64,000 nucleotides of DNA, taken from positions 1-64,000 of the forward strand of contig JAGAJB010000009.1 of assembly GCA_017626295.1 (NCBI GenBank), given 5' to 3'. The stretch is from Clostridia bacterium. GTDB taxonomy: Bacteria > Bacillota > Clostridia > Oscillospirales > Acutalibacteraceae. A program made the translations under genes and the position numbers. The notes below the pieces were generated by a model that did not search any database, was not told where the DNA came from, and worked only from the letters and a program-made list of their open reading frames with translations. Below, one piece after another: positions 1 through 64,000 of the stretch. Within the stretch, counting starts at the first letter, position 1; every line of letters starts with the position of its first letter.

Positions 1-98
1 AGCTGTAGTAATATAGGTACAAATCCACAGTGCTTGTCTTTATTATATCGCAGGTAGTTGTTCCTGCAAATACAATATATTCTTTCGAAAGGAGACAT

Positions 99-133
99 AA
101 TTAAAAACCACCCCCTTTGAGATGGTTTTAATT
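99..133 (+). promoter_or_regulatory. Hairpin between Shine-Dalgarno and start codon
   Basis: Arms 99-110 (aattaaaaacca) and 123-133 (tggttttaatt) pair over about 11 bp with one bulged A and a 12-nt loop. A good ribosome binding site (gaaaggag, 87-94) lies just before it, and a GTG at 138 lies 4 nt after it. If the hairpin folds, the Shine-Dalgarno to GTG spacing becomes about 8 nt. Seen: the repeat and the spacing. Inferred: a role in translation initiation. Confidence 0.45.
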
Positions 134-137
134 ATAC

Positions 138-1691
138 GTGAATAATATGGTGAAAAACTATGATGCAGTTGTTATCGGTGCAGGTAACGGCGGACTTGTG
201 GCAGCGGCACGCCTTGCCAAAGAGGGTAAAAAGACATTGCTTGTTGAACGTCATAATTTGCCCGGCGGTTTTGCTACAAGTTTTGTAAGAGGCAGATTTG
301 AATTTGAGGCATCGCTTCACGAACTTTGCGGTATCGGTTCCATTACCGGAAAATCACCCCTGTTGAAAATTTTTCAGGAGGTTGGCGCTGCAGATAAAAT
401 GGAATGGGTTTCACTTGATGAGGCGTTCAGGGTTATTACTCTGGATGAAAAGAACAGGTGCGACTATTCAATGCCTTTAGGTAAAGAGGCTTTCATAGCA
501 AAACTCGAAGAATACGATCCCGGTTCATCAACTGCGGTAACAAAGATTTTTAATCTTATTGAGAGTATTGAAAAAACCTTGGATTTTGTCAGTAACATCG
601 AGGATTTTAAACCCTCAATGATAAAGGAAATCTTTTCTGAACACACCGAGTTTCTTAAGGTTGCAAACTACTCTGTTGATGAGGTATTGAAAGCATTCGG
701 AACAAGCCAAAAAACAAGGGATATTCTCAATGCGTATTGGTGCTATCTGGGTCAGCCTACGGACGAACTTAATGTTATCCACTATTTTACAATGCTCCAC
801 GCATATATTATTGACGGTGCTGTTATCCCCAAAGGCAGAAGCCATCAGATAAGTACTGCTTTGCTTGAAGCATTTACCGAGAACGGCGGCGAGGCTTGGT
901 TTAACACAAGCGTTAAGAAAATAAATGTAAAAAACGGCGCGGCAACGGGTGTTGTGCTTGATGACGGTACTGAAATAAACGCCAAGGCGGTTATTTGTAA
1001 CGCTTCACCGTATAATGCCTACACAAAACTTATAGATGAAAAGGAAATTCCCGAGAAACTTAAAAAAGAAGTAAATGCCAAAACATTGGGTGCAAAAGGC
1101 TTTGCGGTATTTCTGGGTCTTAACCGTTCTGCAGAGGAGTTGGGACTTAATAACCACACCTATTTTATTTATCCCACTAACGATAACAGAAAATGCTACG
1201 AATTAAGCAAAAGCATTGCAACAAATGACGTACAGGCAACGGTTTGTCTTAATAAAGCCTTTGAGGACTGTTCACCCGAGGGAACAAGTATACTCTATAT
1301 GACCTCTATTTTTGCGGGCGATGAGTGGAGTAAAGTTTCTGTTAAGGATTACCATAAAACAAAACTTTCTTTTGCAGAAAAAATGATAGACAATTTTGAA
1401 AAAGCAACAGGTGTTAAAATTAAGGATTACATAGAAGAAATTGAAATTGCAACACCTATGACCTATGCCCGTTACACAGATGCTCCTGCAGGCACTATTT
1501 ACGGATATGAAGCAAGCAAGGAAGACGGCATAGTTAAAAGAATTGTTTTTGATATGATAGATAAAGGTATACAGGGACTTTACTTTGCAGGTGGATATAC
1601 CACAAGGCATATGGGTTATTCGCCCAGTTACACAACTGGTGATATGGCGGCAAAGGCTGCCATACTCGGCATGGAAAAGGAGGTAAAGTAA
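138..1691 (+). CDS. CrtI/phytoene-desaturase-like FAD-dependent oxidoreductase
   Basis: A 517-aa flavoprotein of the NAD(P)/FAD-dependent amine-oxidase/phytoene-desaturase fold. The N-terminal dinucleotide-binding motif VVIGAGNGGL is followed by an ERHNLPGG segment, and the C-terminal FAD-contact region reads GLYFAGGYTTRHMGYSP. Soluble, with no signal peptide. The substrate cannot be told from sequence. The gene abuts the next CDS, which encodes a ferredoxin-NAD reductase-like protein, so the pair is probably one redox unit. The start is uncertain: GTG 138 has correct spacing only if the upstream hairpin folds, while ATG 147 (MVKNYDAVVIG) has no clear ribosome binding site. Family call is firm; function is unknown. 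Confidence 0.85.
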   Translation: MNNMVKNYDAVVIGAGNGGLVAAARLAKEGKKTLLVERHNLPGGFATSFVRGRFEFEASLHELCGIGSITGKSPLLKIFQEVGAADKMEWVSLDEAFRVITLDEKNRCDYSMPLGKEAFIAKLEEYDPGSSTAVTKIFNLIESIEKTLDFVSNIEDFKPSMIKEIFSEHTEFLKVANYSVDEVLKAFGTSQKTRDILNAYWCYLGQPTDELNVIHYFTMLHAYIIDGAVIPKGRSHQISTALLEAFTENGGEAWFNTSVKKINVKNGAATGVVLDDGTEINAKAVICNASPYNAYTKLIDEKEIPEKLKKEVNAKTLGAKGFAVFLGLNRSAEELGLNNHTYFIYPTNDNRKCYELSKSIATNDVQATVCLNKAFEDCSPEGTSILYMTSIFAGDEWSKVSVKDYHKTKLSFAEKMIDNFEKATGVKIKDYIEEIEIATPMTYARYTDAPAGTIYGYEASKEDGIVKRIVFDMIDKGIQGLYFAGGYTTRHMGYSPSYTTGDMAAKAAILGMEKEVK

Positions 1692-2861
1692 ATGAGCAAG
1701 AAAAAGTTTTCTGTAAACGGCACGTTTAAGGATAGTGTAAATACAGTAAAGTTTTTAACAGAGAGAAAGAGTTTTATAAACAGTGCCGAGGCAGTTTTAC
1801 CAACCCGTACAGATGATTTCGGTGTAAATAAGGTTGCTAAAAGCATTCATCCTAAAGAGCAAAAACTCGTTATAAGCAGAATTGAAAAACATAAAACTTT
1901 TGCAAAAAGTTATTATTTAAAAAGCGAAACTGCACCTCTTGCCTATTTTAAAGCAGGTCAATACCTTACCTTTAAGTTTGAAATAGGTAATGCTGTTGTT
2001 ACCCGTTCGTATTCAATAGCATCTTCCCCTGCAAGTGCGCTTAAGGGTGAATATCAGATTACGGTTAAACGCATCAGTGACGGCTTCGTTTCCGATTATA
2101 TTCTTGATAATTGGAGCGTAGGCGATAAAGTTACCGCTTATGCACCGGAAGGTAATCTTACCTATAACCCATTAAGAGATGCTGAAAATATCGTTGGTAT
2201 TGCAGGTGGCAGCGGTATCACTCCTTTTCTTTCACTTGCAAGAGCAATAGACGAAGGTGATGAGGATTGTACCCTTACTTTGCTGTATGGTTGCAGAACA
2301 TCAGATGAAATCCTTTTTAAAGCAGAACTTGACTCGCTTTCAGAGAAAAATGAAAAAATCAACGTGGTTTACGTGCTGAGCCACAGCGACGAGGAAGGTT
2401 ATGAAAAAGGCTTTGTTGGAGCAGATATTATAAGAAAATATGCTCCTGAAGAGAATTACAGTATTTTTGTTTGCGGACCGGGAGGTTTATATAAATTCCT
2501 TGAAACAGAACTTCCTAAATTAGAAAAAGAAAGAAAATATATCCGCTTTGAAGTTTTTTCTTCCGGTAAAAAGGTTGAAGAAGCGAAAGAATACAGCATT
2601 ACGGTTATTAACCGCGGTGCAGAATCTGTAATTAAAGCAAACAGCAATGAAACCGTGCTTTGCGCATTAGAACGAGCAGGCATAGAAGTTCCTGCAAGGT
2701 GTCACACAGGTGAATGCGGTTTCTGCAGAAGCAAACTTGTCAGCGGAAAAGTTTATATACCCGAGGGTGAGGATAAACGCCGTATAGCAGATATGCAGTT
2801 TAATTTTATACACCCTTGCTGTTCTTATCCCGAAAGTGACCTTGTTATAAGAATAAATTAG
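1692..2861 (+). CDS. Ferredoxin-NAD(P)H reductase-like protein with C-terminal [2Fe-2S] domain
   Basis: 389 aa. A 60-residue N-terminal extension precedes an FNR-type flavin domain (TRSYSIASSP, flavin contact), an NAD-binding lobe (GIAGGSGITPF, then FVCGP) and a C-terminal plant-type ferredoxin domain with ligands in CHTGECGFC and a later HPCC. This is the architecture of NADH-dependent reductases that pass electrons through FAD to a 2Fe-2S centre, such as the reductase partners of oxygenases or of hybrid cluster protein. It starts at the base after the stop of the CrtI-like gene, with aaaaggagg upstream, so the two are surely co-translated. It probably supplies or accepts electrons for that flavoprotein; the partner assignment is inference. 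Confidence 0.88.
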   Translation: MSKKKFSVNGTFKDSVNTVKFLTERKSFINSAEAVLPTRTDDFGVNKVAKSIHPKEQKLVISRIEKHKTFAKSYYLKSETAPLAYFKAGQYLTFKFEIGNAVVTRSYSIASSPASALKGEYQITVKRISDGFVSDYILDNWSVGDKVTAYAPEGNLTYNPLRDAENIVGIAGGSGITPFLSLARAIDEGDEDCTLTLLYGCRTSDEILFKAELDSLSEKNEKINVVYVLSHSDEEGYEKGFVGADIIRKYAPEENYSIFVCGPGGLYKFLETELPKLEKERKYIRFEVFSSGKKVEEAKEYSITVINRGAESVIKANSNETVLCALERAGIEVPARCHTGECGFCRSKLVSGKVYIPEGEDKRRIADMQFNFIHPCCSYPESDLVIRIN

Positions 2862-2888
2862 TGATTATGGAAAAAAAGGGGAAATACT

Positions 2889-3884
2889 ATGAGTTACGAT
2901 GGTTACAAATGGTATGTGGGCGTGCCGCATTGCCACACAGTTGCTTCTGATGGCGGTTTAACTTTGGAACAGGTTATTGAAAAGGCAAAAAAGAGCAAAT
3001 TAGACTTTCTTATGCTGACCGACCATAACGTTAATTGTAAGGATTTCCCCGAAGTTGACGGTTTAACTCTCATTTACGGTGCAGAACTTACAAAGCACGG
3101 CGGTCACTGCAATATGTGGGGAGTTAAGGATGTAATTGACCGTGAGGACTATGACACCTGCGAAACCTACGAGGACTTTTTGCGGGTAAAAAACGAAGCG
3201 AAAAGACGCGGTGCAGTTATTTGTATGAACCACCCGCATTGCAAACAATGTCCTTGGAGATGGGAAAAGAACGCGGCAGATGTTGATGTTCTTGAGGTGT
3301 GGAATGCCCCCACGCATTTTGATAACCTTGAATGTACAGAGTGGTGGCATGAGCAGTTAAGGAACGGTCACAAACTTCCCGTAGTGGGTGGCAGCGATTA
3401 TCATAAGGATTATGTTGTAACCAATCTTTTAACCTGGCCCGTTACATATGTTTATGCTAAATCAAATTCTCCTGAAGATATACTTGACGCTATTGTTAAA
3501 GGCCACACAACAATTTGCTTTGACGTAGGAACAACATTTATTGATGTAACTTGCGGTGACGCTGTTTTAGGTGATACTGTAAAACTTGAAGAAAATACTC
3601 AGGTCACAATTAACGTTAAAAAACTCAGAAAGAAACACAAGTTGATTGTGTTTGATAAAGACGGGGAATGTTTTTCTTATACTGCAAAGAAAACAGAGGA
3701 TTATTCTGTTACTCTTCCTGTTAAGAAAGAGGGTTTCCTGTGCGCACACGTGGTATTTGAACCGGGTTTCTTATACAGCAAAATCCACGATATTGCAATT
3801 GCATCAAGAATTCCCGAGCAAAAGGGCATGGATTTACCGCCCTTGATTTTTGCCCAAAGCGGAGCAATTTATTTTGAGAAATAA
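2889..3884 (+). CDS. PHP-domain metallohydrolase (CehA/McbA-like)
   Basis: 331 aa. The N-terminal PHP signature HCHTVASDG with LTDHNV, then MNHPHC and GGSDYH, supplies the usual His/Asp ligands for a two- or three-metal phosphoesterase centre. The last ~100 residues form a beta-rich tail, as in CehA/McbA-type PHP proteins. Likely cytoplasmic. The start follows an aaaaaagggg stretch, 27 bp after the previous gene, and it reads in the same direction as the redox pair. Substrate unknown: family members hydrolyse phosphate or carbamate esters, and sequence alone does not choose. Confidence 0.82.
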   Translation: MSYDGYKWYVGVPHCHTVASDGGLTLEQVIEKAKKSKLDFLMLTDHNVNCKDFPEVDGLTLIYGAELTKHGGHCNMWGVKDVIDREDYDTCETYEDFLRVKNEAKRRGAVICMNHPHCKQCPWRWEKNAADVDVLEVWNAPTHFDNLECTEWWHEQLRNGHKLPVVGGSDYHKDYVVTNLLTWPVTYVYAKSNSPEDILDAIVKGHTTICFDVGTTFIDVTCGDAVLGDTVKLEENTQVTINVKKLRKKHKLIVFDKDGECFSYTAKKTEDYSVTLPVKKEGFLCAHVVFEPGFLYSKIHDIAIASRIPEQKGMDLPPLIFAQSGAIYFEK

Positions 3885-3939
3885 TTCATTTTGATACAAT
3901 CAAATTAACACTTGTATAAAATATTCGGCGGTGTATTTT

Positions 3940-6396
3940 ATGAAAAAAGAAAAAAGAAAAGTAATTATTGAAAGTGTAGTTACTACGGTGTTTATGGGGC
4001 TTCTTGTTTATGCTGCATATTCACTTTGGTACATATTCTACGGTGTTGAAAGTTCCCCCGACGTACATCTCTATACCGTTCTTTCGGGCTCCGCGTTAGG
4101 TTGGTTTTTGTTGCTTTTGGTTCAGGAACTTTTCAAAAAAGCCAATTGGATTCCCAAACTTTTTGCTTTTGTTGCAGGAAACGGCTTTTTTCAGGGTCTG
4201 ATATGGGGGTTGAATTCAAAACTTAATCAAACCGCAACCGATAACGAGTTGGTAATTAACAAAACCTTTTCTATAACATTTATTATTTCAACCGTAATGC
4301 TGTTAATTACTTTTGCGTTAAGAGCAAAAAGAGGATATAAAGCACTTAATATAATCCTGGCGATTGTTTATTTTATAGTATCTTGCGGTGGTGCAGTTGT
4401 GTTTAATATAGATAACATAAAAGCTGTTGAATATAAAAAGAATATTCAGTTCGGCACAATAACCGCTGAAGAAATGAAAGTTACAGACAGCGAAAAAACT
4501 CTTTGTAACGAGTGGTACAATAAGAGTTTTGAGAGTAATGAATATCCCTTTACGTTTAAGGTTAACGGCGAAAAATTCAATCCTTCCGAATGGAATAAGA
4601 AAATTGAAAAATCTGTCGATAACGGTAAAACATATCAGGGCGGTCAAACCCAATACGTTGTTCTTACACACAAGGATAACGGCCTGCAGGTTACCGTTGA
4701 AACAACCGAATTTAATGATAGTGCCACATGTCAGTGGGTAGTCTACATAAAAAATACAGGCACTGAGAATTCAGGGGTAATCAGCGATTTTTATGCGCTT
4801 AATTCTGCTGTTCCCACAGGTGATGCGGAAGTTTATTATTCTTTGGGCAGCGATACTGCTGCAAGCGACTTTTCACTTATTAAAAAGGCTCTTTCATCAT
4901 CGGTCAGAGAGTTCGCAGGTGTTGACGGAAAACCCACGGAAAAATATCTGCCCTATTTCAATATCAGCGGTGAAAATTACGGTGTTGTTCTAGGTATCGG
5001 ATGGACTGGTCAATGGGCTGCCGGATTATCGGAATTAAACGGAGAAACAAACGTCACCGTAAAGCAGGAGCAGTTTGATGCATATCTTCTTCCCGGTGAA
5101 GAGGTGCGTTCACCCCTTGTTTCACTTAGCTTTTATGAAAACGATAATCCGCTTAAAGGCTTCAATCTTTTCAGAAAGTGGATTATGGATTCCGTTTATC
5201 CCGAAAATGTAACTAAAAATCATTACATTGTTATGGAAGTGGCAGGCCCAACATCAACGAGAACGTCCGATGAAATTATTAACATTCTCGACAATGAAAT
5301 TGATAAAAGCGTATATGACGAGATAGATTGTTTCTGGATGGACGCAGGTTGGTACAGTTATAATGAGGGCTGGCATGACGGTGTCGGCAACTGGACGGTT
5401 GACACATCAAGATATGATAACGGTATTTCCGAATTGTCGGATTATGCCGCTAAAAAAGGTCTCGGTCACGTTTTGTGGTATGAGCCCGAAAGAGTTTACC
5501 CCGAAACAGAGTTCCATAAAACAGGTTCGCAGCACGAAGAGTGGCTTATAAATGTAGGCGATGAAAACAATATGTGGAACCTTGCCAACGAGGAAGCGCT
5601 CGATTATTATTGCAAATATCTTGTGAATTCAATGAAAGAAAACGGTGTTACCGTTTACCGACAGGATTTCAATTTTGCCCCCCTCCAATATTGGCAAAAA
5701 GCGGATGCGGAGTTTTACGACGGAAGAAAAGGTATATGTGAAAATCACTATGTTACCAATCTTTACAGGTACCTTGACTATCTTTGCGAAAATATAGACG
5801 GTCTTATAATCGATAACTGTGCCTCGGGCGGTAAACGTCTTGACCTTGAAATGACATACCGCAGTATTCCTTTCTGGAGAAGTGATTATAACTGTTCTTA
5901 TCATTGGGATTTGTTTAATGCAACACAGTCTCACACATACGGCATTTCGTTCTGGTTGCCTATAAACGGAAGCGCCCTTTATATGAAGGATGAGTACTCC
6001 GCAAGGTCAGCCATAATGCCGCTTATGCTTATGGATTTCTATTCACATCAGAATCCTGAATTCGCTTATTATAACGAACAAAGAGATTTGATGGCAGGCA
6101 AATATTATCCTCTTGATTTCGGCAGTTTCGACAATGATAAAATGCACGCTATGCAGTATTCTACTGAGGATGCTTTGGCAGGAACCGCATTTATTTACAA
6201 GCGTGCCGACGTTAACGACAAGGAATATACCGTTAAATTAAACGGTCTTATAACCTCAAAAACATATAAAGTTTACGATATTGATAATCCTGAAACGGTT
6301 TACACCCTTACAGGAGAAAAACTTATGAATGAGGGAATAAAACTTGCTCTCCCCGAGGGTGAAAAAGCTATTATTTTAATGTACAACGCAGAGTAA
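3940..6396 (+). CDS. Membrane-anchored GH36 alpha-galactosidase
   Basis: 818 aa. Residues ~1-165 carry about four to five hydrophobic segments, unlike ordinary cytosolic GH36 enzymes. The rest is a GH36 (clan GH-D) alpha-galactosidase: CFWMDAGWY around D468, LWYEPERV, the nucleophile segment VYRQDFN (D576) and the acid/base segment FWRSDYN (D649) after CASGGKRLD. The 73-residue gap between the two Asp matches known GH36 enzymes. It should release alpha-galactose from raffinose-type or galactomannan substrates, apparently tethered to the membrane. I chose ATG 3940, about 8 nt after ggcggtg, over GTG 3931. A terminator follows, so it may be its own transcription unit. Confidence 0.88.
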   Translation: MKKEKRKVIIESVVTTVFMGLLVYAAYSLWYIFYGVESSPDVHLYTVLSGSALGWFLLLLVQELFKKANWIPKLFAFVAGNGFFQGLIWGLNSKLNQTATDNELVINKTFSITFIISTVMLLITFALRAKRGYKALNIILAIVYFIVSCGGAVVFNIDNIKAVEYKKNIQFGTITAEEMKVTDSEKTLCNEWYNKSFESNEYPFTFKVNGEKFNPSEWNKKIEKSVDNGKTYQGGQTQYVVLTHKDNGLQVTVETTEFNDSATCQWVVYIKNTGTENSGVISDFYALNSAVPTGDAEVYYSLGSDTAASDFSLIKKALSSSVREFAGVDGKPTEKYLPYFNISGENYGVVLGIGWTGQWAAGLSELNGETNVTVKQEQFDAYLLPGEEVRSPLVSLSFYENDNPLKGFNLFRKWIMDSVYPENVTKNHYIVMEVAGPTSTRTSDEIINILDNEIDKSVYDEIDCFWMDAGWYSYNEGWHDGVGNWTVDTSRYDNGISELSDYAAKKGLGHVLWYEPERVYPETEFHKTGSQHEEWLINVGDENNMWNLANEEALDYYCKYLVNSMKENGVTVYRQDFNFAPLQYWQKADAEFYDGRKGICENHYVTNLYRYLDYLCENIDGLIIDNCASGGKRLDLEMTYRSIPFWRSDYNCSYHWDLFNATQSHTYGISFWLPINGSALYMKDEYSARSAIMPLMLMDFYSHQNPEFAYYNEQRDLMAGKYYPLDFGSFDNDKMHAMQYSTEDALAGTAFIYKRADVNDKEYTVKLNGLITSKTYKVYDIDNPETVYTLTGEKLMNEGIKLALPEGEKAIILMYNAE

Positions 6397-6420
6397 TACT
6401 GCTTTGTTGAGCAAAATAAC

Positions 6421-6464
6421 AAGCACCTGACACAATAAAATGTCGGGTGCTTATTAAATTTTTT
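6421..6464 (+). terminator. Rho-independent terminator after the alpha-galactosidase
   Basis: Stem aagcacctgac (6421-6431) pairs with gtcgggtgctt (6442-6452) through one G-U pair, followed by a T-rich tail to 6464. Confidence 0.8.
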
Positions 6465-6515
6465 ATGTCAAAAACATCAGAATTATAAGATTATATAGTA
6501 ATGTTTTATTAGGTG

Positions 6516-6544
6516 TTGTTATAGTTGATTTTTTATGTTACAAT
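6516..6544 (+). promoter_or_regulatory. Sigma-A promoter for the glycosidase/transporter operon
   Basis: -35 TTGTTA (6516-6521) and -10 TACAAT (6539-6544) with a 17-bp spacer, about 40 bp before the start of the propeller-glycosidase gene and after the previous terminator. Confidence 0.65.
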
Positions 6545-6584
6545 ATATAAAGCAATTTTTAATTTTTAACTTTCGGGGTGAGAT

Positions 6585-7544
6585 ATGGAAAGCCTTACTA
6601 CAAAACAAGTTATTCAAGCCGAGTTTAAGGTGAATGTAAACAGCCCTGTGCTCAAGCCTTTTGACGGCTCTTTTATTGTGGCTGATCCGTCACTTCTTAC
6701 GCCGGAGAACAGTCACGATAAAAAATGGCATATGTTTTTTCACACGAATCTCGGTGTATATCAATTCATAAGCGAGGACGGCATACATTTCAAGAAAAAG
6801 CAAAAGGTTGTAAAAAGAGCAATGCGACCTAATATAAACCGCATAGATAATACATATTATCTTTTTTACGAAAGAACACGTTCGTTGTTTATGAATGCTC
6901 TTAATGTTGTGAACGCGGTTAAATGGAAATCGGAAATTTACGTTACGAAAAGCGATGACCTTGTGAACTGGTCGGAGCCGAAACTTGTAATAGGGAATAC
7001 AAAAGATTTTGAAATAAGTCCCAGGGGAACGGCTCTGTCGAATCCGTTTCTTTTACAGGAAGAGGGAATAAACCGACTGTATTATTCCTGTGGAATGACC
7101 TACATAGATGATTGTAAATTCTGCGAACCGACATATATAAATTATGCAGAAAGCGAACATATTACAGAGGGTTATGTATCTGCCGAATCACCGCTGATTT
7201 CACCCGATAAAAACAACCCGTATCTGAATCTTTGCAGCGGGTGTCTTAAGGTGTACAAACTCAGCGATGGCTATATAGGTATTCAGAACGGTATTTATGA
7301 AAAAGACGGAAAAAGTCATTCTGCAATATTTTTGATGACATCTGTGGACGGTCTCAATTTTAAATTTGAGAAAATGCTGGTTGAACCGCAGGTTGTTAAC
7401 GGAAAAGATTGGATGAAGCAGTTTGTTTATGCAAGCCATCTGGTAAAACACGGAAACACTTTGCGCCTTTATTTTAATGCAAGGAATGTTTCAAACCCTG
7501 TTTTGGGTCGTGAATGTATCGGCTTTGCAGAGGCTGTTATATAA
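6585..7544 (+). CDS. Five-bladed beta-propeller glycosidase-like protein (GH43/GH32/GH130-like)
   Basis: 319 aa, no signal peptide, so probably cytosolic. The pattern of short blades (VADPSLL, WHMFFH near the start; YYLFYERTR; LYYSCG; LRLYFNARN near the end) is that of the GH43/GH32/GH68/GH130 propeller superfamily. I cannot assign a family or substrate with confidence; GH130 phosphorylases and GH43-like proteins are both possible. It lies 19 bp upstream of an MFS transporter, which suggests an imported oligosaccharide as substrate. Ribosome binding site: ggggtgag, just before ATG 6585. Confidence 0.65.
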   Translation: MESLTTKQVIQAEFKVNVNSPVLKPFDGSFIVADPSLLTPENSHDKKWHMFFHTNLGVYQFISEDGIHFKKKQKVVKRAMRPNINRIDNTYYLFYERTRSLFMNALNVVNAVKWKSEIYVTKSDDLVNWSEPKLVIGNTKDFEISPRGTALSNPFLLQEEGINRLYYSCGMTYIDDCKFCEPTYINYAESEHITEGYVSAESPLISPDKNNPYLNLCSGCLKVYKLSDGYIGIQNGIYEKDGKSHSAIFLMTSVDGLNFKFEKMLVEPQVVNGKDWMKQFVYASHLVKHGNTLRLYFNARNVSNPVLGRECIGFAEAVI

Positions 7545-7563
7545 AAACACACAGGAGGAAAAA

Positions 7564-8910
7564 ATGGAAAATAAACTTACGAAAAGAACATGGCTTAATA
7601 TCATTCTCTTTAGTTTTATGGGCGGTGTTGCCTGGAACCTTGAGAATATGTATTTCAACACCTTCCTTTACGGCTCGATTTACGAAGGTGTTTCAGCGGA
7701 GGCTCTTGCGGGAGTTATGCCGCCCACAACAGCAATCAGCCTAATGGTTGCGCTTTCCGCTGTTACAGCGGTTGTTACAACCTTTATTATGGGAACACTC
7801 AGCGAAAAAATGAAAAAGCGTAAAGTTTTCATTTCGGTAGGTTACATAATCTGGGGTATTATTACTGCCTCTTTCGGCTTTATTTCAAAAGAAAACGTTG
7901 CCACAGTTTTTGGTCTTTCCGATGAAGTTAAGATTCTTGCTTTTTCAATCTGGGCGGTTATCATAATGGATATGATTATGACCTTTATGGGCTCCACCAG
8001 TAATGACTCAGCCTTTAATGCCTGGGTAACCGATGTTACGAATCCAACTATAAGACCAAAAGTTGAAACAGCACTTTTGTTTGTTGGTTTGGTTGCAATG
8101 GTTGCAGTTATGGGTGTGGGAAGCCTTGCCCAAGGTGGCGTGGTTTCTTACAAGAACTTCTTCCTCGGGCTCGGTATTGTTGTTGCAATTTGCGGTGTTG
8201 TAGGTCTTTTTACCCTGGAAGAACCGAAAATCAAAGGCGAAAAAACCAATTCAAATTATTGGAGCGACCTTTTCTACGGTTTCAGACCCTCTGTTGTAAA
8301 AGAAAACTCCAAACTTTATCTCGCTCTTGCTGCGGTATGTCTTTACAGCATTTCAGTTCAGGTTTTCTTCCCCTATCTTTTCGTTTATCTTGAAAAGGTT
8401 ATTCTTCCCGGTGCAGTTTTTGATACTAAAACAATTATTGTGGCTGTTTTAGCCGTCGCTGCTCTTATTGCAGGTATAGTTGCCATTCTTAAGGTTGCCA
8501 ATAATAACAAACTCAAGGCTTTTATTCCCACAATTCTTCTCTTTATAATTGGTTTATTTATTCTTTCAACTTCAACAAATATGATTGTTGTGCTTATAGG
8601 CATTGCACCTACACTTATCGGTTATGTTGTACTTCAGATTCAGTTGAGTGCAGCAGTCCGCGACTTTATTCCCGAAGATAAGGTTGGTCTTTTCCAGGGC
8701 ATCAGAATGATTTTTGCAGTTCTCATTCCTATGGTAGTAGGTCCTATGATAGGCGATATTGCTTGTCAGATATCAAACCTTACGATTGTAGAATACGGTG
8801 TAGAAAAACTTGTGCCGTCAACAAGTATGTTCCTTTTTGCAGCAATTGTTGCTGTATTCGTATTCGTTCCCATTATTCTTCTTTCAAAGAAAAATGCGTT
8901 TAAGAAATAA
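7564..8910 (+). CDS. MFS transporter, probably for a glycoside
   Basis: 448 aa with about 12 hydrophobic helices, an MFS loop with basic residues after the second or third helix (SEKMKKRK), and a charged motif in the first half (NDSAFNAWVTDV). The start ATG 7564 follows aggagg at the right distance. It is co-oriented with the propeller glycosidase 19 bp upstream and a phosphatase downstream, which suggests import of a mono- or oligosaccharide, possibly the substrate of the neighbouring enzymes. No sequence feature identifies the solute. Confidence 0.82.
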   Translation: MENKLTKRTWLNIILFSFMGGVAWNLENMYFNTFLYGSIYEGVSAEALAGVMPPTTAISLMVALSAVTAVVTTFIMGTLSEKMKKRKVFISVGYIIWGIITASFGFISKENVATVFGLSDEVKILAFSIWAVIIMDMIMTFMGSTSNDSAFNAWVTDVTNPTIRPKVETALLFVGLVAMVAVMGVGSLAQGGVVSYKNFFLGLGIVVAICGVVGLFTLEEPKIKGEKTNSNYWSDLFYGFRPSVVKENSKLYLALAAVCLYSISVQVFFPYLFVYLEKVILPGAVFDTKTIIVAVLAVAALIAGIVAILKVANNNKLKAFIPTILLFIIGLFILSTSTNMIVVLIGIAPTLIGYVVLQIQLSAAVRDFIPEDKVGLFQGIRMIFAVLIPMVVGPMIGDIACQISNLTIVEYGVEKLVPSTSMFLFAAIVAVFVFVPIILLSKKNAFKK

Positions 8911-8946
8911 TACGCGAAAGAACCTGAATACTAAATGGTGAAAGAT

Positions 8947-9561
8947 ATGGAAAACAAAGATACTTTGGAAATTATTTTTATTCGCCACGCCGAAACGCAG
9001 TATGACGATATTGGGGACCGTGACCCAAGCGACGGCGAACTTACCGCAAACGGTGAAATGCAATGTGCCCGGTTGGGTGAGAAACTTAAAGATTTACCCA
9101 TAGATGCGTATATTACAAGTTCCTTGTTGCGTAGTTTTAAAACGGCAACCGGTGTTTGCAAGGCAAAGCCCGATAATCCGCTTCTTGAAATTTGCCCTGA
9201 ACTTGTGGAATGCGGATGTACACCGGGTTATTACGGTTGCAGTGAGGAGTATCTCAGGCGATATTACAAAAACACCAGAATGTGTCCCAACCTTTTCGGG
9301 AGTAAGGAATATGATTTCGGTTGCGAGGAAATTGAGGATAACAATATCCGCGCACAAAAAGTTATAGATTACATACAAAAATGGTTTACATTCGGCGATA
9401 GAGTTGCAGTTTTCAGCCACCACGGAATGCTGGAATATCTTATCCCAACGGCTCTCGGAATCAAGACAAGGGATTTCTTCTTTGCTCTTGATAACATTTC
9501 GGTAACGGCAGTGGATATTTGCCGTGACGGTAACAGAGTTTTGAGATATGTGAATAAGTGA
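8947..9561 (+). CDS. Histidine phosphatase superfamily protein (RHG type)
   Basis: About 204 aa from ATG 8947, which sits 5 nt after ggtga; ATG 8935 is in frame but lacks a ribosome binding site. The phosphohistidine motif FIRHAETQ opens the domain, and the second catalytic His is in FSHHGMLEY. This is the phosphoglycerate-mutase/phosphatase fold, cytosolic, with unknown substrate. As last gene of the glycosidase-transporter group it could dephosphorylate a sugar phosphate, but that is inference. Two further RHG-type proteins occur in this window. Confidence 0.85.
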   Translation: MENKDTLEIIFIRHAETQYDDIGDRDPSDGELTANGEMQCARLGEKLKDLPIDAYITSSLLRSFKTATGVCKAKPDNPLLEICPELVECGCTPGYYGCSEEYLRRYYKNTRMCPNLFGSKEYDFGCEEIEDNNIRAQKVIDYIQKWFTFGDRVAVFSHHGMLEYLIPTALGIKTRDFFFALDNISVTAVDICRDGNRVLRYVNK

Positions 9562-9605
9562 AAACAACGAACGACAGGTTTTTATCACCCGCCGTTCTTT
9601 GTTTT
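9561..9605. terminator. Hairpin between convergent genes
   Basis: aaaacaacgaacg (9561-9573) pairs with cgttctttgtttt (9593-9605) with one mismatch, between the stop of the phosphatase and the convergent HTH gene. It is AT-rich and could serve both strands. Confidence 0.45.
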
Positions 9606-9618
9606 GTGAACTTCTTAT

Positions 9619-10041
9619 TTACAATGTTTCTTCGTTATTATCATATAAATCGTTGTTTATTTCACATACTCCTTTATGTTTTGCTATACCTAAAATAATT
9701 ATACTGTCGCGCTTGTGTTTGGGATAAAGCGGAGCAAATTTGGCTATTTTCAAAGCGGTTTGCACTTCTTCAACAGTCATTTTCATAGCAATGCACAGAC
9801 TTAATAATGTGTTTCGTGACGGATTTCTTGTCCCTGAAAGTACTTGAAATCCGAAAATTTCACTAATTTCTGCACTTTTAATTATGTGTGATTTCGTTAG
9901 ATTTTTTGCTTTTATATATTCGCTTAAGAATTGTGAAATAGTTAAATCTATAAATGCTTCACGGTTTTCTTTTATATAATCTTCGATATTGTTGGCTTTC
10001 AAAAGTTTTTCCATCATTTCATCCGTTGGCATTTTTATCAT
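9619..10041 (-). CDS. HTH (XRE-like) regulator paired with a kinase
   Basis: 140 aa from ATG 10041. The central part (TKSHIIKSAEISEIFGFQVLSG through LLSLCIAMKMT, written in pieces) reads as an XRE/Cro-type helix-turn-helix in which the recognition helix follows SAEIS. An in-frame ATG at 10071 is less likely, because a -10-like TATACT on this strand lies right in front of it. The gene is divergent from a Ser/Thr kinase 71 bp away, with the shared control region between them. The pairing suggests the kinase phosphorylates or signals with this regulator; that is inference. Confidence 0.65.
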   Translation of the reverse strand: MIKMPTDEMMEKLLKANNIEDYIKENREAFIDLTISQFLSEYIKAKNLTKSHIIKSAEISEIFGFQVLSGTRNPSRNTLLSLCIAMKMTVEEVQTALKIAKFAPLYPKHKRDSIIILGIAKHKGVCEINNDLYDNNEETL

Positions 10042-10112
10042 ATCTTTCACTTCCCAAATACATTTTTTCATAGTATAATAAATAAAAATGGGTTTTGCAA
10101 GGAGTTTTTGGT

Positions 10113-10811
10113 TTGATTTTTTTGGAGGATATACTAAAAGAACAATATTCCATAGTAAAAGTCTTTAAAAATACAGAAGAAAAATCAATAGTTTTACTTC
10201 GCCATAAAGTCCATAAAAAGGATATAATCTGCCGAAAATTCAAAGGTGATGCTGAGGCATATAAAATTTTGAACGGAATTATTTTTCCGAACCTACCGAA
10301 AGTGTATGAGGTTGCAAAAGCCGAAGAAAATATTATTGTTTTGGAAGAGTTTATTAAAGGCATAACAGTGGCAGATATACTTTTAAACGGACTTTTTAAC
10401 GAAAGAGGGGTTAAAAGAGTTATAAGTGACTTGTGTGATGCCCTTACAGTTATACATTCTTATGGAATCGTACACCGTGATATAAAACCTGAAAATGTGA
10501 TGATAACGGATGAAGGGACGGTAAAACTGATTGATTTCGATGCGGCAAGACTTTTCAAAAACGGTCAGTCAAAGGATACGAAAATTATCGGTACAGCCGG
10601 GTATGCTGCACCGGAACAGTTCGGACTTGCTCAAAGCGATGAGAGAACCGATATTTTTGCGGTTGGTGTGTTGATGAATGTGATGCTGACAGGCGAGCAC
10701 CCATCAAAAAAAGTGTATCAGGGGAAATTAGCCAAAATAATAGAAAAATGTGTTCAACTTGATCCGCAGAAGCGTTATCGCAATGCAGAAGAATTAAAAA
10801 AAGCCTTATGA
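10113..10811 (+). CDS. Small soluble Hanks-type Ser/Thr protein kinase
   Basis: 232 aa from TTG 10113, placed 8 nt after aaggag; no ATG fits. The catalytic loop HRDIKPEN (H121, D123, N128) and activation segment GTAGYAAPEQFG are intact. The DFG motif reads DFD (141-143), and there is no recognisable Gly-rich loop at the N-terminus. It stops right after the kinase fold, with no transmembrane segment and no PASTA or other sensor domain, unlike PrkC/PknB. It is divergent from an HTH gene. Activity is plausible but the altered DFG and P-loop leave some doubt. Confidence 0.82.
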   Translation: MIFLEDILKEQYSIVKVFKNTEEKSIVLLRHKVHKKDIICRKFKGDAEAYKILNGIIFPNLPKVYEVAKAEENIIVLEEFIKGITVADILLNGLFNERGVKRVISDLCDALTVIHSYGIVHRDIKPENVMITDEGTVKLIDFDAARLFKNGQSKDTKIIGTAGYAAPEQFGLAQSDERTDIFAVGVLMNVMLTGEHPSKKVYQGKLAKIIEKCVQLDPQKRYRNAEELKKAL

Positions 10812-10849
10812 TTTTCGAAAACCTATGCAGCCCGCATAGTACAAAAATA

Positions 10850-10888
10850 CCACCCTCGGTTAAAATGAATGAGGGTGGTTGTTTGTTT
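10850..10888 (+). terminator. Rho-independent terminator after the kinase gene
   Basis: Perfect 8-bp stem ccaccctc (10850-10857)/gagggtgg (10871-10878), then ttgtttgttt. It lies between the convergent kinase and ribbon-helix-helix genes. Confidence 0.8.
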
Positions 10889-11054
10889 AATCATCAGACT
10901 TCATCATATCATTAAGAGCATATTCACAACATTGAACAACTAACTGATTAAAAGAAATATTGTTTTGGTCGGCAATAGTCTGTAATCTGTTGATAAGTTC
11001 ATCAGGCATACGTATAGTCTTATTTGATTTTTGCTGGTTCTGTATTTCAAACAT
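10887..11054 (-). CDS. 55-aa ribbon-helix-helix (Arc/MetJ-like) regulator
   Basis: A short reading frame of 55 residues starting at ATG 11054 behind gaggtgat at good spacing. The sequence KTIRMPDELINRLQTIA, then NISFNQLVVQCCEYAL, fits a beta strand plus two helices of the ribbon-helix-helix fold, which binds DNA as a dimer through the N-terminal strand. The family often autoregulates. An 11-bp inverted repeat at 11074-11100 lies just upstream and a second repeat overlaps the divergent promoter, which supports a local repressor. Convergent with the kinase gene. The target is inferred. Confidence 0.75.
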   Translation of the reverse strand: MFEIQNQQKSNKTIRMPDELINRLQTIADQNNISFNQLVVQCCEYALNDMMKSDD

Positions 11055-11073
11055 TCGATCACCTCATACTATA

Positions 11074-11100
11074 AATTTTATTGCAAATGGCAATAAAATT
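11074..11100. promoter_or_regulatory. Palindromic operator candidate for the RHH regulator
   Basis: Perfect 11-bp arms aattttattgc (11074-11084) and gcaataaaatt (11090-11100) around a 5-nt spacer, 20 bp upstream of the ribbon-helix-helix start. Confidence 0.55.
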
Positions 11101-11114
11101 ATACAAGTAAAATA

Positions 11115-11158
11115 GCAAGTAAAATTAACTTGCAAAGCCCAAATAAATATGATAGTAT
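11115..11158 (+). promoter_or_regulatory. Promoter with overlapping inverted repeat
   Basis: -35 TTGCAA (11130-11135) and -10 TAGTAT (11153-11158) with a 17-bp spacer serve the zinc-ribbon gene. An inverted repeat gcaagt/acttgc (11115-11133) overlaps the -35, and aagtaaaat is directly repeated just upstream. The layout suggests repression, perhaps by the divergent ribbon-helix-helix protein. Confidence 0.55.
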
Positions 11159-11188
11159 GGAATTATAAAAATGGAAAGAAGGATTTTT

Positions 11189-12604
11189 ATGAGTTTATGT
11201 CCTAATTGCGGAAAAGAACTGCCCGAGGGTGTGGCAGTATGCGAATGTGAAAATCAACAGTTGGCAGAAACTACTATAAACGAAGTCCCTGTTGAATCCC
11301 CTGTTGACGAAACTGCCACGGTTTCTCCGGAGACACCTATCGTTACACCACTGGAAAGCGAAGTTCCCGAGGTTGACGGTATGCTCGTGACATCTGATAA
11401 TAACGATGACGATGAAGAGTATCTTGGGGCAACCAAAAATTGTAAGGTAATAAATGTTCTTAGTCTCATTCTTTTTGTCGAGGGTATAATTTCGCTTTTG
11501 TTAATAAACAGATGGATGGCAGCAATACTGTTCTTTGTGGCAGAGATATTTGTTCTGTTACCTAATACCAAAGTGCAGAAACTTTGTAAGGTAAAAAATT
11601 CGATGGCGGATAAGAAATCTCAGCAGGCAAAGATAAAAGAAACCACCAAGAGACTTAAGTCAAAGAATATAAATTTCAAATTTTCTTTCATTATAGCAAT
11701 AATATGTCTTGTTAGCCTTATTGTTTCATTTATTATTCCTTCACCGCTTATAGGTAGAACAAAGAACGGTAACGAAAATGACATCACAGTTACCGACTCC
11801 GAGGAACCTATGACCGAAGGAAAAACTCAGGCCGTAACTGAGACCGGTAAAGATCCATCAACGGATGATTCGGATACAAGTGCTTCGGATGGTTATGCTG
11901 TAGAGCCGATTGTTGGTGGCTTTAGATATTACGAATCTGTTGATCTTTTTACAGCAACACCGGTATCTACACCTTATCCTCACGCCAGTTATTTGAATTT
12001 TGAGGCGGATGGGACAGGGAATTTAACGATTAAAACAAATTCATCCAATGGAAAGGCTCTTTTTGAGACGACATGGGAATTCGTTGAAATTGAAGAAAAT
12101 ATGAGGAAATATATTGTCTATACCCATACAAATGAAACACTGTATGTGTATTATGCTGACGACGATACATGTGTAATGTTTACTGCATCGGCTATCAATA
12201 CATACGAGCGAGTTAAGGGTAATGCACAAGAGAATGTATCGGGAATTACAACGAGTTCGGTTTATGATATTGAAAATACCAGTTTTAATTTTGCCTACGA
12301 ATATGATCCCGAAACAAAATACGAAAACACATCGCCTCAAACGCCTTACATAGACAGACTATCTTTTTACAGTGCTAACGGGTTTAGTGCATTTATAAAG
12401 ACGGCAACATCTTCTAACCCTTACGATTCAGAATTCATTATAGGAAAATGGTATTATGAAAAAACGGATGAAGGATTTTTCTATTACAGAATCGAATTTG
12501 ACGAAGGTGCAGTGTGGGAAGTGAGATACTCACCGGATCAAGATATGTGTATTATGGTAGATAATAACGGAGTTATGTCTTATTTTGAACGAAATGCGGA
12601 ATAA
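11189..12604 (+). CDS. Zinc-ribbon membrane protein with extracytoplasmic domain
   Basis: 471 aa from ATG 11189, 6 nt after agaagg. The N-terminus holds a zinc-ribbon knuckle CPNCGKELPEG with a second, shortened pair CEC. An acidic Pro/Thr-rich linker follows, then hydrophobic segments at about 90-125 and 165-190, a Thr/Ser/Asp-rich spacer and a ~230-residue outer domain that I do not recognise. Such zinc-ribbon/transmembrane proteins are common in Clostridia and mostly uncharacterised. It precedes a second zinc-ribbon protein. In-frame ATG 11171 is too close to the promoter. Role unknown. Confidence 0.7.
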   Translation: MSLCPNCGKELPEGVAVCECENQQLAETTINEVPVESPVDETATVSPETPIVTPLESEVPEVDGMLVTSDNNDDDEEYLGATKNCKVINVLSLILFVEGIISLLLINRWMAAILFFVAEIFVLLPNTKVQKLCKVKNSMADKKSQQAKIKETTKRLKSKNINFKFSFIIAIICLVSLIVSFIIPSPLIGRTKNGNENDITVTDSEEPMTEGKTQAVTETGKDPSTDDSDTSASDGYAVEPIVGGFRYYESVDLFTATPVSTPYPHASYLNFEADGTGNLTIKTNSSNGKALFETTWEFVEIEENMRKYIVYTHTNETLYVYYADDDTCVMFTASAINTYERVKGNAQENVSGITTSSVYDIENTSFNFAYEYDPETKYENTSPQTPYIDRLSFYSANGFSAFIKTATSSNPYDSEFIIGKWYYEKTDEGFFYYRIEFDEGAVWEVRYSPDQDMCIMVDNNGVMSYFERNAE

Positions 12605-12616
12605 TTATGCCTTTCC

Positions 12617-12645
12617 TTGCTTTTTACTCATCAGAGGCTTATAAT
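12617..12645 (+). promoter_or_regulatory. Promoter for the second zinc-ribbon gene
   Basis: -35 TTGCTT (12617-12622), 17-bp spacer, -10 TATAAT (12640-12645). The expected transcript would start almost at the ribosome binding site aggtgat (12651-12657), giving a very short leader. Confidence 0.65.
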
Positions 12646-12661
12646 ATTATAGGTGATAAAA

Positions 12662-13582
12662 ATGAGTGTAATTAAATGTTCTCATTGTGGCAAGGAGTTG
12701 CCCGTAGAGTCTAACTTCTGCCCCTACTGTATGGAACAAATAAATAAACCTGTTGAGGTAAATATTCCGAAAGGAAAGAAAAGAATTAGTAAAGAACGGC
12801 TTATTATGGTCTCTATAACACTTCTTCTTTCGGTGATTACGGTGGGGTTACTAATATCCCGTTATTACAATATTCCCATAAGCGAGATAGATATTAAAAT
12901 CAGTGATACCACTGAGGATTCCAATAAAACCCAAGGTTTGCAAATCTTTAAGGATACGGTAGAAACAGAAGGCGAAAACAGACCGGAAGATGGAAATGCA
13001 ACTGAGTATGAAATCAAATCTGAAAAAACTACACATGCTGACAGGAATATAAATATCGTCGCAGATATGAACGAGGGGACCGATACACCTGTAAACAGGT
13101 ATCCTGTGGAAGGAACAACACAAAAGGATAATAGTATCTCTTCTGTAGGTAATACCTCACAGGGTAACTTCACAGATAATAAAGAGGAAAAAACAACACA
13201 TAGCGGTAACAACAGCGGAAGTGTTGCAGAAACGCAAACAAAAGAATGTAAGCATAATTGGATTGCTCAAACAAAAATTGTTCATCACGAAGAAGTTGGT
13301 CATTACGAAGAAGTATCAAAGCAACGACCTGTTAAATTATACAGATGCGATGTGTGCTCTGAAGAATATGACAGTATAAATAAATATTACAATCATTTTG
13401 ACAATACGCATACGCCTATGTATGACGGCGACCCTATTACAATATTCCGCGAAGAATATACTACCGATACGGAGTACGAGTATTACACAGAAACCCAATG
13501 GGTGTTGGATGAAGATGCCTATGATGAAACAGTTATAATCGGATACTTATGCTCCTATTGCGGAAAAAGTAAAGAGAATTAA
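12662..13582 (+). CDS. Zinc-ribbon, single-pass membrane protein with zinc-finger-like tail
   Basis: 306 aa from ATG 12662; the in-frame GTG 12653 lies inside the ribosome binding site. The N-terminal double-CxxC ribbon (CSHCGKELP...CPYC) is followed by a single transmembrane segment (~45-65), a ~130-residue low-complexity Thr/Glu/Asn linker, and a C-terminal domain with CDVCSEEY, a His-x4-His pair as in a C2H2 finger, His/Glu-rich repeats (HHEEVGHYEEV) and a final CSYCGK. Predicted topology puts the Cys/His-rich tail outside the cell. Function unknown; metal sensing is only a guess. Confidence 0.68.
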   Translation: MSVIKCSHCGKELPVESNFCPYCMEQINKPVEVNIPKGKKRISKERLIMVSITLLLSVITVGLLISRYYNIPISEIDIKISDTTEDSNKTQGLQIFKDTVETEGENRPEDGNATEYEIKSEKTTHADRNINIVADMNEGTDTPVNRYPVEGTTQKDNSISSVGNTSQGNFTDNKEEKTTHSGNNSGSVAETQTKECKHNWIAQTKIVHHEEVGHYEEVSKQRPVKLYRCDVCSEEYDSINKYYNHFDNTHTPMYDGDPITIFREEYTTDTEYEYYTETQWVLDEDAYDETVIIGYLCSYCGKSKEN

Positions 13583-13587
13583 AAAAG

Positions 13588-13632
13588 AAGACTACAAGCC
13601 TGCCTTTTCGGTAAGTTTGTAGTCTTTTTTAT
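13588..13632 (+). terminator. Rho-independent terminator after the zinc-ribbon gene
   Basis: aagactacaa (13588-13597) pairs with ttgtagtctt (13617-13626), followed by Ts to 13630. Confidence 0.8.
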
Positions 13633-13680
13633 GGGAAATTAAGTTGAATAAAACGAGAAACACACAAATGTAAAAAACAC

Positions 13681-14997
13681 TCACTTAACAGATATTGTGT
13701 TTTTTAAGACCTGACCCTTAAGAGCGTAGGGGCTGTAAGCAGTGGTTTTTACTTTGTAGGAGCCTTTTTCGAGAGAGCCCAGGTTAACTTTTACATCTTC
13801 GTTTGTTGCCCTTACGTATTCTGAAATAACGGTTTTTTCAAAGACCTTTTTATTATCAGAATTTGTTACGGTAATTTTATAGTTTTCTGCGAAGTAGTAA
13901 CCCTTTGCTTCGGGGAAAGTGATTATTGTTTCGCCATTTTCATTGATTGACGTTGTGATTTTTGCATTTTCGGGGAAAAGAGGTTTACTATCAAGGGATT
14001 TTTGCTGACTCCAGGTGTATGCTTTTTTTGAAGTCTTGCCCGGATTTGTGAAATAGTAATCAACATTTTCAAAAAACATTCTGTTGGGAGCATCGTAAAG
14101 TTTCATACTCACATTACCCGCTGCATCAACTTCAACAAGCCACGCGCCGCCCGATTTACCGGGGGCATCCTTGTCACCGTCTATGTAATTAAGGTTACCC
14201 ATAAATGCGCTGAGTGACCCACATCCCACGGCAGTAAATGCCCCTTGCCATACACTTCGGGGGTCGGAGGGTGCATAGTGGGAATGACCCGAAAAATCCA
14301 CAACCTGAGGGAATTTATTCAAAACTGATTTTATATTACGGTCGCCCCAGTTACCGCTACCGTAAACTGTTAATGTGGGGGCAGGATGTTGATAGACAAA
14401 AACGGGTTTTTCGGGATTTTCCCGTGTGGCATTACGGAGTTTTTCTTGAAGCCAATTGACTTTACCCGTAAAGTTTTTGCCGTCATCATCGTAGGAAACG
14501 CCAATAAAGTGATAGCCGTTTATAACAATATCCGTATCAACGTTTTCGTTTATATATTTTTTGTAAACCTTATAGCCCACAGTTGCATCTACATCACGGT
14601 AGTCAATAAATTCGTGGTTACCGAGGACTATAAGTAACTCGGTTTCTTCCCGTTTATTTTCATTTATTATTTTGTTGAAAATTTCGTATTCTTTTTCGGC
14701 ACCACCGCCTGTAAAATCCCCTGCAACAACAATTGCATCAAAATTTTTATAAGATTTACTCTCGGAGTAATCATACATATCTTTGAACAAATTTCTGAGC
14801 CTTGTGGCGGCTTCCTGATTTTCTTCACCGTTAAGGTGAATATCCGAGCATACCGCAAAACGAAGAACGGGCTCAAAATCCTTGGGGGTTGTTATTTTCT
14901 CGGCATTAAGACCGTTCTTAATACCCGAAGGTAAAAAGCAAAGACCGAAAACCGATGTGAGTGTTTTAGAAAGAAACTGTGAAAGAGCGTTTGTCAT
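13681..14997 (-). CDS. Calcineurin-like metallophosphoesterase
   Basis: 438 aa. All metallophosphoesterase blocks are present: CSDIHLNG (~50), VAGDFTGGG, VLGNHEF, YQHPAP and SGHSHYAP, giving the two-metal site. After the catalytic domain (~45-320), a ~100-residue beta-rich C-terminal domain with an ENGETIITFPEA stretch resembles an immunoglobulin-like module. The first 20 residues are mildly hydrophobic but I see no convincing signal peptide. Substrate unknown. The M20 peptidase gene lies 31 bp upstream in the same direction, so the two may be co-transcribed. Confidence 0.82.
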   Translation of the reverse strand: MTNALSQFLSKTLTSVFGLCFLPSGIKNGLNAEKITTPKDFEPVLRFAVCSDIHLNGEENQEAATRLRNLFKDMYDYSESKSYKNFDAIVVAGDFTGGGAEKEYEIFNKIINENKREETELLIVLGNHEFIDYRDVDATVGYKVYKKYINENVDTDIVINGYHFIGVSYDDDGKNFTGKVNWLQEKLRNATRENPEKPVFVYQHPAPTLTVYGSGNWGDRNIKSVLNKFPQVVDFSGHSHYAPSDPRSVWQGAFTAVGCGSLSAFMGNLNYIDGDKDAPGKSGGAWLVEVDAAGNVSMKLYDAPNRMFFENVDYYFTNPGKTSKKAYTWSQQKSLDSKPLFPENAKITTSINENGETIITFPEAKGYYFAENYKITVTNSDNKKVFEKTVISEYVRATNEDVKVNLGSLEKGSYKVKTTAYSPYALKGQVLKNTISVK

Positions 14998-15028
14998 AAG
15001 TTAAAAATCCTTTTTAAATTTTATCGGA

Positions 15029-16480
15029 TTAATTGTGATTCTTTATGTAATACTTATAGAATTTTACGCAGTCGGCAACTTCTTTTACGCCTATGCTTTC
15101 GTTAGCGGCGTGCATTGCCGCAAGTTGCTGGTTGCTCATTTTAATGGGGCAGAATCTTAAGCAGTTATCGGCAATTTCTTCATAATGACGGCAGTCTGTT
15201 CCGCCTGTCATAAGATAAGGGATAACACCTGCATCCGGGTAGCACTCGTTAAGGCATTTTTTAAGATAACCGAATTCCTCGCCTTTATAATCCACACTGT
15301 TTGAAGCGTTTCTTGCGTGGATGATTTCAAATTCCAGATCATATTTATCCGCGTATTTTTTAAGTACTGCAAGTGATTCTTCAACATTCTGGTGAGGTGA
15401 GGGTCTGAGGTTACAAACAATATACGCTTCCGAGGGGATAACGTTGGGCGAATGTGAACCTTCAGCCATTGTGCAACAGAAGGTTGTTTTAACGAAAGCA
15501 TTGCACATGGGCGAAACCATAGGCAAAACTTTTGTAAGCAAGCCTTTGAAGAGCCACATATTACCCAATACCATTCTGAGAGGGAAGCCTAAAAACGGCG
15601 CCGCTTCGTCGAGCATTGCATAAACAGGGCCCGAAATTTCGGCTTTAAAGGGTTTATCTTTCTCAATATCTGCAACGAATTTTGAAAGTCTTGCAAGGGG
15701 AGTGTTGCTCTTAGGTGTAGAGGAGTGACCGCCCTTGCCTTTTGCAATAACTTTAAGGTCTATATAGCCTTTTTCAAGAAGACCGATTGCGGCACACCAA
15801 CCTTTCATAGTGGGAAGTTGGTCTTTAAGAATTGCACCGCCTTCATCCATTGCAACGTCAAGATGAACGCCTTTAGATTTAAGGTAATTTACAAGTTTCG
15901 GTGCGCCGTCACCTGAGATTTCTTCGTCAACAGCAGTTGCGAGGTAAACATCGCAAGGAGGCTCGAAGCCTTCTGCAAGTAATTCTTCAATAGCCTGGAA
16001 TTCTGAAAATACAGTAGATTTACAGTCCATAGAGCCTCTGCCGTGGATGTTACCGTCAGCAATTTCACCTAAGAACGGGTCACGTTCCCAGTTAGGCTCG
16101 TCAGCCGTAACAACATCCTGATGTCCCATAAGCAAAAGGCCGTTTCTTTTGGGGTCTTTACCGGGCCAGCGGAACAAGAGGTTACCCTCTATCTCGGTAC
16201 ATTCAAGTTTTGAGAAAACGAGAGGGAAGTTTTTTTTCATAACTTCGTGGAGTTTATAGAACTCGGAGAGGTCGGTATTACCTCTTAAAGAAATAGTAGG
16301 AACTTTTATCATTTCAGAAAGTTTCTGAGCGTAAGTGTCGGCTTCCTCTTTGGTGGGGTTAATTGCGGGGTTGTTATTGTTTGGTTTAGCCTTAATTTTA
16401 ACTGCCTTTATTGCCGCAACGGCGAGTAAAAGCAAGAAAACTGCTAAAATAACAAGCAGAGCAAATCCGATATACTTCAT
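15029..16480 (-). CDS. M20-family metallopeptidase (PM20D1/CPS1-like) with N-terminal anchor
   Basis: 483 aa. A strong N-terminal transmembrane segment (residues ~4-27) is followed by an M20 catalytic domain: LLMGHQDVV, GRGSMDCK, the Glu pair in AVDEEISGDGAP, and the dimerisation lid region with GGHSSTPK. The late His lies in CRHYEEIADN. Length and motif order match carboxypeptidase S/PM20D1-type enzymes acting on N-acyl amino acids or dipeptides. It is probably membrane-anchored with the enzyme outside, or a retained signal anchor. It lies upstream of the phosphoesterase. Confidence 0.85.
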   Translation of the reverse strand: MKYIGFALLVILAVFLLLLAVAAIKAVKIKAKPNNNNPAINPTKEEADTYAQKLSEMIKVPTISLRGNTDLSEFYKLHEVMKKNFPLVFSKLECTEIEGNLLFRWPGKDPKRNGLLLMGHQDVVTADEPNWERDPFLGEIADGNIHGRGSMDCKSTVFSEFQAIEELLAEGFEPPCDVYLATAVDEEISGDGAPKLVNYLKSKGVHLDVAMDEGGAILKDQLPTMKGWCAAIGLLEKGYIDLKVIAKGKGGHSSTPKSNTPLARLSKFVADIEKDKPFKAEISGPVYAMLDEAAPFLGFPLRMVLGNMWLFKGLLTKVLPMVSPMCNAFVKTTFCCTMAEGSHSPNVIPSEAYIVCNLRPSPHQNVEESLAVLKKYADKYDLEFEIIHARNASNSVDYKGEEFGYLKKCLNECYPDAGVIPYLMTGGTDCRHYEEIADNCLRFCPIKMSNQQLAAMHAANESIGVKEVADCVKFYKYYIKNHN

Positions 16481-16583
16481 TTTATCATATCCTTTCGGTA
16501 TTTTACTGCCATAATTATACTACTTGTTTTTTGAGAAGTAAATAAGGAAGTGAATTTTTGCAAATCGTAACAAGGGAAATATT

Positions 16584-16612
16584 TTGACATAGATATTTTA
16601 TAGTGATATACT
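16584..16612 (+). promoter_or_regulatory. Strong sigma-A promoter
   Basis: Consensus -35 TTGACA (16584-16589), 17-bp spacer, -10 TATACT (16607-16612), about 55 bp before the first gene of a plus-strand run that continues to about 25.4 kb. Confidence 0.75.
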
Positions 16613-16667
16613 TGAATAACATGGTTATTTATATATACCCAATAAATTTTTTGGAACAGGTGTTAAT

Positions 16668-17194
16668 ATGAGTGACAACGGTTTTAAAGATTATATTGAA
16701 AACAGAACATTGGATGATATAATGGCGGCTTATGATGAGCAACGTGACGAATGGGAAACTTTGCTTATAATTGAGAATGATGAGGTTCGTAAATTCCGTC
16801 ACAGTAACGGTAAGGATTTTTTCTGCCAGCAGTATAATCCTCAGGATGAAGAATATGTTGTTAATGAAAAAATGAAAGAAGTTTTATGGGGAAAAACCGT
16901 TGAAGAACAAATGGAACATTTTTTGTTACCAACTCAATAAGGCTTTACTCAACTGCATACGGTGAGATTACCAAAGAAAATTTGAGAGAAAATGCGGTTA
17001 AACTTTGTGACTATGACCGAGTAACAGAATTACTTTTAAAAGGTAAAATTTTAGTGGGAGCAAAAATAAAAAGTCATTGGGGCGAGGGATTTTTGTTGCC
17101 CGAAAAACGCGTGTGTACATACTATGCCTGTGATAACGAGGGCAGCGGAACTAAAGAACGCGAAGATTACGCATATTTAATTTTTGCAGAATAA
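16668..17194 (+). pseudogene. Unrecognised ~175-aa protein, interrupted by a -1 frameshift
   Basis: ATG 16668 opens 90 codons ending at TAA 16938-16940. Protein-like sequence (FVTNSIRLYSTAYGEI, then KENLRENAVKLCDYD) continues in the -1 frame without a break to 17194. The switch maps to a run of six Ts at 16919-16924; one more T would give a single ~175-aa protein. Possible explanations are a sequencing or assembly error, a real loss-of-function mutation, or programmed -1 slippage at T TTT TTG. The second half has no ribosome binding site, only a TTG at 16982. I recognise no family. It lies just upstream of a histidine phosphatase and the CooC cluster. Confidence 0.6.
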
Positions 17195-17210
17195 AAAAGA
17201 GGTAACTTTT

Positions 17211-17915
17211 ATGATATTATATATAATTCGTCACGGCGAGCCGGACTACTCCACAGGTAATTTAACCGAAAAAGGTTGGCTTCAGGCAGAGGCGGTAGGA
17301 AAAAGAATGAACCGTCTTAAAATAGACAGGGTTTTTTCGTCGCCCATACTCAGAGCGAAGCAGACCGCAGAGCCCACCTGCAGATTGTTAGGTCTTACTA
17401 AAAACATTGAGGAATGGGCACACGAAATAGGTGACGAAAGGTTAACCCCGTTTCCCGACGGAAAAATGAAGTCTATTTCATTTGTTCAAAACACATATTA
17501 CCGTCAAAACGGTAATATTGATTTACCTTTTGACAGAGCCTATGAATGTGACGGAATAAAACAGTCGGATATGAAAACTGCCGTTGATTATATAGAAAAA
17601 AACGGCAATGATTTTCTTGAAAGATTAGGTTACAAAGAAGAAAACGGTGTTTACCGCATTTTAAAAGAGAACAATGAACAGGTAGCACTTTTCTGCCACG
17701 CCGCTTTTTCAAGAGCTTGGATTTCCGTGCTTCTTCATATTCCGTTACATATTATGTGGTCGTCTTTTGACTACGGCTATACAGGTGTTACGGTTTTGGA
17801 ATTTAAAAACAATGAAAACGGAATAACCGCACCCACCTGTTTACATTATGCGGATATTTCGCATTTGTACGCCGAGGGCATTGATGAAAACAGTGATATT
17901 CAACAGATAAAATAA
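17211..17915 (+). CDS. Histidine phosphatase superfamily protein
   Basis: 234 aa from ATG 17211, 7 nt after gaggt. Opens with LYIIRHGEPDY, the phosphohistidine motif, followed by SPILRAKQTAEPT, and has a second His in ALFCHAAFSRAW. Cytosolic. It differs from the other two RHG proteins of this window in having a longer middle insert (~75-130). It ends 20 bp before the CooC-type ATPase and shares its direction, so it may be co-transcribed with that cluster. Substrate unknown. Confidence 0.83.
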   Translation: MILYIIRHGEPDYSTGNLTEKGWLQAEAVGKRMNRLKIDRVFSSPILRAKQTAEPTCRLLGLTKNIEEWAHEIGDERLTPFPDGKMKSISFVQNTYYRQNGNIDLPFDRAYECDGIKQSDMKTAVDYIEKNGNDFLERLGYKEENGVYRILKENNEQVALFCHAAFSRAWISVLLHIPLHIMWSSFDYGYTGVTVLEFKNNENGITAPTCLHYADISHLYAEGIDENSDIQQIK

Positions 17916-17935
17916 ATTTTGGGGAGTGCGTAATA

Positions 17936-18703
17936 ATGGAAAAAAACAAAGCAATTATTGCCCTTTCGGGAAAGGGTGGCGTAGGTAAAACATCTATTTC
18001 TGCCGCCATTGTAAAACTTCTGGTGGAAAATTTTCCCGATAAAAAAATTCTCGCCATTGATGCTGACCCTGCGGTAGGTCTTTCTACTGCGCTGGGTGTA
18101 GACGTTAAAACAACAATTGACGATATACGAAAAGAAATTGTAGAAACCGTTGAGGACGGTCAGACGAAAGCGGCAATTGAACTTCTGGGAGATGCCAGAT
18201 ACAAGATTTTTGATGCTCTTGTTGAAACGGACGGTTTCGCATTTATTGCCGTAGGCAGACCCGAAAGTGCCGGTTGTTATTGCAAAATAAACTCGTATTT
18301 AAAAGAAGTTATCAGCATTCTTTCACAGGATTTCGATTATGTCGTAATAGACGGCGAAGCGGGTATTGAGCAGATAAACCGCAGAGTTATGGAAAAAGTT
18401 ACACATCTTCTTTTAATAACCGATGCTTCTAAGAAGGGTACACAGGTAATTTCTACTATCAAAGATGTTGCGGATGAACTTGTTATGTATAAAAAAATCG
18501 GTGCGATTATAAACAGATTACCCGATGAAAGTGTACTTTCACACGTAAATACAAACGGTATTCCCGTTTTGTCTTATATCACAAATGACAGTAACCTTGC
18601 AATTTATGACATTGAGGGGGAAAACATTATACATCTTCCTGACAATTCAAACGTTGTTGAGGGTGCAAGAAAAGCGCTTAAAGAAATGGAAATTTTAGGG
18701 TGA
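17936..18703 (+). CDS. CooC-type nickel/metallocluster maturation ATPase
   Basis: 255 aa. A P-loop NTPase of the SIMIBI/MinD class: deviant Walker A SGKGGVGKTS (11-20), a switch/Walker-B-like IDADPA and VIDGEAG. The motif GRPESAGCYCK carries the C-x-C pair (C114, C116) that in CooC binds the metal at the dimer interface. CooC inserts nickel into CO dehydrogenase, and relatives (AcsF) serve acetyl-CoA synthase. No CODH catalytic subunit is present here. Instead the gene opens a tight operon with dehydratase-like proteins and an ACS-like domain protein (gaps 6, -8, 14, 1, -1 and 0 bp). Its client is probably one of these; that is inference. Confidence 0.85.
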   Translation: MEKNKAIIALSGKGGVGKTSISAAIVKLLVENFPDKKILAIDADPAVGLSTALGVDVKTTIDDIRKEIVETVEDGQTKAAIELLGDARYKIFDALVETDGFAFIAVGRPESAGCYCKINSYLKEVISILSQDFDYVVIDGEAGIEQINRRVMEKVTHLLLITDASKKGTQVISTIKDVADELVMYKKIGAIINRLPDESVLSHVNTNGIPVLSYITNDSNLAIYDIEGENIIHLPDNSNVVEGARKALKEMEILG

Positions 18704-18709
18704 TAAGAA

Positions 18710-19915
18710 ATGAAAGATTTAAAACATCTTTACGAGTTTGAAAATTTTCTTCAGGAAGCAAACAACGAACTTGTAAAAAAAGCAAAGGATGAGGGAGGTA
18801 TTGCCCTGGGTTACACTTGTTACCATATTCCCGAAGTTTTGCTTAACTGCGGTAACTGTTTTTCCGTAAGGCTTCGTGCCCCCAGAACAGGCTCAATGGA
18901 TATTGCCACATATTATATGAGCAACTTCCTTTGCGGTTATTCCAAGGCGATATTAGAGCGTGCCATTGAGGGCGGGTATAACTTTTTAAATGCAGTTTTA
19001 GCCTCTGAAACCTGCTCCGAAATGAACAGGTCACTTGAACATTTTGAACTTCTCGATTTAGTTCCCAACGATAAGTTCTTTGTTACATTTTTAGATGCAC
19101 CTTTTAAAATTCAAGAACATACCGTTAAACATTATGTTAATCAGACAAGAATTAAAATTCTTGATATGCTCCGTGACGTGTACGGTGTGGATACTTCCGA
19201 CGAAGCACTTCTCAAAGCGGTTGAGGAACACAACGAAGTTTGCCGTTTAATGACGGAAATCGGCAATTACCGTAAAGAAGAAAACCCCCGTATTACAGGT
19301 TATGAATACCACATTCTTAATCTTGTTACATACTGTTGCCCCAAATCGCTTATTCTTCCGAAACTTCGCGAAACTGCGGAAGAACTTAAAACAAGAGAGC
19401 CTGACGCTAAAAAGAATTACAGAGCGAAAATTGTTGTGGTAGGTTCTGAAATGGACGACCCCGATTTTACTGCTCTTATTGAGGATAGCGGTGCGCTTGT
19501 TGTTGCTGACAGATACTGTTTCGGCTCAATGCCCGGCAGAGAAGAGATAATTATAAACAATGACGAAGATGTTTTAACACAGATTTGCCGTCATTATCTT
19601 AAAACAAGTCAGTGTCCTCGTTTTATGAGCCACGAAAAAGTTCAGGAACGCAGAGATTTTGTTCAGAAACTTGTTAAAGAATACAACGCAGACGGCGTTA
19701 TGTATGAGCAGATAAAATTCTGCGAGTATTGGGGTTACGAAAGAGCCCTTGCGTCATACGTTATGACAAACGATTACGGCATACCTACCGCCGCAGTTGA
19801 CCGTCAGTATACCGCATCTGCATCGGGACAATTAAGAACACGTGTTCAGGCTTTTGTAGAAAGCCTTGAAATTAAGAAGATAGCAAAAGAGAGGGAGGCG
19901 AAGAAAAATGGCTGA
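18710..19915 (+). CDS. 2-hydroxyacyl-CoA dehydratase-type subunit (HgdB/double-cubane family), small
   Basis: 401 aa. Matches the D-component (HgdB/FldC) fold: GYTCYHIPE with C37, then C47/C50, C75, SETCSEM with C102, a Rossmann-like second half (VVVGSEMDDPD), and FCEYWGYE with C338 near the end, where family members read FC followed by acidic/aromatic residues. In the family these Cys hold a [4Fe-4S] or, in double-cubane proteins, an [8Fe-9S] cluster that receives ATP-driven electrons from an activator. It overlaps the next subunit by 8 bp. Extra Cys beyond the usual three keep the double-cubane option open. Substrate unknown. Confidence 0.8.
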   Translation: MKDLKHLYEFENFLQEANNELVKKAKDEGGIALGYTCYHIPEVLLNCGNCFSVRLRAPRTGSMDIATYYMSNFLCGYSKAILERAIEGGYNFLNAVLASETCSEMNRSLEHFELLDLVPNDKFFVTFLDAPFKIQEHTVKHYVNQTRIKILDMLRDVYGVDTSDEALLKAVEEHNEVCRLMTEIGNYRKEENPRITGYEYHILNLVTYCCPKSLILPKLRETAEELKTREPDAKKNYRAKIVVVGSEMDDPDFTALIEDSGALVVADRYCFGSMPGREEIIINNDEDVLTQICRHYLKTSQCPRFMSHEKVQERRDFVQKLVKEYNADGVMYEQIKFCEYWGYERALASYVMTNDYGIPTAAVDRQYTASASGQLRTRVQAFVESLEIKKIAKEREAKKNG

Positions 19916-21437
19916 TATGGGTAAACTTTACAAAGACCGTACCGCAATACTTAAACACAGAGAATGGCGCGGTTTCAAAGACACAATGTATGACTATTAC
20001 AGATGGCTTATTACTTGGAAAGATATGATAAAAATGGTATTGAAAGCCCCTGTTTCCACAGTAAAAGGTCTTTGGAAATATCGTTGGATGGCTTCTTACC
20101 TTTCTGCTCCCTCATTTGTTGACAGGCACGTAATGGGTCTTCGCGGACCTCAACTTCGCATAGCACATCTTCACTATAATATGATAGTGAAACATTGTAC
20201 GGGACTTATACATACATCTTTCGTTGCCGATGAAAAAATAAATCCCAACAACAAACTTTCAAAGAAAATTATACTTACAGACGAAATTATACCTAACGAG
20301 GTATTTCAGGGATTCCCAAATTTAAAGGTAGTTCCTTTGCAGACTATTCCTATTTTCCTCTCTTCAATGGTTGACCAGCAAATTACACCGCCTTATCTTG
20401 AAGTTACGGAAAGTTTCGGTGTTCCTGCGGACGTTTGTCCACTTCCCAGTGCAGAAGCAGGCGTTGCTATTGAGGACGATTACCCCAAAATGGGTTGTTG
20501 TATGATTGCAACCAATATGCCTTGCGACGGTTCGGTTATGAACTCCACTTTCTTAGACAGGCGTTTGCAACTTCCCGTTCACTGTTTCAACGTACCTCTT
20601 CGTTATAACGGCGAAGATGTTCAGGAATATGCCGTGGAAGAAATAAAATCACTTATCGAATTTATCGAAAAACAGACAGGTGAAAAGTTCGACTGGGATG
20701 CTTTCTTCGCCGCTATGAAGAATTTTAACAAGCAGACAGAGTACGAAATTCAGAAATGGGATGTTAATAAAACTCCTTATCCTCAATTGACAGGTGCGGC
20801 TTTCTGGCTTTACAGAATTTATTACTTTAACCTTTCGGGCGGTGTGGATAAACGCTTCTTAAAGGTTGATGAAAAAGTAAATAAAATTATGATGAAAGCC
20901 TACGAGAAGAAAACCCCCGTATCTAAAGAAATGCGTCACCGCACGGTTGTTTGGTCTTGTCCTGCTAACTACTACACAAGTTTTGCCAACTGGCTTGAAA
21001 ACTGCTGGGGTATGAACGTTGTTATGGATATGGAAACAATGATTTCATATCAGAAGTTCAACACAGAAGATAAAGAAGAAGCATTAAAAGACCTTGCAAA
21101 AACATATCAGCGTTCCATTATGCGTAAGCATACAAAGGGCGGTTACCGTAACGTTGTAGACGAACTCTGGAGAATTGTAGAAGAATACAATGCAGATACG
21201 GTTATTATGTATGACCAGATTTCCTGTAAAGGTATGGACGGTCTTACAGGTATATTTGATGACCAGGCAAGAGAGCGCAATGTAAACTTTATCTGGGTAA
21301 AACAGGACCTTATGGACCCGCGCACCATTTCAAGACGCGATATGCGTGAACAGGTTAACAAATATATGCAAACAGTTCTTCAGGAAGAACCCCTTGATGC
21401 GTCACTTCTTGATTTCGACGACGATTTGGCTTGGTAA
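19908..21437 (+). CDS. 2-hydroxyacyl-CoA dehydratase-type subunit, large and divergent
   Basis: 509 aa, about 100 longer than a normal dehydratase subunit. The N-terminal ~110 residues are an extra basic/aromatic region. The core has clustered Cys (VCPLPS, MGCCMIATNMPCDG), a PVHCFNVPLRY strand, WSCPANYY and, near the end, YDQISCKGMDG where homologues place the last cluster Cys. It overlaps the smaller subunit and is followed by the activator ATPase, so the two very likely form a heterodimer. Divergence in the active-site Cys region suggests a reaction other than (R)-2-hydroxyacyl-CoA dehydration. Family call moderate, function unknown. Confidence 0.72.
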   Translation: MADMGKLYKDRTAILKHREWRGFKDTMYDYYRWLITWKDMIKMVLKAPVSTVKGLWKYRWMASYLSAPSFVDRHVMGLRGPQLRIAHLHYNMIVKHCTGLIHTSFVADEKINPNNKLSKKIILTDEIIPNEVFQGFPNLKVVPLQTIPIFLSSMVDQQITPPYLEVTESFGVPADVCPLPSAEAGVAIEDDYPKMGCCMIATNMPCDGSVMNSTFLDRRLQLPVHCFNVPLRYNGEDVQEYAVEEIKSLIEFIEKQTGEKFDWDAFFAAMKNFNKQTEYEIQKWDVNKTPYPQLTGAAFWLYRIYYFNLSGGVDKRFLKVDEKVNKIMMKAYEKKTPVSKEMRHRTVVWSCPANYYTSFANWLENCWGMNVVMDMETMISYQKFNTEDKEEALKDLAKTYQRSIMRKHTKGGYRNVVDELWRIVEEYNADTVIMYDQISCKGMDGLTGIFDDQARERNVNFIWVKQDLMDPRTISRRDMREQVNKYMQTVLQEEPLDASLLDFDDDLAW

Positions 21438-21451
21438 AGGAGATAGATTAT

Positions 21452-22252
21452 ATGAAATATTTCGGTGGATGCGATGTAGGCTCTACATATACAAAATGCG
21501 TTATTCTTGATGAAAACGGCAAAATGGTGGCAAATGTTACCAACAGAAGTAAAATTAACCCTGTTGCAAGTGCGGAAATTGCTCTTAATGATGCAATTGC
21601 ACAGGTAGAAGGATTAAATTCTGCGAAAGAACTTACATACCTTATCGGTACAGGTTACGGCAGAAACAAAGTTCCCTTTGCTGATGAAAATATTTCGGAA
21701 ATCAGTTGTCACGCAATGGGTGTTCACGTAACAAACCCCGAAGTTAAGGCGATTATTGACATCGGCGGACAGGACGTTAAAGGTATTTCCATTGATACAG
21801 ACGGTACTGTCAAGAACTTTGCTATGAATGATAAATGCGCCGCAGGTACAGGCAGATTTTACGAAGCAATGGCAAACGCCTTTGAAATGAGCCTTCCCGA
21901 ATTTTCAAAACTTTCACTTAATGCAAAAAATACAATTCCCATTACTGCACAGTGTACTGTTTTCGCGGAAAGCGAAGTAATTTCACTTGTAGGTGAGGGT
22001 AAACCTATGGATGAAATTGCCGCAGGTATTCAACTTGCAGTTGCAAAGCGTTGCTTTGTTATGGCTAAAAAAGCAGGCGCAACAGACAGCATTACCCTTA
22101 CAGGCGGTTGCGCTAAAAATGACGGACTTAAAAAGGCAATAGAAAAGGTTCTTAAAATCAATGTTGTGGAACTTTCTACTGACCCTCAGCTTATGGGTGC
22201 ATTAGGTGCAGCGGAATATGCACGCCAAAAGGGTCTTGCAAAGGAGAATTGA
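21452..22252 (+). CDS. Acyl-CoA dehydratase activase (HgdC/archerase, BadF/BcrA family)
   Basis: 266 aa from ATG 21452, 9 nt after aaaggag. ASKHA-fold ATPase: phosphate loop GGCDVGSTYTKC, second phosphate region IDIGGQDVK, cluster segments NDKCAAGTGRF (C129) and AQCTVFAESEV (C168). Two Cys from each monomer should hold one [4Fe-4S] between the subunits of a homodimer. The archerase hydrolyses ATP to push low-potential electrons into the dehydratase-type partner, here encoded directly upstream. All signature residues are intact, so the system is probably active. Confidence 0.9.
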   Translation: MKYFGGCDVGSTYTKCVILDENGKMVANVTNRSKINPVASAEIALNDAIAQVEGLNSAKELTYLIGTGYGRNKVPFADENISEISCHAMGVHVTNPEVKAIIDIGGQDVKGISIDTDGTVKNFAMNDKCAAGTGRFYEAMANAFEMSLPEFSKLSLNAKNTIPITAQCTVFAESEVISLVGEGKPMDEIAAGIQLAVAKRCFVMAKKAGATDSITLTGGCAKNDGLKKAIEKVLKINVVELSTDPQLMGALGAAEYARQKGLAKEN

Positions 22253-22253
22253 T

Positions 22254-22409
22254 ATGGATATATTTCTCATAATTTTAGCGGTTGTAGTAGGCTTGTTCGC
22301 AGTAACATTCGCTATCTATTGGTTTAATCTTGATATGAAACTTATCCGTTTCGTTTACGATAAACTTCAGAAGCACTATGACAATATGAAAAGGGATAAG
22401 AAGTTATAA
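22254..22409 (+). CDS. 51-aa single-pass membrane protein in the CooC/dehydratase operon
   Basis: Starts at ATG 22254, 8 nt after aaggag, and its stop overlaps the next start (TAATG). Residues ~3-24 form one transmembrane helix (FLIILAVVVGLFAVTFAIYW); the rest is a short charged tail ending in KRDKKL. With this ribosome binding site and tight spacing it is very likely translated. It could anchor the soluble neighbours to the membrane or act as a small subunit. I know of no family name. Confidence 0.75.
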   Translation: MDIFLIILAVVVGLFAVTFAIYWFNLDMKLIRFVYDKLQKHYDNMKRDKKL

Positions 22410-23110
22410 TGGACTTTTTTAATTCGTTGATAGCAGATACTCTTTCATTAACCGAGGGTCTCAGTAAAAAGAGTTTTGACTATAAAGGGGATATTGCCTG
22501 GTCGGATATTGGGTATAACGAAGTTATATTGCAAAGAGATACTGCCTTTGAACTTGACGGTGTGGGCTTTAACCTTGTAACTTCCGCGCCTGTCAATGAT
22601 GAAATAGTTGTTATAGGCGACGATATTCCCGAAATTAAAGAAAACCTGACTTTTGCGAGGGTTTGCGTTATACAGTTAGAGGACTATGAAGACCAACAAA
22701 AAACATATAACCTTATAAGAAAAGTTGAGTACACAAAGTACCACGTTTTCCCCGACGGTTATATGATAAGAACTTCGTCACGTTCACACAAAGAAGCGGT
22801 GCGCGTTTCTGAAAATGCTGTTAAAAAGGGTATAGATTTCCAAAAAGTCGGCAGTTTATTTATAAATAAGTATAAAGAAAATACTGCGGTAAAAGGCGTA
22901 AAGGTTATATTTATAACCGATAAAAATGCAGATTTCAAAAAACTTGAAGAATTTGCCCGCAAAAACAACGATATAACCGAAACTCTTAACCACGTTATGA
23001 ACAGCGTGAATTTTGACTGCGATACCTGTAAATTAAAACCCATTTGTGATGAAGTTGAGGGAATGAAAGAACTTCATTTCAAAACTTCCGGCAAGAAAGA
23101 GAAAGAATAA
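22409..23110 (+). CDS. Acetyl-CoA synthase (CdhC/AcsB)-like domain protein, lacking most of the A-cluster domain
   Basis: 233 aa. From memory, residues ~60-213 align with the segment of acetyl-CoA synthase beta subunits that ends at the first A-cluster cysteines: EIVVIGDDIPEI, then KVEYTKYHVFPDG, then KGIDFQKVGSLFINKY, KVIFITDKN and a final DCDTCKLKPIC (C204, C207, C213) where true ACS has a C-x2-C-x8-C. The remaining ACS C-terminal region is absent, so nickel A-cluster chemistry as in ACS is doubtful. It overlaps the 51-aa gene by 1 bp and abuts a methyltransferase. Together with CooC it suggests a nickel or iron-sulfur centre. An alignment is needed to fix homology. Confidence 0.65.
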   Translation: MDFFNSLIADTLSLTEGLSKKSFDYKGDIAWSDIGYNEVILQRDTAFELDGVGFNLVTSAPVNDEIVVIGDDIPEIKENLTFARVCVIQLEDYEDQQKTYNLIRKVEYTKYHVFPDGYMIRTSSRSHKEAVRVSENAVKKGIDFQKVGSLFINKYKENTAVKGVKVIFITDKNADFKKLEEFARKNNDITETLNHVMNSVNFDCDTCKLKPICDEVEGMKELHFKTSGKKEKE

Positions 23111-23686
23111 ATGGAAAAGCAAGATATTATTTCTTTTTTTGATAGTAGCGCAGGCAGTTGGGACGAAGAACTTATCCGTAATGATAAAGTTATAGAAAAG
23201 ATTTTAGATAACTGCGGAATAGATAAGGACGTTTGTGTTCTCGATGTTGCCTGCGGAACAGGGGTTTTATTTCCTGATTACATAAAACGCGAAGCAGTTG
23301 TTACAGGTATTGATATTTCGCCCCAAATGGTGAAAATCGCAAAAGAAAAATTCCCCGACGTAAATGTTATATGCGGTGATGTTGAGGAAACAGATTTAAA
23401 CGAAAAATTTGATGCGGTAATGGTGTATAACGCTTTCCCGCATTTTCCCTATCCCGAAAGATTGGTAGAAAAACTTTCAAAATTGTTGCGAAAGGGCGGA
23501 AGACTTTCTGTTGCTCACGGAATGAGCAGAGAAGATTTATTGAAACTTCATAATGAAAGAGCGAGTAAAGTTTCACTCCCGTTACCCGACGAAAAAACTC
23601 TTGCAAAAATTTTCGAGCCGTTTTTCAGCGTTGATATAATGATTTCCGACAGCGAAATGTATCAGGTTTCGGGAGTCAAAAAATAA
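23111..23686 (+). CDS. Class I SAM-dependent methyltransferase
   Basis: 191 aa. Standard Rossmann methyltransferase: SAM-binding VLDVACGTGVLFP, acidic loop TGIDISPQMV, motif ICGDVEETD, and post-core VMVYNAFPHFPYPERLV. It starts at the base after the stop of the ACS-like gene, so translation is coupled. The acceptor is unknown: it could modify a protein of this operon, a cofactor or the product. Last gene of the tight cluster; the next gene is 21 bp away. Confidence 0.83.
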   Translation: MEKQDIISFFDSSAGSWDEELIRNDKVIEKILDNCGIDKDVCVLDVACGTGVLFPDYIKREAVVTGIDISPQMVKIAKEKFPDVNVICGDVEETDLNEKFDAVMVYNAFPHFPYPERLVEKLSKLLRKGGRLSVAHGMSREDLLKLHNERASKVSLPLPDEKTLAKIFEPFFSVDIMISDSEMYQVSGVKK

Positions 23687-23707
23687 AAAACAAAAGGAGA
23701 AAAACTT

Positions 23708-24484
23708 ATGTCCGAAAAAGTTATTCTTATCCTCGTTGACGGTATGCGTCCCGACGGTATGATGCAATGCGGAAATCCTTTCGCACAAAAATTGGTGGAA
23801 AACAGTACATATTCACTTAATGCAAGAACAGTAATGCCTTCTGTTACACTTCCTTGTCATATGTCACTTTTCCACAGCGTTGACCCAGAGCGTCACGGTA
23901 TTTCTACCAACGGTTATGTACCCCAGGTCAGACCTATAAAAGGTATGTTTGACAGGTTTGACGATTACGAGAAAAAATGTGCTTTCTTCTACACCTGGGA
24001 AGAACTTCGCGATTTGGTAAGATTTGACCATCTGGACGTTTCTCTTTGCATAAATCAGCATAAACAGACCGACACGGATAACAAAATTACCGACGCGGCT
24101 ATTAAATATATAAACGAAGCAAACCCCGATTTCCTTTTCCTCTATTTAGGCGAAACCGACGAAGTGGGCGGTCACGATTGCGGTTGGATGAGCGAACAGT
24201 ATATGAAGAGCGTAAGCAAAGCACTCTCTTGTGTAGAGCGAGTTCAGAACAGTATTTCTGATGAATATACAATTGTTCTTCTTGCTGACCACGGCGGCCA
24301 CGACCGTAGCCACGGCACCGATTTGCCCGAAGATATGACTATCCCGATTCTTTTCTGCGGAAAACCTTTTGAAAAAGGCAAGGAAATTGAAGGCGACGTA
24401 TCTATTAGGGACGTTGCAGTAACCATTGCTAAACTTCTCGAAGTCCCCCCTGCAAAAGAGTGGGAAGGGAAGGCACATATTTAA
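23708..24484 (+). CDS. Alkaline phosphatase superfamily hydrolase (phosphodiesterase/nucleotide pyrophosphatase-like)
   Basis: 258 aa, no signal peptide. Metal ligand LVDGMRPDG at the N-terminus, nucleophile Thr in MPSVTLPCHMSLF, FLFLYLGETDEVGGHD, and metal-binding LLADHGGHDRSHG. The set matches type I phosphodiesterase/nucleotide pyrophosphatase and related members. Cytosolic location is unusual for secreted relatives but common in Clostridia. It follows the methyltransferase by 21 bp behind aaaggag and may belong to the same transcript. Substrate unknown. Confidence 0.82.
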   Translation: MSEKVILILVDGMRPDGMMQCGNPFAQKLVENSTYSLNARTVMPSVTLPCHMSLFHSVDPERHGISTNGYVPQVRPIKGMFDRFDDYEKKCAFFYTWEELRDLVRFDHLDVSLCINQHKQTDTDNKITDAAIKYINEANPDFLFLYLGETDEVGGHDCGWMSEQYMKSVSKALSCVERVQNSISDEYTIVLLADHGGHDRSHGTDLPEDMTIPILFCGKPFEKGKEIEGDVSIRDVAVTIAKLLEVPPAKEWEGKAHI

Positions 24485-24567
24485 ATGAAAAATTAAAAAT
24501 GCAAAATTTCGGGGAAACGTCGTTTCCGATTGATTATGACAACTCAGATTGAGTAATAGGTGATATT

Positions 24568-25431
24568 ATGAAACTTTCTACAACCACAGGCAGATTCTAT
24601 ACAAAATTCGGTTTTCTGAAGGCGATTGATTATTTAGCCGATGCAGGTTATGATGCGTTGGATTTTTCACAGTTCAATAAAGATGTTTATGAGGTTGATT
24701 ACCCCAAAGAATATTTTCTTGAAATAAGAAAATATGCAGAAGATAAAGGTCTTTGTTTTAATCAGTCACACGCACCGTACGGTTCTTCTTTTGAAGATGA
24801 AGAAAAAACCGCCAAAAGATTTGAAGAAATTGTAACTGCTATAAAAAGAGCATCATATTTAGGTGTAAAGAACATTATTGTTCACCCCTGTCAGCATTTA
24901 AAATATGACGTTGAGGGCAACCCCGAAAAACTTTTCGAGTATAATATGGAGTTTTACAAAAAACTTATTCCCTATTGCGAAGAGTATAATATTAAAGTTG
25001 CTCTTGAAAATATGTGGCAGCATACAGGTATGATAAATCATTCAACCTGTTCCCGTCCTGAAGAGTTCGTAAGATATATTGATGAACTCAATAACGACTG
25101 CTTTGTTGCTTGCCTTGATATAGGCCACGCCGCATTGGTGAAGGAAGATATAGGTGAGTTTATAAAGAAACTGGGCAATAAAAGATTACAGTGTCTGCAC
25201 GTTCACGATGTTGACGGCACGAATGACTCCCACACACTTCCGTATTTCGGTGTCATTAACTGGGAAAAGGTTATGAAAGCCCTTGCCGAAATTGACTACA
25301 AAGGCGACCTTACTTTTGAAGCCGACTATTTTATGAATGATAAACCCGATGTTTTACTTCCCGCTTGCGCGAACCTTATGGCAAAAACAGGAAAACATCT
25401 CATTTTCCGTTTTGAAACTTATAAATATTGA
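24568..25431 (+). CDS. Sugar phosphate isomerase/epimerase-like TIM barrel
   Basis: 287 aa of the xylose-isomerase-like (AP endonuclease 2) barrel: SQSHAPYG, NIIVHPCQH, KVALENMWQH with the conserved Glu, CLDIGHAAL, and LHVHDVDG followed by a C-terminal FEADYF. These give the His/Glu/Asp metal site. Typical roles are keto-sugar or inositol epimerisation or isomerisation; none can be chosen. ATG 24568 follows aggtgat. The upstream gap of 83 bp shows no strong terminator, so it may still be read from the upstream run. Confidence 0.8.
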   Translation: MKLSTTTGRFYTKFGFLKAIDYLADAGYDALDFSQFNKDVYEVDYPKEYFLEIRKYAEDKGLCFNQSHAPYGSSFEDEEKTAKRFEEIVTAIKRASYLGVKNIIVHPCQHLKYDVEGNPEKLFEYNMEFYKKLIPYCEEYNIKVALENMWQHTGMINHSTCSRPEEFVRYIDELNNDCFVACLDIGHAALVKEDIGEFIKKLGNKRLQCLHVHDVDGTNDSHTLPYFGVINWEKVMKALAEIDYKGDLTFEADYFMNDKPDVLLPACANLMAKTGKHLIFRFETYKY

Positions 25432-25490
25432 AGAGACGGAATTTATGTGGTAATATGAATTGAAATAAACCTAGAAAGGTTGTTGTTGAA

Positions 25491-26913
25491 ATGCAAAAGA
25501 AAATTGAAAAATCATAGCCCTTATTAAAGAAAAAGATATTAAGATGGTGGATTTTAAGATGGTTGACATTAACGGTCAGTATCGCCACGTGACAATTCCT
25601 GCAGAGAATTTCTCCGAAGAAACATTCAAAAGCGGTATCGGTTTTGATGCATCCAACTACGGTTATGCAGTTGTTGAGAAGAGCGATATGGTCTTTATAC
25701 CGGACCCTGACGCAGCCATTATTGATCCCTTCTGCGAAATCCCCACATTATCTATGACGGGTAACGCAATGATCATCGACTCACCTGCCAACAGACCCCT
25801 TGCTCAATATCCCAGAAACATTGTTCTTGCCGCTGAGCAGTATATGAAGGATAGCGGTATTGCAGATACAATGCTCATTCTTCCCGAATTTGAATTCTAT
25901 CTTTTCGACCGGGTGGGTTGGAACGTTTCGCCCGACAATATCAGTGCAGGTGTTGATGCAAAGCAGTCATACTGGAACAGTTCTGTTACAGAAAACGGTG
26001 TCATTGTTCCAAGCAGAAGAATTACCATATAGCAAAGCCCTTTGACCTTACATACGAATGCCGTAGCGAAATGTGTATGCATATGGCAGATGCAGGTATC
26101 GAAATCAACTATCATCACCTCGAGGTTGCTGCATCAGGTCAGTTTGAGATTGAGCCTCAACTTGGTCAGATGTCAAAGATGGCAGATAACATAATGTGGA
26201 TTAAGTACATTATTCGCAATACTGCTCTCAAATACGGTAAAACTGCTACATTTATGCCCAAACCCATCTATGGCGAAGCAGGTAGCGGTATGCACGTTCA
26301 TATGCTTCTTCTTAAAGATGGCGAACCCGTATTCTCCGATGATAACGGATACTCAAATCTTAGCGAAACTGCCCACTACTTTATGGGTGGTCTTCTTAAG
26401 CACATCGGTTCTCTTTGTGCTATTACTAACCCCAGCACCAACTCTTTCAAGCGTCTTATTCCCGGTTTCGAGGCTCCTGTTACAATCGGCTACGCTACAT
26501 CAAACAGAAGTGCGGTTATCCGTATTCCTGCTTATGCAAAGGCTCCTGAGAAACGCCGTTTTGAACTTCGTAACCCCGATGCAATGTGCAACCCCTACTT
26601 CTGTTATGCCGCTATTCTTATGGCAGGTCTTGACGGTATCAAGAATAAAATTGACCCCCATGCAAACGGTTGGGGACCCTACGACTTCAATCTTTTCAAT
26701 CTTCCCGAGGAAGAAAAAGCAAAACTCAAAGGTCTTCCCACTTCTCTTGATGCAGCACTTGATGCATTGGAAGCAGATCACGATTACCTTACAGCAGGCG
26801 GAGTATTCCCCGAAGTTCTTATTAAGAACTTTATCAAAACAAAACGCGCAGAATGCAGCGAAATTTCAAAAATTCCTCACCCTGTTGAGTTTGAAAAATA
26901 TTATAATCTTTAA
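25491..26913 (+). pseudogene. glnA: Type I glutamine synthetase, interrupted by two single-base frameshifts
   Basis: The full GSI sequence is present in pieces. ATG 25491 gives MQKKIEK then a stop; one extra A in the gaaaaatc run (25509-25516) would continue as IIALIKEKDIKMVDFKM. The frame from 25544 then runs to 26032, but near 26010-26013 (gttccaag) one missing C diverts it; with CCC it reads VPKQKNYHIAKPFD into the intact remainder. Catalytic blocks GSGMHVHM, NPSTNSFKRLIPG and SNRSAVIRIP are intact. It would make glutamine from glutamate, ammonia and ATP. Both lesions look like shortened homopolymers, so an intact gene with assembly errors is at least as likely as a true pseudogene. Confidence 0.82.
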
Positions 26914-26924
26914 TATTATAAATT

Positions 26925-26957
26925 GCCCGACTTCTTACAAGGAAGTCGGGCTTTTTT
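26925..26957 (+). terminator. Rho-independent terminator after glutamine synthetase
   Basis: Perfect stem gcccgacttc (26925-26934)/gaagtcgggc (26942-26951) followed by six Ts. Confidence 0.9.
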
Positions 26958-27019
26958 GTAATATACTGTACAACTCTGAATATAATTAGTTGACCGCGGT
27001 TGTACAAGGAGTGAACGTA

Positions 27020-28288
27020 ATGGAAAATACGGAAAAAAAACGGATACTTGAAGATATAACGGGTACTGATGTAAACGATAAATTTAAACTCTGGCATATT
27101 TTGATTATAATTTTCACGGTTTTGTTCACTTTAGGGGTAATTATACTTTTTATTTTATACGGCTTTTTTTCGTTAAGTGACAGTTTCGGTAAAAACTTTT
27201 CAGATAATAAAGAAGATATAAATATAAAAACAGAAATAAGGGAAAACGATTATATGATTTCAGATTTTTCAGAAAACCCCTATGATTTACAGTTTTTTAT
27301 AGGGGGGTCAACGTATCAATTACCTGTAACTGTCACAGAGGTTCTGAAAGACGGTTGGGTTTTCGGTTTAAATGAAGAAGCCGAAAACGTTATCCCTGCG
27401 GGCGAAACCGCCGAAACTTATTTTACACTCTCTGACGGTACGGTTGTTTTTGCGACGCTTAAAAATTTCGGTAATGAAGAAATCACTCTTCGTCAGGCTT
27501 ATATAGTAGGCGTTAAATTCGATAAAGATTATATAGGCACAAAAAGTGATCTGACATTTTTCAAAAATCTTTCTTTAGGTGTTTCCGTAAGAAAATATGC
27601 AGAAAATATTTTCGGAAAGTGCCACGATATTTTTAAAATAAACAGCGGAACTGTTCTAAATTACAAAAAGGGAGAGAAAACGGTAAAACTTCTTTTTGAT
27701 AATTCCACGGGAAAACTTAAAGAGATAGGATATATAAATACCTCGTCGCCCGAAGATTTTTCCGAAGATGCATTTAAACAAATAAGTTCACAGAGGTATA
27801 AAAAGCCTGAAGAATTAGGGGTTAACCTTGTGTCAGGTGTTATGGAAATTGAGGGGGATTTATATAAACTCCCCATTCCTGTTTCGGAGTTTTTAAAGAA
27901 CGGCTGGGAAATAAGTTTTAAGGAGGATGATAAAACAACTCTGTCGGGTAATGAATATGCCTTCGGAATATTAAGAAAAGACGGTGTCACAATTCCCGAT
28001 GCGGAAATTTATAATTTCGACAAAACTAAAAATAATGTAGAAAACTGTTATGTAATAAGTGTGGCGGTTTCCTCGGAAAGTGAATTTGATATTTCACTTC
28101 CGAAAGATATTAAAACCGAAATGACTGAGGACGATTTTTTAGTAGCAGTCAGCGGTCTTAACTGCACACTAAATTCCGCCGAATTTAACCAATACACTTT
28201 CACGGACGGTAAAATAAACCTGACAGTAGACGTAGATAAACAGGAAAACAAAGTAAAATTTTGGATAATGCGGTACATTGTTGAATAG
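27020..28288 (+). CDS. Membrane-anchored protein with two copies of an unrecognised domain
   Basis: 422 aa from ATG 27020, 8 nt after aagga. One transmembrane segment at ~25-50 (HILIIIFTVLFTLGVIILF) leaves a long outer part. The outer part is duplicated: IGGSTYQLPVTVTEVLKDGW near residue 95 and IEGDLYKLPIPVSEFLKNGW near 280 are clear repeats, each followed by a beta-rich stretch ending in a YIVGV or YVISV strand. Each unit is about 180 residues. I do not recognise the domain. Standalone unit between two terminators. Confidence 0.68.
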   Translation: MENTEKKRILEDITGTDVNDKFKLWHILIIIFTVLFTLGVIILFILYGFFSLSDSFGKNFSDNKEDINIKTEIRENDYMISDFSENPYDLQFFIGGSTYQLPVTVTEVLKDGWVFGLNEEAENVIPAGETAETYFTLSDGTVVFATLKNFGNEEITLRQAYIVGVKFDKDYIGTKSDLTFFKNLSLGVSVRKYAENIFGKCHDIFKINSGTVLNYKKGEKTVKLLFDNSTGKLKEIGYINTSSPEDFSEDAFKQISSQRYKKPEELGVNLVSGVMEIEGDLYKLPIPVSEFLKNGWEISFKEDDKTTLSGNEYAFGILRKDGVTIPDAEIYNFDKTKNNVENCYVISVAVSSESEFDISLPKDIKTEMTEDDFLVAVSGLNCTLNSAEFNQYTFTDGKINLTVDVDKQENKVKFWIMRYIVE

Positions 28289-28298
28289 AAAAAATAAT

Positions 28299-28333
28299 CT
28301 CCCTCAACCAAATCAATGGTGAGGGAGTTTTTT
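28299..28333. terminator. Bidirectional terminator between convergent genes
   Basis: ctccctcaacca (28299-28310) pairs with tggtgagggag (28317-28327) with one bulge. Six Ts follow on the plus side, with an A/T-rich tail for the minus strand. Confidence 0.8.
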
Positions 28334-28341
28334 CAGTAAAA

Positions 28342-30138
28342 TTATTTATAAAGTGCGCCGAAGGCTTCGCATGCGCGGAAGTCTGCGCTTTCAAGTTCCT
28401 GTGTGCCGAATGCGTTCCAAACTGCAGGACGGAAGATTTTATCTTCAGAAACGTTGTGCATTGAAACGGGGATTCTGAGTATTGAGCAAAGTGTGATAAT
28501 ATCAGCACCGATGTGGCCGTAGGAAATTGCGCCGTGGTTTGCACCCCAATGGTTCATAACTTCGTATGCGGAAGTGAATGCGCCCTTACCTGTAAGGATA
28601 GGTGTGAACCATGTGCAAGGCCATGTGTAGTCTGTTCTTGCCCAGATTTTGTGTGAAACTTCATCGGGAAGAGCAACTGTGTAACCTTCGCAGATCTGAA
28701 CTGTTGGTCCAAGGCCTTTAACAAGGTTAAGACGAATCATTGTAGCGGGCATCTCTGCACGTGTTAAGAAACGGCTTGAATATCCGCCGCCGCGGAAGTA
28801 ACCGTTGTCGGCTGCACACCATTCTGTTGCAGCGTTAATCTTGCTTATATCGTCCTCGGTAACGTTGTACCATTCTTTGATGATGCCGTTGCCGTTTTCG
28901 TCTTTAACTTCACCGCAAGCATCAAGACAGCAAGCACCTGAGTTAATAAGGTGGATGAAGCCTTTTCCTTCTTTTGCTTTGCCTTCAAGTTCGTAACCTG
29001 TTGCTTTCTTAAGAGCCTCGGGGCTCCAGTAGGTACGAACGTCAGCAAACATCTGAGGTCTGTTTGTAAGAAGTTTCATAAAGAGCATGCTAACGCCGTT
29101 AAGAGTATCGTTTTCGGTAGCAAGGATGTAGGGTTCGCGAGCACCGTTCCAGTCGAAACTTGTGTTAAGCATTGCTTCTGCAAAGTCAGCGTTGGGGTAG
29201 AAGTCTGTCCACTGTCTCTGACCCTGGAAACCTGCTGCAATAGCGTTATGACCGACCATTTCTTCCTCTCTGCCTTCGGGAAGGTTTTTATTGCCGTTCA
29301 TAAGGTCTTTGATGATGCACATCATCTTAACTGTGAAATCCCAGTCTTTTTCTTTCTGTTCGTCGCTCTTCTTTACGAAGTCGGGGTTCTTATCGAAACC
29401 TTCTTTGCAGTTTTCTTTAACCCATTTGTATGCTTTCTGATATTCAGCCTCGTCATAAATGCCCTCGGACATTCGACGGATGATTTCAACTTCATCAACA
29501 GATTCAACTCTCATACCGAGATAATCTTCAAAGAAGTCTGTGTCAATTGAAGAACCTGCAATACCCATACAGATAGAACCGATCTGAAGGTAAGATTTAC
29601 CTTTCATTGTTGCAGCGGCAACAGCGGCTCTTGCAAAACGAAGAAGTTTTTCTTCAACGTCAGCGGGGATAGAAGTATCGTCAGCATCCTGAACGTCTTT
29701 GCCGTAGATACCGAATGCGGGAAGGCCTTTCTGTGCGTGTGCTGCAAGAACTGCTGCAAGGTAAACAGCACCGGGGCGTTCTGTACCGTTGAAGCCCCAG
29801 ACACCTTTGATAGTTGTGGGGTCCATATCCATTGTTTCGGAACCGTAGCACCAGCAGGGTGTAACGGAAAGAGTAATCTGAACGCCTTCTTTACGGAATT
29901 TATCCGCACAAGCGGCTGCTTCTGCAACTCTGCCGATAGTTGTGTCGGCGATAACAACCTTTACGGGTTCGCCGTTTGAATATTTAAGATTTTCAGTAAA
30001 AAGTTTAGCGGCTGATTTAGCCATATTCATAGTCTGATCTTCAAGAGATTCTCTGACTTTGAGAGGTCCGCGTCTGCCGTCAATAATGGGACGAATACCG
30101 ATTACCGGATAATCGCCGATAAATCTGTTTTCTGCCAT
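28342..30138 (-). CDS. fucI: L-fucose isomerase
   Basis: 598 aa, close to the 591 of E. coli FucI and collinear with it: [72 protein letters not shown]. The Mn-site residues of FucI are conserved in ATENDTLNG (Glu), [11 protein letters not shown] (Asp) and WGANHGA (His). It converts L-fucose to L-fuculose (and D-arabinose to D-ribulose) in the cytosol, the first step of fucose use. No fucK or fucA lies next to it, so the rest of the pathway must be elsewhere. Its own promoter and a palindrome lie upstream. Confidence 0.95.
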
Positions 30139-30163
30139 AGTTTTATCATCCTTTCATCTGTAC

Positions 30164-30215
30164 TTTGTACAAATTATTTCATTTAATAGTATATCACAAA
30201 AATTCTTGTTTTCAA
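30164..30215 (-). promoter_or_regulatory. fucI promoter with palindrome in the leader
   Basis: On the minus strand, -35 TTGAAA (30215-30210) and -10 TATACT (30193-30188) with a 16-bp spacer. A 10-bp palindrome TTTGTACAAA (30164-30173) lies between the -10 and the fucI start, a plausible operator. Confidence 0.55.
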
Positions 30216-30345
30216 TTGATTATAAGTAAAAAAATATCAGAATATTATGGGCAAAATGACAATGAAATAAATCGATAACAGTAGTAAAAGGGGTTTTTGT
30301 ATTTTTTGTTAAAATTTTTTGTCTAAAATGTGTGACAAATATGCA

Positions 30346-30374
30346 TTGAAAAAGTGTAAATCATACAGTAAAAT
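30346..30374 (+). promoter_or_regulatory. Promoter of the large secreted repeat protein
   Basis: -35 TTGAAA (30346-30351), 17-bp spacer, -10 TAAAAT (30369-30374). The ribosome binding site aaggagg follows before ATG 30404. Confidence 0.6.
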
Positions 30375-30403
30375 AAAATCAAACAGACAAGGAGGTCAAA
30401 AAT

Positions 30404-33400
30404 ATGAAAAGGACGTTAAGTGTATTATTATCTGTTATTATGGTATTATCGCTTTTCTCTTGTTTAAGTGTGGTATCATTTGCAACAGACGTAACTCTTG
30501 AATCGGTTGATTTTACCCCTGCAAACGAAATAAGCGGGTATGAGAATACCGATGGTTACTGGGAAATTTATTATAACGATCAGACCGGTGAAAAAGGTTA
30601 CTATTTTTACTACGAGTTCTTCTATGAATGGGAGGACGGTAACGTTATAACCCTTACATATTCAGACGGAACAACCAAGGAATATGTATGTGAGGATGCA
30701 TATTATTATGATGAAGACGGAAATATGCTGGATGAAGATCCGCTGTATTTCTACGATAATCAGGAGAAAGAACACTGGGGTTTAGGAACTAATTATATTA
30801 CTATGGAATATGATGGCGTTTCCACAGAATACCCTGTTGAAATTCTTGAATCTCCTGTTGAATCCATTGAATTTATACCTGCATATCCTATTGAACTTAC
30901 TCAGGACATCAGTGGCGAGAAAACGGAGTATGAAATCGGACCCAATGAGGGACAAGAATATTTTTCTTACTATAATTATTGCATTTTTAACGAAGGTAAT
31001 GAATTAGTTGTAGAATATACCGACGGCACGGTTGAAACCTTTGTAAGTGATGGTTGGGATTTTTACAACGAAAATGAAGATGTACTTGTAAGTGGAAATT
31101 TAAAAGAATATGATGTTCAGGAGTTAAATCCTTGGACCGAAACAGGCGCACATTCATTTGTATTCTATTATATGGGTTGCAGATTTGAAGTTCCTGTAAC
31201 TATTATTGAGAATCCTGTTGCTACAATTAAGTATATTCCCGCAGGCACGTATACTGCTATTGAAAATTTCAACGGATATTATGAAGAATGTGAATGTGAT
31301 GTTTGCATTCAGGGTGACAGCGAATTTTATAAGTATTATGAAGATTCTGTAAACTTCCCTCTTGTAGGGGATAAACTTATCGTAACAAATAAAGATTCAA
31401 CAATTACTGAGTTTATTTACGATGGCGACTGGTTCTTTGATTCAGAAGGAAACGAATTGCCTTATGATTACGAAATTGAAACTTATCAGGAAGAAGACCA
31501 TTGGGAATTAGGCACAGAGTATTTCATTCTTTGTTGTGCAGGTAAGAGTGTAGAACTTCCTGTTGAAATTATAACCAACCCCATTGAGTCAATAGATGTT
31601 TATACAGAATCTCCTGTAACAATCTATGAGCAAACAAACGGTTATTGGGATTACTATTATGACGAAAACGGCGATGAAACGGAATTCTATTACTATGAAT
31701 GTCCCCTTTACAGCGACGGTGTGTCACTTATTATAAACAACACCGACGGTACATCAAAAACTTATATCTATGATTCATATGAAGAGTGGTTCTATGCGGA
31801 AGACGGAACTGAACTTTATTATGATATGGGTATCACTTCCAACCAGTACGATGCACCTTGGGGTATCGGTGAGCACGAATTCCAACTTGAGCATATGGGT
31901 ATAGAGTTTACCTTACCCGTTACAATTGTTGAAAATCCTGTTGAAAGTATAGAGTTTACTACCGCTGAGCCGTTAGTATTTGAATATGAAGTTGACGGTT
32001 CTTGGGGAGAAGCATACGACGAAGAGAATGGCGAATTCTACGATGCGTTTATCTATGATATTGAGAAATATTCACCTTACTCAGAGGGTAATAAATTAAC
32101 AGTTAACTACACTACGGGTGAAAAAGACGTCTTCACCTACAGCGAGGCTGACGGCGGTTTTGTAAATGACGACGGTACACCCCTCGCATTTACAGAGGAA
32201 ATTATATTCAGAGATGCACAACTTGTCTTGCCCTGGACTTTAGACGCTGAAACAAATTATATCGTTGTAGAGTTTATGGGCAGATATACAGCAGTAAGAG
32301 TATCCCTCTATAACGGTGCTAAACCTGAAGCGGCAGAAATTACAGGTTGCTATAACGGCGACGGAGTTATCGGTATTGAGTGGGATAACGTTACAAACGC
32401 AACAGAGTACCTTATTTACAGACGCAGCGGTACGGGTGCGTGGAAAGTAGTAGGCACAACTACTGAAAATTATTTTATCGACACTGAAGATATTAAAGAT
32501 TATCAGAGTTACAAATACTTTGTACACGCTAAAAACGCAAACGGACAGAGTGCTTATGACAGCAACAAAGTTGTTACAATAATGTATATTCCTCCGTTAA
32601 AGAGTTTCTCAGTATCCAACACAAGCGCAGGCATAAGAATCAACTGTGGCATCACAGAGGGTCAAAATGCAATTTACCGTTTGGATGAGGGCGAAGAGGA
32701 ATGGATATATATCGGTATCGCTCCCGGTAATGAACCGCATATTTATGACCCCTATGTTGAAAGTGGTGTTGTATATACATATGCAGCGGTTAAAGTTTAC
32801 GGTGACTACGTAAGTGCACCTGTTTACAGCAATACTGTTACATATCTTGCAACACCTGAGTTAACAAAAGTATTGAATGTGGCTAACGGCGTTCAGGTAA
32901 GATGGAACGCAGTAGACGGAGCCAAATCTTACAACGTATACCGCAAAACTGCAACAACAGGTTGGATTCTTTTAGGAAAAACCGCAGGTGCTTCATATAC
33001 TGATACCACCGCAAAAGCAGGCACAACGTATACTTACACTGCAAGAGCAGTTGCAGACGGTTCAATGAGTGCTTATGAAAGCGGTCTTAGCATTAAACGC
33101 ATAGCAACACCTAAATTAACAGGTGTTTCCAACAGTAATAACGGATTGTATGTTAAATGGAACAAGGTTGCAGATGCTACCGAGTACAGAGTATACCGCA
33201 AGACGTTGAATTCCGGTTGGAAGTATCTTGCAACTACCAAAAACACATATTATACAGACACATCCATTAAAGATAAGTGCGGTTATTACTACGGATATAC
33301 GGTAATCGCCGTAAGCGGAAATACATACAGCGGTTTTGATAACACGGGTGTTATGATGCAGCGACTTTTCGCGCCCGCACTTAAATCAGCGAAGAATGTT

Positions 33401-34705
33401 AACGACGGAATTCAGTTCACATGGGGTGCTGTAAGCGGTGCAAGAAGTTATTATGTATACCGCAAAACCGCAACAACAGGTTGGGTTCTTCTCGGCACGT
33501 CAACCACCACGACTTACCTTGATAAAACCGCACAACCCGGTGTTAAATACACTTACACCGCAAGGGCTGTTCATAATAAATATATAAGCACTTACCAAAG
33601 CGGTATAAGTGTAACCCGCCTTACAACTCCTAAGATAACAGGGGTTTCTAACAGCAATAACGGTATATATGTAAAATGGGGCAAGGTTACAGGCGCAACG
33701 GAATACAGAGTTTACCGTAAAACATTGAATTCCGGTTGGAAGTATATTGCTACAACAAAGAATAATTATTATACCGATACCGCTATTAAAAACAACTGCG
33801 GATATTACTACGGTTACACAATAATTGCCGTTAACGGTAAAACTTGGAGTACTTTTGATAATAACGGCGTTATGACAAAACGCCTGTTTACACCTGTTCT
33901 TAAGAGTACCGTTAATGTGGATTCGGGTATTCAGATTACCTGGGGAGCAGTAAAAGGTGCAGCAGGATACAATGTGTACCGTAAAACTGCAAATTCAGGT
34001 TGGGTGCTTATAGGAAAAGCAAGCGAAACATCTTATATTGATGAAACCGCAGTTGCAGGCACAACATACACATACACCGTAAGAGCATATTATAACAATT
34101 ATCTCAGTAATTATAATACCGCGGGCGTTAAGGGAAGATATGTTCCTGAAGCGTCTCTTGATGGAATTTTCAATAGAGCGAAAGGTGTTGAGTTATGGTT
34201 TACCCCTGTTTCTACTGCTAGTCAATACCATATTTACAGAAAGGCAGACGGCGGCAATTGGGAAAAAATTCAGATTGTTAATAAAAATGATTTGAAGAAG
34301 AATGATAAAGGTTTGTTCTATTGCACGGATACAACACCAAAAAGCAACACCCAATATTCATATATGGTTAGGGCATATGATAGTGGTTATATGGGTGCAT
34401 TTTCTAATAGCAGAGACGTAATATATTTAGATCCCGTATCAGTTACATCTGCCGTAGCCGGTAAAGGTAGTATAACTATTAAATGGACTTCTGCTGAATG
34501 CGATTTTTACGAGGTGCTTAGATCTGATGATAGCGGTGATTTTTCCTTCAAGGTTTTTAAAGTAGATAAAGAGAAAACAACCTATGTCGATACAGAAGTT
34601 GTTTCAGGCGTGACTTATAACTATTCTGTTGTGGCTACGGGTGGTCCTAAAGGTGCTACAGAGAGAGGAGCATGTGCTCAAGAGAAAACTTGCACTGCTA
34701 AATAA
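30404..34705 (+). CDS. Large secreted protein: five acidic repeats plus nine Fn3-like modules
   Basis: 1433 aa. A clear signal peptide (MKRTLSVLLS, hydrophobic core, cleavage near SFATD) precedes five tandem ~120-residue units, rich in Tyr/Glu/Asp, each ending in a strand such as EYPVEILESP or LPVTIVENP and restarting with VESI. Then come about nine ~86-residue fibronectin-type-III-like modules; modules 3-7 alternate A-B-A-B-A (A: YNVYRKTATTGW; B: YRVYRKTLNSGW). It ends without an LPXTG motif, dockerin or transmembrane anchor. Probably an extracellular adhesin or glycan-contacting scaffold; the ligand is unknown. Single-gene unit with its own promoter and terminator. Confidence 0.85.
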   Translation: MKRTLSVLLSVIMVLSLFSCLSVVSFATDVTLESVDFTPANEISGYENTDGYWEIYYNDQTGEKGYYFYYEFFYEWEDGNVITLTYSDGTTKEYVCEDAYYYDEDGNMLDEDPLYFYDNQEKEHWGLGTNYITMEYDGVSTEYPVEILESPVESIEFIPAYPIELTQDISGEKTEYEIGPNEGQEYFSYYNYCIFNEGNELVVEYTDGTVETFVSDGWDFYNENEDVLVSGNLKEYDVQELNPWTETGAHSFVFYYMGCRFEVPVTIIENPVATIKYIPAGTYTAIENFNGYYEECECDVCIQGDSEFYKYYEDSVNFPLVGDKLIVTNKDSTITEFIYDGDWFFDSEGNELPYDYEIETYQEEDHWELGTEYFILCCAGKSVELPVEIITNPIESIDVYTESPVTIYEQTNGYWDYYYDENGDETEFYYYECPLYSDGVSLIINNTDGTSKTYIYDSYEEWFYAEDGTELYYDMGITSNQYDAPWGIGEHEFQLEHMGIEFTLPVTIVENPVESIEFTTAEPLVFEYEVDGSWGEAYDEENGEFYDAFIYDIEKYSPYSEGNKLTVNYTTGEKDVFTYSEADGGFVNDDGTPLAFTEEIIFRDAQLVLPWTLDAETNYIVVEFMGRYTAVRVSLYNGAKPEAAEITGCYNGDGVIGIEWDNVTNATEYLIYRRSGTGAWKVVGTTTENYFIDTEDIKDYQSYKYFVHAKNANGQSAYDSNKVVTIMYIPPLKSFSVSNTSAGIRINCGITEGQNAIYRLDEGEEEWIYIGIAPGNEPHIYDPYVESGVVYTYAAVKVYGDYVSAPVYSNTVTYLATPELTKVLNVANGVQVRWNAVDGAKSYNVYRKTATTGWILLGKTAGASYTDTTAKAGTTYTYTARAVADGSMSAYESGLSIKRIATPKLTGVSNSNNGLYVKWNKVADATEYRVYRKTLNSGWKYLATTKNTYYTDTSIKDKCGYYYGYTVIAVSGNTYSGFDNTGVMMQRLFAPALKSAKNVNDGIQFTWGAVSGARSYYVYRKTATTGWVLLGTSTTTTYLDKTAQPGVKYTYTARAVHNKYISTYQSGISVTRLTTPKITGVSNSNNGIYVKWGKVTGATEYRVYRKTLNSGWKYIATTKNNYYTDTAIKNNCGYYYGYTIIAVNGKTWSTFDNNGVMTKRLFTPVLKSTVNVDSGIQITWGAVKGAAGYNVYRKTANSGWVLIGKASETSYIDETAVAGTTYTYTVRAYYNNYLSNYNTAGVKGRYVPEASLDGIFNRAKGVELWFTPVSTASQYHIYRKADGGNWEKIQIVNKNDLKKNDKGLFYCTDTTPKSNTQYSYMVRAYDSGYMGAFSNSRDVIYLDPVSVTSAVAGKGSITIKWTSAECDFYEVLRSDDSGDFSFKVFKVDKEKTTYVDTEVVSGVTYNYSVVATGGPKGATERGACAQEKTCTAK
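33107..33890 (+). repeat. 519-bp tandem duplication inside the Fn3 region
   Basis: The B module at 33107 and its copy at 33626 are offset by 519 bp (173 codons, one A plus one B module) and are nearly identical in protein and strongly similar in DNA. This points to recent expansion by unequal recombination. Confidence 0.7.
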
Positions 34706-34707
34706 AC

Positions 34708-34747
34708 AATTCAGGGACGGATTAAAAATCCGTCCCTGAATTTTTTT
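34708..34747. terminator. Terminator with 16-bp perfect stem
   Basis: Left arm 34708-34723 and right arm 34727-34742 (core cagggacggatt/aatccgtccctg) with a 3-nt loop and T run to 34747. It lies between the convergent repeat-protein and glyA genes and can serve both. Confidence 0.92.
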
Positions 34748-34751
34748 ATTT

Positions 34752-36008
34752 TTATGAATTATAAAGCGGATATTTGTCACAGATTTTTGAAACACGCTCT
34801 CTTATAAGGTCTGCGCTGTTGTCAAAATCAGTTGCGGCAAGTTTAATGAACTCTGCAATGTCAGCCATATCCTGTGCCTCGAAACCTCTGGTGGTAACTG
34901 CGGCAGTACCGATTCTTACACCGCTTGTAACAAAGGGTTTTTCGGGGTCTTTGGGAATAGCGTTTTTGTTTACTGTGATGTAAACTTCGTCAAGGCGTCT
35001 TTCAAGTTCTTTACCTGTAATGCCGAGGCTTCTCAGGTCGAGAAGAAGAAGGTGGTTATCAGAACCGCCGGAAACCATATCAACACCCTGTGCAGCCAAA
35101 CCGTTTTCAAGTGCTTTACAGTTGGAAATAACTTTATTTGAGTATTCTTTGAATTCGGGTTTAAGTGCTTCGCCGAAGCAGATAGCCTTAGCGGCAATTA
35201 TATGCATAAGGGGACCGCCCTGGATACCGGGGAAAATAGCCTTGTTGACTTTCTTGGCGATTTCTTCGTCATTTGTAAGGATAAGACCGCCACGGGGACC
35301 GCGCAAAGTTTTATGTGTAGTTGATGTTACAACGTGTGCGTAGGGGATGGGTGATGGATGTTTGTCTGCGGCAACAAGGCCTGCAATGTGAGCCATATCC
35401 ACCATAAAGAGTGCGCCTACTGAGTCGGCAACTTCGCGGATTCTTTTGAAATCGATAGTTCTGGGATATGCGGAAGCACCTGCAACGATAAGTTTAGGTT
35501 TGCATTCTTTTGCCTTTTTCTCAAGTTCATCGTAATCAAGGAAACCGTTGTCATCAACGCCGTAACTCTCAAAATTAAAGTATGAACCGCTTACGTTTAC
35601 GGGTGAACCGTGTGTAAGGTGGCCGCCGTCTGCAAGGCTCATACCGAGAACGGTATCACCGGGCTGAAGAAGTGCAAAATATACGGCAAAGTTGGCCTGT
35701 GAGCCTGAATGGGGCTGAACGTTTGCGAACTCGCAACCAAAAAGTTTTTTTGCACGTTCAATAGCAAGGCTTTCTGCAATATCTACGTATTCGCAACCGC
35801 CGTAATATCTGCGTGAAGGATAACCCTCTGCATATTTGTTTGTGAGTATACTGCCGCTTGCAGCCATAACTGCTGCGGAAGTGTAGTTTTCACTTGCAAT
35901 AAGTTCAATGTTTCTGCTCTGGCGAACCTGTTCTTTCTGAAATGCTTCAAAAAGTTCGCTGTCTGCACTTTGGAGAAGTTCAAAATCCTTTTCGAGATAG
36001 GAATTCAT
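34752..36008 (-). CDS. glyA: Serine hydroxymethyltransferase
   Basis: 418 aa, full length for bacterial GlyA. PLP-enzyme blocks: [12 protein letters not shown] near the start, [16 protein letters not shown], and the Schiff-base Lys segment [14 protein letters not shown] (~225-238). It interconverts serine and glycine with tetrahydrofolate, giving 5,10-methylene-THF for one-carbon metabolism. The start has aggagg upstream. A minus-strand -10-like TATAAT (36051-36046) lies ~40 bp before it. Single-gene unit. Confidence 0.96.
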
Positions 36009-36169
36009 AATAAAACCTCCTGAAATTTAATGAAGATATATCGTGATTATAATACAATAAAAAATCTTTTATTTCAACAAAAAGAGGGAAGTTAAATATT
36101 TAACACAGAAAGTTTGGAACTTTTAACATAAATAATATATTTGTTCCATTTATTTTTGAATTTTTTATA

Positions 36170-36223
36170 TTGCTAATCAGCAAAATAGTGTTATAATTAC
36201 TATGTGTGATAGTGTGTTATAAT
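36170..36223 (+). promoter_or_regulatory. nad operon promoter with direct repeats
   Basis: -35 TTGCTA (36170-36175), 16-bp spacer, -10 TATAAT (36192-36197). The 10-mer gtgttataat occurs at 36188-36197 (covering the -10) and again at 36214-36223, offset by 26 bp. This could be a repressor site or just a duplicated -10. Confidence 0.5.
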
Positions 36224-36240
36224 AAAACAAAGGTGATTTT

Positions 36241-37158
36241 ATGAATATAACTGAACTCAAAAATAAAATAATCGAAGCAAAGAAAGAAACAGGCACGGTT
36301 GTGCTTGCCCACACATATCAGGACCCTGATATAATAGATATTGCGGATATTACAGGCGACAGTTTTTTCTTAAGTAAAAAAGCCGCTGAAATAAAAGCAA
36401 AAAGAGTGGTTATGTGCGGTGTTCGTTTTATGGGCGAAAGTGTTAAGATTCTTTCCCCCGAAACCGAAACTATTCTTCCCGTACCCTCTGCTACCTGTCC
36501 TATGGCGGAGCAGATTTTACCAGAAAGAGTCCGTAAATTTAAAGAGGAAAATCCCGAAACAGAGGTTGTTGCATATATTAACACCACCGCAGCCTTAAAG
36601 GCGGAGTGCGATGTGTGTGTTACAAGTTCTTCTGCTGTAAAGATTGTAGATAAAATTGAGGCTGATGATATTCTTTTTATTCCCGATCAGCATCTTGGTT
36701 CTTTTGTAAAAGAAAAGTTACCTCATAAAAATATCATTTTGTGGGACGGTTATTGTCCCGTTCACGCGCAACTTACCGCTGAAGATGTTTTAGAGTGTAA
36801 AAAGGAACATCCAGATGCAGTTTTTGCCGTTCATCCCGAATCACCTGCGGAGGTTGTGGCGCTTGCAGATATGGTGGGTGCAACAAGTGAAATTATAAAT
36901 TACGCGAAAGCACAAAAAGGCAAAGTTATTATAGGTACGGAGCGCGGAGTAGTAGATTACCTTGCACTTCACGAGGAAAACGGCGAGCGTTTTATCCAAC
37001 TTGCACCCGAAAAACTTTGCTGTGAAGATATGAAAAAAATATCTCTCGAAGATGTTTATAAAGCCATTATAGGCGAGGGTGGGGAGAAAATCGAACTTCC
37101 CGAAAAATTGAGAAAGAAAGCTCTTGTGAGCATAAATCGTATGTTGGAATTGGGGTAA
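36241..37158 (+). CDS. nadA: Quinolinate synthase A
   Basis: 305 aa. It condenses iminoaspartate with dihydroxyacetone phosphate to quinolinate in de novo NAD synthesis. Candidate [4Fe-4S] ligands are C86 (PSATCPMAE), C172 (DGYCPVHA) and C260/C261 (KLCCEDMK), with the ~86-residue spacing seen in characterised NadA. Other NadA blocks: VVLAHTYQDPDI, VAYINTTAALKAE, GTERGVVDYL. Strong ribosome binding site aaaggtgat. First gene of nadABC; nadB starts 4 bp later. Confidence 0.95.
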   Translation: MNITELKNKIIEAKKETGTVVLAHTYQDPDIIDIADITGDSFFLSKKAAEIKAKRVVMCGVRFMGESVKILSPETETILPVPSATCPMAEQILPERVRKFKEENPETEVVAYINTTAALKAECDVCVTSSSAVKIVDKIEADDILFIPDQHLGSFVKEKLPHKNIILWDGYCPVHAQLTAEDVLECKKEHPDAVFAVHPESPAEVVALADMVGATSEIINYAKAQKGKVIIGTERGVVDYLALHEENGERFIQLAPEKLCCEDMKKISLEDVYKAIIGEGGEKIELPEKLRKKALVSINRMLELG

Positions 37159-37162
37159 TAAA

Positions 37163-38635
37163 ATGAACCTTTCCGAATTAAAAAGACAATATAGTGTTGT
37201 TATTGTAGGCAGTGGGATTGCAGGTCTTTATGCTGCACTTAATTTTCCCGAAGATGTTGATATTTTGATGCTATCTAAAAAAGAACGGCATCAATCCAAC
37301 AGTTCTCTGGCGCAAGGAGGTGTGGCTTGTGTTCTTGACCTTGAAAATGACAGTTACGAACTTCACATTGAAGATACGCTTATTGCAGGCGGCAGAGCGA
37401 ATGATTTTGATGCGGTAACTCAACTTGTTGAAGAAGGTCCCGGGGATGTTCTCAGAACAATTGATTACGGTGTCGAGTATGACCGTGATGAAAACGGCGA
37501 ACTCGTAAAGACCCTTGAAGGCGGTCATTGCCGAAGAAGAATACTTCACCACAAAGACACTTCCGGTAAAGAAATGGTGGATAAACTCGTTCTTGCTGTA
37601 GAAAAACTTCCTAATGTTACCATTGCCGACGAAACTATGGTTACATCAATGAGCCGTATAAAGAACGGCTTCAAGATGGAAATTATGAGTGGCTCGGAGT
37701 TTAAAACAGTTTATGCAGATTTCTGCCTTCTTGCCTCGGGCGGAATCGGCAGAGTATATAAATATACTACTAATCCGTCAGTTGCAACAGGTGACGGCAT
37801 ACGCCTTGCCTACGAAATGGGTGCAAGCATAAAAAATCTCAGTTATGTTCAGTTCCACCCCACAGCGTTCAACGGTGCAAACCGTGAACAGTTCCTTATA
37901 AGCGAGGCTGTAAGGGGCGAGGGTGCATATCTTTTAAACTGCAACAAAGAGCGTTTTATGGACAGATACGACGAACGCCTTGAATTAGCCCCCCGAGACG
38001 TAGTTTCCCGTTCCATTATTATGGAATCACGGCGATTAGGCAGTAATAATTTCTATCTCGATATTCGATATAAGGGCGAGGAATTTATAAAAAACAGATT
38101 CCCCGGTATTTATGCGGGATGTCTTAAACAGGGCGTTGACATTTCAAAGGATTTAATTCCTGTTTTCCCTTGTCAGCATTATCTTATGGGCGGTATTGAA
38201 GTTGACCTTAACGCAAGGACAACTCTTCCCAGGCTTTATGCGGCAGGAGAGTGTTCCTGTACAGGTGTTCACGGCAGAAACCGACTTGCCAGCAACTCGC
38301 TTCTTGAGGCACTCGTTTTCGGAAGAAAGGCAGCGGAAGATATTACAAAATGCATAAGAGCAGGTTTCTTTAAGGCAAGTGTTCCCGAAGATGAAAAAGA
38401 GCCCGACAGAAACGGCGCACCGCTTCCGAAAGGAACAAGAACTGAAATTCGTGATATTTTACAGAGGGCATACTTTGTTATCCCCGATGAAGGTGCTATA
38501 CATCAAGGTAAAAAACGAATTGAAAATATACTTAACAGACTTAAAAACGGCAAATTTGCCGTGACGGCAGACTATTGCGAGGCATTATCGCTTGCAACGG
38601 TTGCTTATATAATACTCAAGGAGGTAGACAGATGA
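37163..38635 (+). CDS. nadB: L-aspartate oxidase
   Basis: 490 aa. FAD enzyme that oxidises L-aspartate to iminoaspartate for NadA. FAD-binding VVIVGSGIAGLYAAL, then SNSSLAQGGVA, the succinate-dehydrogenase-family block HHKDTSGKEMV, FHPTAF, EAVRGEGAYL, and the C-terminal flavin segment LYAAGECSCTGVHGRNRLASNSLLEAL (in pieces). In an anaerobe, fumarate or another acceptor probably replaces oxygen. The stop overlaps the nadC start (ATGA). Short compared with ~540-aa proteobacterial NadB because the C-terminal helical part is reduced. Confidence 0.94.
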   Translation: MNLSELKRQYSVVIVGSGIAGLYAALNFPEDVDILMLSKKERHQSNSSLAQGGVACVLDLENDSYELHIEDTLIAGGRANDFDAVTQLVEEGPGDVLRTIDYGVEYDRDENGELVKTLEGGHCRRRILHHKDTSGKEMVDKLVLAVEKLPNVTIADETMVTSMSRIKNGFKMEIMSGSEFKTVYADFCLLASGGIGRVYKYTTNPSVATGDGIRLAYEMGASIKNLSYVQFHPTAFNGANREQFLISEAVRGEGAYLLNCNKERFMDRYDERLELAPRDVVSRSIIMESRRLGSNNFYLDIRYKGEEFIKNRFPGIYAGCLKQGVDISKDLIPVFPCQHYLMGGIEVDLNARTTLPRLYAAGECSCTGVHGRNRLASNSLLEALVFGRKAAEDITKCIRAGFFKASVPEDEKEPDRNGAPLPKGTRTEIRDILQRAYFVIPDEGAIHQGKKRIENILNRLKNGKFAVTADYCEALSLATVAYIILKEVDR

Positions 38636-39468
38636 TTTTGCCCCAATTTTACGTAGACGATTTAATAAAAAATGCAATTAAAGAAGATATTAACTATATT
38701 GACGTAGCCACAGATTATCTTCTTGACGAAAACGAAGAGAGCGAAGCAATATTTGTTGCAAAGGCAGACGGTGTGCTTTGCGGTATCGACGTTGCAATGC
38801 GTGTATTCCGCCTTCTTGATGACAGTTTCACCTGTGTTCTTCATAAAAAAGACGGTGACGAGATTAAAAACGGCGAACTTATTGCAGAACTTAAAGGTAA
38901 AACGGTAAGGCTTTTAAAAGGCGAAAGAACGGCTTTAAACCTTATTCAGCATATGAGTGGTATTGCTACAATTACAAAGGAATGTGTAAAAGAAACCGTT
39001 GGTACTAACGCAACAATTGCAGATACCAGAAAGACACTTCCCGGACTTCGTTCTTTACAGAAATATGCCGTAACTTGTGGTGGCGGAAGAAATCACCGTT
39101 ACAATCTTTCCGACTGTGCAATGCTTAAGGACAACCATATAGATGCAAAGGGAGGCATAACCCCTGCGGTTAAAGCACTCCGTGAAAAAATCGGTCATAC
39201 CGTAAAAATCGAAGTTGAAACAAGAACCCTTGATGAAGTTAAAGAAGCGCTCACTGCGGGTGCGGATATTATAATGCTCGACAATATGTCTAACGAAACA
39301 ATGGCAGAGGCGGTAAAAATCGTTGACGGTAAGGCGTTGCTTGAAGCATCGGGAAATCTTACAAAAGAAAGACTTCGCAGTGTGGCAGAGTTAGGCGTGG
39401 ATATTCTTTCAATAGGCGCGCTCACCCATTCCGTAACTGCTTTCGATATTTCAATGAGAATGAAATAA
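38632..39468 (+). CDS. nadC: Nicotinate-nucleotide pyrophosphorylase (carboxylating)
   Basis: 278 aa from ATG 38632, which overlaps the nadB stop and follows aaggagg. It makes nicotinate mononucleotide from quinolinate and PRPP. Typical blocks: ALNLIQHMSGIAT, ADTRKTLPGLR, KYAVTCGGGRNHRYNLSD, LKDNHI, KIEVETRTLDE, IMLDNM and the closing SIGALTHS. Completes the nadABC operon. No terminator is evident before the next gene, 69 bp away, which has its own -10-like element. Confidence 0.95.
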   Translation: MILPQFYVDDLIKNAIKEDINYIDVATDYLLDENEESEAIFVAKADGVLCGIDVAMRVFRLLDDSFTCVLHKKDGDEIKNGELIAELKGKTVRLLKGERTALNLIQHMSGIATITKECVKETVGTNATIADTRKTLPGLRSLQKYAVTCGGGRNHRYNLSDCAMLKDNHIDAKGGITPAVKALREKIGHTVKIEVETRTLDEVKEALTAGADIIMLDNMSNETMAEAVKIVDGKALLEASGNLTKERLRSVAELGVDILSIGALTHSVTAFDISMRMK

Positions 39469-39494
39469 TTGTAGATTTTTAAATATGGATATGA

Positions 39495-39500
39495 TATACT
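39495..39500 (+). promoter_or_regulatory. -10-like element upstream of the teichoic-acid/GT4 gene
   Basis: TGATATACT gives a -10 TATACT with a nearby TG element; the -35 (TAGATT, 17 bp upstream) is weak. It would separate this gene from nadABC. Confidence 0.4.
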
Positions 39501-39537
39501 GATTTTCAGGTGTATATATGTATTTCGGAGGGGCATT

Positions 39538-41967
39538 ATGAAAGACAAACTTATAAAGTTCTTTAAACGATCATCGATTTTTAAGTGGTTTAAGTTTACA
39601 TTACCAAAACTCAGATACACCCACTATTTCAAAAAACTTAAAATTGATGAAAAAGCAATTCTTTTAGAATCTCAGCACGGAACAGAGTTCAGCGGTAATA
39701 TGTTCTACTTAATAAAAGAACTTGCCACTAACGAAGAGTATAAATCATATAAGGTTTATGTCAGTTGCCGTGTGGGTAATAAAGCAAAAGTTGAAATAAT
39801 TTTTGAAAAATACGGCATTGAGAATGTCACACCCGTTGTATTGTCAACATTTAAGTATATGAAATTGTTGGCTTCTGCAAAGTACCTTTTCAATGACAAT
39901 ACATTTTTGCCTTTTTATCTTAAAAAACCCGGACAAGTTTACCTTAACACCTGGCACGGAACACCCCTTAAAACTTTAGGTAAGGGTATTCGCAACGCCA
40001 TGCACGGCATAGGTAATGCTCAGAAGAACTTTATAGCAGCCGACTATCTTCTTTATCCCAATACATACACTATGGAGCATATGATAGAGGACTATATGCT
40101 TGAAAATGTTGCTTTGGGTAAAGCGGTTCTTGCAGGTTATCCCAGAAATACTGCCTTTTTTAATAAAGAGAGAGGCAGAGAAATTCTTGAAGAACTTGAA
40201 ATTCAGGATAAAAAAGTTTACGCATATATGCCTACTTGGCGCGGTTCGGTAGGCAATATTGATGCTAAAGCCAACGCATATTTCCAATATTATCTTTACG
40301 AACTTGATAAAATCCTTTCGGATGACGAAATTGTTTACCTTAATCTTCATCCCATTGCAAAAAAAGACGTAGATTTTACAACATTCAAACACATTCGCAA
40401 TTTCCCAAGCGATTACGAAACTTATGATTTCCTTAACTGTGCCGAGTGTCTTGTAACAGACTATTCAAGCGTTTTCTATGATTACGCAGTTACAGGTAAG
40501 AAGATTATTCTCTTCACATTCGATGAAGAAGATTATTTTGCAGACCGCGGTGTTTACAAACCTCTTTCTGCATTGCCCTTTACAAACGTTAAGACCGTAG
40601 AAGATTTGCTTAAAGAAATGCGTACACCAAAGAATTACGACGATAAAGCATTTCTTGAAGAATACTGCACTTACGACTGCCCCGAAGCAGCCAAGGCATT
40701 GTTGGATTTCACAATTCTCGGCAAAAAGACCGACCTTGTTAAAGAAGTTGAAATTGCTAAAAACGGCAAGAAAAATATTCTTCTTTATCTCGGTAATCTT
40801 GACCAGAACGGTATTACAACTTCCGGTGTAAACCTTCTTAATAACCTTGACCCCACAGAGTACAACTATTATGTTTCATTCCCCGCAGAACGCGGTAAAC
40901 TTCATCAGGATACAATCGCAAACTTACCCGAGGGTGTTAACTATATTCCTGTTCAGGGCGTATTTAACCTCAGTTTCCTTAAAAAGAAAATGTGGATGCG
41001 CTTTAACAGAAGAAAATTCCCCTTTGCACCTATGATGGCACTTATGAAAAAAGAGTGGCAGTACGAAATTCAGAGAATTTACGGCGGCGCACCCTTTGAC
41101 AGCGCAATTCAGTTTAACGGCTATGAAACAAAGATGATTCTCTTGTTCTCTCAGTTTAAATGCAATAACGGTATCTATGTTCACAGCGATATGGTTAAGG
41201 AAAGAGAACTTAAAGGAAATCAGAGAAAATCCGTTCTCAGTTATGCTTATAAAACATACGATAACGTTGCACTTGTTACGGAAGATATTGTTGACTCCAC
41301 CGCATCTTTCGTAAGAAAAACAGACAACTTTAAAATCGCTCACAATATTATTGCATACGATGAAATCGTAAGAAAAGGTAACGGCGAAATCGAATTTGAT
41401 GAGGGCGTTACACAGAGCAATAAAGATATTGAAGAGTTAAAAGATATTCTTGACAGCGATGCAAAAGTTCTTATAAGTGTTGGCAGATTTTCACCCGAAA
41501 AAGACCATAAACGTATGATAAATGCGTTTAATAACGTCTGGCAGGAGAATAAAAACACATACTTTATCATTATCGGCGGCATTCAGCGTGACGGTATTTA
41601 TGATGAACTTTGTGAATACGTAAAAACACTTCCATGCGGAGAAAATGTTATCCTTATCCTTTCAATGACAAACCCCTTGCCCATAGTTAAAAAATGCGAC
41701 GGCTTTATCCTTGCATCACATTACGAGGGCTTCGGTCTTGTTCTTGTTGAAGCGGATATTCTCGGCTTACCTGTTGTTTCAACTGATATAACAGGTCCCA
41801 GAACGTTTATGAAAAAGAATAATGGTACTCTTGTTGAAAATACACAGGCAGGCGTTGAAAAAGGTTTCAGACTTCTTATTGAAGGCAAAGTGCCCATGCT
41901 CACAACCGACTATCAGGAATATAACAGACAGGCGATAGCGGAGTTCAAAGCAATAATAGAAAAATGA
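39538..41967 (+). CDS. CDP-glycerol glycerophosphotransferase (TagF-like)/GT4 glycosyltransferase fusion
   Basis: 809 aa with two catalytic halves. Residues ~1-395 match the glycerophosphotransferase fold of TagB/TagF: ESQHGTEFSGN, LNTWHGTPLKTLGKGI (His ~140), MPTWRGS, LHPIAKKD, and DYSSVFYDYA (~310). Residues ~405-809 are a GT-B, GT4-type transferase: VSFPAERGKLH, SVGRFSPEKDH, and the E-x7-E segment HYEGFGLVLVEAD. It probably adds glycerol phosphate and a sugar to a wall or lipid-linked polymer at the inner membrane face. Whether both halves act on the same polymer is unknown. Followed by a strong terminator. Confidence 0.85.
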   Translation: MKDKLIKFFKRSSIFKWFKFTLPKLRYTHYFKKLKIDEKAILLESQHGTEFSGNMFYLIKELATNEEYKSYKVYVSCRVGNKAKVEIIFEKYGIENVTPVVLSTFKYMKLLASAKYLFNDNTFLPFYLKKPGQVYLNTWHGTPLKTLGKGIRNAMHGIGNAQKNFIAADYLLYPNTYTMEHMIEDYMLENVALGKAVLAGYPRNTAFFNKERGREILEELEIQDKKVYAYMPTWRGSVGNIDAKANAYFQYYLYELDKILSDDEIVYLNLHPIAKKDVDFTTFKHIRNFPSDYETYDFLNCAECLVTDYSSVFYDYAVTGKKIILFTFDEEDYFADRGVYKPLSALPFTNVKTVEDLLKEMRTPKNYDDKAFLEEYCTYDCPEAAKALLDFTILGKKTDLVKEVEIAKNGKKNILLYLGNLDQNGITTSGVNLLNNLDPTEYNYYVSFPAERGKLHQDTIANLPEGVNYIPVQGVFNLSFLKKKMWMRFNRRKFPFAPMMALMKKEWQYEIQRIYGGAPFDSAIQFNGYETKMILLFSQFKCNNGIYVHSDMVKERELKGNQRKSVLSYAYKTYDNVALVTEDIVDSTASFVRKTDNFKIAHNIIAYDEIVRKGNGEIEFDEGVTQSNKDIEELKDILDSDAKVLISVGRFSPEKDHKRMINAFNNVWQENKNTYFIIIGGIQRDGIYDELCEYVKTLPCGENVILILSMTNPLPIVKKCDGFILASHYEGFGLVLVEADILGLPVVSTDITGPRTFMKKNNGTLVENTQAGVEKGFRLLIEGKVPMLTTDYQEYNRQAIAEFKAIIEK

Positions 41968-41973
41968 TAAAAG

Positions 41974-42006
41974 AAAAAATCTCTCGCACTCCGCGAGAGA
42001 TTTTTT
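41974..42006. terminator. Bidirectional terminator
   Basis: Perfect stem aaaaaatctctcgc/gcgagagatttttt with a 5-nt loop, between the convergent fusion gene and the ABC exporter. Confidence 0.92.
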
Positions 42007-42023
42007 GTGTCTGAAGTAAGAAT

Positions 42024-43991
42024 TTACGAAAGTTCAAACTGTCCTGTATAGAGTTTATAGTACTTTCCTTGTTCTTCAATTAAAGTATCGTGGTCGCCTT
42101 TTTCTATAATTTCGCCGTTTTCAAGCACCATAATTGCGTTTGAATTGCGGACGGTTGAAAGTCTGTGGGCAATAACAAAAACAGTTTTACCCTCCATAAG
42201 TTTATCCATACCTTTTTCAATAAGGCGTTCAGTTCTTGTGTCAATGGAACTTGTGGCTTCGTCAAGGATAAGAACGGGCGGGTCCGCAACAGCGGCACGG
42301 GCAATGGCAAGAAGTTGGCGCTGACCTTGTGAAAGGTTACTGCCGTCACCCTTAAGCATAGTGTTATAACCGTCGGGGAGTCTTGTAATAAAACTGTCTG
42401 CATTGGCAATTTTTGCCGCCCTTACAACGTCCTCGTGGGTTGCGTCAAGTTTACCGTAACGTATATTTTCTTCAACAGTACCTGTGAAAAGGTGTGTATC
42501 CTGTAAAACCATTGCAAGTGAACGGCGCAAATCATCTTTCTTAATCTTTTTGATGTTTATACCGTCGTATGTGATTTTACCCTCTTGAATATCATAGAAA
42601 CGGTTAATAAGGTTTGTAATTGTAGTTTTACCTGCACCGGTAGAGCCGACGAAGGCGATTTTCTGACCGGGTTTTGCGTAAAGGGAAACATTTTTAAGAA
42701 CAGTCTTTTTGCCGTCGTATGAGAAAGTAACATTGTGGAAACGAACGTCACCTTTAAGAGGAGTGTAGGTTACGCTGCCGTCAGCGGAGTGGGGATGTTT
42801 CCAAGCCCAAGAACCGGTTCTTTCTTCGGATTCCGTAATGTTTCCGTTTTCGTCGAATTTTGCATTCACAAGAGTAACGTAGCCGTTATCTTCCTCGGGT
42901 ACAGTGTCGATAATGTCGAAAATTCTTTCAGCACCTGCAAGGGCCGCAAGAACATTGTTCATTTGCTGAGAAACCTGTGTTATGGGGTTGGAGAATTGCC
43001 TTGTGTATTGCAAGAATGATGCCAGAGAGCCTATTGTAAGCGCACCCTCTACACCGCCGAGGAAAACTCCTAAAGCGCCTGTTTGGTAATCGCCTAAATT
43101 AAGGATTATAAAAGCACCTAATGCAGCGGAGAGAGCAAAGTTAATGTAAGAAATATTTCCCATAATGGGCATAAGTATGCTTGCAAAAGTGTGGGCGTTG
43201 GTTGCAGATTTTCTGAAATCTTCATTTATATCCACAAAAGTTTCTTTAGTTTTGCCTTCTCTGCAGAAAACTTTTACAACCTTAAGACCTTCAATGAGTT
43301 CTTCAATATAACCGTTTACGCTACCCACAGCGGCTTGCTGTTTTCTGAAATACCGTGAACTTTTACCGCCTATAAATTTGATTACTGCAAGCATAATGAA
43401 AAGCATAACAATAATAAGACAGGTAAGCGCAGGGCTGATATAAAGCATCATTGCAAATATACCCACTGCGGTGACGAAGGAAGAAATTGTCTGTACAAGA
43501 CCCTGGCTTATAGCCTCGCGGACTGTGTCAACGTCGTTTGTAAAACGGCTCATAAGTTCACCGTGAGTATGGGTGTCAAAATATTTAATAGGTAAATCTT
43601 GCAAGTGGTCGAAAAGGTCGCGTCTTAAAAGATTTAATGTGTTCTGTGATACGTTAAGCATAAGTCGGGCGTGTATATACTGCGAGGCAGCACCTGCAGC
43701 GTATAAAACGCCCAAAACTACAAGGAGTTTAATAACAACGCTCATATCGTTGGACCCTGTATTCAGTAAAACGCCTATTTCATTTATAATAGGGGCAAGC
43801 AGGTATGTTCCTGCAATATTTGCAAAGGCAGCAAAAAGAACTAATAAAATAACTATTACAAGAAGTCCTTTGCTTTTTGCAACGTAAGAGAGAAGTCTGC
43901 CAATTGTCTTTCCCACATTCTTTGGTTTTTCAAATTTCATTTTACCGCCGGGGCCACCGGGACCCTGGGCTTTTTTACGGTTTTCAGCCAA
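42024..43991 (-). CDS. ABC exporter half-transporter, catalytically complete subunit
   Basis: 655 aa from TTG 43991 (MAENRKKAQGPGG), 8 nt after aaaggag; the GTG at 44000 is too close to that site. A Pro/Gly/Lys-rich N-terminal tail, six transmembrane helices (~40-340), then the nucleotide-binding domain: Walker A GSTGAGKTT, Walker B LILDEATSSID with the catalytic Glu, switch AHRLS, and a non-consensus signature LSQGQ. An insert around 385-415 precedes the ATPase. It pairs with the upstream subunit, whose site is degenerate, as in BmrCD/TM287-288-type multidrug exporters. Confidence 0.9.
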   Translation of the reverse strand: MAENRKKAQGPGGPGGKMKFEKPKNVGKTIGRLLSYVAKSKGLLVIVILLVLFAAFANIAGTYLLAPIINEIGVLLNTGSNDMSVVIKLLVVLGVLYAAGAASQYIHARLMLNVSQNTLNLLRRDLFDHLQDLPIKYFDTHTHGELMSRFTNDVDTVREAISQGLVQTISSFVTAVGIFAMMLYISPALTCLIIVMLFIMLAVIKFIGGKSSRYFRKQQAAVGSVNGYIEELIEGLKVVKVFCREGKTKETFVDINEDFRKSATNAHTFASILMPIMGNISYINFALSAALGAFIILNLGDYQTGALGVFLGGVEGALTIGSLASFLQYTRQFSNPITQVSQQMNNVLAALAGAERIFDIIDTVPEEDNGYVTLVNAKFDENGNITESEERTGSWAWKHPHSADGSVTYTPLKGDVRFHNVTFSYDGKKTVLKNVSLYAKPGQKIAFVGSTGAGKTTITNLINRFYDIQEGKITYDGINIKKIKKDDLRRSLAMVLQDTHLFTGTVEENIRYGKLDATHEDVVRAAKIANADSFITRLPDGYNTMLKGDGSNLSQGQRQLLAIARAAVADPPVLILDEATSSIDTRTERLIEKGMDKLMEGKTVFVIAHRLSTVRNSNAIMVLENGEIIEKGDHDTLIEEQGKYYKLYTGQFELS

Positions 43992-44007
43992 TTGTAACAC
44001 TCCTTTC

Positions 44008-45807
44008 TTATTGTTCCATTTTGCTTTCTTGCTGTGAGAAATACACTTCTTTGTATATTTCGTTTCGCGAAAGCAATTCGTCGTGGTTGCCTATATCATT
44101 TATTTTACCGTCATCAAGGACGATTATTTTATCTGCGTGTTGAATAGAGTTGATGCGCTGTGCAATTATGATTTTTGTTGTATCGGGAAGAAGATTTTTC
44201 ATTCCCTCTCTGATTCTGCCGTCAGTAGCGGTATCCACGGCACTTGTTGAGTCATCAAGAATAAGTACGTTAGGCTTTTTGAGAATGGCTCTGGCAATAC
44301 AAAGTCTTTGTTTCTGACCGCCCGAAACGTTGACACCGCCTTGGCCTAAGTCTGTTTTATATCCGTCGGGGAAACTCATAACGAAATCGTCCGCCTGTGC
44401 GATTTTTGCAGCGGCTCTGATTTCGTCAAGCGTTGCGTTTTCGTTACCCCAACGCAAGTTTTCTTCTATTGTACCTGAGAAAAGGAGGTTTGTTTGAAGC
44501 ACCATTGAAACGCTGTCGCGAAGAACGTGAAGTTTATAATCTTTAACGTTTCTGCCGCCTACAAGGACTTCACCCTCCGTTGTGTCATAAAGGCGGGGGA
44601 TAAGCTGTACAAGGGAAGTTTTGGCACTGCCCGTACCACCCAGAATACCTACGGTTTCACCGGATTTTATAGTGAGATTTATATCTTTAAGAACGTTGTT
44701 TTCTGCATTCTTACTGTATTTAAAGCAAACGTTTCTGAATTCAATACTGCCGTCTTTAACGGTCGCACTTTCATCAGCATTTTCGTCATTGATGTCGGGT
44801 TTTTCTTCCAAAACTTCGCATATACGGTTCATAGATGCCTTAGCCATAACCGACATAACGAAAATCATGGAAATCATCATCAAAGACATAAATATCTGCT
44901 GGATATAGGTGATGAAACTCATAAGGTCGCCAAGATACATATCACCGCCCAATATAAGTTTTGCGCCGACCCAGAGAACGAGAATAATACAGGTGTAAAT
45001 TGACACCGCCATTATGGGATTGTTGAGAATAATGAGTTTCTCGGCGAAAATAGATGCATCTTTTATCTCGTCGTTTGATACGCGGAATTTTTCTTTTTCG
45101 TGTTTTGATCTTACAAAGGCTTTAACAACTCTTGCACCTATGAGGGTTTCCTGAATGTAGTTGTTGAGTTTATCGTATTTTTTAAATAATTGTGTGAAAC
45201 GCTTGTGTGCAGCCGCACCGATAAGAAGAATAAGAGCAAACATAACAGGCGCAATGCACATAAATATAAGCGATAATTTTTTATTTATGCTGAATGCCAT
45301 TGATATAGCCATAGCAAACATAAGCGGTGAACGGATAAGCATTCTTATAGCCATCATAAATGCCATCTGAACCATATTTATATCCGTAGTCATACGCGTA
45401 ATGAGAGAACCGGTGGAGAATTTATCAATGTTTGAGAAAGAAAAGTCCTGTATTTTATTGAAAATACCTTTTCTGAGTTCAGCACCGAAACCCATACCTG
45501 CTTTTGCGGCAAAGTAGGCAGCACCCGCACCGCAGGCGAGAGAAATCATAGCGATACCGAACATAAGACCGCCCGTGGCAAGTATAAGGTCAGTTCCCGC
45601 TAAATTGCCGAAACCCAGAGTAATAAGAATATCCGCAATAAAACTTTCTTTTTCCGCCAGGGATTGACCGCTGATACCGCAGTCAACGATAATCGACATT
45701 AAAAGAGGTATTATTACTTCTATAAGCACTTCGCACACAATCGCAAGGGGCGAAAGTATTGCAAAAAGCCTGTATTTTTTTGCATAGGGCAAAAGTTTTC
45801 TTATCAT
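44008..45807 (-). CDS. ABC exporter half-transporter, degenerate-site subunit
   Basis: 599 aa, six transmembrane helices and a C-terminal ATPase domain. The P-loop reads GGTGSAKTS, with Ala in place of the Gly before the Lys. Walker B is LILDDSTSAVD, with Asp instead of the catalytic Glu, and the switch is AQR instead of AHR. The signature VSGGQKQR is intact. This is the expected degenerate half of a heterodimer. It lies 16 bp upstream of its partner and 20 bp after marR, all in one operon. Substrate likely a drug, lipid or peptide; not predictable. Confidence 0.9.
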   Translation of the reverse strand: MIRKLLPYAKKYRLFAILSPLAIVCEVLIEVIIPLLMSIIVDCGISGQSLAEKESFIADILITLGFGNLAGTDLILATGGLMFGIAMISLACGAGAAYFAAKAGMGFGAELRKGIFNKIQDFSFSNIDKFSTGSLITRMTTDINMVQMAFMMAIRMLIRSPLMFAMAISMAFSINKKLSLIFMCIAPVMFALILLIGAAAHKRFTQLFKKYDKLNNYIQETLIGARVVKAFVRSKHEKEKFRVSNDEIKDASIFAEKLIILNNPIMAVSIYTCIILVLWVGAKLILGGDMYLGDLMSFITYIQQIFMSLMMISMIFVMSVMAKASMNRICEVLEEKPDINDENADESATVKDGSIEFRNVCFKYSKNAENNVLKDINLTIKSGETVGILGGTGSAKTSLVQLIPRLYDTTEGEVLVGGRNVKDYKLHVLRDSVSMVLQTNLLFSGTIEENLRWGNENATLDEIRAAAKIAQADDFVMSFPDGYKTDLGQGGVNVSGGQKQRLCIARAILKKPNVLILDDSTSAVDTATDGRIREGMKNLLPDTTKIIIAQRINSIQHADKIIVLDDGKINDIGNHDELLSRNEIYKEVYFSQQESKMEQ

Positions 45808-45827
45808 TATTTACGTACTCCTTTCGG

Positions 45828-46295
45828 TTATGTTGACTTTTTTAAAAGGTCGTCTATTTCTTCTCTGGTAAAACTTTCCGAATCAAGATTTTTATGAAGA
45901 CGTACAAGAAGATTATGCAAAGTTTCGCGCTCTTCCGGGGAGAAATCGCGGAACATATCTTCGTCGGTGGCGTCACATATTTTTCTGAATTCTTTAAGTG
46001 CGTTTACTCCCTTTTCGGTAACGGAAATGTGATTTTTTCGGGAATCGTTTTCGTCAGCAGTTCTTGTTATAAGTCCTGCTTTTTCAATTCTTTTAAGCGT
46101 TACCGCGGCACTTGCAGGTGATATGTGCATAGCCTTTGCAAGTTCCTTTTGCGTGCATAGGTCGTGGTCGATAACATATTCTAAAATCATCGGTTGCCCG
46201 AAGTAAAGACCTACTTTTGATGCGGATTTTGTTATACGGCACCTGTGGATAACGGATATTGAGATAAGTTCGTGAACAAGGTTTCTCAGTTCCAT
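45828..46295 (-). CDS. MarR-family transcriptional regulator
   Basis: 155 aa from ATG 46295 behind aggtgat (in-frame TTG 46310 is upstream of it). A winged helix-turn-helix: CTQKELAKAMHISPASAAVTLKRIEKAGLI (in pieces) with the wing RTADENDSRKNHISVTEKG. First gene of an operon with two ABC exporter subunits, the usual setting of a MarR repressor that relieves export genes when it binds a toxic ligand. A 12-bp perfect palindrome lies 21 bp before the start. Confidence 0.9.
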   Translation of the reverse strand: MELRNLVHELISISVIHRCRITKSASKVGLYFGQPMILEYVIDHDLCTQKELAKAMHISPASAAVTLKRIEKAGLITRTADENDSRKNHISVTEKGVNALKEFRKICDATDEDMFRDFSPEERETLHNLLVRLHKNLDSESFTREEIDDLLKKST

Positions 46296-46316
46296 TTTAT
46301 CACCTTTCAAAAATAG

Positions 46317-46328
46317 TTAAACGTTTAA
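46317..46328. promoter_or_regulatory. MarR operator candidate
   Basis: Perfect palindrome TTAAACGTTTAA 21 bp upstream of the marR start, the size and position expected for an autoregulatory MarR site. Confidence 0.65.
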
Positions 46329-46561
46329 TTTAATCCTGTATATATTACCACTTTTTTAAATTTTATTTTTACAAAAAAGAAAAATGTCACCCTTTTTTTC
46401 AAGTTCACAAAAAGTTAAAAATCGGATTTTACATATAATAATCGACATTTAGGGTGAAAAATAGGGACGTTTCAACACAAACATACCATTGTTTTGTGCA
46501 AAAATACCAAACAAACAGGTAGATTTTTAACTGTGGTTTGAACAAAATATATTAAAAAGTC

Positions 46562-46590
46562 TTGAAAATAAAAATTGAATTTGATATTAT
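46562..46590 (+). promoter_or_regulatory. Promoter of the glycogen operon
   Basis: -35 TTGAAA (46562-46567), 17-bp spacer, -10 TATTAT (46585-46590), ~30 bp before glgB. Confidence 0.65.
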
Positions 46591-46620
46591 TAAGTTGATG
46601 TATCATAAAAATTTTTAACG

Positions 46621-48576
46621 GTGGTGGAAGATGTGAAAAAAAGAGTCGAAGCAACCGATTACAATGACTTTCCCTTGTATGTTTTTCATCAGGGTCGCAA
46701 TTTTAAGGCGCAGGAGTTTTTAGGGGCGCATAAAGTTGAATCGGAAAAATATGTTTTCAGGGTGTGGGCACCCCACGCAACAGCGGTTTATGTTATTGGT
46801 GATTTTAACGGCTGGAATGAAGAAAGTGCGCCTATGGCACGCCTTAACGATGCAGGTGTATGGGAAGCGTATGTTGACGGTGTCTGTAATTTCCACGCAT
46901 ATAAATTTCTGATATACTCTTCCGACGGCAGAAAGCATTATAAAGCCGACCCTTATGCAATCCACGCTGAAACCCGTCCCGGAACGGCTTCAAAAATATT
47001 TGAAAGCAATTATAAATGGCGTGACGGAAATTGGCTTAAAAAGAGAAAAGCATCTTCAGTATACAGTTCACCTGTTAATATTTATGAAGTTCATTTAGGT
47101 TCCTGGCGCGTTTATGAGGACGGTAACACATTAAGTTATCGTGATTTGGCAAAGGAACTTGTTGAGTACGTTAAAAAAATGGGTTATACCCATATAGAAG
47201 TTATGCCTGTTGCGGAGCATCCTTTTGACGGTTCCTGGGGCTATCAGGTAACAGGATATTTCGCGGTAACTTCAAGATACGGAACACCCGACGATTTTAA
47301 ATATTTTATAGATGAATGTCACAAAGCGGGTATCGGCGTTATTGTTGACTGGGTTCCTTCCCATTTCCCTAAAGATGCCCACGGTTTAGCACTCTTTGAC
47401 GGAGAACCCTGTTACGAATATGCAGATTCTAAAAAAGGCGAACATCTTCAATGGGGTACTAAAGTTTTTGACTACGGCAGAAACGAAGTCCAGAGTTTTC
47501 TTATTTCAAACGCTTGTTTCTGGTTTGATGAATACCATATAGACGGTTTGCGAGTTGATGCGGTGGCTTCAATGCTCTATCTTGATTACGGCAGGGAAGA
47601 GGGACAGTGGATACCAAATGCAAACGGCGGTAACGAAAATCTTGAAGCGGTCGCATTTATGAAACAACTTAACGAAGCGGTGTTCAGAGAACACGGTGAC
47701 GTTATGATGATAGCAGAAGAGAGTACCTCCTGGCCTATGGTTTCCAAACCTGCATATATGGGAGGTCTGGGTTACAACTTCAAGTGGAATATGGGTTGGA
47801 TGAACGATATTCTCCGATATTTCTCCCTTGACGGTATTTACAGAAAATATAACCACGACCTTATTACTTTCTCATTCTTCTATGCTTTCAGCGAAAATTT
47901 TGTGTTGCCCATTTCACACGATGAGGTAGTTCACGGAAAATGCTCGCTTATAAACAAAATGCCCGGCAACTATAACGAAAAGTTTGCAGGTGTCAGAGCG
48001 TTCTTAGGATATATGTATGCTCATCCCGGTAAAAAACTTCTCTTTATGGGCTCGGAATTCGGTCAGTTTATAGAGTGGGATTATAAAAAAGGTCTTGACT
48101 GGATTCTTCTGGATTACGATATGCACGTTCTTTTGCAGGACTATACAAGAGAACTTAATAAATTCTATAAAAAGAATTCGCCTATGTGGCAAATAGATTA
48201 CAGTTGGGAAGGCTTTAATTGGATAGTCAGCGACGACAACGCAAATTCTGTTATTGCTTTCGTAAGAAGTAATGAAAATGATGAAAAAATAGTTGCGGTT
48301 TGTAACTTTACACCTGTTCTCAGGGAAGACTATAAAATAGGTGTTCCGGAAGCAGACGGGTATGAAATCGTTTTCAACTCCGACGCATCAAAATTCGGCG
48401 GTACGGGCGAACGACTTAAAAAGAGCTATCAGGTTAAAGAGGGCGCAATGCACGGCTATGATAACTACATAGAGTTGAAACTTCCGCCTATGACGACAAT
48501 TTATTTAAAACAAAAGAAAACGGAAGGAAAAACTTCCTTGGAGAAGAAAACTTCTTCTGAAAAGCATAAAATTTAA
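46621..48576 (+). CDS. glgB: 1,4-alpha-glucan branching enzyme
   Basis: 651 aa, GH13. An N-terminal CBM48-like domain (FRVWAPHATAVYVIGDFNGW) precedes the catalytic barrel: VMPVAEHPFDGSWGYQ, DWVPSHFPKD, the nucleophile region GLRVDAVASMLY, acid/base region MMIAEESTSWP, and PISHDEVVHGK. It makes alpha-1,6 branches in glycogen. The start is uncertain: GTG 46621 or GTG 46633, both near ggtgg/ggaag. The tail is Lys/Thr/Ser-rich. First gene of glgBCDA, each gene close to the next. Confidence 0.95.
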   Translation: MVEDVKKRVEATDYNDFPLYVFHQGRNFKAQEFLGAHKVESEKYVFRVWAPHATAVYVIGDFNGWNEESAPMARLNDAGVWEAYVDGVCNFHAYKFLIYSSDGRKHYKADPYAIHAETRPGTASKIFESNYKWRDGNWLKKRKASSVYSSPVNIYEVHLGSWRVYEDGNTLSYRDLAKELVEYVKKMGYTHIEVMPVAEHPFDGSWGYQVTGYFAVTSRYGTPDDFKYFIDECHKAGIGVIVDWVPSHFPKDAHGLALFDGEPCYEYADSKKGEHLQWGTKVFDYGRNEVQSFLISNACFWFDEYHIDGLRVDAVASMLYLDYGREEGQWIPNANGGNENLEAVAFMKQLNEAVFREHGDVMMIAEESTSWPMVSKPAYMGGLGYNFKWNMGWMNDILRYFSLDGIYRKYNHDLITFSFFYAFSENFVLPISHDEVVHGKCSLINKMPGNYNEKFAGVRAFLGYMYAHPGKKLLFMGSEFGQFIEWDYKKGLDWILLDYDMHVLLQDYTRELNKFYKKNSPMWQIDYSWEGFNWIVSDDNANSVIAFVRSNENDEKIVAVCNFTPVLREDYKIGVPEADGYEIVFNSDASKFGGTGERLKKSYQVKEGAMHGYDNYIELKLPPMTTIYLKQKKTEGKTSLEKKTSSEKHKI

Positions 48577-48607
48577 CTTTATATAAATCGAAAGGAAAGT
48601 GACAACA

Positions 48608-49828
48608 ATGGCAAAAAAGACAGAATGTATTGCAATGCTTCTTGCAGGCGGTCAGGGTTCAAGACTGGGCGTTCTTACAAAAAACATTGCCAAACCTGCT
48701 GTACCTTACGGCGGTAAGTACAGAATTATCGACTTCCCTCTTTCAAACTGTGTAAACTCAGGTATTTATACAGTAGGTGTTCTCACACAGTATCAGCCCC
48801 TTGAACTTAACGATTATATCGGTAACGGCGGTCCGTGGGATCTTGACCGTGCAAACGGCGGTGTTCATATCCTTTCACCCTATCAGCAAATTGAGGGTAC
48901 GGAATGGTATAAAGGTACTGCCAATGCAATTTACCAGAATATTCAGTTTATTGACAGATATAACCCCGAGTATGTGGCAGTTCTTTCCGGTGACCACATC
49001 TATAAAATGGACTATGCTAAAATGCTTCAGTTCCATAAGGAAAAAGATGCGGCTTGCACAATAGCAATGCTTGAAGTTCCGTGGGAAGAAGCATCACGTT
49101 TCGGACTTATGTTTACAGATGATGACGGTAGAATTACCGCATTTGAGGAAAAACCCAAGAATCCTAAGAGCAACAAGGCTTCAATGGGCGTATATATGTT
49201 CACTTGGGAAAAACTTCGTCAGTATCTTATTGATGATGAAAACAACCCCGAATCCTCAAACGACTTCGGTAAAAACGTTATTCCTGCAATGCACGAAGCA
49301 GGCGAAAGACTTTTTGCATACGGTTTTGAGGGCTATTGGAAAGACGTGGGAACCATCGACTCTCTTTGGGAGGCTAACTTAGACCTTCTTAATCCCAAGG
49401 CAAATATCGACCTTAGCGACTCAACCTGGAAGATTTACGGCAGAGGTGCCGCTGCTGCTCCTCAGTATGTTTCCGACAAAGCGGTTATCGAAAATTCTAT
49501 CGCTGCAGGCGGATGCGAAATCGAAGGTAAAATTGATTATTCCGTACTTTTCTCGGATGTTACCGTTGAAGAGGGCGCATTTGTTGATTATTCAATTGTT
49601 ATGCCCGGTGCAGTTATCAAAAAAGGCGCAGTTGTTCAGTATGCTATGGTTGCTGAAAATGCAGTTATCGAGGAAGGCGCAGTAGTCGGCGAAAATCCCG
49701 AAAAATGTGAAAACCTTGAAAACTGGGGCGTCAGCGTAGTAGGCGCAGGCGTAAATGTAGGTAAAAATGCTAAAGTTAAAGCAAAATCTATGATTTCTGA
49801 AGATGTTAAGGAGGGTGAAACAGTATGA
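48608..49828 (+). CDS. glgC: Glucose-1-phosphate adenylyltransferase, catalytic subunit
   Basis: 406 aa from ATG 48608; in-frame GTG 48599 overlaps the ribosome binding site aaaggaaag. The nucleotidyl-transferase signature [14 protein letters not shown] and [15 protein letters not shown] are intact, as are [19 protein letters not shown] and [11 protein letters not shown], followed by a left-handed beta-helix of hexapeptide repeats. Makes ADP-glucose, the committed step of glycogen synthesis. Its stop overlaps the glgD start, fitting a GlgC-GlgD heterotetramer. Confidence 0.96.
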
Positions 49829-50937
49829 TGCCGAAAAATGTTCTCGGAATTGTTTATTCCAATTCCTATGATTCAAGTCTTGGTGCTCTTACAGCAAGAC
49901 GTACTATGGGCTCAGTTCCCTTTGGCGGAAGATACCGTCTTATAGATTTTCCGCTTTCAAACCTTGTAAACTGCGGTGTAACAAAAGTCGGTGTTATTGC
50001 AAACAGTAACTTCCGTTCACTTATGGACCATGTAGGCAGTGGCAGACCCTGGGACCTTTCAAGAAAAGTTGACGGTCTTACAATGCTTCCTCCCTTTACA
50101 CCCACAGCAGTTGACGCTAACAACAGAATTGATTCTTTAAGCAGAATTATGGAGTTTATCTCCCACTCAAAACAGGAAAACGTTCTTCTTATGGACTCAA
50201 ACTTTGTATGCAATATGGATTGCTCCAAACTTTTTGATTTCCATTCAAAGAAAAATGCAGATATTACCATCGCTTATTGCACAGGCGCTCTTCCCAAACT
50301 TCAGAATCAGGCAGTTCTTGACGTTAATGAGGATGCGAAGATTACAAATATCGGTATTGACGTAAAAACAAGTTCTGACGTAAACTATTCAGCAAATGTA
50401 ATTCTTATAAGAAAAGCACTTCTTGAAAGACTTATAGGCGATGCTGAAAGTTATGCATACACAAGTTTTGAAAAAGACATTCTTCAGAAGAATGTTTCCA
50501 CACTTAACATTTACGGCTACAAAATAGAAGAATGGAACTGCACTATCGACAGTATGAACACATATTTTGAAGCAAATATGGAACTTCTTAAAAAAGAATG
50601 CAGAAAAGAACTTTTCAATGAAGATACACCTGTTTTCACAAAAGTCCGTAACGATATGCCCGTTGTTTACGGCATTACATCCGAGTGCAAAAATTCGCTC
50701 ATTGCCGACGGTTGCCAGATAGAAGGTACTGTTAAAAACAGTATTATTTTCCGTGGCGCAAGGGTTGCAAAGGGTGCAGTAGTTGAAAACTCTATTCTTA
50801 TGCAGGACGCTTTTGTTGGTGAGGATGCAAAACTTAACTGTGTAATTATGGATAAAAACACAGTTATCACACCTAAGAAAGTTCTTTCCGGCGATAAGAG
50901 TTATCCCTTATTTGTAGGCAAAGAAATCGTTATTTAA
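49825..50937 (+). CDS. glgD: GlgC paralogue, regulatory subunit
   Basis: 370 aa. Keeps the fold ([30 protein letters not shown], beta-helix at the end) but lacks the Gly-rich catalytic signature: the N-terminus reads [19 protein letters not shown]. In Firmicutes GlgD is a largely non-catalytic partner that raises GlgC activity and affinity. ATG 49825 overlaps the glgC stop; ATG 49828 is an equal alternative behind aaggaggg. Confidence 0.94.
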
Positions 50938-50960
50938 CACAAAATTAAAGGAGTAATAAA

Positions 50961-52385
50961 ATGAAAGTTTTATATGCCGCAAGTGAAGCTTTGCCGTTTA
51001 TAGCAAGCGGCGGTTTAGGCGATGTTGCAGGTTCTTTACCTCAGGCTTTAAGAAAAAGGCTTATAGGTTGCCGCGTTGTTATGCCCCTTTATGACAACAT
51101 CAAGCAAGAACTTAAAGATTCAATGAAATTCATTACAAATATTTCCGTACCTGTTGCCTGGCGCAGACAGTACTGCGGAATATTTGAAGCAAGAGCAGGC
51201 GGAGTTATTTACTATCTTCTTGATAACCAGTATTATTTTAAGAGAGATTCTCTTTACGGTTTTTATGATGATGCAGAGCGTTTTGCATTCTTCTCAAGAG
51301 CAATTCTTGAAATAATTCCCCATATCGGCTTCAAACCCGATATTATCCATTGTAACGATTGGCAGACTGCTCTTACTCCTGTATATTACAGCACAATGTA
51401 TGCTAATCAGCCCGGTTACGAGAATATAAAAACCGTTTTTACAATTCATAATATTCAGTACCAGGGCGTTTACGGTGAAGAACTTCTTGACAATGTTGTT
51501 GGTATCAACCACGCAGACAAGAATCTTCTTGAATATGACGGAACAGTTAACCTTATGAAAGGTGCAATTGAGTGTGCTAATGCGGTTACAACCGTCAGCC
51601 CCTCTTATGCAAAGGAAATACTTGACCCTTGGTATTCACACGGACTTGATACAATTCTTAAAGAGCGCAGTTTCAAACTCAGAGGTATACTTAACGGTAT
51701 TGACGTTATTAACTATAACCCCGAAACTGACAAGGATATTTTCAAAAATTACACTGCCGATAATGTACGCGGTAAATACGCTAATAAAACAGAACTCCAG
51801 AAGCTTTTAGGGCTTCCGGAGAAAAGTGATACTCCCGTTATGGGTATGGTTACAAGACTTGTTTCTCATAAGGGTCTTGACCTTTGCAAAGCAGTTCTCG
51901 ATGAACTCCTTGCAACAACGGATATTCAACTTGTAGTTCTTGGTTCGGGTGATTATCAGTACGAAGAATTCTTCCGCGGTCTTGCCGCACGTTATCCCGA
52001 ACAAGTTGGTTTGTGCTTAGGCTTTATTCCCGACCTTGCAAGAAAAATCTATGCCGGAAGTGACTTGTTCCTTATGCCGTCAAAGAGTGAGCCTTGCGGT
52101 CTTTCTCAGATGGTTGCTCTTCGTTACGGTACAATTCCCATTGTCCGTGAAACAGGCGGTCTCAGAGATTCTGTCCGTGACAGCGGTGACGGTGAAGGTA
52201 ACGGCTTCGTTTTCTCAAGTTACAATGCCCACGATATGCTTCACGCCATCAGAAGAGCCTGCGAAGGTTATCAGGATAAAGAGGGTTGGCAGATACTTGT
52301 TAAACGCGCTATGGACAGCGATAACAGTTGGGGCAAATCCGCAAACGAATATATAAGAATGTACAAGGAAGTTTTAAAGGGTTGA
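50961..52385 (+). CDS. glgA: Glycogen synthase (ADP-glucose type)
   Basis: 474 aa, GT5. The N-terminal ADP-glucose loop reads ASEALPFIASGGLGDVAGSLP (in pieces; Ala-Ser replaces the classic Lys-Thr before GGL). Other blocks are IHCNDWQTAL, FTIHNIQYQG, NGIDVINYNP, the C-terminal domain MVTRLVSHKGLDL, and PSKSEPCGLSQMVALRYGT. Extends alpha-1,4-glucan from ADP-glucose. Last gene of the operon. The convergent regulator gene begins only one base after the stop, so no intergenic terminator exists here. Confidence 0.95.
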   Translation: MKVLYAASEALPFIASGGLGDVAGSLPQALRKRLIGCRVVMPLYDNIKQELKDSMKFITNISVPVAWRRQYCGIFEARAGGVIYYLLDNQYYFKRDSLYGFYDDAERFAFFSRAILEIIPHIGFKPDIIHCNDWQTALTPVYYSTMYANQPGYENIKTVFTIHNIQYQGVYGEELLDNVVGINHADKNLLEYDGTVNLMKGAIECANAVTTVSPSYAKEILDPWYSHGLDTILKERSFKLRGILNGIDVINYNPETDKDIFKNYTADNVRGKYANKTELQKLLGLPEKSDTPVMGMVTRLVSHKGLDLCKAVLDELLATTDIQLVVLGSGDYQYEEFFRGLAARYPEQVGLCLGFIPDLARKIYAGSDLFLMPSKSEPCGLSQMVALRYGTIPIVRETGGLRDSVRDSGDGEGNGFVFSSYNAHDMLHAIRRACEGYQDKEGWQILVKRAMDSDNSWGKSANEYIRMYKEVLKG

Positions 52386-52386
52386 T

Positions 52387-52980
52387 TTAAATACTGCCCG
52401 AATATCTTCTCAGAATACTTTCAATACCTTTTATGACGGCCTCGATGCTTTTGGGTTCGGGGCCGCCGTATCGTCTTGCATTAACAGTCTTTTCAGGAAA
52501 ATCGTTAAGAAATGTTTCTGTAAGGGCGAGGGCAGAAGCCTGGGCGTATTTGGGTTGAATAGTAAACCAACGTTTAGGAATATAACCTTTTTGTGCCGCA
52601 GAAAAAAGAACGCGGTAAAGGGTAATGGCATACAGAATATCGGCGTATTCGCCTGCCTGTGCCGAGCCTGCGTTCATTCTTTCGTGGGTCATAATAGCCG
52701 CACGGTAAATGGAACGGGTGTTAAAAATGGAGTCCTCCTCCCTGTCATCGAGTTCAGTTGAATTAAGACCCGAACGGCTTTGTGTTCTGCCCAATACATA
52801 ATCGGCGGTTACACCGTAGTAATCTGCCACACGGCACAAAAAATCCATATTAAATTCGCGAATGCCTTTTTCATAGTGGGATAAAAGCGCCTGTGAAATG
52901 CCTAAATCGGCAGCGGCGGCTTTTTGGCTGATACCTTTTTCTGTTCTCAGTTCAACAAGACGTTCCGAATATGTTGCCAT
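52387..52980 (-). CDS. XRE-family regulator with C-terminal effector-like domain
   Basis: 197 aa. Residues ~5-62 form a clear XRE helix-turn-helix (LRTEKGISQKAAAADLGISQALLSHYEKG in pieces, then VTADYVLGR). The remaining ~130 residues are helical and unrecognised, probably for dimerisation or ligand binding. Convergent with glgA, divergent from the histidine phosphatase at 53054. A palindrome lies directly upstream, suggesting autoregulation and perhaps control of the divergent genes. Confidence 0.83.
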   Translation of the reverse strand: MATYSERLVELRTEKGISQKAAAADLGISQALLSHYEKGIREFNMDFLCRVADYYGVTADYVLGRTQSRSGLNSTELDDREEDSIFNTRSIYRAAIMTHERMNAGSAQAGEYADILYAITLYRVLFSAAQKGYIPKRWFTIQPKYAQASALALTETFLNDFPEKTVNARRYGGPEPKSIEAVIKGIESILRRYSGSI

Positions 52981-52994
52981 AATTTTACACCCCG

Positions 52995-53011
52995 TTATAC
53001 TTTCTGTATAA
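52995..53011. promoter_or_regulatory. Inverted repeat in the divergent XRE/phosphatase promoter region
   Basis: TTATAC (52995-53000) and GTATAA (53006-53011) around a 5-nt spacer, 14 bp from the XRE start. Autoregulatory operator candidate. Confidence 0.45.
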
Positions 53012-53053
53012 TATTTTTATTTATTATATTACACTATCTTTCAGGAGAATGCA

Positions 53054-53761
53054 ATGAAAACTTATACAGTTCATTTAATTCGTCACGCACTTACCAAAGG
53101 AAATTTAGAAGGTCGTTACATAGGTCAGACCGATGAAGAACTTTGTAAAGAGGGTATAGAACAACTTGAAAAAATGAAATCGGACTATGACTATCCGTAC
53201 CCCGATGTTGTTTTCACAAGTACTCTTAAACGTTGCGTGCAGACTGCTAAAATACTTTATCCCGACAAAACACCTATTGAAATGCGCGGTTTCGAAGAAT
53301 GTGATTTCGGTGAATTTGAAGGTCATACCGCAGATGAACTCCAGCCTTACGAGGAGTTTTCCCATTGGCTTGCGGGTGGCGAAGATGCAAGACCTTTAAA
53401 CGGTGAAAGCAACAGCGAATTTGCAACAAGAGTTTGCGATTGCTTTATTAAAACCGTTGACGGACTTATAAAAACGGGCACAGGAAGTGCCTCCATCATT
53501 ACCCACGGCGGTGTGATAATGTCAATACTTGCAGCCTTCGGTCTCCCTGAAATGCCTATGACTGAGTGGCTTTGCCCCTCTGCCTGCGGTTATACAATCC
53601 GTATAACTCCGTCGCTTTGGAGCAGAATGAAAAAGTTTGAGGTTATAAACGAAGTTCCTGCCGAGCCGTTAACTGCCGCACAGGAAGAACGCCTTTGGGA
53701 TTATTACAGCGAACTTCCCGAAGATGATGAATGGGATATTGAGGGTGATTTGAGTGTCTGA
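53054..53761 (+). CDS. Histidine phosphatase superfamily protein
   Basis: 235 aa. HLIRHALTKGN with the phosphohistidine, GRYIGQTDEELCKEG, TSTLKRCVQTA, the Glu segment FEECDFGEFEG and the second His in ITHGGVIMSIL. This motif series is the one shared by CobC/GpmB-like phosphatases. The C-terminal ~40 residues are acidic. It overlaps the next gene, an amidohydrolase, by 8 bp, so the two are translationally coupled. Substrate unknown. Confidence 0.86.
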   Translation: MKTYTVHLIRHALTKGNLEGRYIGQTDEELCKEGIEQLEKMKSDYDYPYPDVVFTSTLKRCVQTAKILYPDKTPIEMRGFEECDFGEFEGHTADELQPYEEFSHWLAGGEDARPLNGESNSEFATRVCDCFIKTVDGLIKTGTGSASIITHGGVIMSILAAFGLPEMPMTEWLCPSACGYTIRITPSLWSRMKKFEVINEVPAEPLTAAQEERLWDYYSELPEDDEWDIEGDLSV

Positions 53762-54584
53762 TTATAAAATTTTTGCAAATCACGCACATCTTTTTGCGAA
53801 AAACACCAAACCCAACGCAGATATTGATAAATTGAAAGAACTGCTTGATGCTTGCGAAATAGAAAAAGCAGTTTGTTTTGCCCCCTTTACCGACCAGTTG
53901 GCACGATACGGTATAACCGAAAATTCACGCAAATGGTTAGCAAACGAAATAAAAAACGAACCTCAGTTTGTAGGCTTCGGAACAATAGATTTTGATGAAA
54001 AGAATCTTAAAGACCAGGTAAAAGAAACTGCAGATTCAGGGCTTTTGGGTCTTAAAATTCACCCTGCCGCACAGGAGTTGAAAATAGACTCTCCCGAACT
54101 TTTTGAAGTTTACGAAGAGGCAGAGAAACAGGGTCTGTTTATATCCTTTCATACGGGACTTCATTGGCACCGTATTAAAGATTATCAGATGCTTCTTTTT
54201 GACGAAGTGGCATATAATTTCCCGAAACTTCGTTTCAGTATGGAGCATATAGGCGGTTACAGTTTCTTTAAAGAGGCTCTGCTTGTTATGAATAATAACT
54301 CCAGAGATGATATTCAGCACGTTTTTGCAGGCTGGACAAGTATTTCTATGGAAAAAGATGATTTTGGAAACGAAAGACAGGGTGCGTGGTCATTAACAGA
54401 CGACGAACTTTGCACCCTTATTCATCAGACAGGACCAAAACGCAGTATATTCGGTCTGGATTTCCCGTATAAAGATATAGAATACACTAAAAAAGCAATA
54501 GAAAGAATAAAAAATCTCCCTATTACCGAGGAAGCCAAAAGAGGCATTTTAGGTGATAATTTAAGAGAGATTCTTTTAGGATAA
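53754..54584 (+). CDS. Amidohydrolase-type TIM-barrel metal hydrolase
   Basis: 276 aa from GTG 53754, overlapping the phosphatase stop. The His-x-His strand NHAHLF, LGLKIHPAAQEL, ISFHTGLHWH, LRFSMEHIGGY and IFGLDFPYKD fit the amidohydrolase-2 (ACMSD-like) fold. Members hydrolyse or decarboxylate small carboxylates and amides. A second member of the same fold lies at 55219, separated by a small regulator pair. Substrate unknown. Confidence 0.78.
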   Translation: MSDYKIFANHAHLFAKNTKPNADIDKLKELLDACEIEKAVCFAPFTDQLARYGITENSRKWLANEIKNEPQFVGFGTIDFDEKNLKDQVKETADSGLLGLKIHPAAQELKIDSPELFEVYEEAEKQGLFISFHTGLHWHRIKDYQMLLFDEVAYNFPKLRFSMEHIGGYSFFKEALLVMNNNSRDDIQHVFAGWTSISMEKDDFGNERQGAWSLTDDELCTLIHQTGPKRSIFGLDFPYKDIEYTKKAIERIKNLPITEEAKRGILGDNLREILLG

Positions 54585-54585
54585 A

Positions 54586-54621
54586 ACAAAACCGCCGATT
54601 ATTGTCGGCGGTTTTGTTTTA
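54586..54621 (+). terminator. Rho-independent terminator
   Basis: acaaaaccgccga (54586-54598) pairs with tcggcggttttgt (54605-54617), followed by Ts. Confidence 0.9.
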
Positions 54622-54624
54622 TAT

Positions 54625-54771
54625 TTATGTATCAGTTGATTTTGGAAACAACTCGGTAATTTCGGCTTGCGATATATATTTTTCTTCACAATTTTGCTGT
54701 GCTTCAATGAGGATGTTGATTGCTTTTTCAGTTGCCCTAAATAACTCAAAATACATTTCTTTGTAATCCAT
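54625..54771 (-). CDS. 48-aa conserved-looking small protein
   Basis: Short frame from ATG 54771 (behind aaaggtgat) to TAA 54625: begins MDYKEMYFELFRATEKAI, then a helical ILIEAQQNCEEKYI stretch. Highly charged, all-helical prediction, no membrane segment. Similar short proteins (MDYK-x-MYF... AQQ-x-CEE) are, as I recall, widespread in Clostridia, with no assigned function. Divergent from an XRE regulator, with two palindromes in between, so probably controlled by it. Confidence 0.65.
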   Translation of the reverse strand: MDYKEMYFELFRATEKAINILIEAQQNCEEKYISQAEITELFPKSTDT

Positions 54772-54795
54772 AGTTATCACCTTTGCTATATTTTA

Positions 54796-54834
54796 GGACA
54801 ATTAGTCCAAAAAGTCAATAGGACAAAGTGTCCT
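54796..54834. promoter_or_regulatory. Pair of palindromic operators
   Basis: GGAC-aatta-GTCC (54796-54808) and AGGACA-aag-TGTCCT (54820-54834), centres 25 bp apart, between the divergent 48-aa and XRE genes. Two similar dyads in one control region strongly suggest sites for the XRE protein. Confidence 0.65.
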
Positions 54835-54860
54835 GTTGTATATTTTATTTGGTGATAGTA

Positions 54861-55061
54861 ATGAAACTAAGGATTAGAGATTTGCGTGAAGATAGCGATT
54901 ACACTCAGAAATATGTGGCAGAGTATCTTATGTGTGACCAATCGTTGTATTCAAAATATGAGAGAGGAGAAAGACAACTACCTCTCGAATTTGCGGTTAA
55001 ACTTGCTAAATTGTATAATACAAGTGTTGATTATATTGTTGGTTTGACTGATGAAAAGTAA
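54861..55061 (+). CDS. Small XRE-family regulator
   Basis: 66 aa from ATG 54861 behind ggtgat; it consists only of the Cro/C1-type HTH domain (RIRDLREDSDYTQKYVAEYL in pieces, SLYSKYERGERQLP, TSVDYIVGLTDE). Such single-domain repressors usually bind short dyads as dimers and autoregulate. The two GGAC dyads just upstream fit. Followed by a terminator. Confidence 0.88.
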   Translation: MKLRIRDLREDSDYTQKYVAEYLMCDQSLYSKYERGERQLPLEFAVKLAKLYNTSVDYIVGLTDEK

Positions 55062-55077
55062 TTTTGAATTATAAATA

Positions 55078-55124
55078 AAAACTTCTCTTATTGCACAATG
55101 TTATGTAGTAAGAGGAGTTTTTTG
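55078..55124 (+). terminator. Rho-independent terminator
   Basis: aaaacttctctta (55078-55090) pairs with taagaggagtttt (55109-55121) with one G-U pair, followed by Ts. Confidence 0.8.
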
Positions 55125-55218
55125 TTATAATTTTTTATTGGAATTTTTGAAAAACAGTATTATTATTTAAAAATAAGTCAAACTAATTAAAAAACTCAAG
55201 AGGCGAAAAAGTAATAAA

Positions 55219-56007
55219 ATGATTATAGATTTTCATACCCACGCATTTCCCGAAAGAATAGCCGAAAGGGCAATAGAAAAATTAAGTTACACGTCGGGCG
55301 GACTTATACCGCAAACGGACGGTACCGTAGAAAGCCTTAAATATCTGATGAAAAAAGACGGTATTGATAAAAGTGTAGTCCTTGCAATTGCTACAAATGA
55401 AAAACAGCAAACTGCCGTAAATGATTTTATAAAATCGCAGGAAACTGATGATATAATCCCCTTCGGGTCCGTGTACCCTCACGCTGAAAATGCTCTTGAA
55501 GAACTTGAGAGAATACATTCTATGGGTTTAAAAGGTATTAAACTTCACCCGGAGTATCAACAGTTTTTTGTAGATGACGAAAAAATGAAATCGATTTACA
55601 AAAAAATATCGGAATTAGGTTTAATAGTTCTTTTCCACGCAGGTGAAGATTTCGGCTATCCCGCACCTTACCACGCAACACCCGAACGCTTGAGAAAAGC
55701 GGCAAAGTGGATAGATACACCTATGATATGCGCTCATTGGGGCGGGGCAGGTATGGGCGAAGATGTTTTAAAATATCTTTGCGATATTCCTGTGTTTTTC
55801 GATACCGCATTCGGTTACGGCACAATGCCGAAAGACCGCGCCCAACGTATACTGGATAAAAAGGGCGTGGATTATATCATTTTCGGTTCCGATTGCCCGT
55901 GGCACGCACCTTCGTGGGATATAAAAATGATAGAAACCCTCGAACTGACGGAAAGTGAAAAAGATAAAATTTATTACAAAAACGCACAGATATTATTGAA
56001 TATATAA
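55219..56007 (+). CDS. Amidohydrolase-type TIM-barrel metal hydrolase
   Basis: 262 aa. DFHTHAFPERIAERAI gives the N-terminal His-x-His; then GLKGIKLHPEYQ, VLFHAGEDFG, ICAHWGGAGM and the C-terminal Asp in IIFGSDCPWHAPS. This is the amidohydrolase-2/ACMSD-like fold with a mononuclear metal site. Shares the fold with 53754 but is only distantly similar. Substrate unknown. Weak ribosome binding site (gaggcg). Confidence 0.83.
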   Translation: MIIDFHTHAFPERIAERAIEKLSYTSGGLIPQTDGTVESLKYLMKKDGIDKSVVLAIATNEKQQTAVNDFIKSQETDDIIPFGSVYPHAENALEELERIHSMGLKGIKLHPEYQQFFVDDEKMKSIYKKISELGLIVLFHAGEDFGYPAPYHATPERLRKAAKWIDTPMICAHWGGAGMGEDVLKYLCDIPVFFDTAFGYGTMPKDRAQRILDKKGVDYIIFGSDCPWHAPSWDIKMIETLELTESEKDKIYYKNAQILLNI

Positions 56008-56014
56008 AAAAGAA

Positions 56015-56048
56015 TCGGAAGATTGCCTGCTATAAGGCAATGTTCCGA
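56015..56048. terminator. Bidirectional terminator between convergent genes
   Basis: tcggaa-g-attgcct (56015-56028) pairs with aggcaat-g-ttccga (56035-56048), with A/T-rich flanks on both sides. Confidence 0.75.
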
Positions 56049-56054
56049 AATCTT

Positions 56055-56909
56055 TTATTCAAACAAAATATCCGAAAGGGTAGCAAAGTCCTGTATAGTC
56101 ATTTTTTCTGCTCTCACGGTTTTTTCAAGACCTGCTTCTGCCAGGGCGGTGGCGACTTGGTCTTTGCTTATGCCTAAACCTGCACTTATGGAATTTTCCG
56201 CAGTTTTTCTTCTTTGTGAAAATGCGGCTTTTACAAGTTTGAAGAAGTTTTCTTCATTTTTAACATCAACAGGCGGGGTGTTTCTAACGGTAAGTTGTAT
56301 AACTTCGCTGTTAACTTTGGGCGGCGGAAGGAACGATTCGCGAGGGACGAAGAAAAGTTTTTCACTTTCTGCATAGTAAGTAACTGCAACTGTTACCGCG
56401 CCGCCGTCGCGACTGCCCACCTCAGCGCAAAGTCTGTCAGCGGCTTCTTTTTGCACCATAACGGTTATGGATTTAATGGGAAGTTTGCTTTCTAAAAGAA
56501 GCATTATTATGGGCGAGGTGATGTAATAGGGGAGGTTTGCGCAAACGGCAATTTCCATACCCTCACATTTTTCTTCTATTATTTTTTTAAGGTCGGCTTT
56601 CATAACGTCTTTGTTTATTATTTCAACATTATTAAAGTCTGCCAATGTTTCGTTCAGCACAGGCAAAAGTCGGTTGTCCACCTCAAAACTTAAAACTTTG
56701 CCCGCCCTTTTTGCAAGTTCGGCAGTAAGCACACCTACCCCGGGGCCTATTTCGATAGCGCAGGTGTTTTTGTCAAGGCCTGCCGCCTCTGCCATAGAAG
56801 GACAAACTTCCGGGTCAACAAGGAAGTTTTGCCCTAAACCTTTATTGAAAGTTACGCCGTGTTTTGACATAACCGATTTTATAACATTTATATCGGAAAG
56901 ATTTTTCAT
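56055..56909 (-). CDS. rsmA: 16S rRNA dimethyladenosine transferase
   Basis: 284 aa from ATG 56909, 7 nt after ggagg; upstream in-frame codons are non-coding. KsgA/RsmA dimethylates the two adjacent adenines in the 3' loop of 16S rRNA. SAM-binding and catalytic blocks: GQNFLVDPEV, IEIGPGVGVLTAELA, LSFEVDNRL, and the NLPYYITSPI catalytic motif. The C-terminal domain is full. Divergent from a rhamnosidase gene, an unusual neighbour for a housekeeping enzyme. Confidence 0.95.
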   Translation of the reverse strand: MKNLSDINVIKSVMSKHGVTFNKGLGQNFLVDPEVCPSMAEAAGLDKNTCAIEIGPGVGVLTAELAKRAGKVLSFEVDNRLLPVLNETLADFNNVEIINKDVMKADLKKIIEEKCEGMEIAVCANLPYYITSPIIMLLLESKLPIKSITVMVQKEAADRLCAEVGSRDGGAVTVAVTYYAESEKLFFVPRESFLPPPKVNSEVIQLTVRNTPPVDVKNEENFFKLVKAAFSQRRKTAENSISAGLGISKDQVATALAEAGLEKTVRAEKMTIQDFATLSDILFE

Positions 56910-56927
56910 TATTGCCTCCGAAAAGTA

Positions 56928-56956
56928 TTGAAAATGATTTTCAAATAAGATATTAT
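56928..56956 (+). promoter_or_regulatory. Promoter overlapping a Fur-box-like palindrome
   Basis: -35 TTGAAA (56928-56933), 17-bp spacer, -10 TATTAT (56951-56956) for the rhamnosidase. The -35 lies in the palindrome TTGAAAATGATTTTCAA (56928-56944), whose 7-1-7 core TGAAAAT-G-ATTTTCA resembles a Fur box. It also sits ~20 bp upstream of rsmA. Confidence 0.5.
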
Positions 56957-57022
56957 CATAAATGTGATTATATATTTTACAAAAATATATGTCAACATTC
57001 TGACAAGAATTGAGGAATGACA

Positions 57023-59221
57023 ATGAAAACAATTAAAGACGCAATTTTTATAAGACAGGATGCAGATTTCGGCGATATTCGCCCTGTATTTAATAAGGTT
57101 ATCTGGATAGATAAACCTATTTTGAAGGCAACCTTTTGCTGTTCTGCATTAGGTTATTACGAAGCATATTTAAACGGCTCAAGGGTAGGCAAATTTATTT
57201 TTGCTCCCGGTTGGACAAGTTACGGAAAAAGAATTCAGTATCAGGAATATGATGTTACACATCTTATGGAAGAGTGCAATACACTTGATATTGCTTTAGG
57301 TAACGGCAGACGTTACCACGGTAACCCCCACGAACATTACGAGAGCATTACCGACAGGGAAGATGCACTTATTGCATCACTCTTAATTGAGTACGAGGAC
57401 GGAACAGAGGAGTTTATTCCTACGGATTCCACTTGGGAATGCAGTAAAAGTAATATTCTTTATTCCCACGTGTATAACGGTGAAACAGTTGATTTCACCG
57501 CAAATACAGACGAGAAATTCCCTGTAAAAGAACTTAAAGATATTGATACAAAAATTCTTGTTCCCACAGAGGGCGAAGAAGTTCGTGAAATGGCACGCAT
57601 TGGTGTTGCTGAGATTATTACTACGCCTAAAGGTGAAACCGTTCTCGATTTCGGTCAGAATTTAACAGGTTATGTTGAATGGTCCGTTCCTGCTGAAAAA
57701 GGCAAGGAGTTCAGACTTTACCACGCAGAAGTTCTTGATAAAGAGGGTAATTTCTACCTTGATAATATGCGCGGTGCAAAGGTTGAAATTAAGGTTATTT
57801 CCGACGGCAACGAAAGAGTGTATAAACCCCACTTTACGTATCAGGGTTTCCGTTATGTAAAACTTGAAGGCTTTGAAAACGAAGATATTAACCCCGATAA
57901 TTTTACTGCGGTTGTTGTATTCTCCAACATGAAGCGTACAGGTTATTTTGCTTGCGGTCACGACCTTGTACAGCAACTTTATGAAAATATTATCTGGGGT
58001 CAGCGCGGTAATTTCCTTGATATTCCCACGGACTGTAATCAGCGTGATGAACGCCTCGGTTGGACAGGTGATGCACAGGTTTTTGCTCGTACCGCATCAA
58101 CAAACTACCGTACAAAGAAATTCTTTAAGAAATGGATGCACGATGTTGCCGCAGACCAGCGCGTAAACGGAGCAGTAACGGATGTTGTACCCGATTTGCA
58201 TAATTGGGAATCTTACGGCTCATCCGCTTGGGCAGATGTAGCGGTTATTGTTCCCTATTGGGTTTACAGAACATACGGCGACACCGAAATTATAAAAGAC
58301 CAGTTTGAATCTATGAAAAGATGGATTCTTTATATGGAGTCAATGGGTAGCGAAAGAGGTCTTTTTGATACTCACGAACACCATTTCGGCGACTGGCTCT
58401 CGCTTGATGCAGGTAACGAGGCAACAGGCGGATTTACAGATAAACACCTTATCGGCTCAGCATACCTTGCATATTCAAACAGTTTGTTTATAGAGATGGG
58501 TAAGGTTATCGGCGAAGATATGAGTTACTTTGAAGAACTCTATGACTTAACCGTTAAAGCATACAGAAAGAAATTCCTTAACACAGGTAAACCCGAGCAC
58601 GAAACCCAGACCGCAAACGTTCTTGCAATATATTTTGACCTTACGGATGATATTCAGCGTGAGGGTGCAAAACTTGTAAAAGATATTGAAGAATGCGGAC
58701 ACCTTAAAACAGGTTTCGTAGGTACACCTTACCTTCTTCACGCTCTTACCAAAATCGGCAGAAGCGATATTGCATATAAACTCCTGCTTAAACAGGATTT
58801 CCCCTCATGGTTATTCCCTGTTACAAGGGGCGCAACAACAATGTGGGAAAGATGGGACGGTATGAAAGAGGACGGCTCTTTTGCAACTCCCGAAATGAAT
58901 TCCTTTAACCACTATGCATACGGCTCTGTCGGTGACTGGCTGTATACTACCGTTGCAGGTATTGACTCGGATTTTGAAGAGCCGGGCTACAAGCATATAA
59001 TTTTCAGACCTCTTCCCAATAAAGAACTGGGCTACGCCAAGGCTCGTATTCTTACAGACAACGGCGAAATTATCTCTTCCTGGGAATACACAGGCAACGG
59101 AAACGAATGTAAATTCTCTTTCACAATTCCCACAGGCTCCAACGCAACTCTTTATCTGGACGATGAAGAATACGAATTTGAAAGCGGAACTTATGATACT
59201 GTTTTTGAGTATGATAGATAA
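57023..59221 (+). CDS. GH78 alpha-L-rhamnosidase
   Basis: 732 aa from ATG 57023, 6 nt after gagga; ATG 57017 is too close to that site. An N-terminal beta-sandwich (YYEAYLNGSRVG) precedes the (alpha/alpha)6 barrel. Motif DCNQRDERLGWTGDA places D337, E343, W347 and D350 exactly as in characterised GH78 enzymes, with E343 the likely general acid; the general base is probably E609 in TTMWERWDG. It hydrolyses terminal alpha-L-rhamnose from plant glycans or glycosides. No signal peptide, so it should act on imported oligosaccharides. Confidence 0.92.
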   Translation: MKTIKDAIFIRQDADFGDIRPVFNKVIWIDKPILKATFCCSALGYYEAYLNGSRVGKFIFAPGWTSYGKRIQYQEYDVTHLMEECNTLDIALGNGRRYHGNPHEHYESITDREDALIASLLIEYEDGTEEFIPTDSTWECSKSNILYSHVYNGETVDFTANTDEKFPVKELKDIDTKILVPTEGEEVREMARIGVAEIITTPKGETVLDFGQNLTGYVEWSVPAEKGKEFRLYHAEVLDKEGNFYLDNMRGAKVEIKVISDGNERVYKPHFTYQGFRYVKLEGFENEDINPDNFTAVVVFSNMKRTGYFACGHDLVQQLYENIIWGQRGNFLDIPTDCNQRDERLGWTGDAQVFARTASTNYRTKKFFKKWMHDVAADQRVNGAVTDVVPDLHNWESYGSSAWADVAVIVPYWVYRTYGDTEIIKDQFESMKRWILYMESMGSERGLFDTHEHHFGDWLSLDAGNEATGGFTDKHLIGSAYLAYSNSLFIEMGKVIGEDMSYFEELYDLTVKAYRKKFLNTGKPEHETQTANVLAIYFDLTDDIQREGAKLVKDIEECGHLKTGFVGTPYLLHALTKIGRSDIAYKLLLKQDFPSWLFPVTRGATTMWERWDGMKEDGSFATPEMNSFNHYAYGSVGDWLYTTVAGIDSDFEEPGYKHIIFRPLPNKELGYAKARILTDNGEIISSWEYTGNGNECKFSFTIPTGSNATLYLDDEEYEFESGTYDTVFEYDR

Positions 59222-59224
59222 AAG

Positions 59225-59260
59225 AACCCCCATTCACTACAACAAATGTGAATGGGGGTT
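59225..59260. terminator. Bidirectional terminator
   Basis: aacccccattcac (59225-59237) pairs perfectly with gtgaatgggggtt (59248-59260); T-rich sequence follows on the minus strand (cttttat). Confidence 0.8.
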
Positions 59261-59264
59261 AACT

Positions 59265-59936
59265 TTACAATACTTTAAACATCGAAAGTAAAATATCGAA
59301 ATCTCTTTCGTATTCCTTTGCGGAAACGGGGTACTGATATTTAATTTCAATACTTCCGCCTTTACCGTCATCAATACAGTATACGGTGGTTATAATATCC
59401 TCGTCTTTATCGCCTGTTTGTGAACGGTAGCAGGAGTTAAGGTTTTCTATTTTGAGTATTTCCTTATCTGTCAGAGCAGCGTGTGCATTTTTGGTGTCGG
59501 CGCAAAGTTTAGTATAACTTGTGGTGTTCAAAGGTGTAACGGTCATTGTTACGTTTTTATTACCCTTTGCAGTAAGTGTTGTTACGCCTGTTTCCAATGT
59601 GTAATCGAAGGTAGATTTATCTATAAAAAAAGTATAGTTTTTATATGGGTCTACCGTAGGATTTGTAGGTTTGGGAACGGAAAAAGAAGGCTCATCGGAA
59701 GAAATTGTTGTTGAAACTTCGGCAGTTTCGCTTGTTTCTTCGGTAGTGATTACATTACTGCTTTCCATAGCCTCCCAGGTTATGGGGGGGATAGTGGTTT
59801 CTGTTTTATCAGTTATTCTTCGTCCCAATGGCGACAAAAGAAAAGCCGTAACAGCGGCACCGATAGCCACGCAAGCAAATATTATGTTAAGAATTTGCCT
59901 GGCTTTGTCCGTGTTTTTGTTTTTGTTGTCTGACAT
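59265..59936 (-). CDS. Unrecognised single-pass membrane protein
   Basis: 223 aa. A short charged N-terminus, one transmembrane segment (~15-35), a Thr/Ser/Glu-rich linker (~45-90) and a ~130-residue outer domain starting at YKNYTFFIDKSTFDY. Topology suggests the domain lies outside the cell. No family recognised. ATG 59936 follows aggag. Lies downstream of fba on the same strand, but a terminator separates them. Confidence 0.65.
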   Translation of the reverse strand: MSDNKNKNTDKARQILNIIFACVAIGAAVTAFLLSPLGRRITDKTETTIPPITWEAMESSNVITTEETSETAEVSTTISSDEPSFSVPKPTNPTVDPYKNYTFFIDKSTFDYTLETGVTTLTAKGNKNVTMTVTPLNTTSYTKLCADTKNAHAALTDKEILKIENLNSCYRSQTGDKDEDIITTVYCIDDGKGGSIEIKYQYPVSAKEYERDFDILLSMFKVL

Positions 59937-59957
59937 ATTGAAATACTCCTGTAAAAA

Positions 59958-59980
59958 AGCCGTACCTTTTGGGTACGGCT
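59958..59980 (-). terminator. Terminator after fba
   Basis: agccgtacc (59958-59966) pairs with ggtacggct (59972-59980); on the minus strand it is followed by a run of Ts. Confidence 0.85.
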
Positions 59981-59993
59981 CCGTTTTTGGTAA

Positions 59994-60860
59994 TTAAGCC
60001 TTGTCCTTGGAACCGAAAAGTTCGATTTTCTCGCGAACAGTTTCTTTAATTGCTTCGCAACCGGGAGCAAGAAGTTTTCTGGGGTCGAAGCCTTTGCCTT
60101 CAAGGTCTTTGCCTGCTTCGATGTATTTTCTTGTTGCTTCCTGGAATGCAAGCTGGCATTCTGTGTTAACGTTGATTTTGGAAACACCGAGGTCGATAGC
60201 CTTTTTAATCATATCAGCAGGGATACCTGTACCGCCGTGAAGAACGAGGGGCATTACACCTGTTTTTTCCTGAATAGCAGCAAGAGTTTCGAATGAAAGA
60301 CCTGCCCAGTTTTCGGGATATTTACCGTGAATGTTACCAATACCTGCAGCAAGCATTGTAACACCGAGGTCAGCAATCATTTTGCATTCATCGGGGTCAG
60401 CACATTCACCTGCACCGATAACGCCGTCTTCTTCGCCGCCGATAGAACCAACTTCTGCTTCAAGAGAAAGCCCTTTTTCTTCGCAGATAGCAACAAGTTC
60501 TTTTGTTTTTGCAATGTTTTCGTCAATATCGTAGTGTGAACCGTCGAACATAATTGAAGAGAAACCTGCTTCGATGCAAGCCTTAGCGCCATCGTATGAA
60601 CCGTGGTCAAGGTGAAGAGCAACGGGGACTGTGATTTTAAGGTCCTCGATCATTGCTTTAACCATGTTAGCAACAGTCTTGAAACCGCACATATATTTAC
60701 CGGCACCCTCGGAAACACCAAGGATAACGGGTGAATTCATTTCCTGTGCAGTGAGAAGGATGGACTTTGTCCATTCAAGGTTGTTGATGTTGAACTGACC
60801 AACTGCATAGTGGCCTGCTTTTGCTTTTGTGAGCATGTCTTTTGCGTTAACTAAAGGCAT
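59994..60860 (-). CDS. fba: Class II fructose-bisphosphate aldolase
   Basis: 288 aa from ATG 60860, 9 nt after ggag (the GTG 60869 alternative is too close to that site). Zinc ligands and signatures: VALHLDHGSYD, EAEVGSIGGEEDG, GIGNIHGKYP, LVLHGGTGIP, and KINVNTECQ. Cleaves fructose-1,6-bisphosphate to two triose phosphates; the set of motifs is that of the Gram-positive class II type. Key glycolytic step for the sugars released by the glycosidases of this window. Own terminator. Confidence 0.95.
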   Translation of the reverse strand: MPLVNAKDMLTKAKAGHYAVGQFNINNLEWTKSILLTAQEMNSPVILGVSEGAGKYMCGFKTVANMVKAMIEDLKITVPVALHLDHGSYDGAKACIEAGFSSIMFDGSHYDIDENIAKTKELVAICEEKGLSLEAEVGSIGGEEDGVIGAGECADPDECKMIADLGVTMLAAGIGNIHGKYPENWAGLSFETLAAIQEKTGVMPLVLHGGTGIPADMIKKAIDLGVSKINVNTECQLAFQEATRKYIEAGKDLEGKGFDPRKLLAPGCEAIKETVREKIELFGSKDKA

Positions 60861-60900
60861 TATAAACACTCCTATATATAAAATTTTTATTTAAACCGAA

Positions 60901-61401
60901 TTAAACGTTCTCTTCCCTTAAATCAAGAACTATTTCCTTGCTTTCGGGAACAAGGTGTTTGTATTTGACACCCGCCGCGTCAAACATACGCTTGGAAGCC
61001 CTTGTGGAAGATGTGTCGGCATATTTATCGGAAAGGTAAACTACTTCCGAAATACCGCTTTGTATAATTGCTTTTGCACATTCGTTACAGGGGAACAGTG
61101 CAACGTAAATTCTGCTGCCCGCAAGATTTCTGCCGCGACAGTTAAGTATTGCGTTAAGTTCAGCGTGGCAAACGTAAGGGTACTTTGTGTCGTAAGAATC
61201 GTCGGCACTTCTTTCCCAGGGGAAGCAGTCATCGTCACAACCGGAGGGGAAACCGTTATAGCCTACGGATAAGATTCTGTTTTCATCGTTAACGATACAG
61301 GCGCCTACCTGTGTGTTAGGGTCTTTGCTTCTTTTAGCGCAAAGCATAGCAGCACCCATGAAAAATTCATCCCAGGAGATGTAGTCCTCTCTTTTTGCCA
61401 T
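60901..61401 (-). CDS. dCMP deaminase (ComEB-like)
   Basis: 166 aa from ATG 61401, 7 nt after ggagg. Zinc-dependent cytidine/dCMP deaminase fold: SKDPNTQVGACIV, GYNGFPSGCDDD, the HAE motif in CHAELNAILN, and PCNECAKAI. Turns dCMP to dUMP for thymidylate supply. The gap to fba is 40 bp, same direction, so the two could share a transcript, although this is not a known functional pairing. Confidence 0.92.
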   Translation of the reverse strand: MAKREDYISWDEFFMGAAMLCAKRSKDPNTQVGACIVNDENRILSVGYNGFPSGCDDDCFPWERSADDSYDTKYPYVCHAELNAILNCRGRNLAGSRIYVALFPCNECAKAIIQSGISEVVYLSDKYADTSSTRASKRMFDAAGVKYKHLVPESKEIVLDLREENV

Positions 61402-61638
61402 AGGGAGACCTCCGAACATCATATTTGCGTCTTGAAGAATACTTCATTCAATACCAATGTACATTATACAGTTAAACTTTAATTTTTTCAATATAAATTT
61501 AAAAAAATGATAACATATGCATGATATAATGCTTATATTTCCAAACGGATATTAAATATAATTTTATTATTCCGAAAAAGAATAATACATCAAGAGATAT
61601 TTGGTATTATTGGTTTACAAAAGTTAAGGAGAACGAAA

Positions 61639-62418
61639 ATGGTTAAAGATTATTTTAAAAGAGTTTACAAAGACGTAAGCAAAGTTGAATTAGCGTACTG
61701 GTGGTTATTAAGATTATTGATGATTGGCGGTATAGTTTACAGGCTTATAAAACCCGATGGTCTGGGTACGTATCAGCCTATGCAGATGGCCGCAAATCTT
61801 GTGGGTATGTTCGCTTTTGAAATTTGTCAGATGTTCCCCGCAAAGACTTTTCCGAGATACTTTTCTCACAAATTCCAGAATTTTTCTATTATGTCCTTCT
61901 TTTTAGCATCATTCGGCGGTGCTTTCCTGAATTTCTATTATATCGTTCCGGGTTACGATAAGGTGTTGCACGCGTTGGGTTGCGCCGTTGGTGTGTATGT
62001 AGCGTACGAGTGCATTTGCGCTATACAACTTCGCGATAAAACAACTTGCCCTCCCGGTATTGCAGCAATTGCCGCAATGGGTCTCGCTTTTGCCTTTGCT
62101 TCCGGTTGGGAGGTTTTCGAGTTCAGTTTTGACCAATGGTTCGGCGGAGATGCTCAGCATTGGGATTTACAGAAAGCCATTGAAGAAGCGGGCGGTTTAG
62201 AGAACGTGTTTATGCTCATTCCCTTGGATGCAGAGCGTTTTGAAGCAAGATTTGCTTTGATGGATACTATGGCAGATACCATTCTTAACGGTATCGGTGC
62301 GGTTTTAATGTATGTATTCCTCAGAATCAAGCCTTACAGACATATGGGTTCAAACAACATAAACAAAATTATTGAAGAGGAATTAGTTAAAAATACCAAA
62401 GAAGCAGAGAGCGTATAA
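61639..62418 (+). CDS. YjdF/DUF2238-like integral membrane protein
   Basis: 259 aa, about six hydrophobic helices. Features: YDKVLHALGCAVGVY, GWEVFEFSFD, and MDTMADTILNGIGAVLMY, the Asp/His/Glu pattern of the YjdF (DUF2238) family, of unknown function. ATG 61639 follows aaggag. Stands alone, ~65 bp before the ceramidase-like gene. The upstream 237 bp shows no other gene. Confidence 0.72.
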   Translation: MVKDYFKRVYKDVSKVELAYWWLLRLLMIGGIVYRLIKPDGLGTYQPMQMAANLVGMFAFEICQMFPAKTFPRYFSHKFQNFSIMSFFLASFGGAFLNFYYIVPGYDKVLHALGCAVGVYVAYECICAIQLRDKTTCPPGIAAIAAMGLAFAFASGWEVFEFSFDQWFGGDAQHWDLQKAIEEAGGLENVFMLIPLDAERFEARFALMDTMADTILNGIGAVLMYVFLRIKPYRHMGSNNINKIIEEELVKNTKEAESV

Positions 62419-62484
62419 ATAAATATTGATTATTGGAAAGAAAAGTTATATAATCAATGTGTATAATTAAAAGGAGGAGATCCT

Positions 62485-64000
62485 ATGTCTAAAAAGGTAT
62501 TGGCAGTTATCCTGTCCCTTATCCTTACTTTTTCAGTGATTACTGTTCCGGTTGGTGCAGCGGATATTGTACTTCCCGAAACAAGCATTGAAAATGTATT
62601 CAATATGTTTATTGACCAACTCTTATCTTATATCCTTAAATATCTTAACAAATATTGGCCCGGATATGAAGATAAATGGAGTACAAGCGAAGATTATGTA
62701 CCCGAAAACTTCTACCAAGGTGAAGAAACTTTTGATAAAACAGTTTCTCCCGATGCTCAGTGGAAAGTGGGCTATGCAGGTGCATCACTTCTTGAAGGTA
62801 TCGACCCCATGAGTGGCGACTATTTCCTTGCAGGTTCTCTTGAACCCATCGTTGGCCGTGTTCCCACACAGGTTATCGACGATCAGAGAGTGCGCGTTTA
62901 TGCTATCAGCGACGGTGTTAGCGGTACTGTTGTTCATGCAGTAATCGACGGTTTCGGTTTCTCTCGCGGCGACGTTATGGAAATTCGTTCAAGAATGGCT
63001 GATTTCGCAGAAAAATACGGTGTTGTAGCTATTAACGTTTCCGTTCTTCATCAGCATTCCTGTATCGACACACTCGGTATGAACGTTCCTCTTGCACAGG
63101 CGCTTATTATGAATACCGGTAACGCTGCAACAGGCGGTCTTCTTGACGATCAGAAAGTTCAGAAGAATCAGCAGTTTATGGAAAACCTTTTCACAAAAAC
63201 CGTTTATGCTATGAAGCGCGCAGTAGTGAATATGAAAACAGGTGACCTCTACTACGGTTCTGTTGATGTTGCTGATTACATTAAAGATAAGCGTGATCCT
63301 CAGGCTATCGACAGCGAAATCCAGAGACTTCGTTTCGTTCCCGAAGATGGCACAGGCGAAACCTGGATTCTTGAAGCAGGTATCCACTGCACAAGTATCG
63401 GTGCAGGTCCCGAAGAACTTACTGCTGACTATCCCTACTATATCGAAAAAACCATCCGTGAGGAAATCGGTGCGAACGTTGTATTTGTTCAGGGTGCAGA
63501 ACTTGCTATCACTACAAGAGAAATTCTTCTTTGCGGTGAATGTGATTCTATTGCAAACGTTGCACATACAGATGACGGCGTTGAAATCAGTTGCCCCAAC
63601 GGTTGTGGCGAAGTTGCATTCGGTGAAGATATAGGCGAAGCAAACGACATCTGGTATCAGAACAATATCGGCGATAAAAACGATTTCGAAACAATGGCAG
63701 AGTATGGTTACATTCTTGCTCAGAAAGTTATCGCTATCGAGGAAGAAGAGAAACTTGATCCTGTTCTCAACATCGCAATGCAGGAAGTTGCTCTTGATGT
63801 AGATAACCAGATTCTTACACTCGCAGCACGCGAAGATGTTCTTAACGCAGTTATCACAAAAGCCGGCGACGGATACAATATGATTACAGAAATCGGTTAT
63901 ATGGAACTCGGCAACAGTGTTGCAGTATTCCTTTGCCCCGGTGAATTTGATCCTATTCTTATCTATGGCGGTCCCGAATCAGGCGACGCTTCCTGGACAG
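62485..64000 (+). CDS. Secreted neutral/alkaline ceramidase-like protein (partial, runs off the right edge)
   Basis: Open from ATG 62485 to the window end (505 codons, no stop). The ribosome binding site aaggaggagatcc is nearly the full complement of the 16S anti-SD. A signal peptide (MSKKVLAVIL... VPVGAAD) precedes a domain resembling neutral ceramidases: WKVGYAGASLLEGIDP, RVRVYAISDG, VSVLHQHSCIDTLG (His pair), and VVFVQGAELAITT. Such enzymes hydrolyse the amide bond of ceramide, but many bacterial members have unproved substrates. The missing C-terminus prevents a full check. Confidence 0.72.
   Translation, partial: MSKKVLAVILSLILTFSVITVPVGAADIVLPETSIENVFNMFIDQLLSYILKYLNKYWPGYEDKWSTSEDYVPENFYQGEETFDKTVSPDAQWKVGYAGASLLEGIDPMSGDYFLAGSLEPIVGRVPTQVIDDQRVRVYAISDGVSGTVVHAVIDGFGFSRGDVMEIRSRMADFAEKYGVVAINVSVLHQHSCIDTLGMNVPLAQALIMNTGNAATGGLLDDQKVQKNQQFMENLFTKTVYAMKRAVVNMKTGDLYYGSVDVADYIKDKRDPQAIDSEIQRLRFVPEDGTGETWILEAGIHCTSIGAGPEELTADYPYYIEKTIREEIGANVVFVQGAELAITTREILLCGECDSIANVAHTDDGVEISCPNGCGEVAFGEDIGEANDIWYQNNIGDKNDFETMAEYGYILAQKVIAIEEEEKLDPVLNIAMQEVALDVDNQILTLAAREDVLNAVITKAGDGYNMITEIGYMELGNSVAVFLCPGEFDPILIYGGPESGDASWT

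Follow-up and report, generated by a model that had tools for sequence, protein, structure and literature searches.

In the class I benzoyl-CoA reductase BzdNOPQ (PDB 8S02, PMC11971306), a subunit in which six cysteines hold an [8Fe-9S] cluster is paired with a subunit in which three cysteines hold a [4Fe-4S] cluster, and the pair is fed with electrons by an archerase. DCCP/DCCP-R (PDB 6ENO, 7YYL) likewise couple an ATP-driven archerase to a double cubane, as a homodimer with one double cubane per monomer. The nickel chaperone CooC serves CODH; the metal site of CooC1 has been described at Cys112/Cys114, and not all CooC proteins bind nickel tightly (PMC6006190). In AcsB/CdhC, the middle domain of acetyl-CoA synthase (ACS) stands between a CODH-binding N-terminal domain and an A-cluster C-terminal domain. 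A nickel chaperone beside a reductase is also found with the putative isoprene reductase IsrA, which is accompanied by HypA/HypB (PMC10134865).

The locus compared here with these systems occupies positions 17936-23686 of the window, i.e. the whole 64,000-nucleotide stretch of DNA that was analysed. It consists of seven open reading frames on the same (+) strand, with intergenic gaps of 6, -8, 14, 1, -1 and 0 bp. Re-reading the reading-frame coordinates reproduced exactly the positions and gaps given in an earlier note on this DNA.

17936..18703, + strand: CooC-like ATPase, 255 aa (CbiA/AAA_31; best PDB match CooC1, 3KJE)
18710..19915, + strand: HgdB401, BzdN-like (PF06050, 310 bits; best PDB match BzdN, 8S02)
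19908..21437, + strand: Hgd509, BzdO-like (PF06050, 163 bits)
21452..22252, + strand: archerase (ATP-dependent activase), 266 aa (TIGR00241, 216 bits)
22254..22409, + strand: 51-aa small membrane protein with one hydrophobic segment
22409..23110, + strand: ACS2, ACS-like protein, 233 aa (PF03598, CdhC domain)
23111..23686, + strand: class I SAM methyltransferase (Methyltransf_11/25)

No described system with the same gene set was found in the literature searched, and the earlier note had known of none either; a paper on the mlp cluster (PMC10418091) cites DCCP only and does not mention this gene set. We put at roughly 60% the probability that the operon encodes an ATP-driven, very-low-potential iron-sulphur reductase from the superfamily of benzoyl-CoA reductases, 2-hydroxyacyl-CoA dehydratases and double-cubane proteins (BCR/HAD/DCCP), together with an accessory module of its own.

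A conserved unit of six genes

Six of the seven genes form the conserved unit, CooC–HgdB401–Hgd509–archerase–51-aa membrane protein–ACS2. They keep their order in seven other genomes of the window's genus, one of which is truncated at a contig end, and a scan of the genome collection recovered the unit in some 80 loci, spread over Lachnospiraceae, Oscillospiraceae, Clostridium and Vallitalea. The exact six-gene order is present in 41 of the 80, most of the others being cut at contig ends or clearly rearranged. The operon is real, and its conservation lies far beyond chance. The methyltransferase, which had been counted as a core member, falls outside this unit: among the seven relatives read it adjoins ACS2 co-directionally in three, lies on the opposite strand in one and is not adjacent in the rest, so it is a local addition or accessory in part of the genus only. 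With regard to signals at the operon, promoter-like matches did not exceed those in shuffled sequence; terminator-like matches did, yet marked no clear boundary. A search of plasmids for ACS2 gave no match.

Smaller and rearranged units are also found. In one distant cluster ACS2, CooC, HgdB, HgdA and the archerase stand in one row, and elsewhere the 51-aa protein also follows stand-alone HgdB/Hgd509 pairs. The smallest conserved pair is CooC-ACS2, seen in three loci. Some loci keep CooC, archerase and ACS2 together with the HgdB401-Hgd509 pair missing, so that the archerase, too, might be part of the accessory module. Where a CooC-ACS2 locus lacked the pair or was cut short, the pair was found elsewhere in 10 of 10 such genomes.

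The association of Hgd509 with ACS2 is strict. Within the window's genus, 8 genomes hold both and 14 hold neither, and the family sample comprises 14 genomes with both and 30 with neither; there is no exception in either set. Such co-occurrence bears out the proposal that these proteins work together. The earlier note had named, as a case against its reading, homologues of the pair that routinely lack CooC and the ACS-like gene. Pairs without the ACS-like gene occur in none of these sampled genomes, and among the loci read CooC stands alongside nearly every complete one. Hgd509 has five paralogues in one genome and four in another, each with a single ACS2. Because one ACS2 stands beside four or five Hgd pairs in such genomes, CooC and ACS2 look like a shared accessory unit.

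The predicted reductase core

HgdB401 and Hgd509 both score far above the HGD-D (PF06050) gathering score of 28.4. In HgdB401, residues C37, C75, C102, C270, C302 and C338 align to all six cluster cysteines of BzdN, whose [8Fe-9S] ligands are listed in PMC11971306, and are 98-100% conserved among 63 orthologues; an [8Fe-9S] double cubane is accordingly predicted for this subunit. C177, C206 and C440 of Hgd509 align to the cysteines of MbdO and to C75, C102 and C338 of HgdB401. They are 100% conserved among 66 orthologues and correspond to those holding the catalytic [4Fe-4S] cluster in BzdO, and Hgd509 is in turn predicted to carry such a catalytic site; its model (pLDDT 85.5) matches the folds of DCCP, BzdO and HadB. 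The archerase is of the BadF/BcrA type (TIGR00241 cut-off 125.4 bits), with both cluster cysteines, C129 and C168, invariant in the orthologue alignments, which hold 62-66 sequences for the archerase, the pair and CooC. The 51-aa protein has a hydrophobic segment from residue 3, with a peak mean hydropathy of 3.1 over 19 aa, and Y22, N25, D27, K29 and D43 are conserved among 68 orthologues. Judged from sequence, the HGD-D pair, its archerase partner and the six- and three-cysteine sites belong to the BCR/HAD/DCCP superfamily, and such a combination is naturally read as an ATP-driven low-potential reductase.

The folds of the pair match those of BzdNOPQ. However, in Hgd509 C206 is followed by D-G-S, no histidine is placed like BzdO His131, and a helical N-terminal extension of about 150 aa precedes the [4Fe-4S] region; moreover, the operon has one archerase type and adds CooC, ACS2 and the membrane peptide. 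Hgd509 shares a CDG motif with DCCP, but the operon pair is heterodimeric, with only three of the six cysteines in one subunit and with CooC and ACS2 added.

The pair might instead be one of the familiar enzymes, a 2-hydroxyacyl-CoA dehydratase or a class I benzoyl-CoA reductase, with CooC and ACS2 as incidental neighbours. Superfamily and folds are shared with these enzymes, and the recurrent neighbours of the operon are reductases that would suit a dehydrate-then-reduce pathway: an IsrA-like FAD/Fe-S oxidoreductase in 17 loci, with HypA in 16, and OYE-type enoate reductases in 13. Every equivalog score is nevertheless far under its cut-off, with 99.9 against 453.8 bits (BzdN) and 21.1 against 448.6 for the benzoyl-CoA reductase families (BzdN/BzdO, BcrB/C), 89.8 against 700 for HadC, and 140 and 62 against 350 for the double-cubane family NF040772. 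In addition, the operon contains no CoA-transferase or CoA-ligase, which also leaves a CoA-ester substrate unproven, and the exception-free coupling to ACS2 in the samples argues that the neighbours are not incidental. An ordinary enzyme of either kind is thus quite improbable, as the earlier note had held for the dehydratase.

The IsrA-like gene and HypA often adjoin the operon in Pseudobutyrivibrio and others. The Isr operon nonetheless encodes a different enzyme family, and no IsrA orthologue was found in the window's genus, where only partial matches of 34-38% appear, mostly to a frame of ~780 aa, with or without the operon. Since this genus lacks a full IsrA, the flavoenzyme neighbours are dispensable, and IsrA as an obligatory partner was rejected for the genus and for four other operon genomes.

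CooC and the free-standing ACS domain

The CooC-like protein is a P-loop CbiA/AAA ATPase with a deviant Walker A motif (GKGGVGKT) and a CXC motif (C114, C116) that aligns to Cys112/Cys114 of 3KJE. Both sequence hallmarks of a CooC are invariant among 62 orthologues. It resembles the CODH nickel chaperone in these features, but the window's genome contains neither a CODH nor an ACS client. In the short locus flanks searched, no CODH-linked CooC was found for a tree with the operon CooC.

ACS2 is a stand-alone ACS middle (CoA/corrinoid-protein-docking) domain followed by a C204-x2-C207-x5-C213-x9-H223 tail. Its HMM match covers residues 331-484 of Moorella ACS, and its model (pLDDT 89.9) aligns to residues 316-495 of 1OAO with a Z-score of 17.3 and an rmsd of 2.3 Å. 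The tail, modelled at low confidence (pLDDT 48-79), has cysteines that are invariant in 59 sequences. Unlike AcsB/CdhC, whose middle-domain fold it shares, ACS2 lacks both the CODH-binding and the A-cluster domains and ends in this short Cys3His tail.

The enzymes that such proteins normally serve are largely missing. AcsB is absent from 35 of 35 operon genomes and from 13 of 14 further genomes, and CFeSP from 26 of the 27 genomes searched, nearly all of them operon-bearing. In the window's genome neither AcsB nor a PF03063 (CODH/HCP) match was present, and the CFeSP search gave only a weak PF03599 match below cut-off, in a frame of ~790 aa; the carbonyl branch of the Wood-Ljungdahl pathway (CODH, ACS, CFeSP) was not recognised there. 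These searches disfavour a C1 or Wood-Ljungdahl role, in line with the earlier note's view that this pathway does not explain the genes. The note's own suggestion, an ATP-driven reductase of a small or C1 substrate, survives in its first part through the archerase and the six- and three-cysteine sites, whereas its C1/CO2 substrate finds no support in the AcsB, CFeSP and CODH/HCP searches.

A further candidate is an alternative CO2-fixing or acetyl-CoA-forming system replacing CODH/ACS. Such a system is needed to explain the acetogenesis of Ca. Galacturonibacter soehngenii, a member of the Lachnospiraceae in which CODH activity and carboxyl labelling are observed although the CODH/ACS genes are missing (PMC7000372); in the same family, genomes devoid of ACS combine a CooC and a fragment of ACS with an ATP-driven reductase. 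The near-complete absence of CFeSP and the several paralogous pairs per genome speak against such a replacement, as does the finding that none of the recurrent neighbours inspected is a folate or formate gene. Additionally, hosts such as Pseudobutyrivibrio are not known as acetogens, and we regard such a system as highly unlikely.

Doubtful, though less so, is that ACS2 itself is a miniature ACS-like Ni-Fe-S catalyst that handles an alkyl, acyl or CoA group, with CooC loading nickel onto the Cys3His tail and the pair supplying super-reduced electrons. A profile-profile alignment (98.3%, E 1.2e-13) runs past the middle domain and places C204-x2-C207 on the F-x-C-x2-C of AcsB, where the A-cluster motif starts; the Cys3His set is invariant, and CooC-ACS2 is the smallest pair conserved. 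Against this, the tail match amounts to two cysteines beyond the aligned core, the remainder of the A-cluster domain is missing, a single ACS2 accompanies several Hgd pairs, and within the genus ACS2 (57-80%) has diverged faster than the pair (87-97%), which would not be expected of a catalytic subunit.

A proposed reductase system and its significance

The recurrent reductase neighbours also count for the preferred reading, an ATP-driven reductase with an accessory module. Under this reading a ferredoxin-type donor would reduce the archerase cluster (C129/C168), and ATP hydrolysis would push the electron onto the double cubane of HgdB401, the putative electron store. It would next reach Hgd509, at whose three-cysteine [4Fe-4S] site an organic substrate would be reduced. 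The 51-aa protein probably anchors the pair to the membrane, and the ACS2 fold may serve as a docking site for CoA or an acyl-CoA. With its usual clients missing for the most part from the host genomes, CooC most likely supplies the Cys3His tail of ACS2, or through ACS2 the pair, with a metal, which by analogy would be nickel; the module possibly handles nickel. A more far-reaching version, which we consider rather unlikely, is a nickel-dependent relative of benzoyl-CoA reductase in which CooC loads nickel onto ACS2, a middle domain with a relic of the A-cluster loop, and ACS2 forms one enzyme with the ATP-driven double-cubane reductase. If true, this would be a class of Ni-Fe-S reductases uniting nitrogenase-like electron pumping with ACS-type chemistry.

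A CooC relative and a piece of ACS always accompany the reductase, in hosts that mostly lack the enzymes these two normally serve, and the operon therefore probably represents an undescribed ATP-powered Fe-S reductase system in many gut and rumen Clostridia. Strict conservation of the set extends to several hundred species genomes, among them those of cultured Pseudobutyrivibrio, Butyrivibrio fibrisolvens 16/4 and Clostridium algidicarnis. In gut and rumen bacteria it points to a reductase that depends on ATP, and CooC and a free-standing ACS domain thereby gain a likely role outside CO metabolism. It also shows the double-cubane family diversifying into systems with several paralogues and an accessory module of their own. 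For double-cubane proteins, whose biological function is still open (PMC11971306), the operon offers a testable entry to that function.

An operon with two HGD-D proteins and a stand-alone ACS domain

The seven-gene layout proposed in the earlier note was matched exactly, with intergenic gaps of 6, -8, 14, 1, -1 and 0 bp, and profile searches assigned the products as follows.

17936-23686, + strand: seven ORFs, encoding a CooC-type P-loop ATPase, the HGD-D proteins HgdB401 (401 aa) and Hgd509 (509 aa), an archerase (266 aa), a hydrophobic protein (51 aa), the CdhC-domain protein ACS2 (233 aa) and a SAM methyltransferase
25544-26913: glutamine synthetase gene split by a frameshift near 26031 into two ORFs in different frames, which may be a true pseudogene or an assembly error

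The HGD-D pair of the operon is the only one in the window genome. By alignment, HgdB401 retains all six ligands of the BzdN [8Fe-9S] cluster (Cys36/73/100/263/293/327; PMC11971306) as C37, C75, C102, C270, C302 and C338, which are 98-100% conserved. The structure model of Hgd509 (pLDDT 85.5) matches the fold of DCCP, BzdO and HadB. BzdO binds a [4Fe-4S] cluster through Cys95/128/380 (PMC11971306), and the fully conserved C177, C206 and C440 of Hgd509 align with MbdO cysteines and with C75, C102 and C338 of HgdB401. Hgd509 thus lacks equivalents of C37, C270 and C302, and therefore a single predicted cluster should remain. In contrast to BzdO, which has His131, Hgd509 has no histidine at the equivalent position, since C206 is followed by D-G-S, resembling the CDG motif of DCCP.

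The archerase and the double-cubane and three-Cys ligand sets keep the ATP-driven reductase suggested previously as the best-supported mechanism, with CooC-ACS2 as its dedicated module. Electrons would pass from the archerase via the double cubane to the three-Cys cluster, and CooC and ACS2 may have a role involving metal and CoA. The gene set was not found described in a literature search conducted mostly outside subscription papers, and may have been noticed elsewhere.

Distribution of the gene set

The set is present in 8 of 22 genomes of the window's genus, where the first six genes of the proposed seven-gene unit are kept in constant order but the methyltransferase is variable. Identity within the genus (window 18710-23110 and loci L011-L017) is 96-98% for the archerase, 87-97% for the pair and only 57-80% for ACS2.

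A family-profile scan of 84,980 species genomes yielded 393 confirmed relatives, the best 80 of which lie in Pseudobutyrivibrio, Butyrivibrio fibrisolvens 16/4, Clostridium algidicarnis, Vallitalea and many Lachnospiraceae and Oscillospiraceae genomes. The conserved neighbourhood sought across Clostridia was found, with the exact six-gene order at 41 of these best 80 loci; six have an extra HgdB-Hgd509 pair ahead of the set, six have CooC and archerase without a pair between them, and the others are mostly incomplete.

In a 398-genome phylum sample, the stand-alone ACS domain was confined to the window genome and G183, the remaining matches lying mostly within frames of AcsB length. G183 has the same components in a different order, with two archerases and with acyl-CoA dehydrogenases, and its relatives add five further members. 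In another genome, G497, a long row ends in ACS2-CooC-HgdB-HgdA-archerase, the last four genes following the window order. G183-type clusters (L048 14187-18970, L075 956-4909, L076 110-4639) combine ACS2 with a BzdNOPQ-like set (HgdB-HgdA-archerase-archerase), and CooC is also present where the contig extends far enough. Upstream of this set, a pair of acyl-CoA dehydrogenases is accompanied by one or two related helical proteins of 221-594 aa, which matched no Pfam family above its cut-off.

The genomes of the window's genus with Hgd509 are exactly those with ACS2. Among 200 genomes from the family of one Pseudobutyrivibrio, 17 have a true Hgd509; ACS2 was found in 14/14 of these tested (those new relative to the scan) and in 0/30 tested genomes lacking a true Hgd509. 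Routine occurrence of the pair without CooC and the ACS-like gene would, by the earlier note, refute the proposed joint system; for the ACS-like gene, no such case was seen in the genus or family-sample genomes tested.

ACS2, CooC and the usual CooC clients

ACS2 matches Moorella ACS residues 331-484 in sequence and, as a structural model, residues 316-495 (Z 17.3, rmsd 2.3 A). In ACS itself, this middle domain interacts with CoA and, according to a model, touches the corrinoid protein (PMC12289521). ACS2 is too short to include the A-cluster domain; a profile alignment pairs its C204-x2-C207 with the two leading cysteines of the A-cluster motif, a correspondence taken as a lead only because model confidence in the tail is low.

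The closest solved protein to the operon CooC is CooC1, and the CXC site is conserved (PMC6006190). The window genome has no CODH, hybrid cluster protein or AcsB, and no corrinoid protein (CFeSP) above cut-off. AcsB is also missing from 35/35 operon genomes searched and from 13/14 further ones in the family sample, and a prismane/CODH-family protein from 19/30 genomes searched, mostly operon-bearing. CooC must therefore serve something other than its usual clients in these hosts, most simply this operon.

Paralogous pairs and neighbouring genes

In ten genomes the CooC-ACS2 locus is truncated or has no pair; all ten carry the pair elsewhere. The 51-aa protein follows many dispersed pairs. Two of the ten have five and four pair paralogues beside a single ACS2, which suggests that CooC-ACS2 is an accessory common to several pairs. 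A CO2-fixing role, within the C1-substrate option of the earlier note, is made attractive by Ca. Galacturonibacter (PMC7000372), but is disfavoured by these paralogue numbers and by the missing corrinoid protein.

For the ATP-driven reductase, frequent neighbours of the operon or of dispersed pairs, namely IsrA-like oxidoreductases (IsrA being a putative isoprene reductase) with HypA, or OYE-type enoate reductases, hint at the reduction of unsaturated organic compounds. Neither the window's genus nor four further genomes with the operon contain a full IsrA, and these neighbours are not required for the system. At L172 (7177-15998), two IsrA-like genes, HypA, HgdB, Hgd509 and the small protein form one same-strand row. 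At L167 (11684-15423), downstream of a stand-alone HgdB/Hgd509 pair, an S-adenosylmethionine synthetase gene is followed by genes that look like those for nitrogenase reductase and nitrogenase subunits, named by eye from sequence only. The genomes G526 and G528 (L157-L165) hold four to five HgdB/Hgd509 pairs, and the small membrane protein comes after several of them; this multiplicity suggests substrate diversification.
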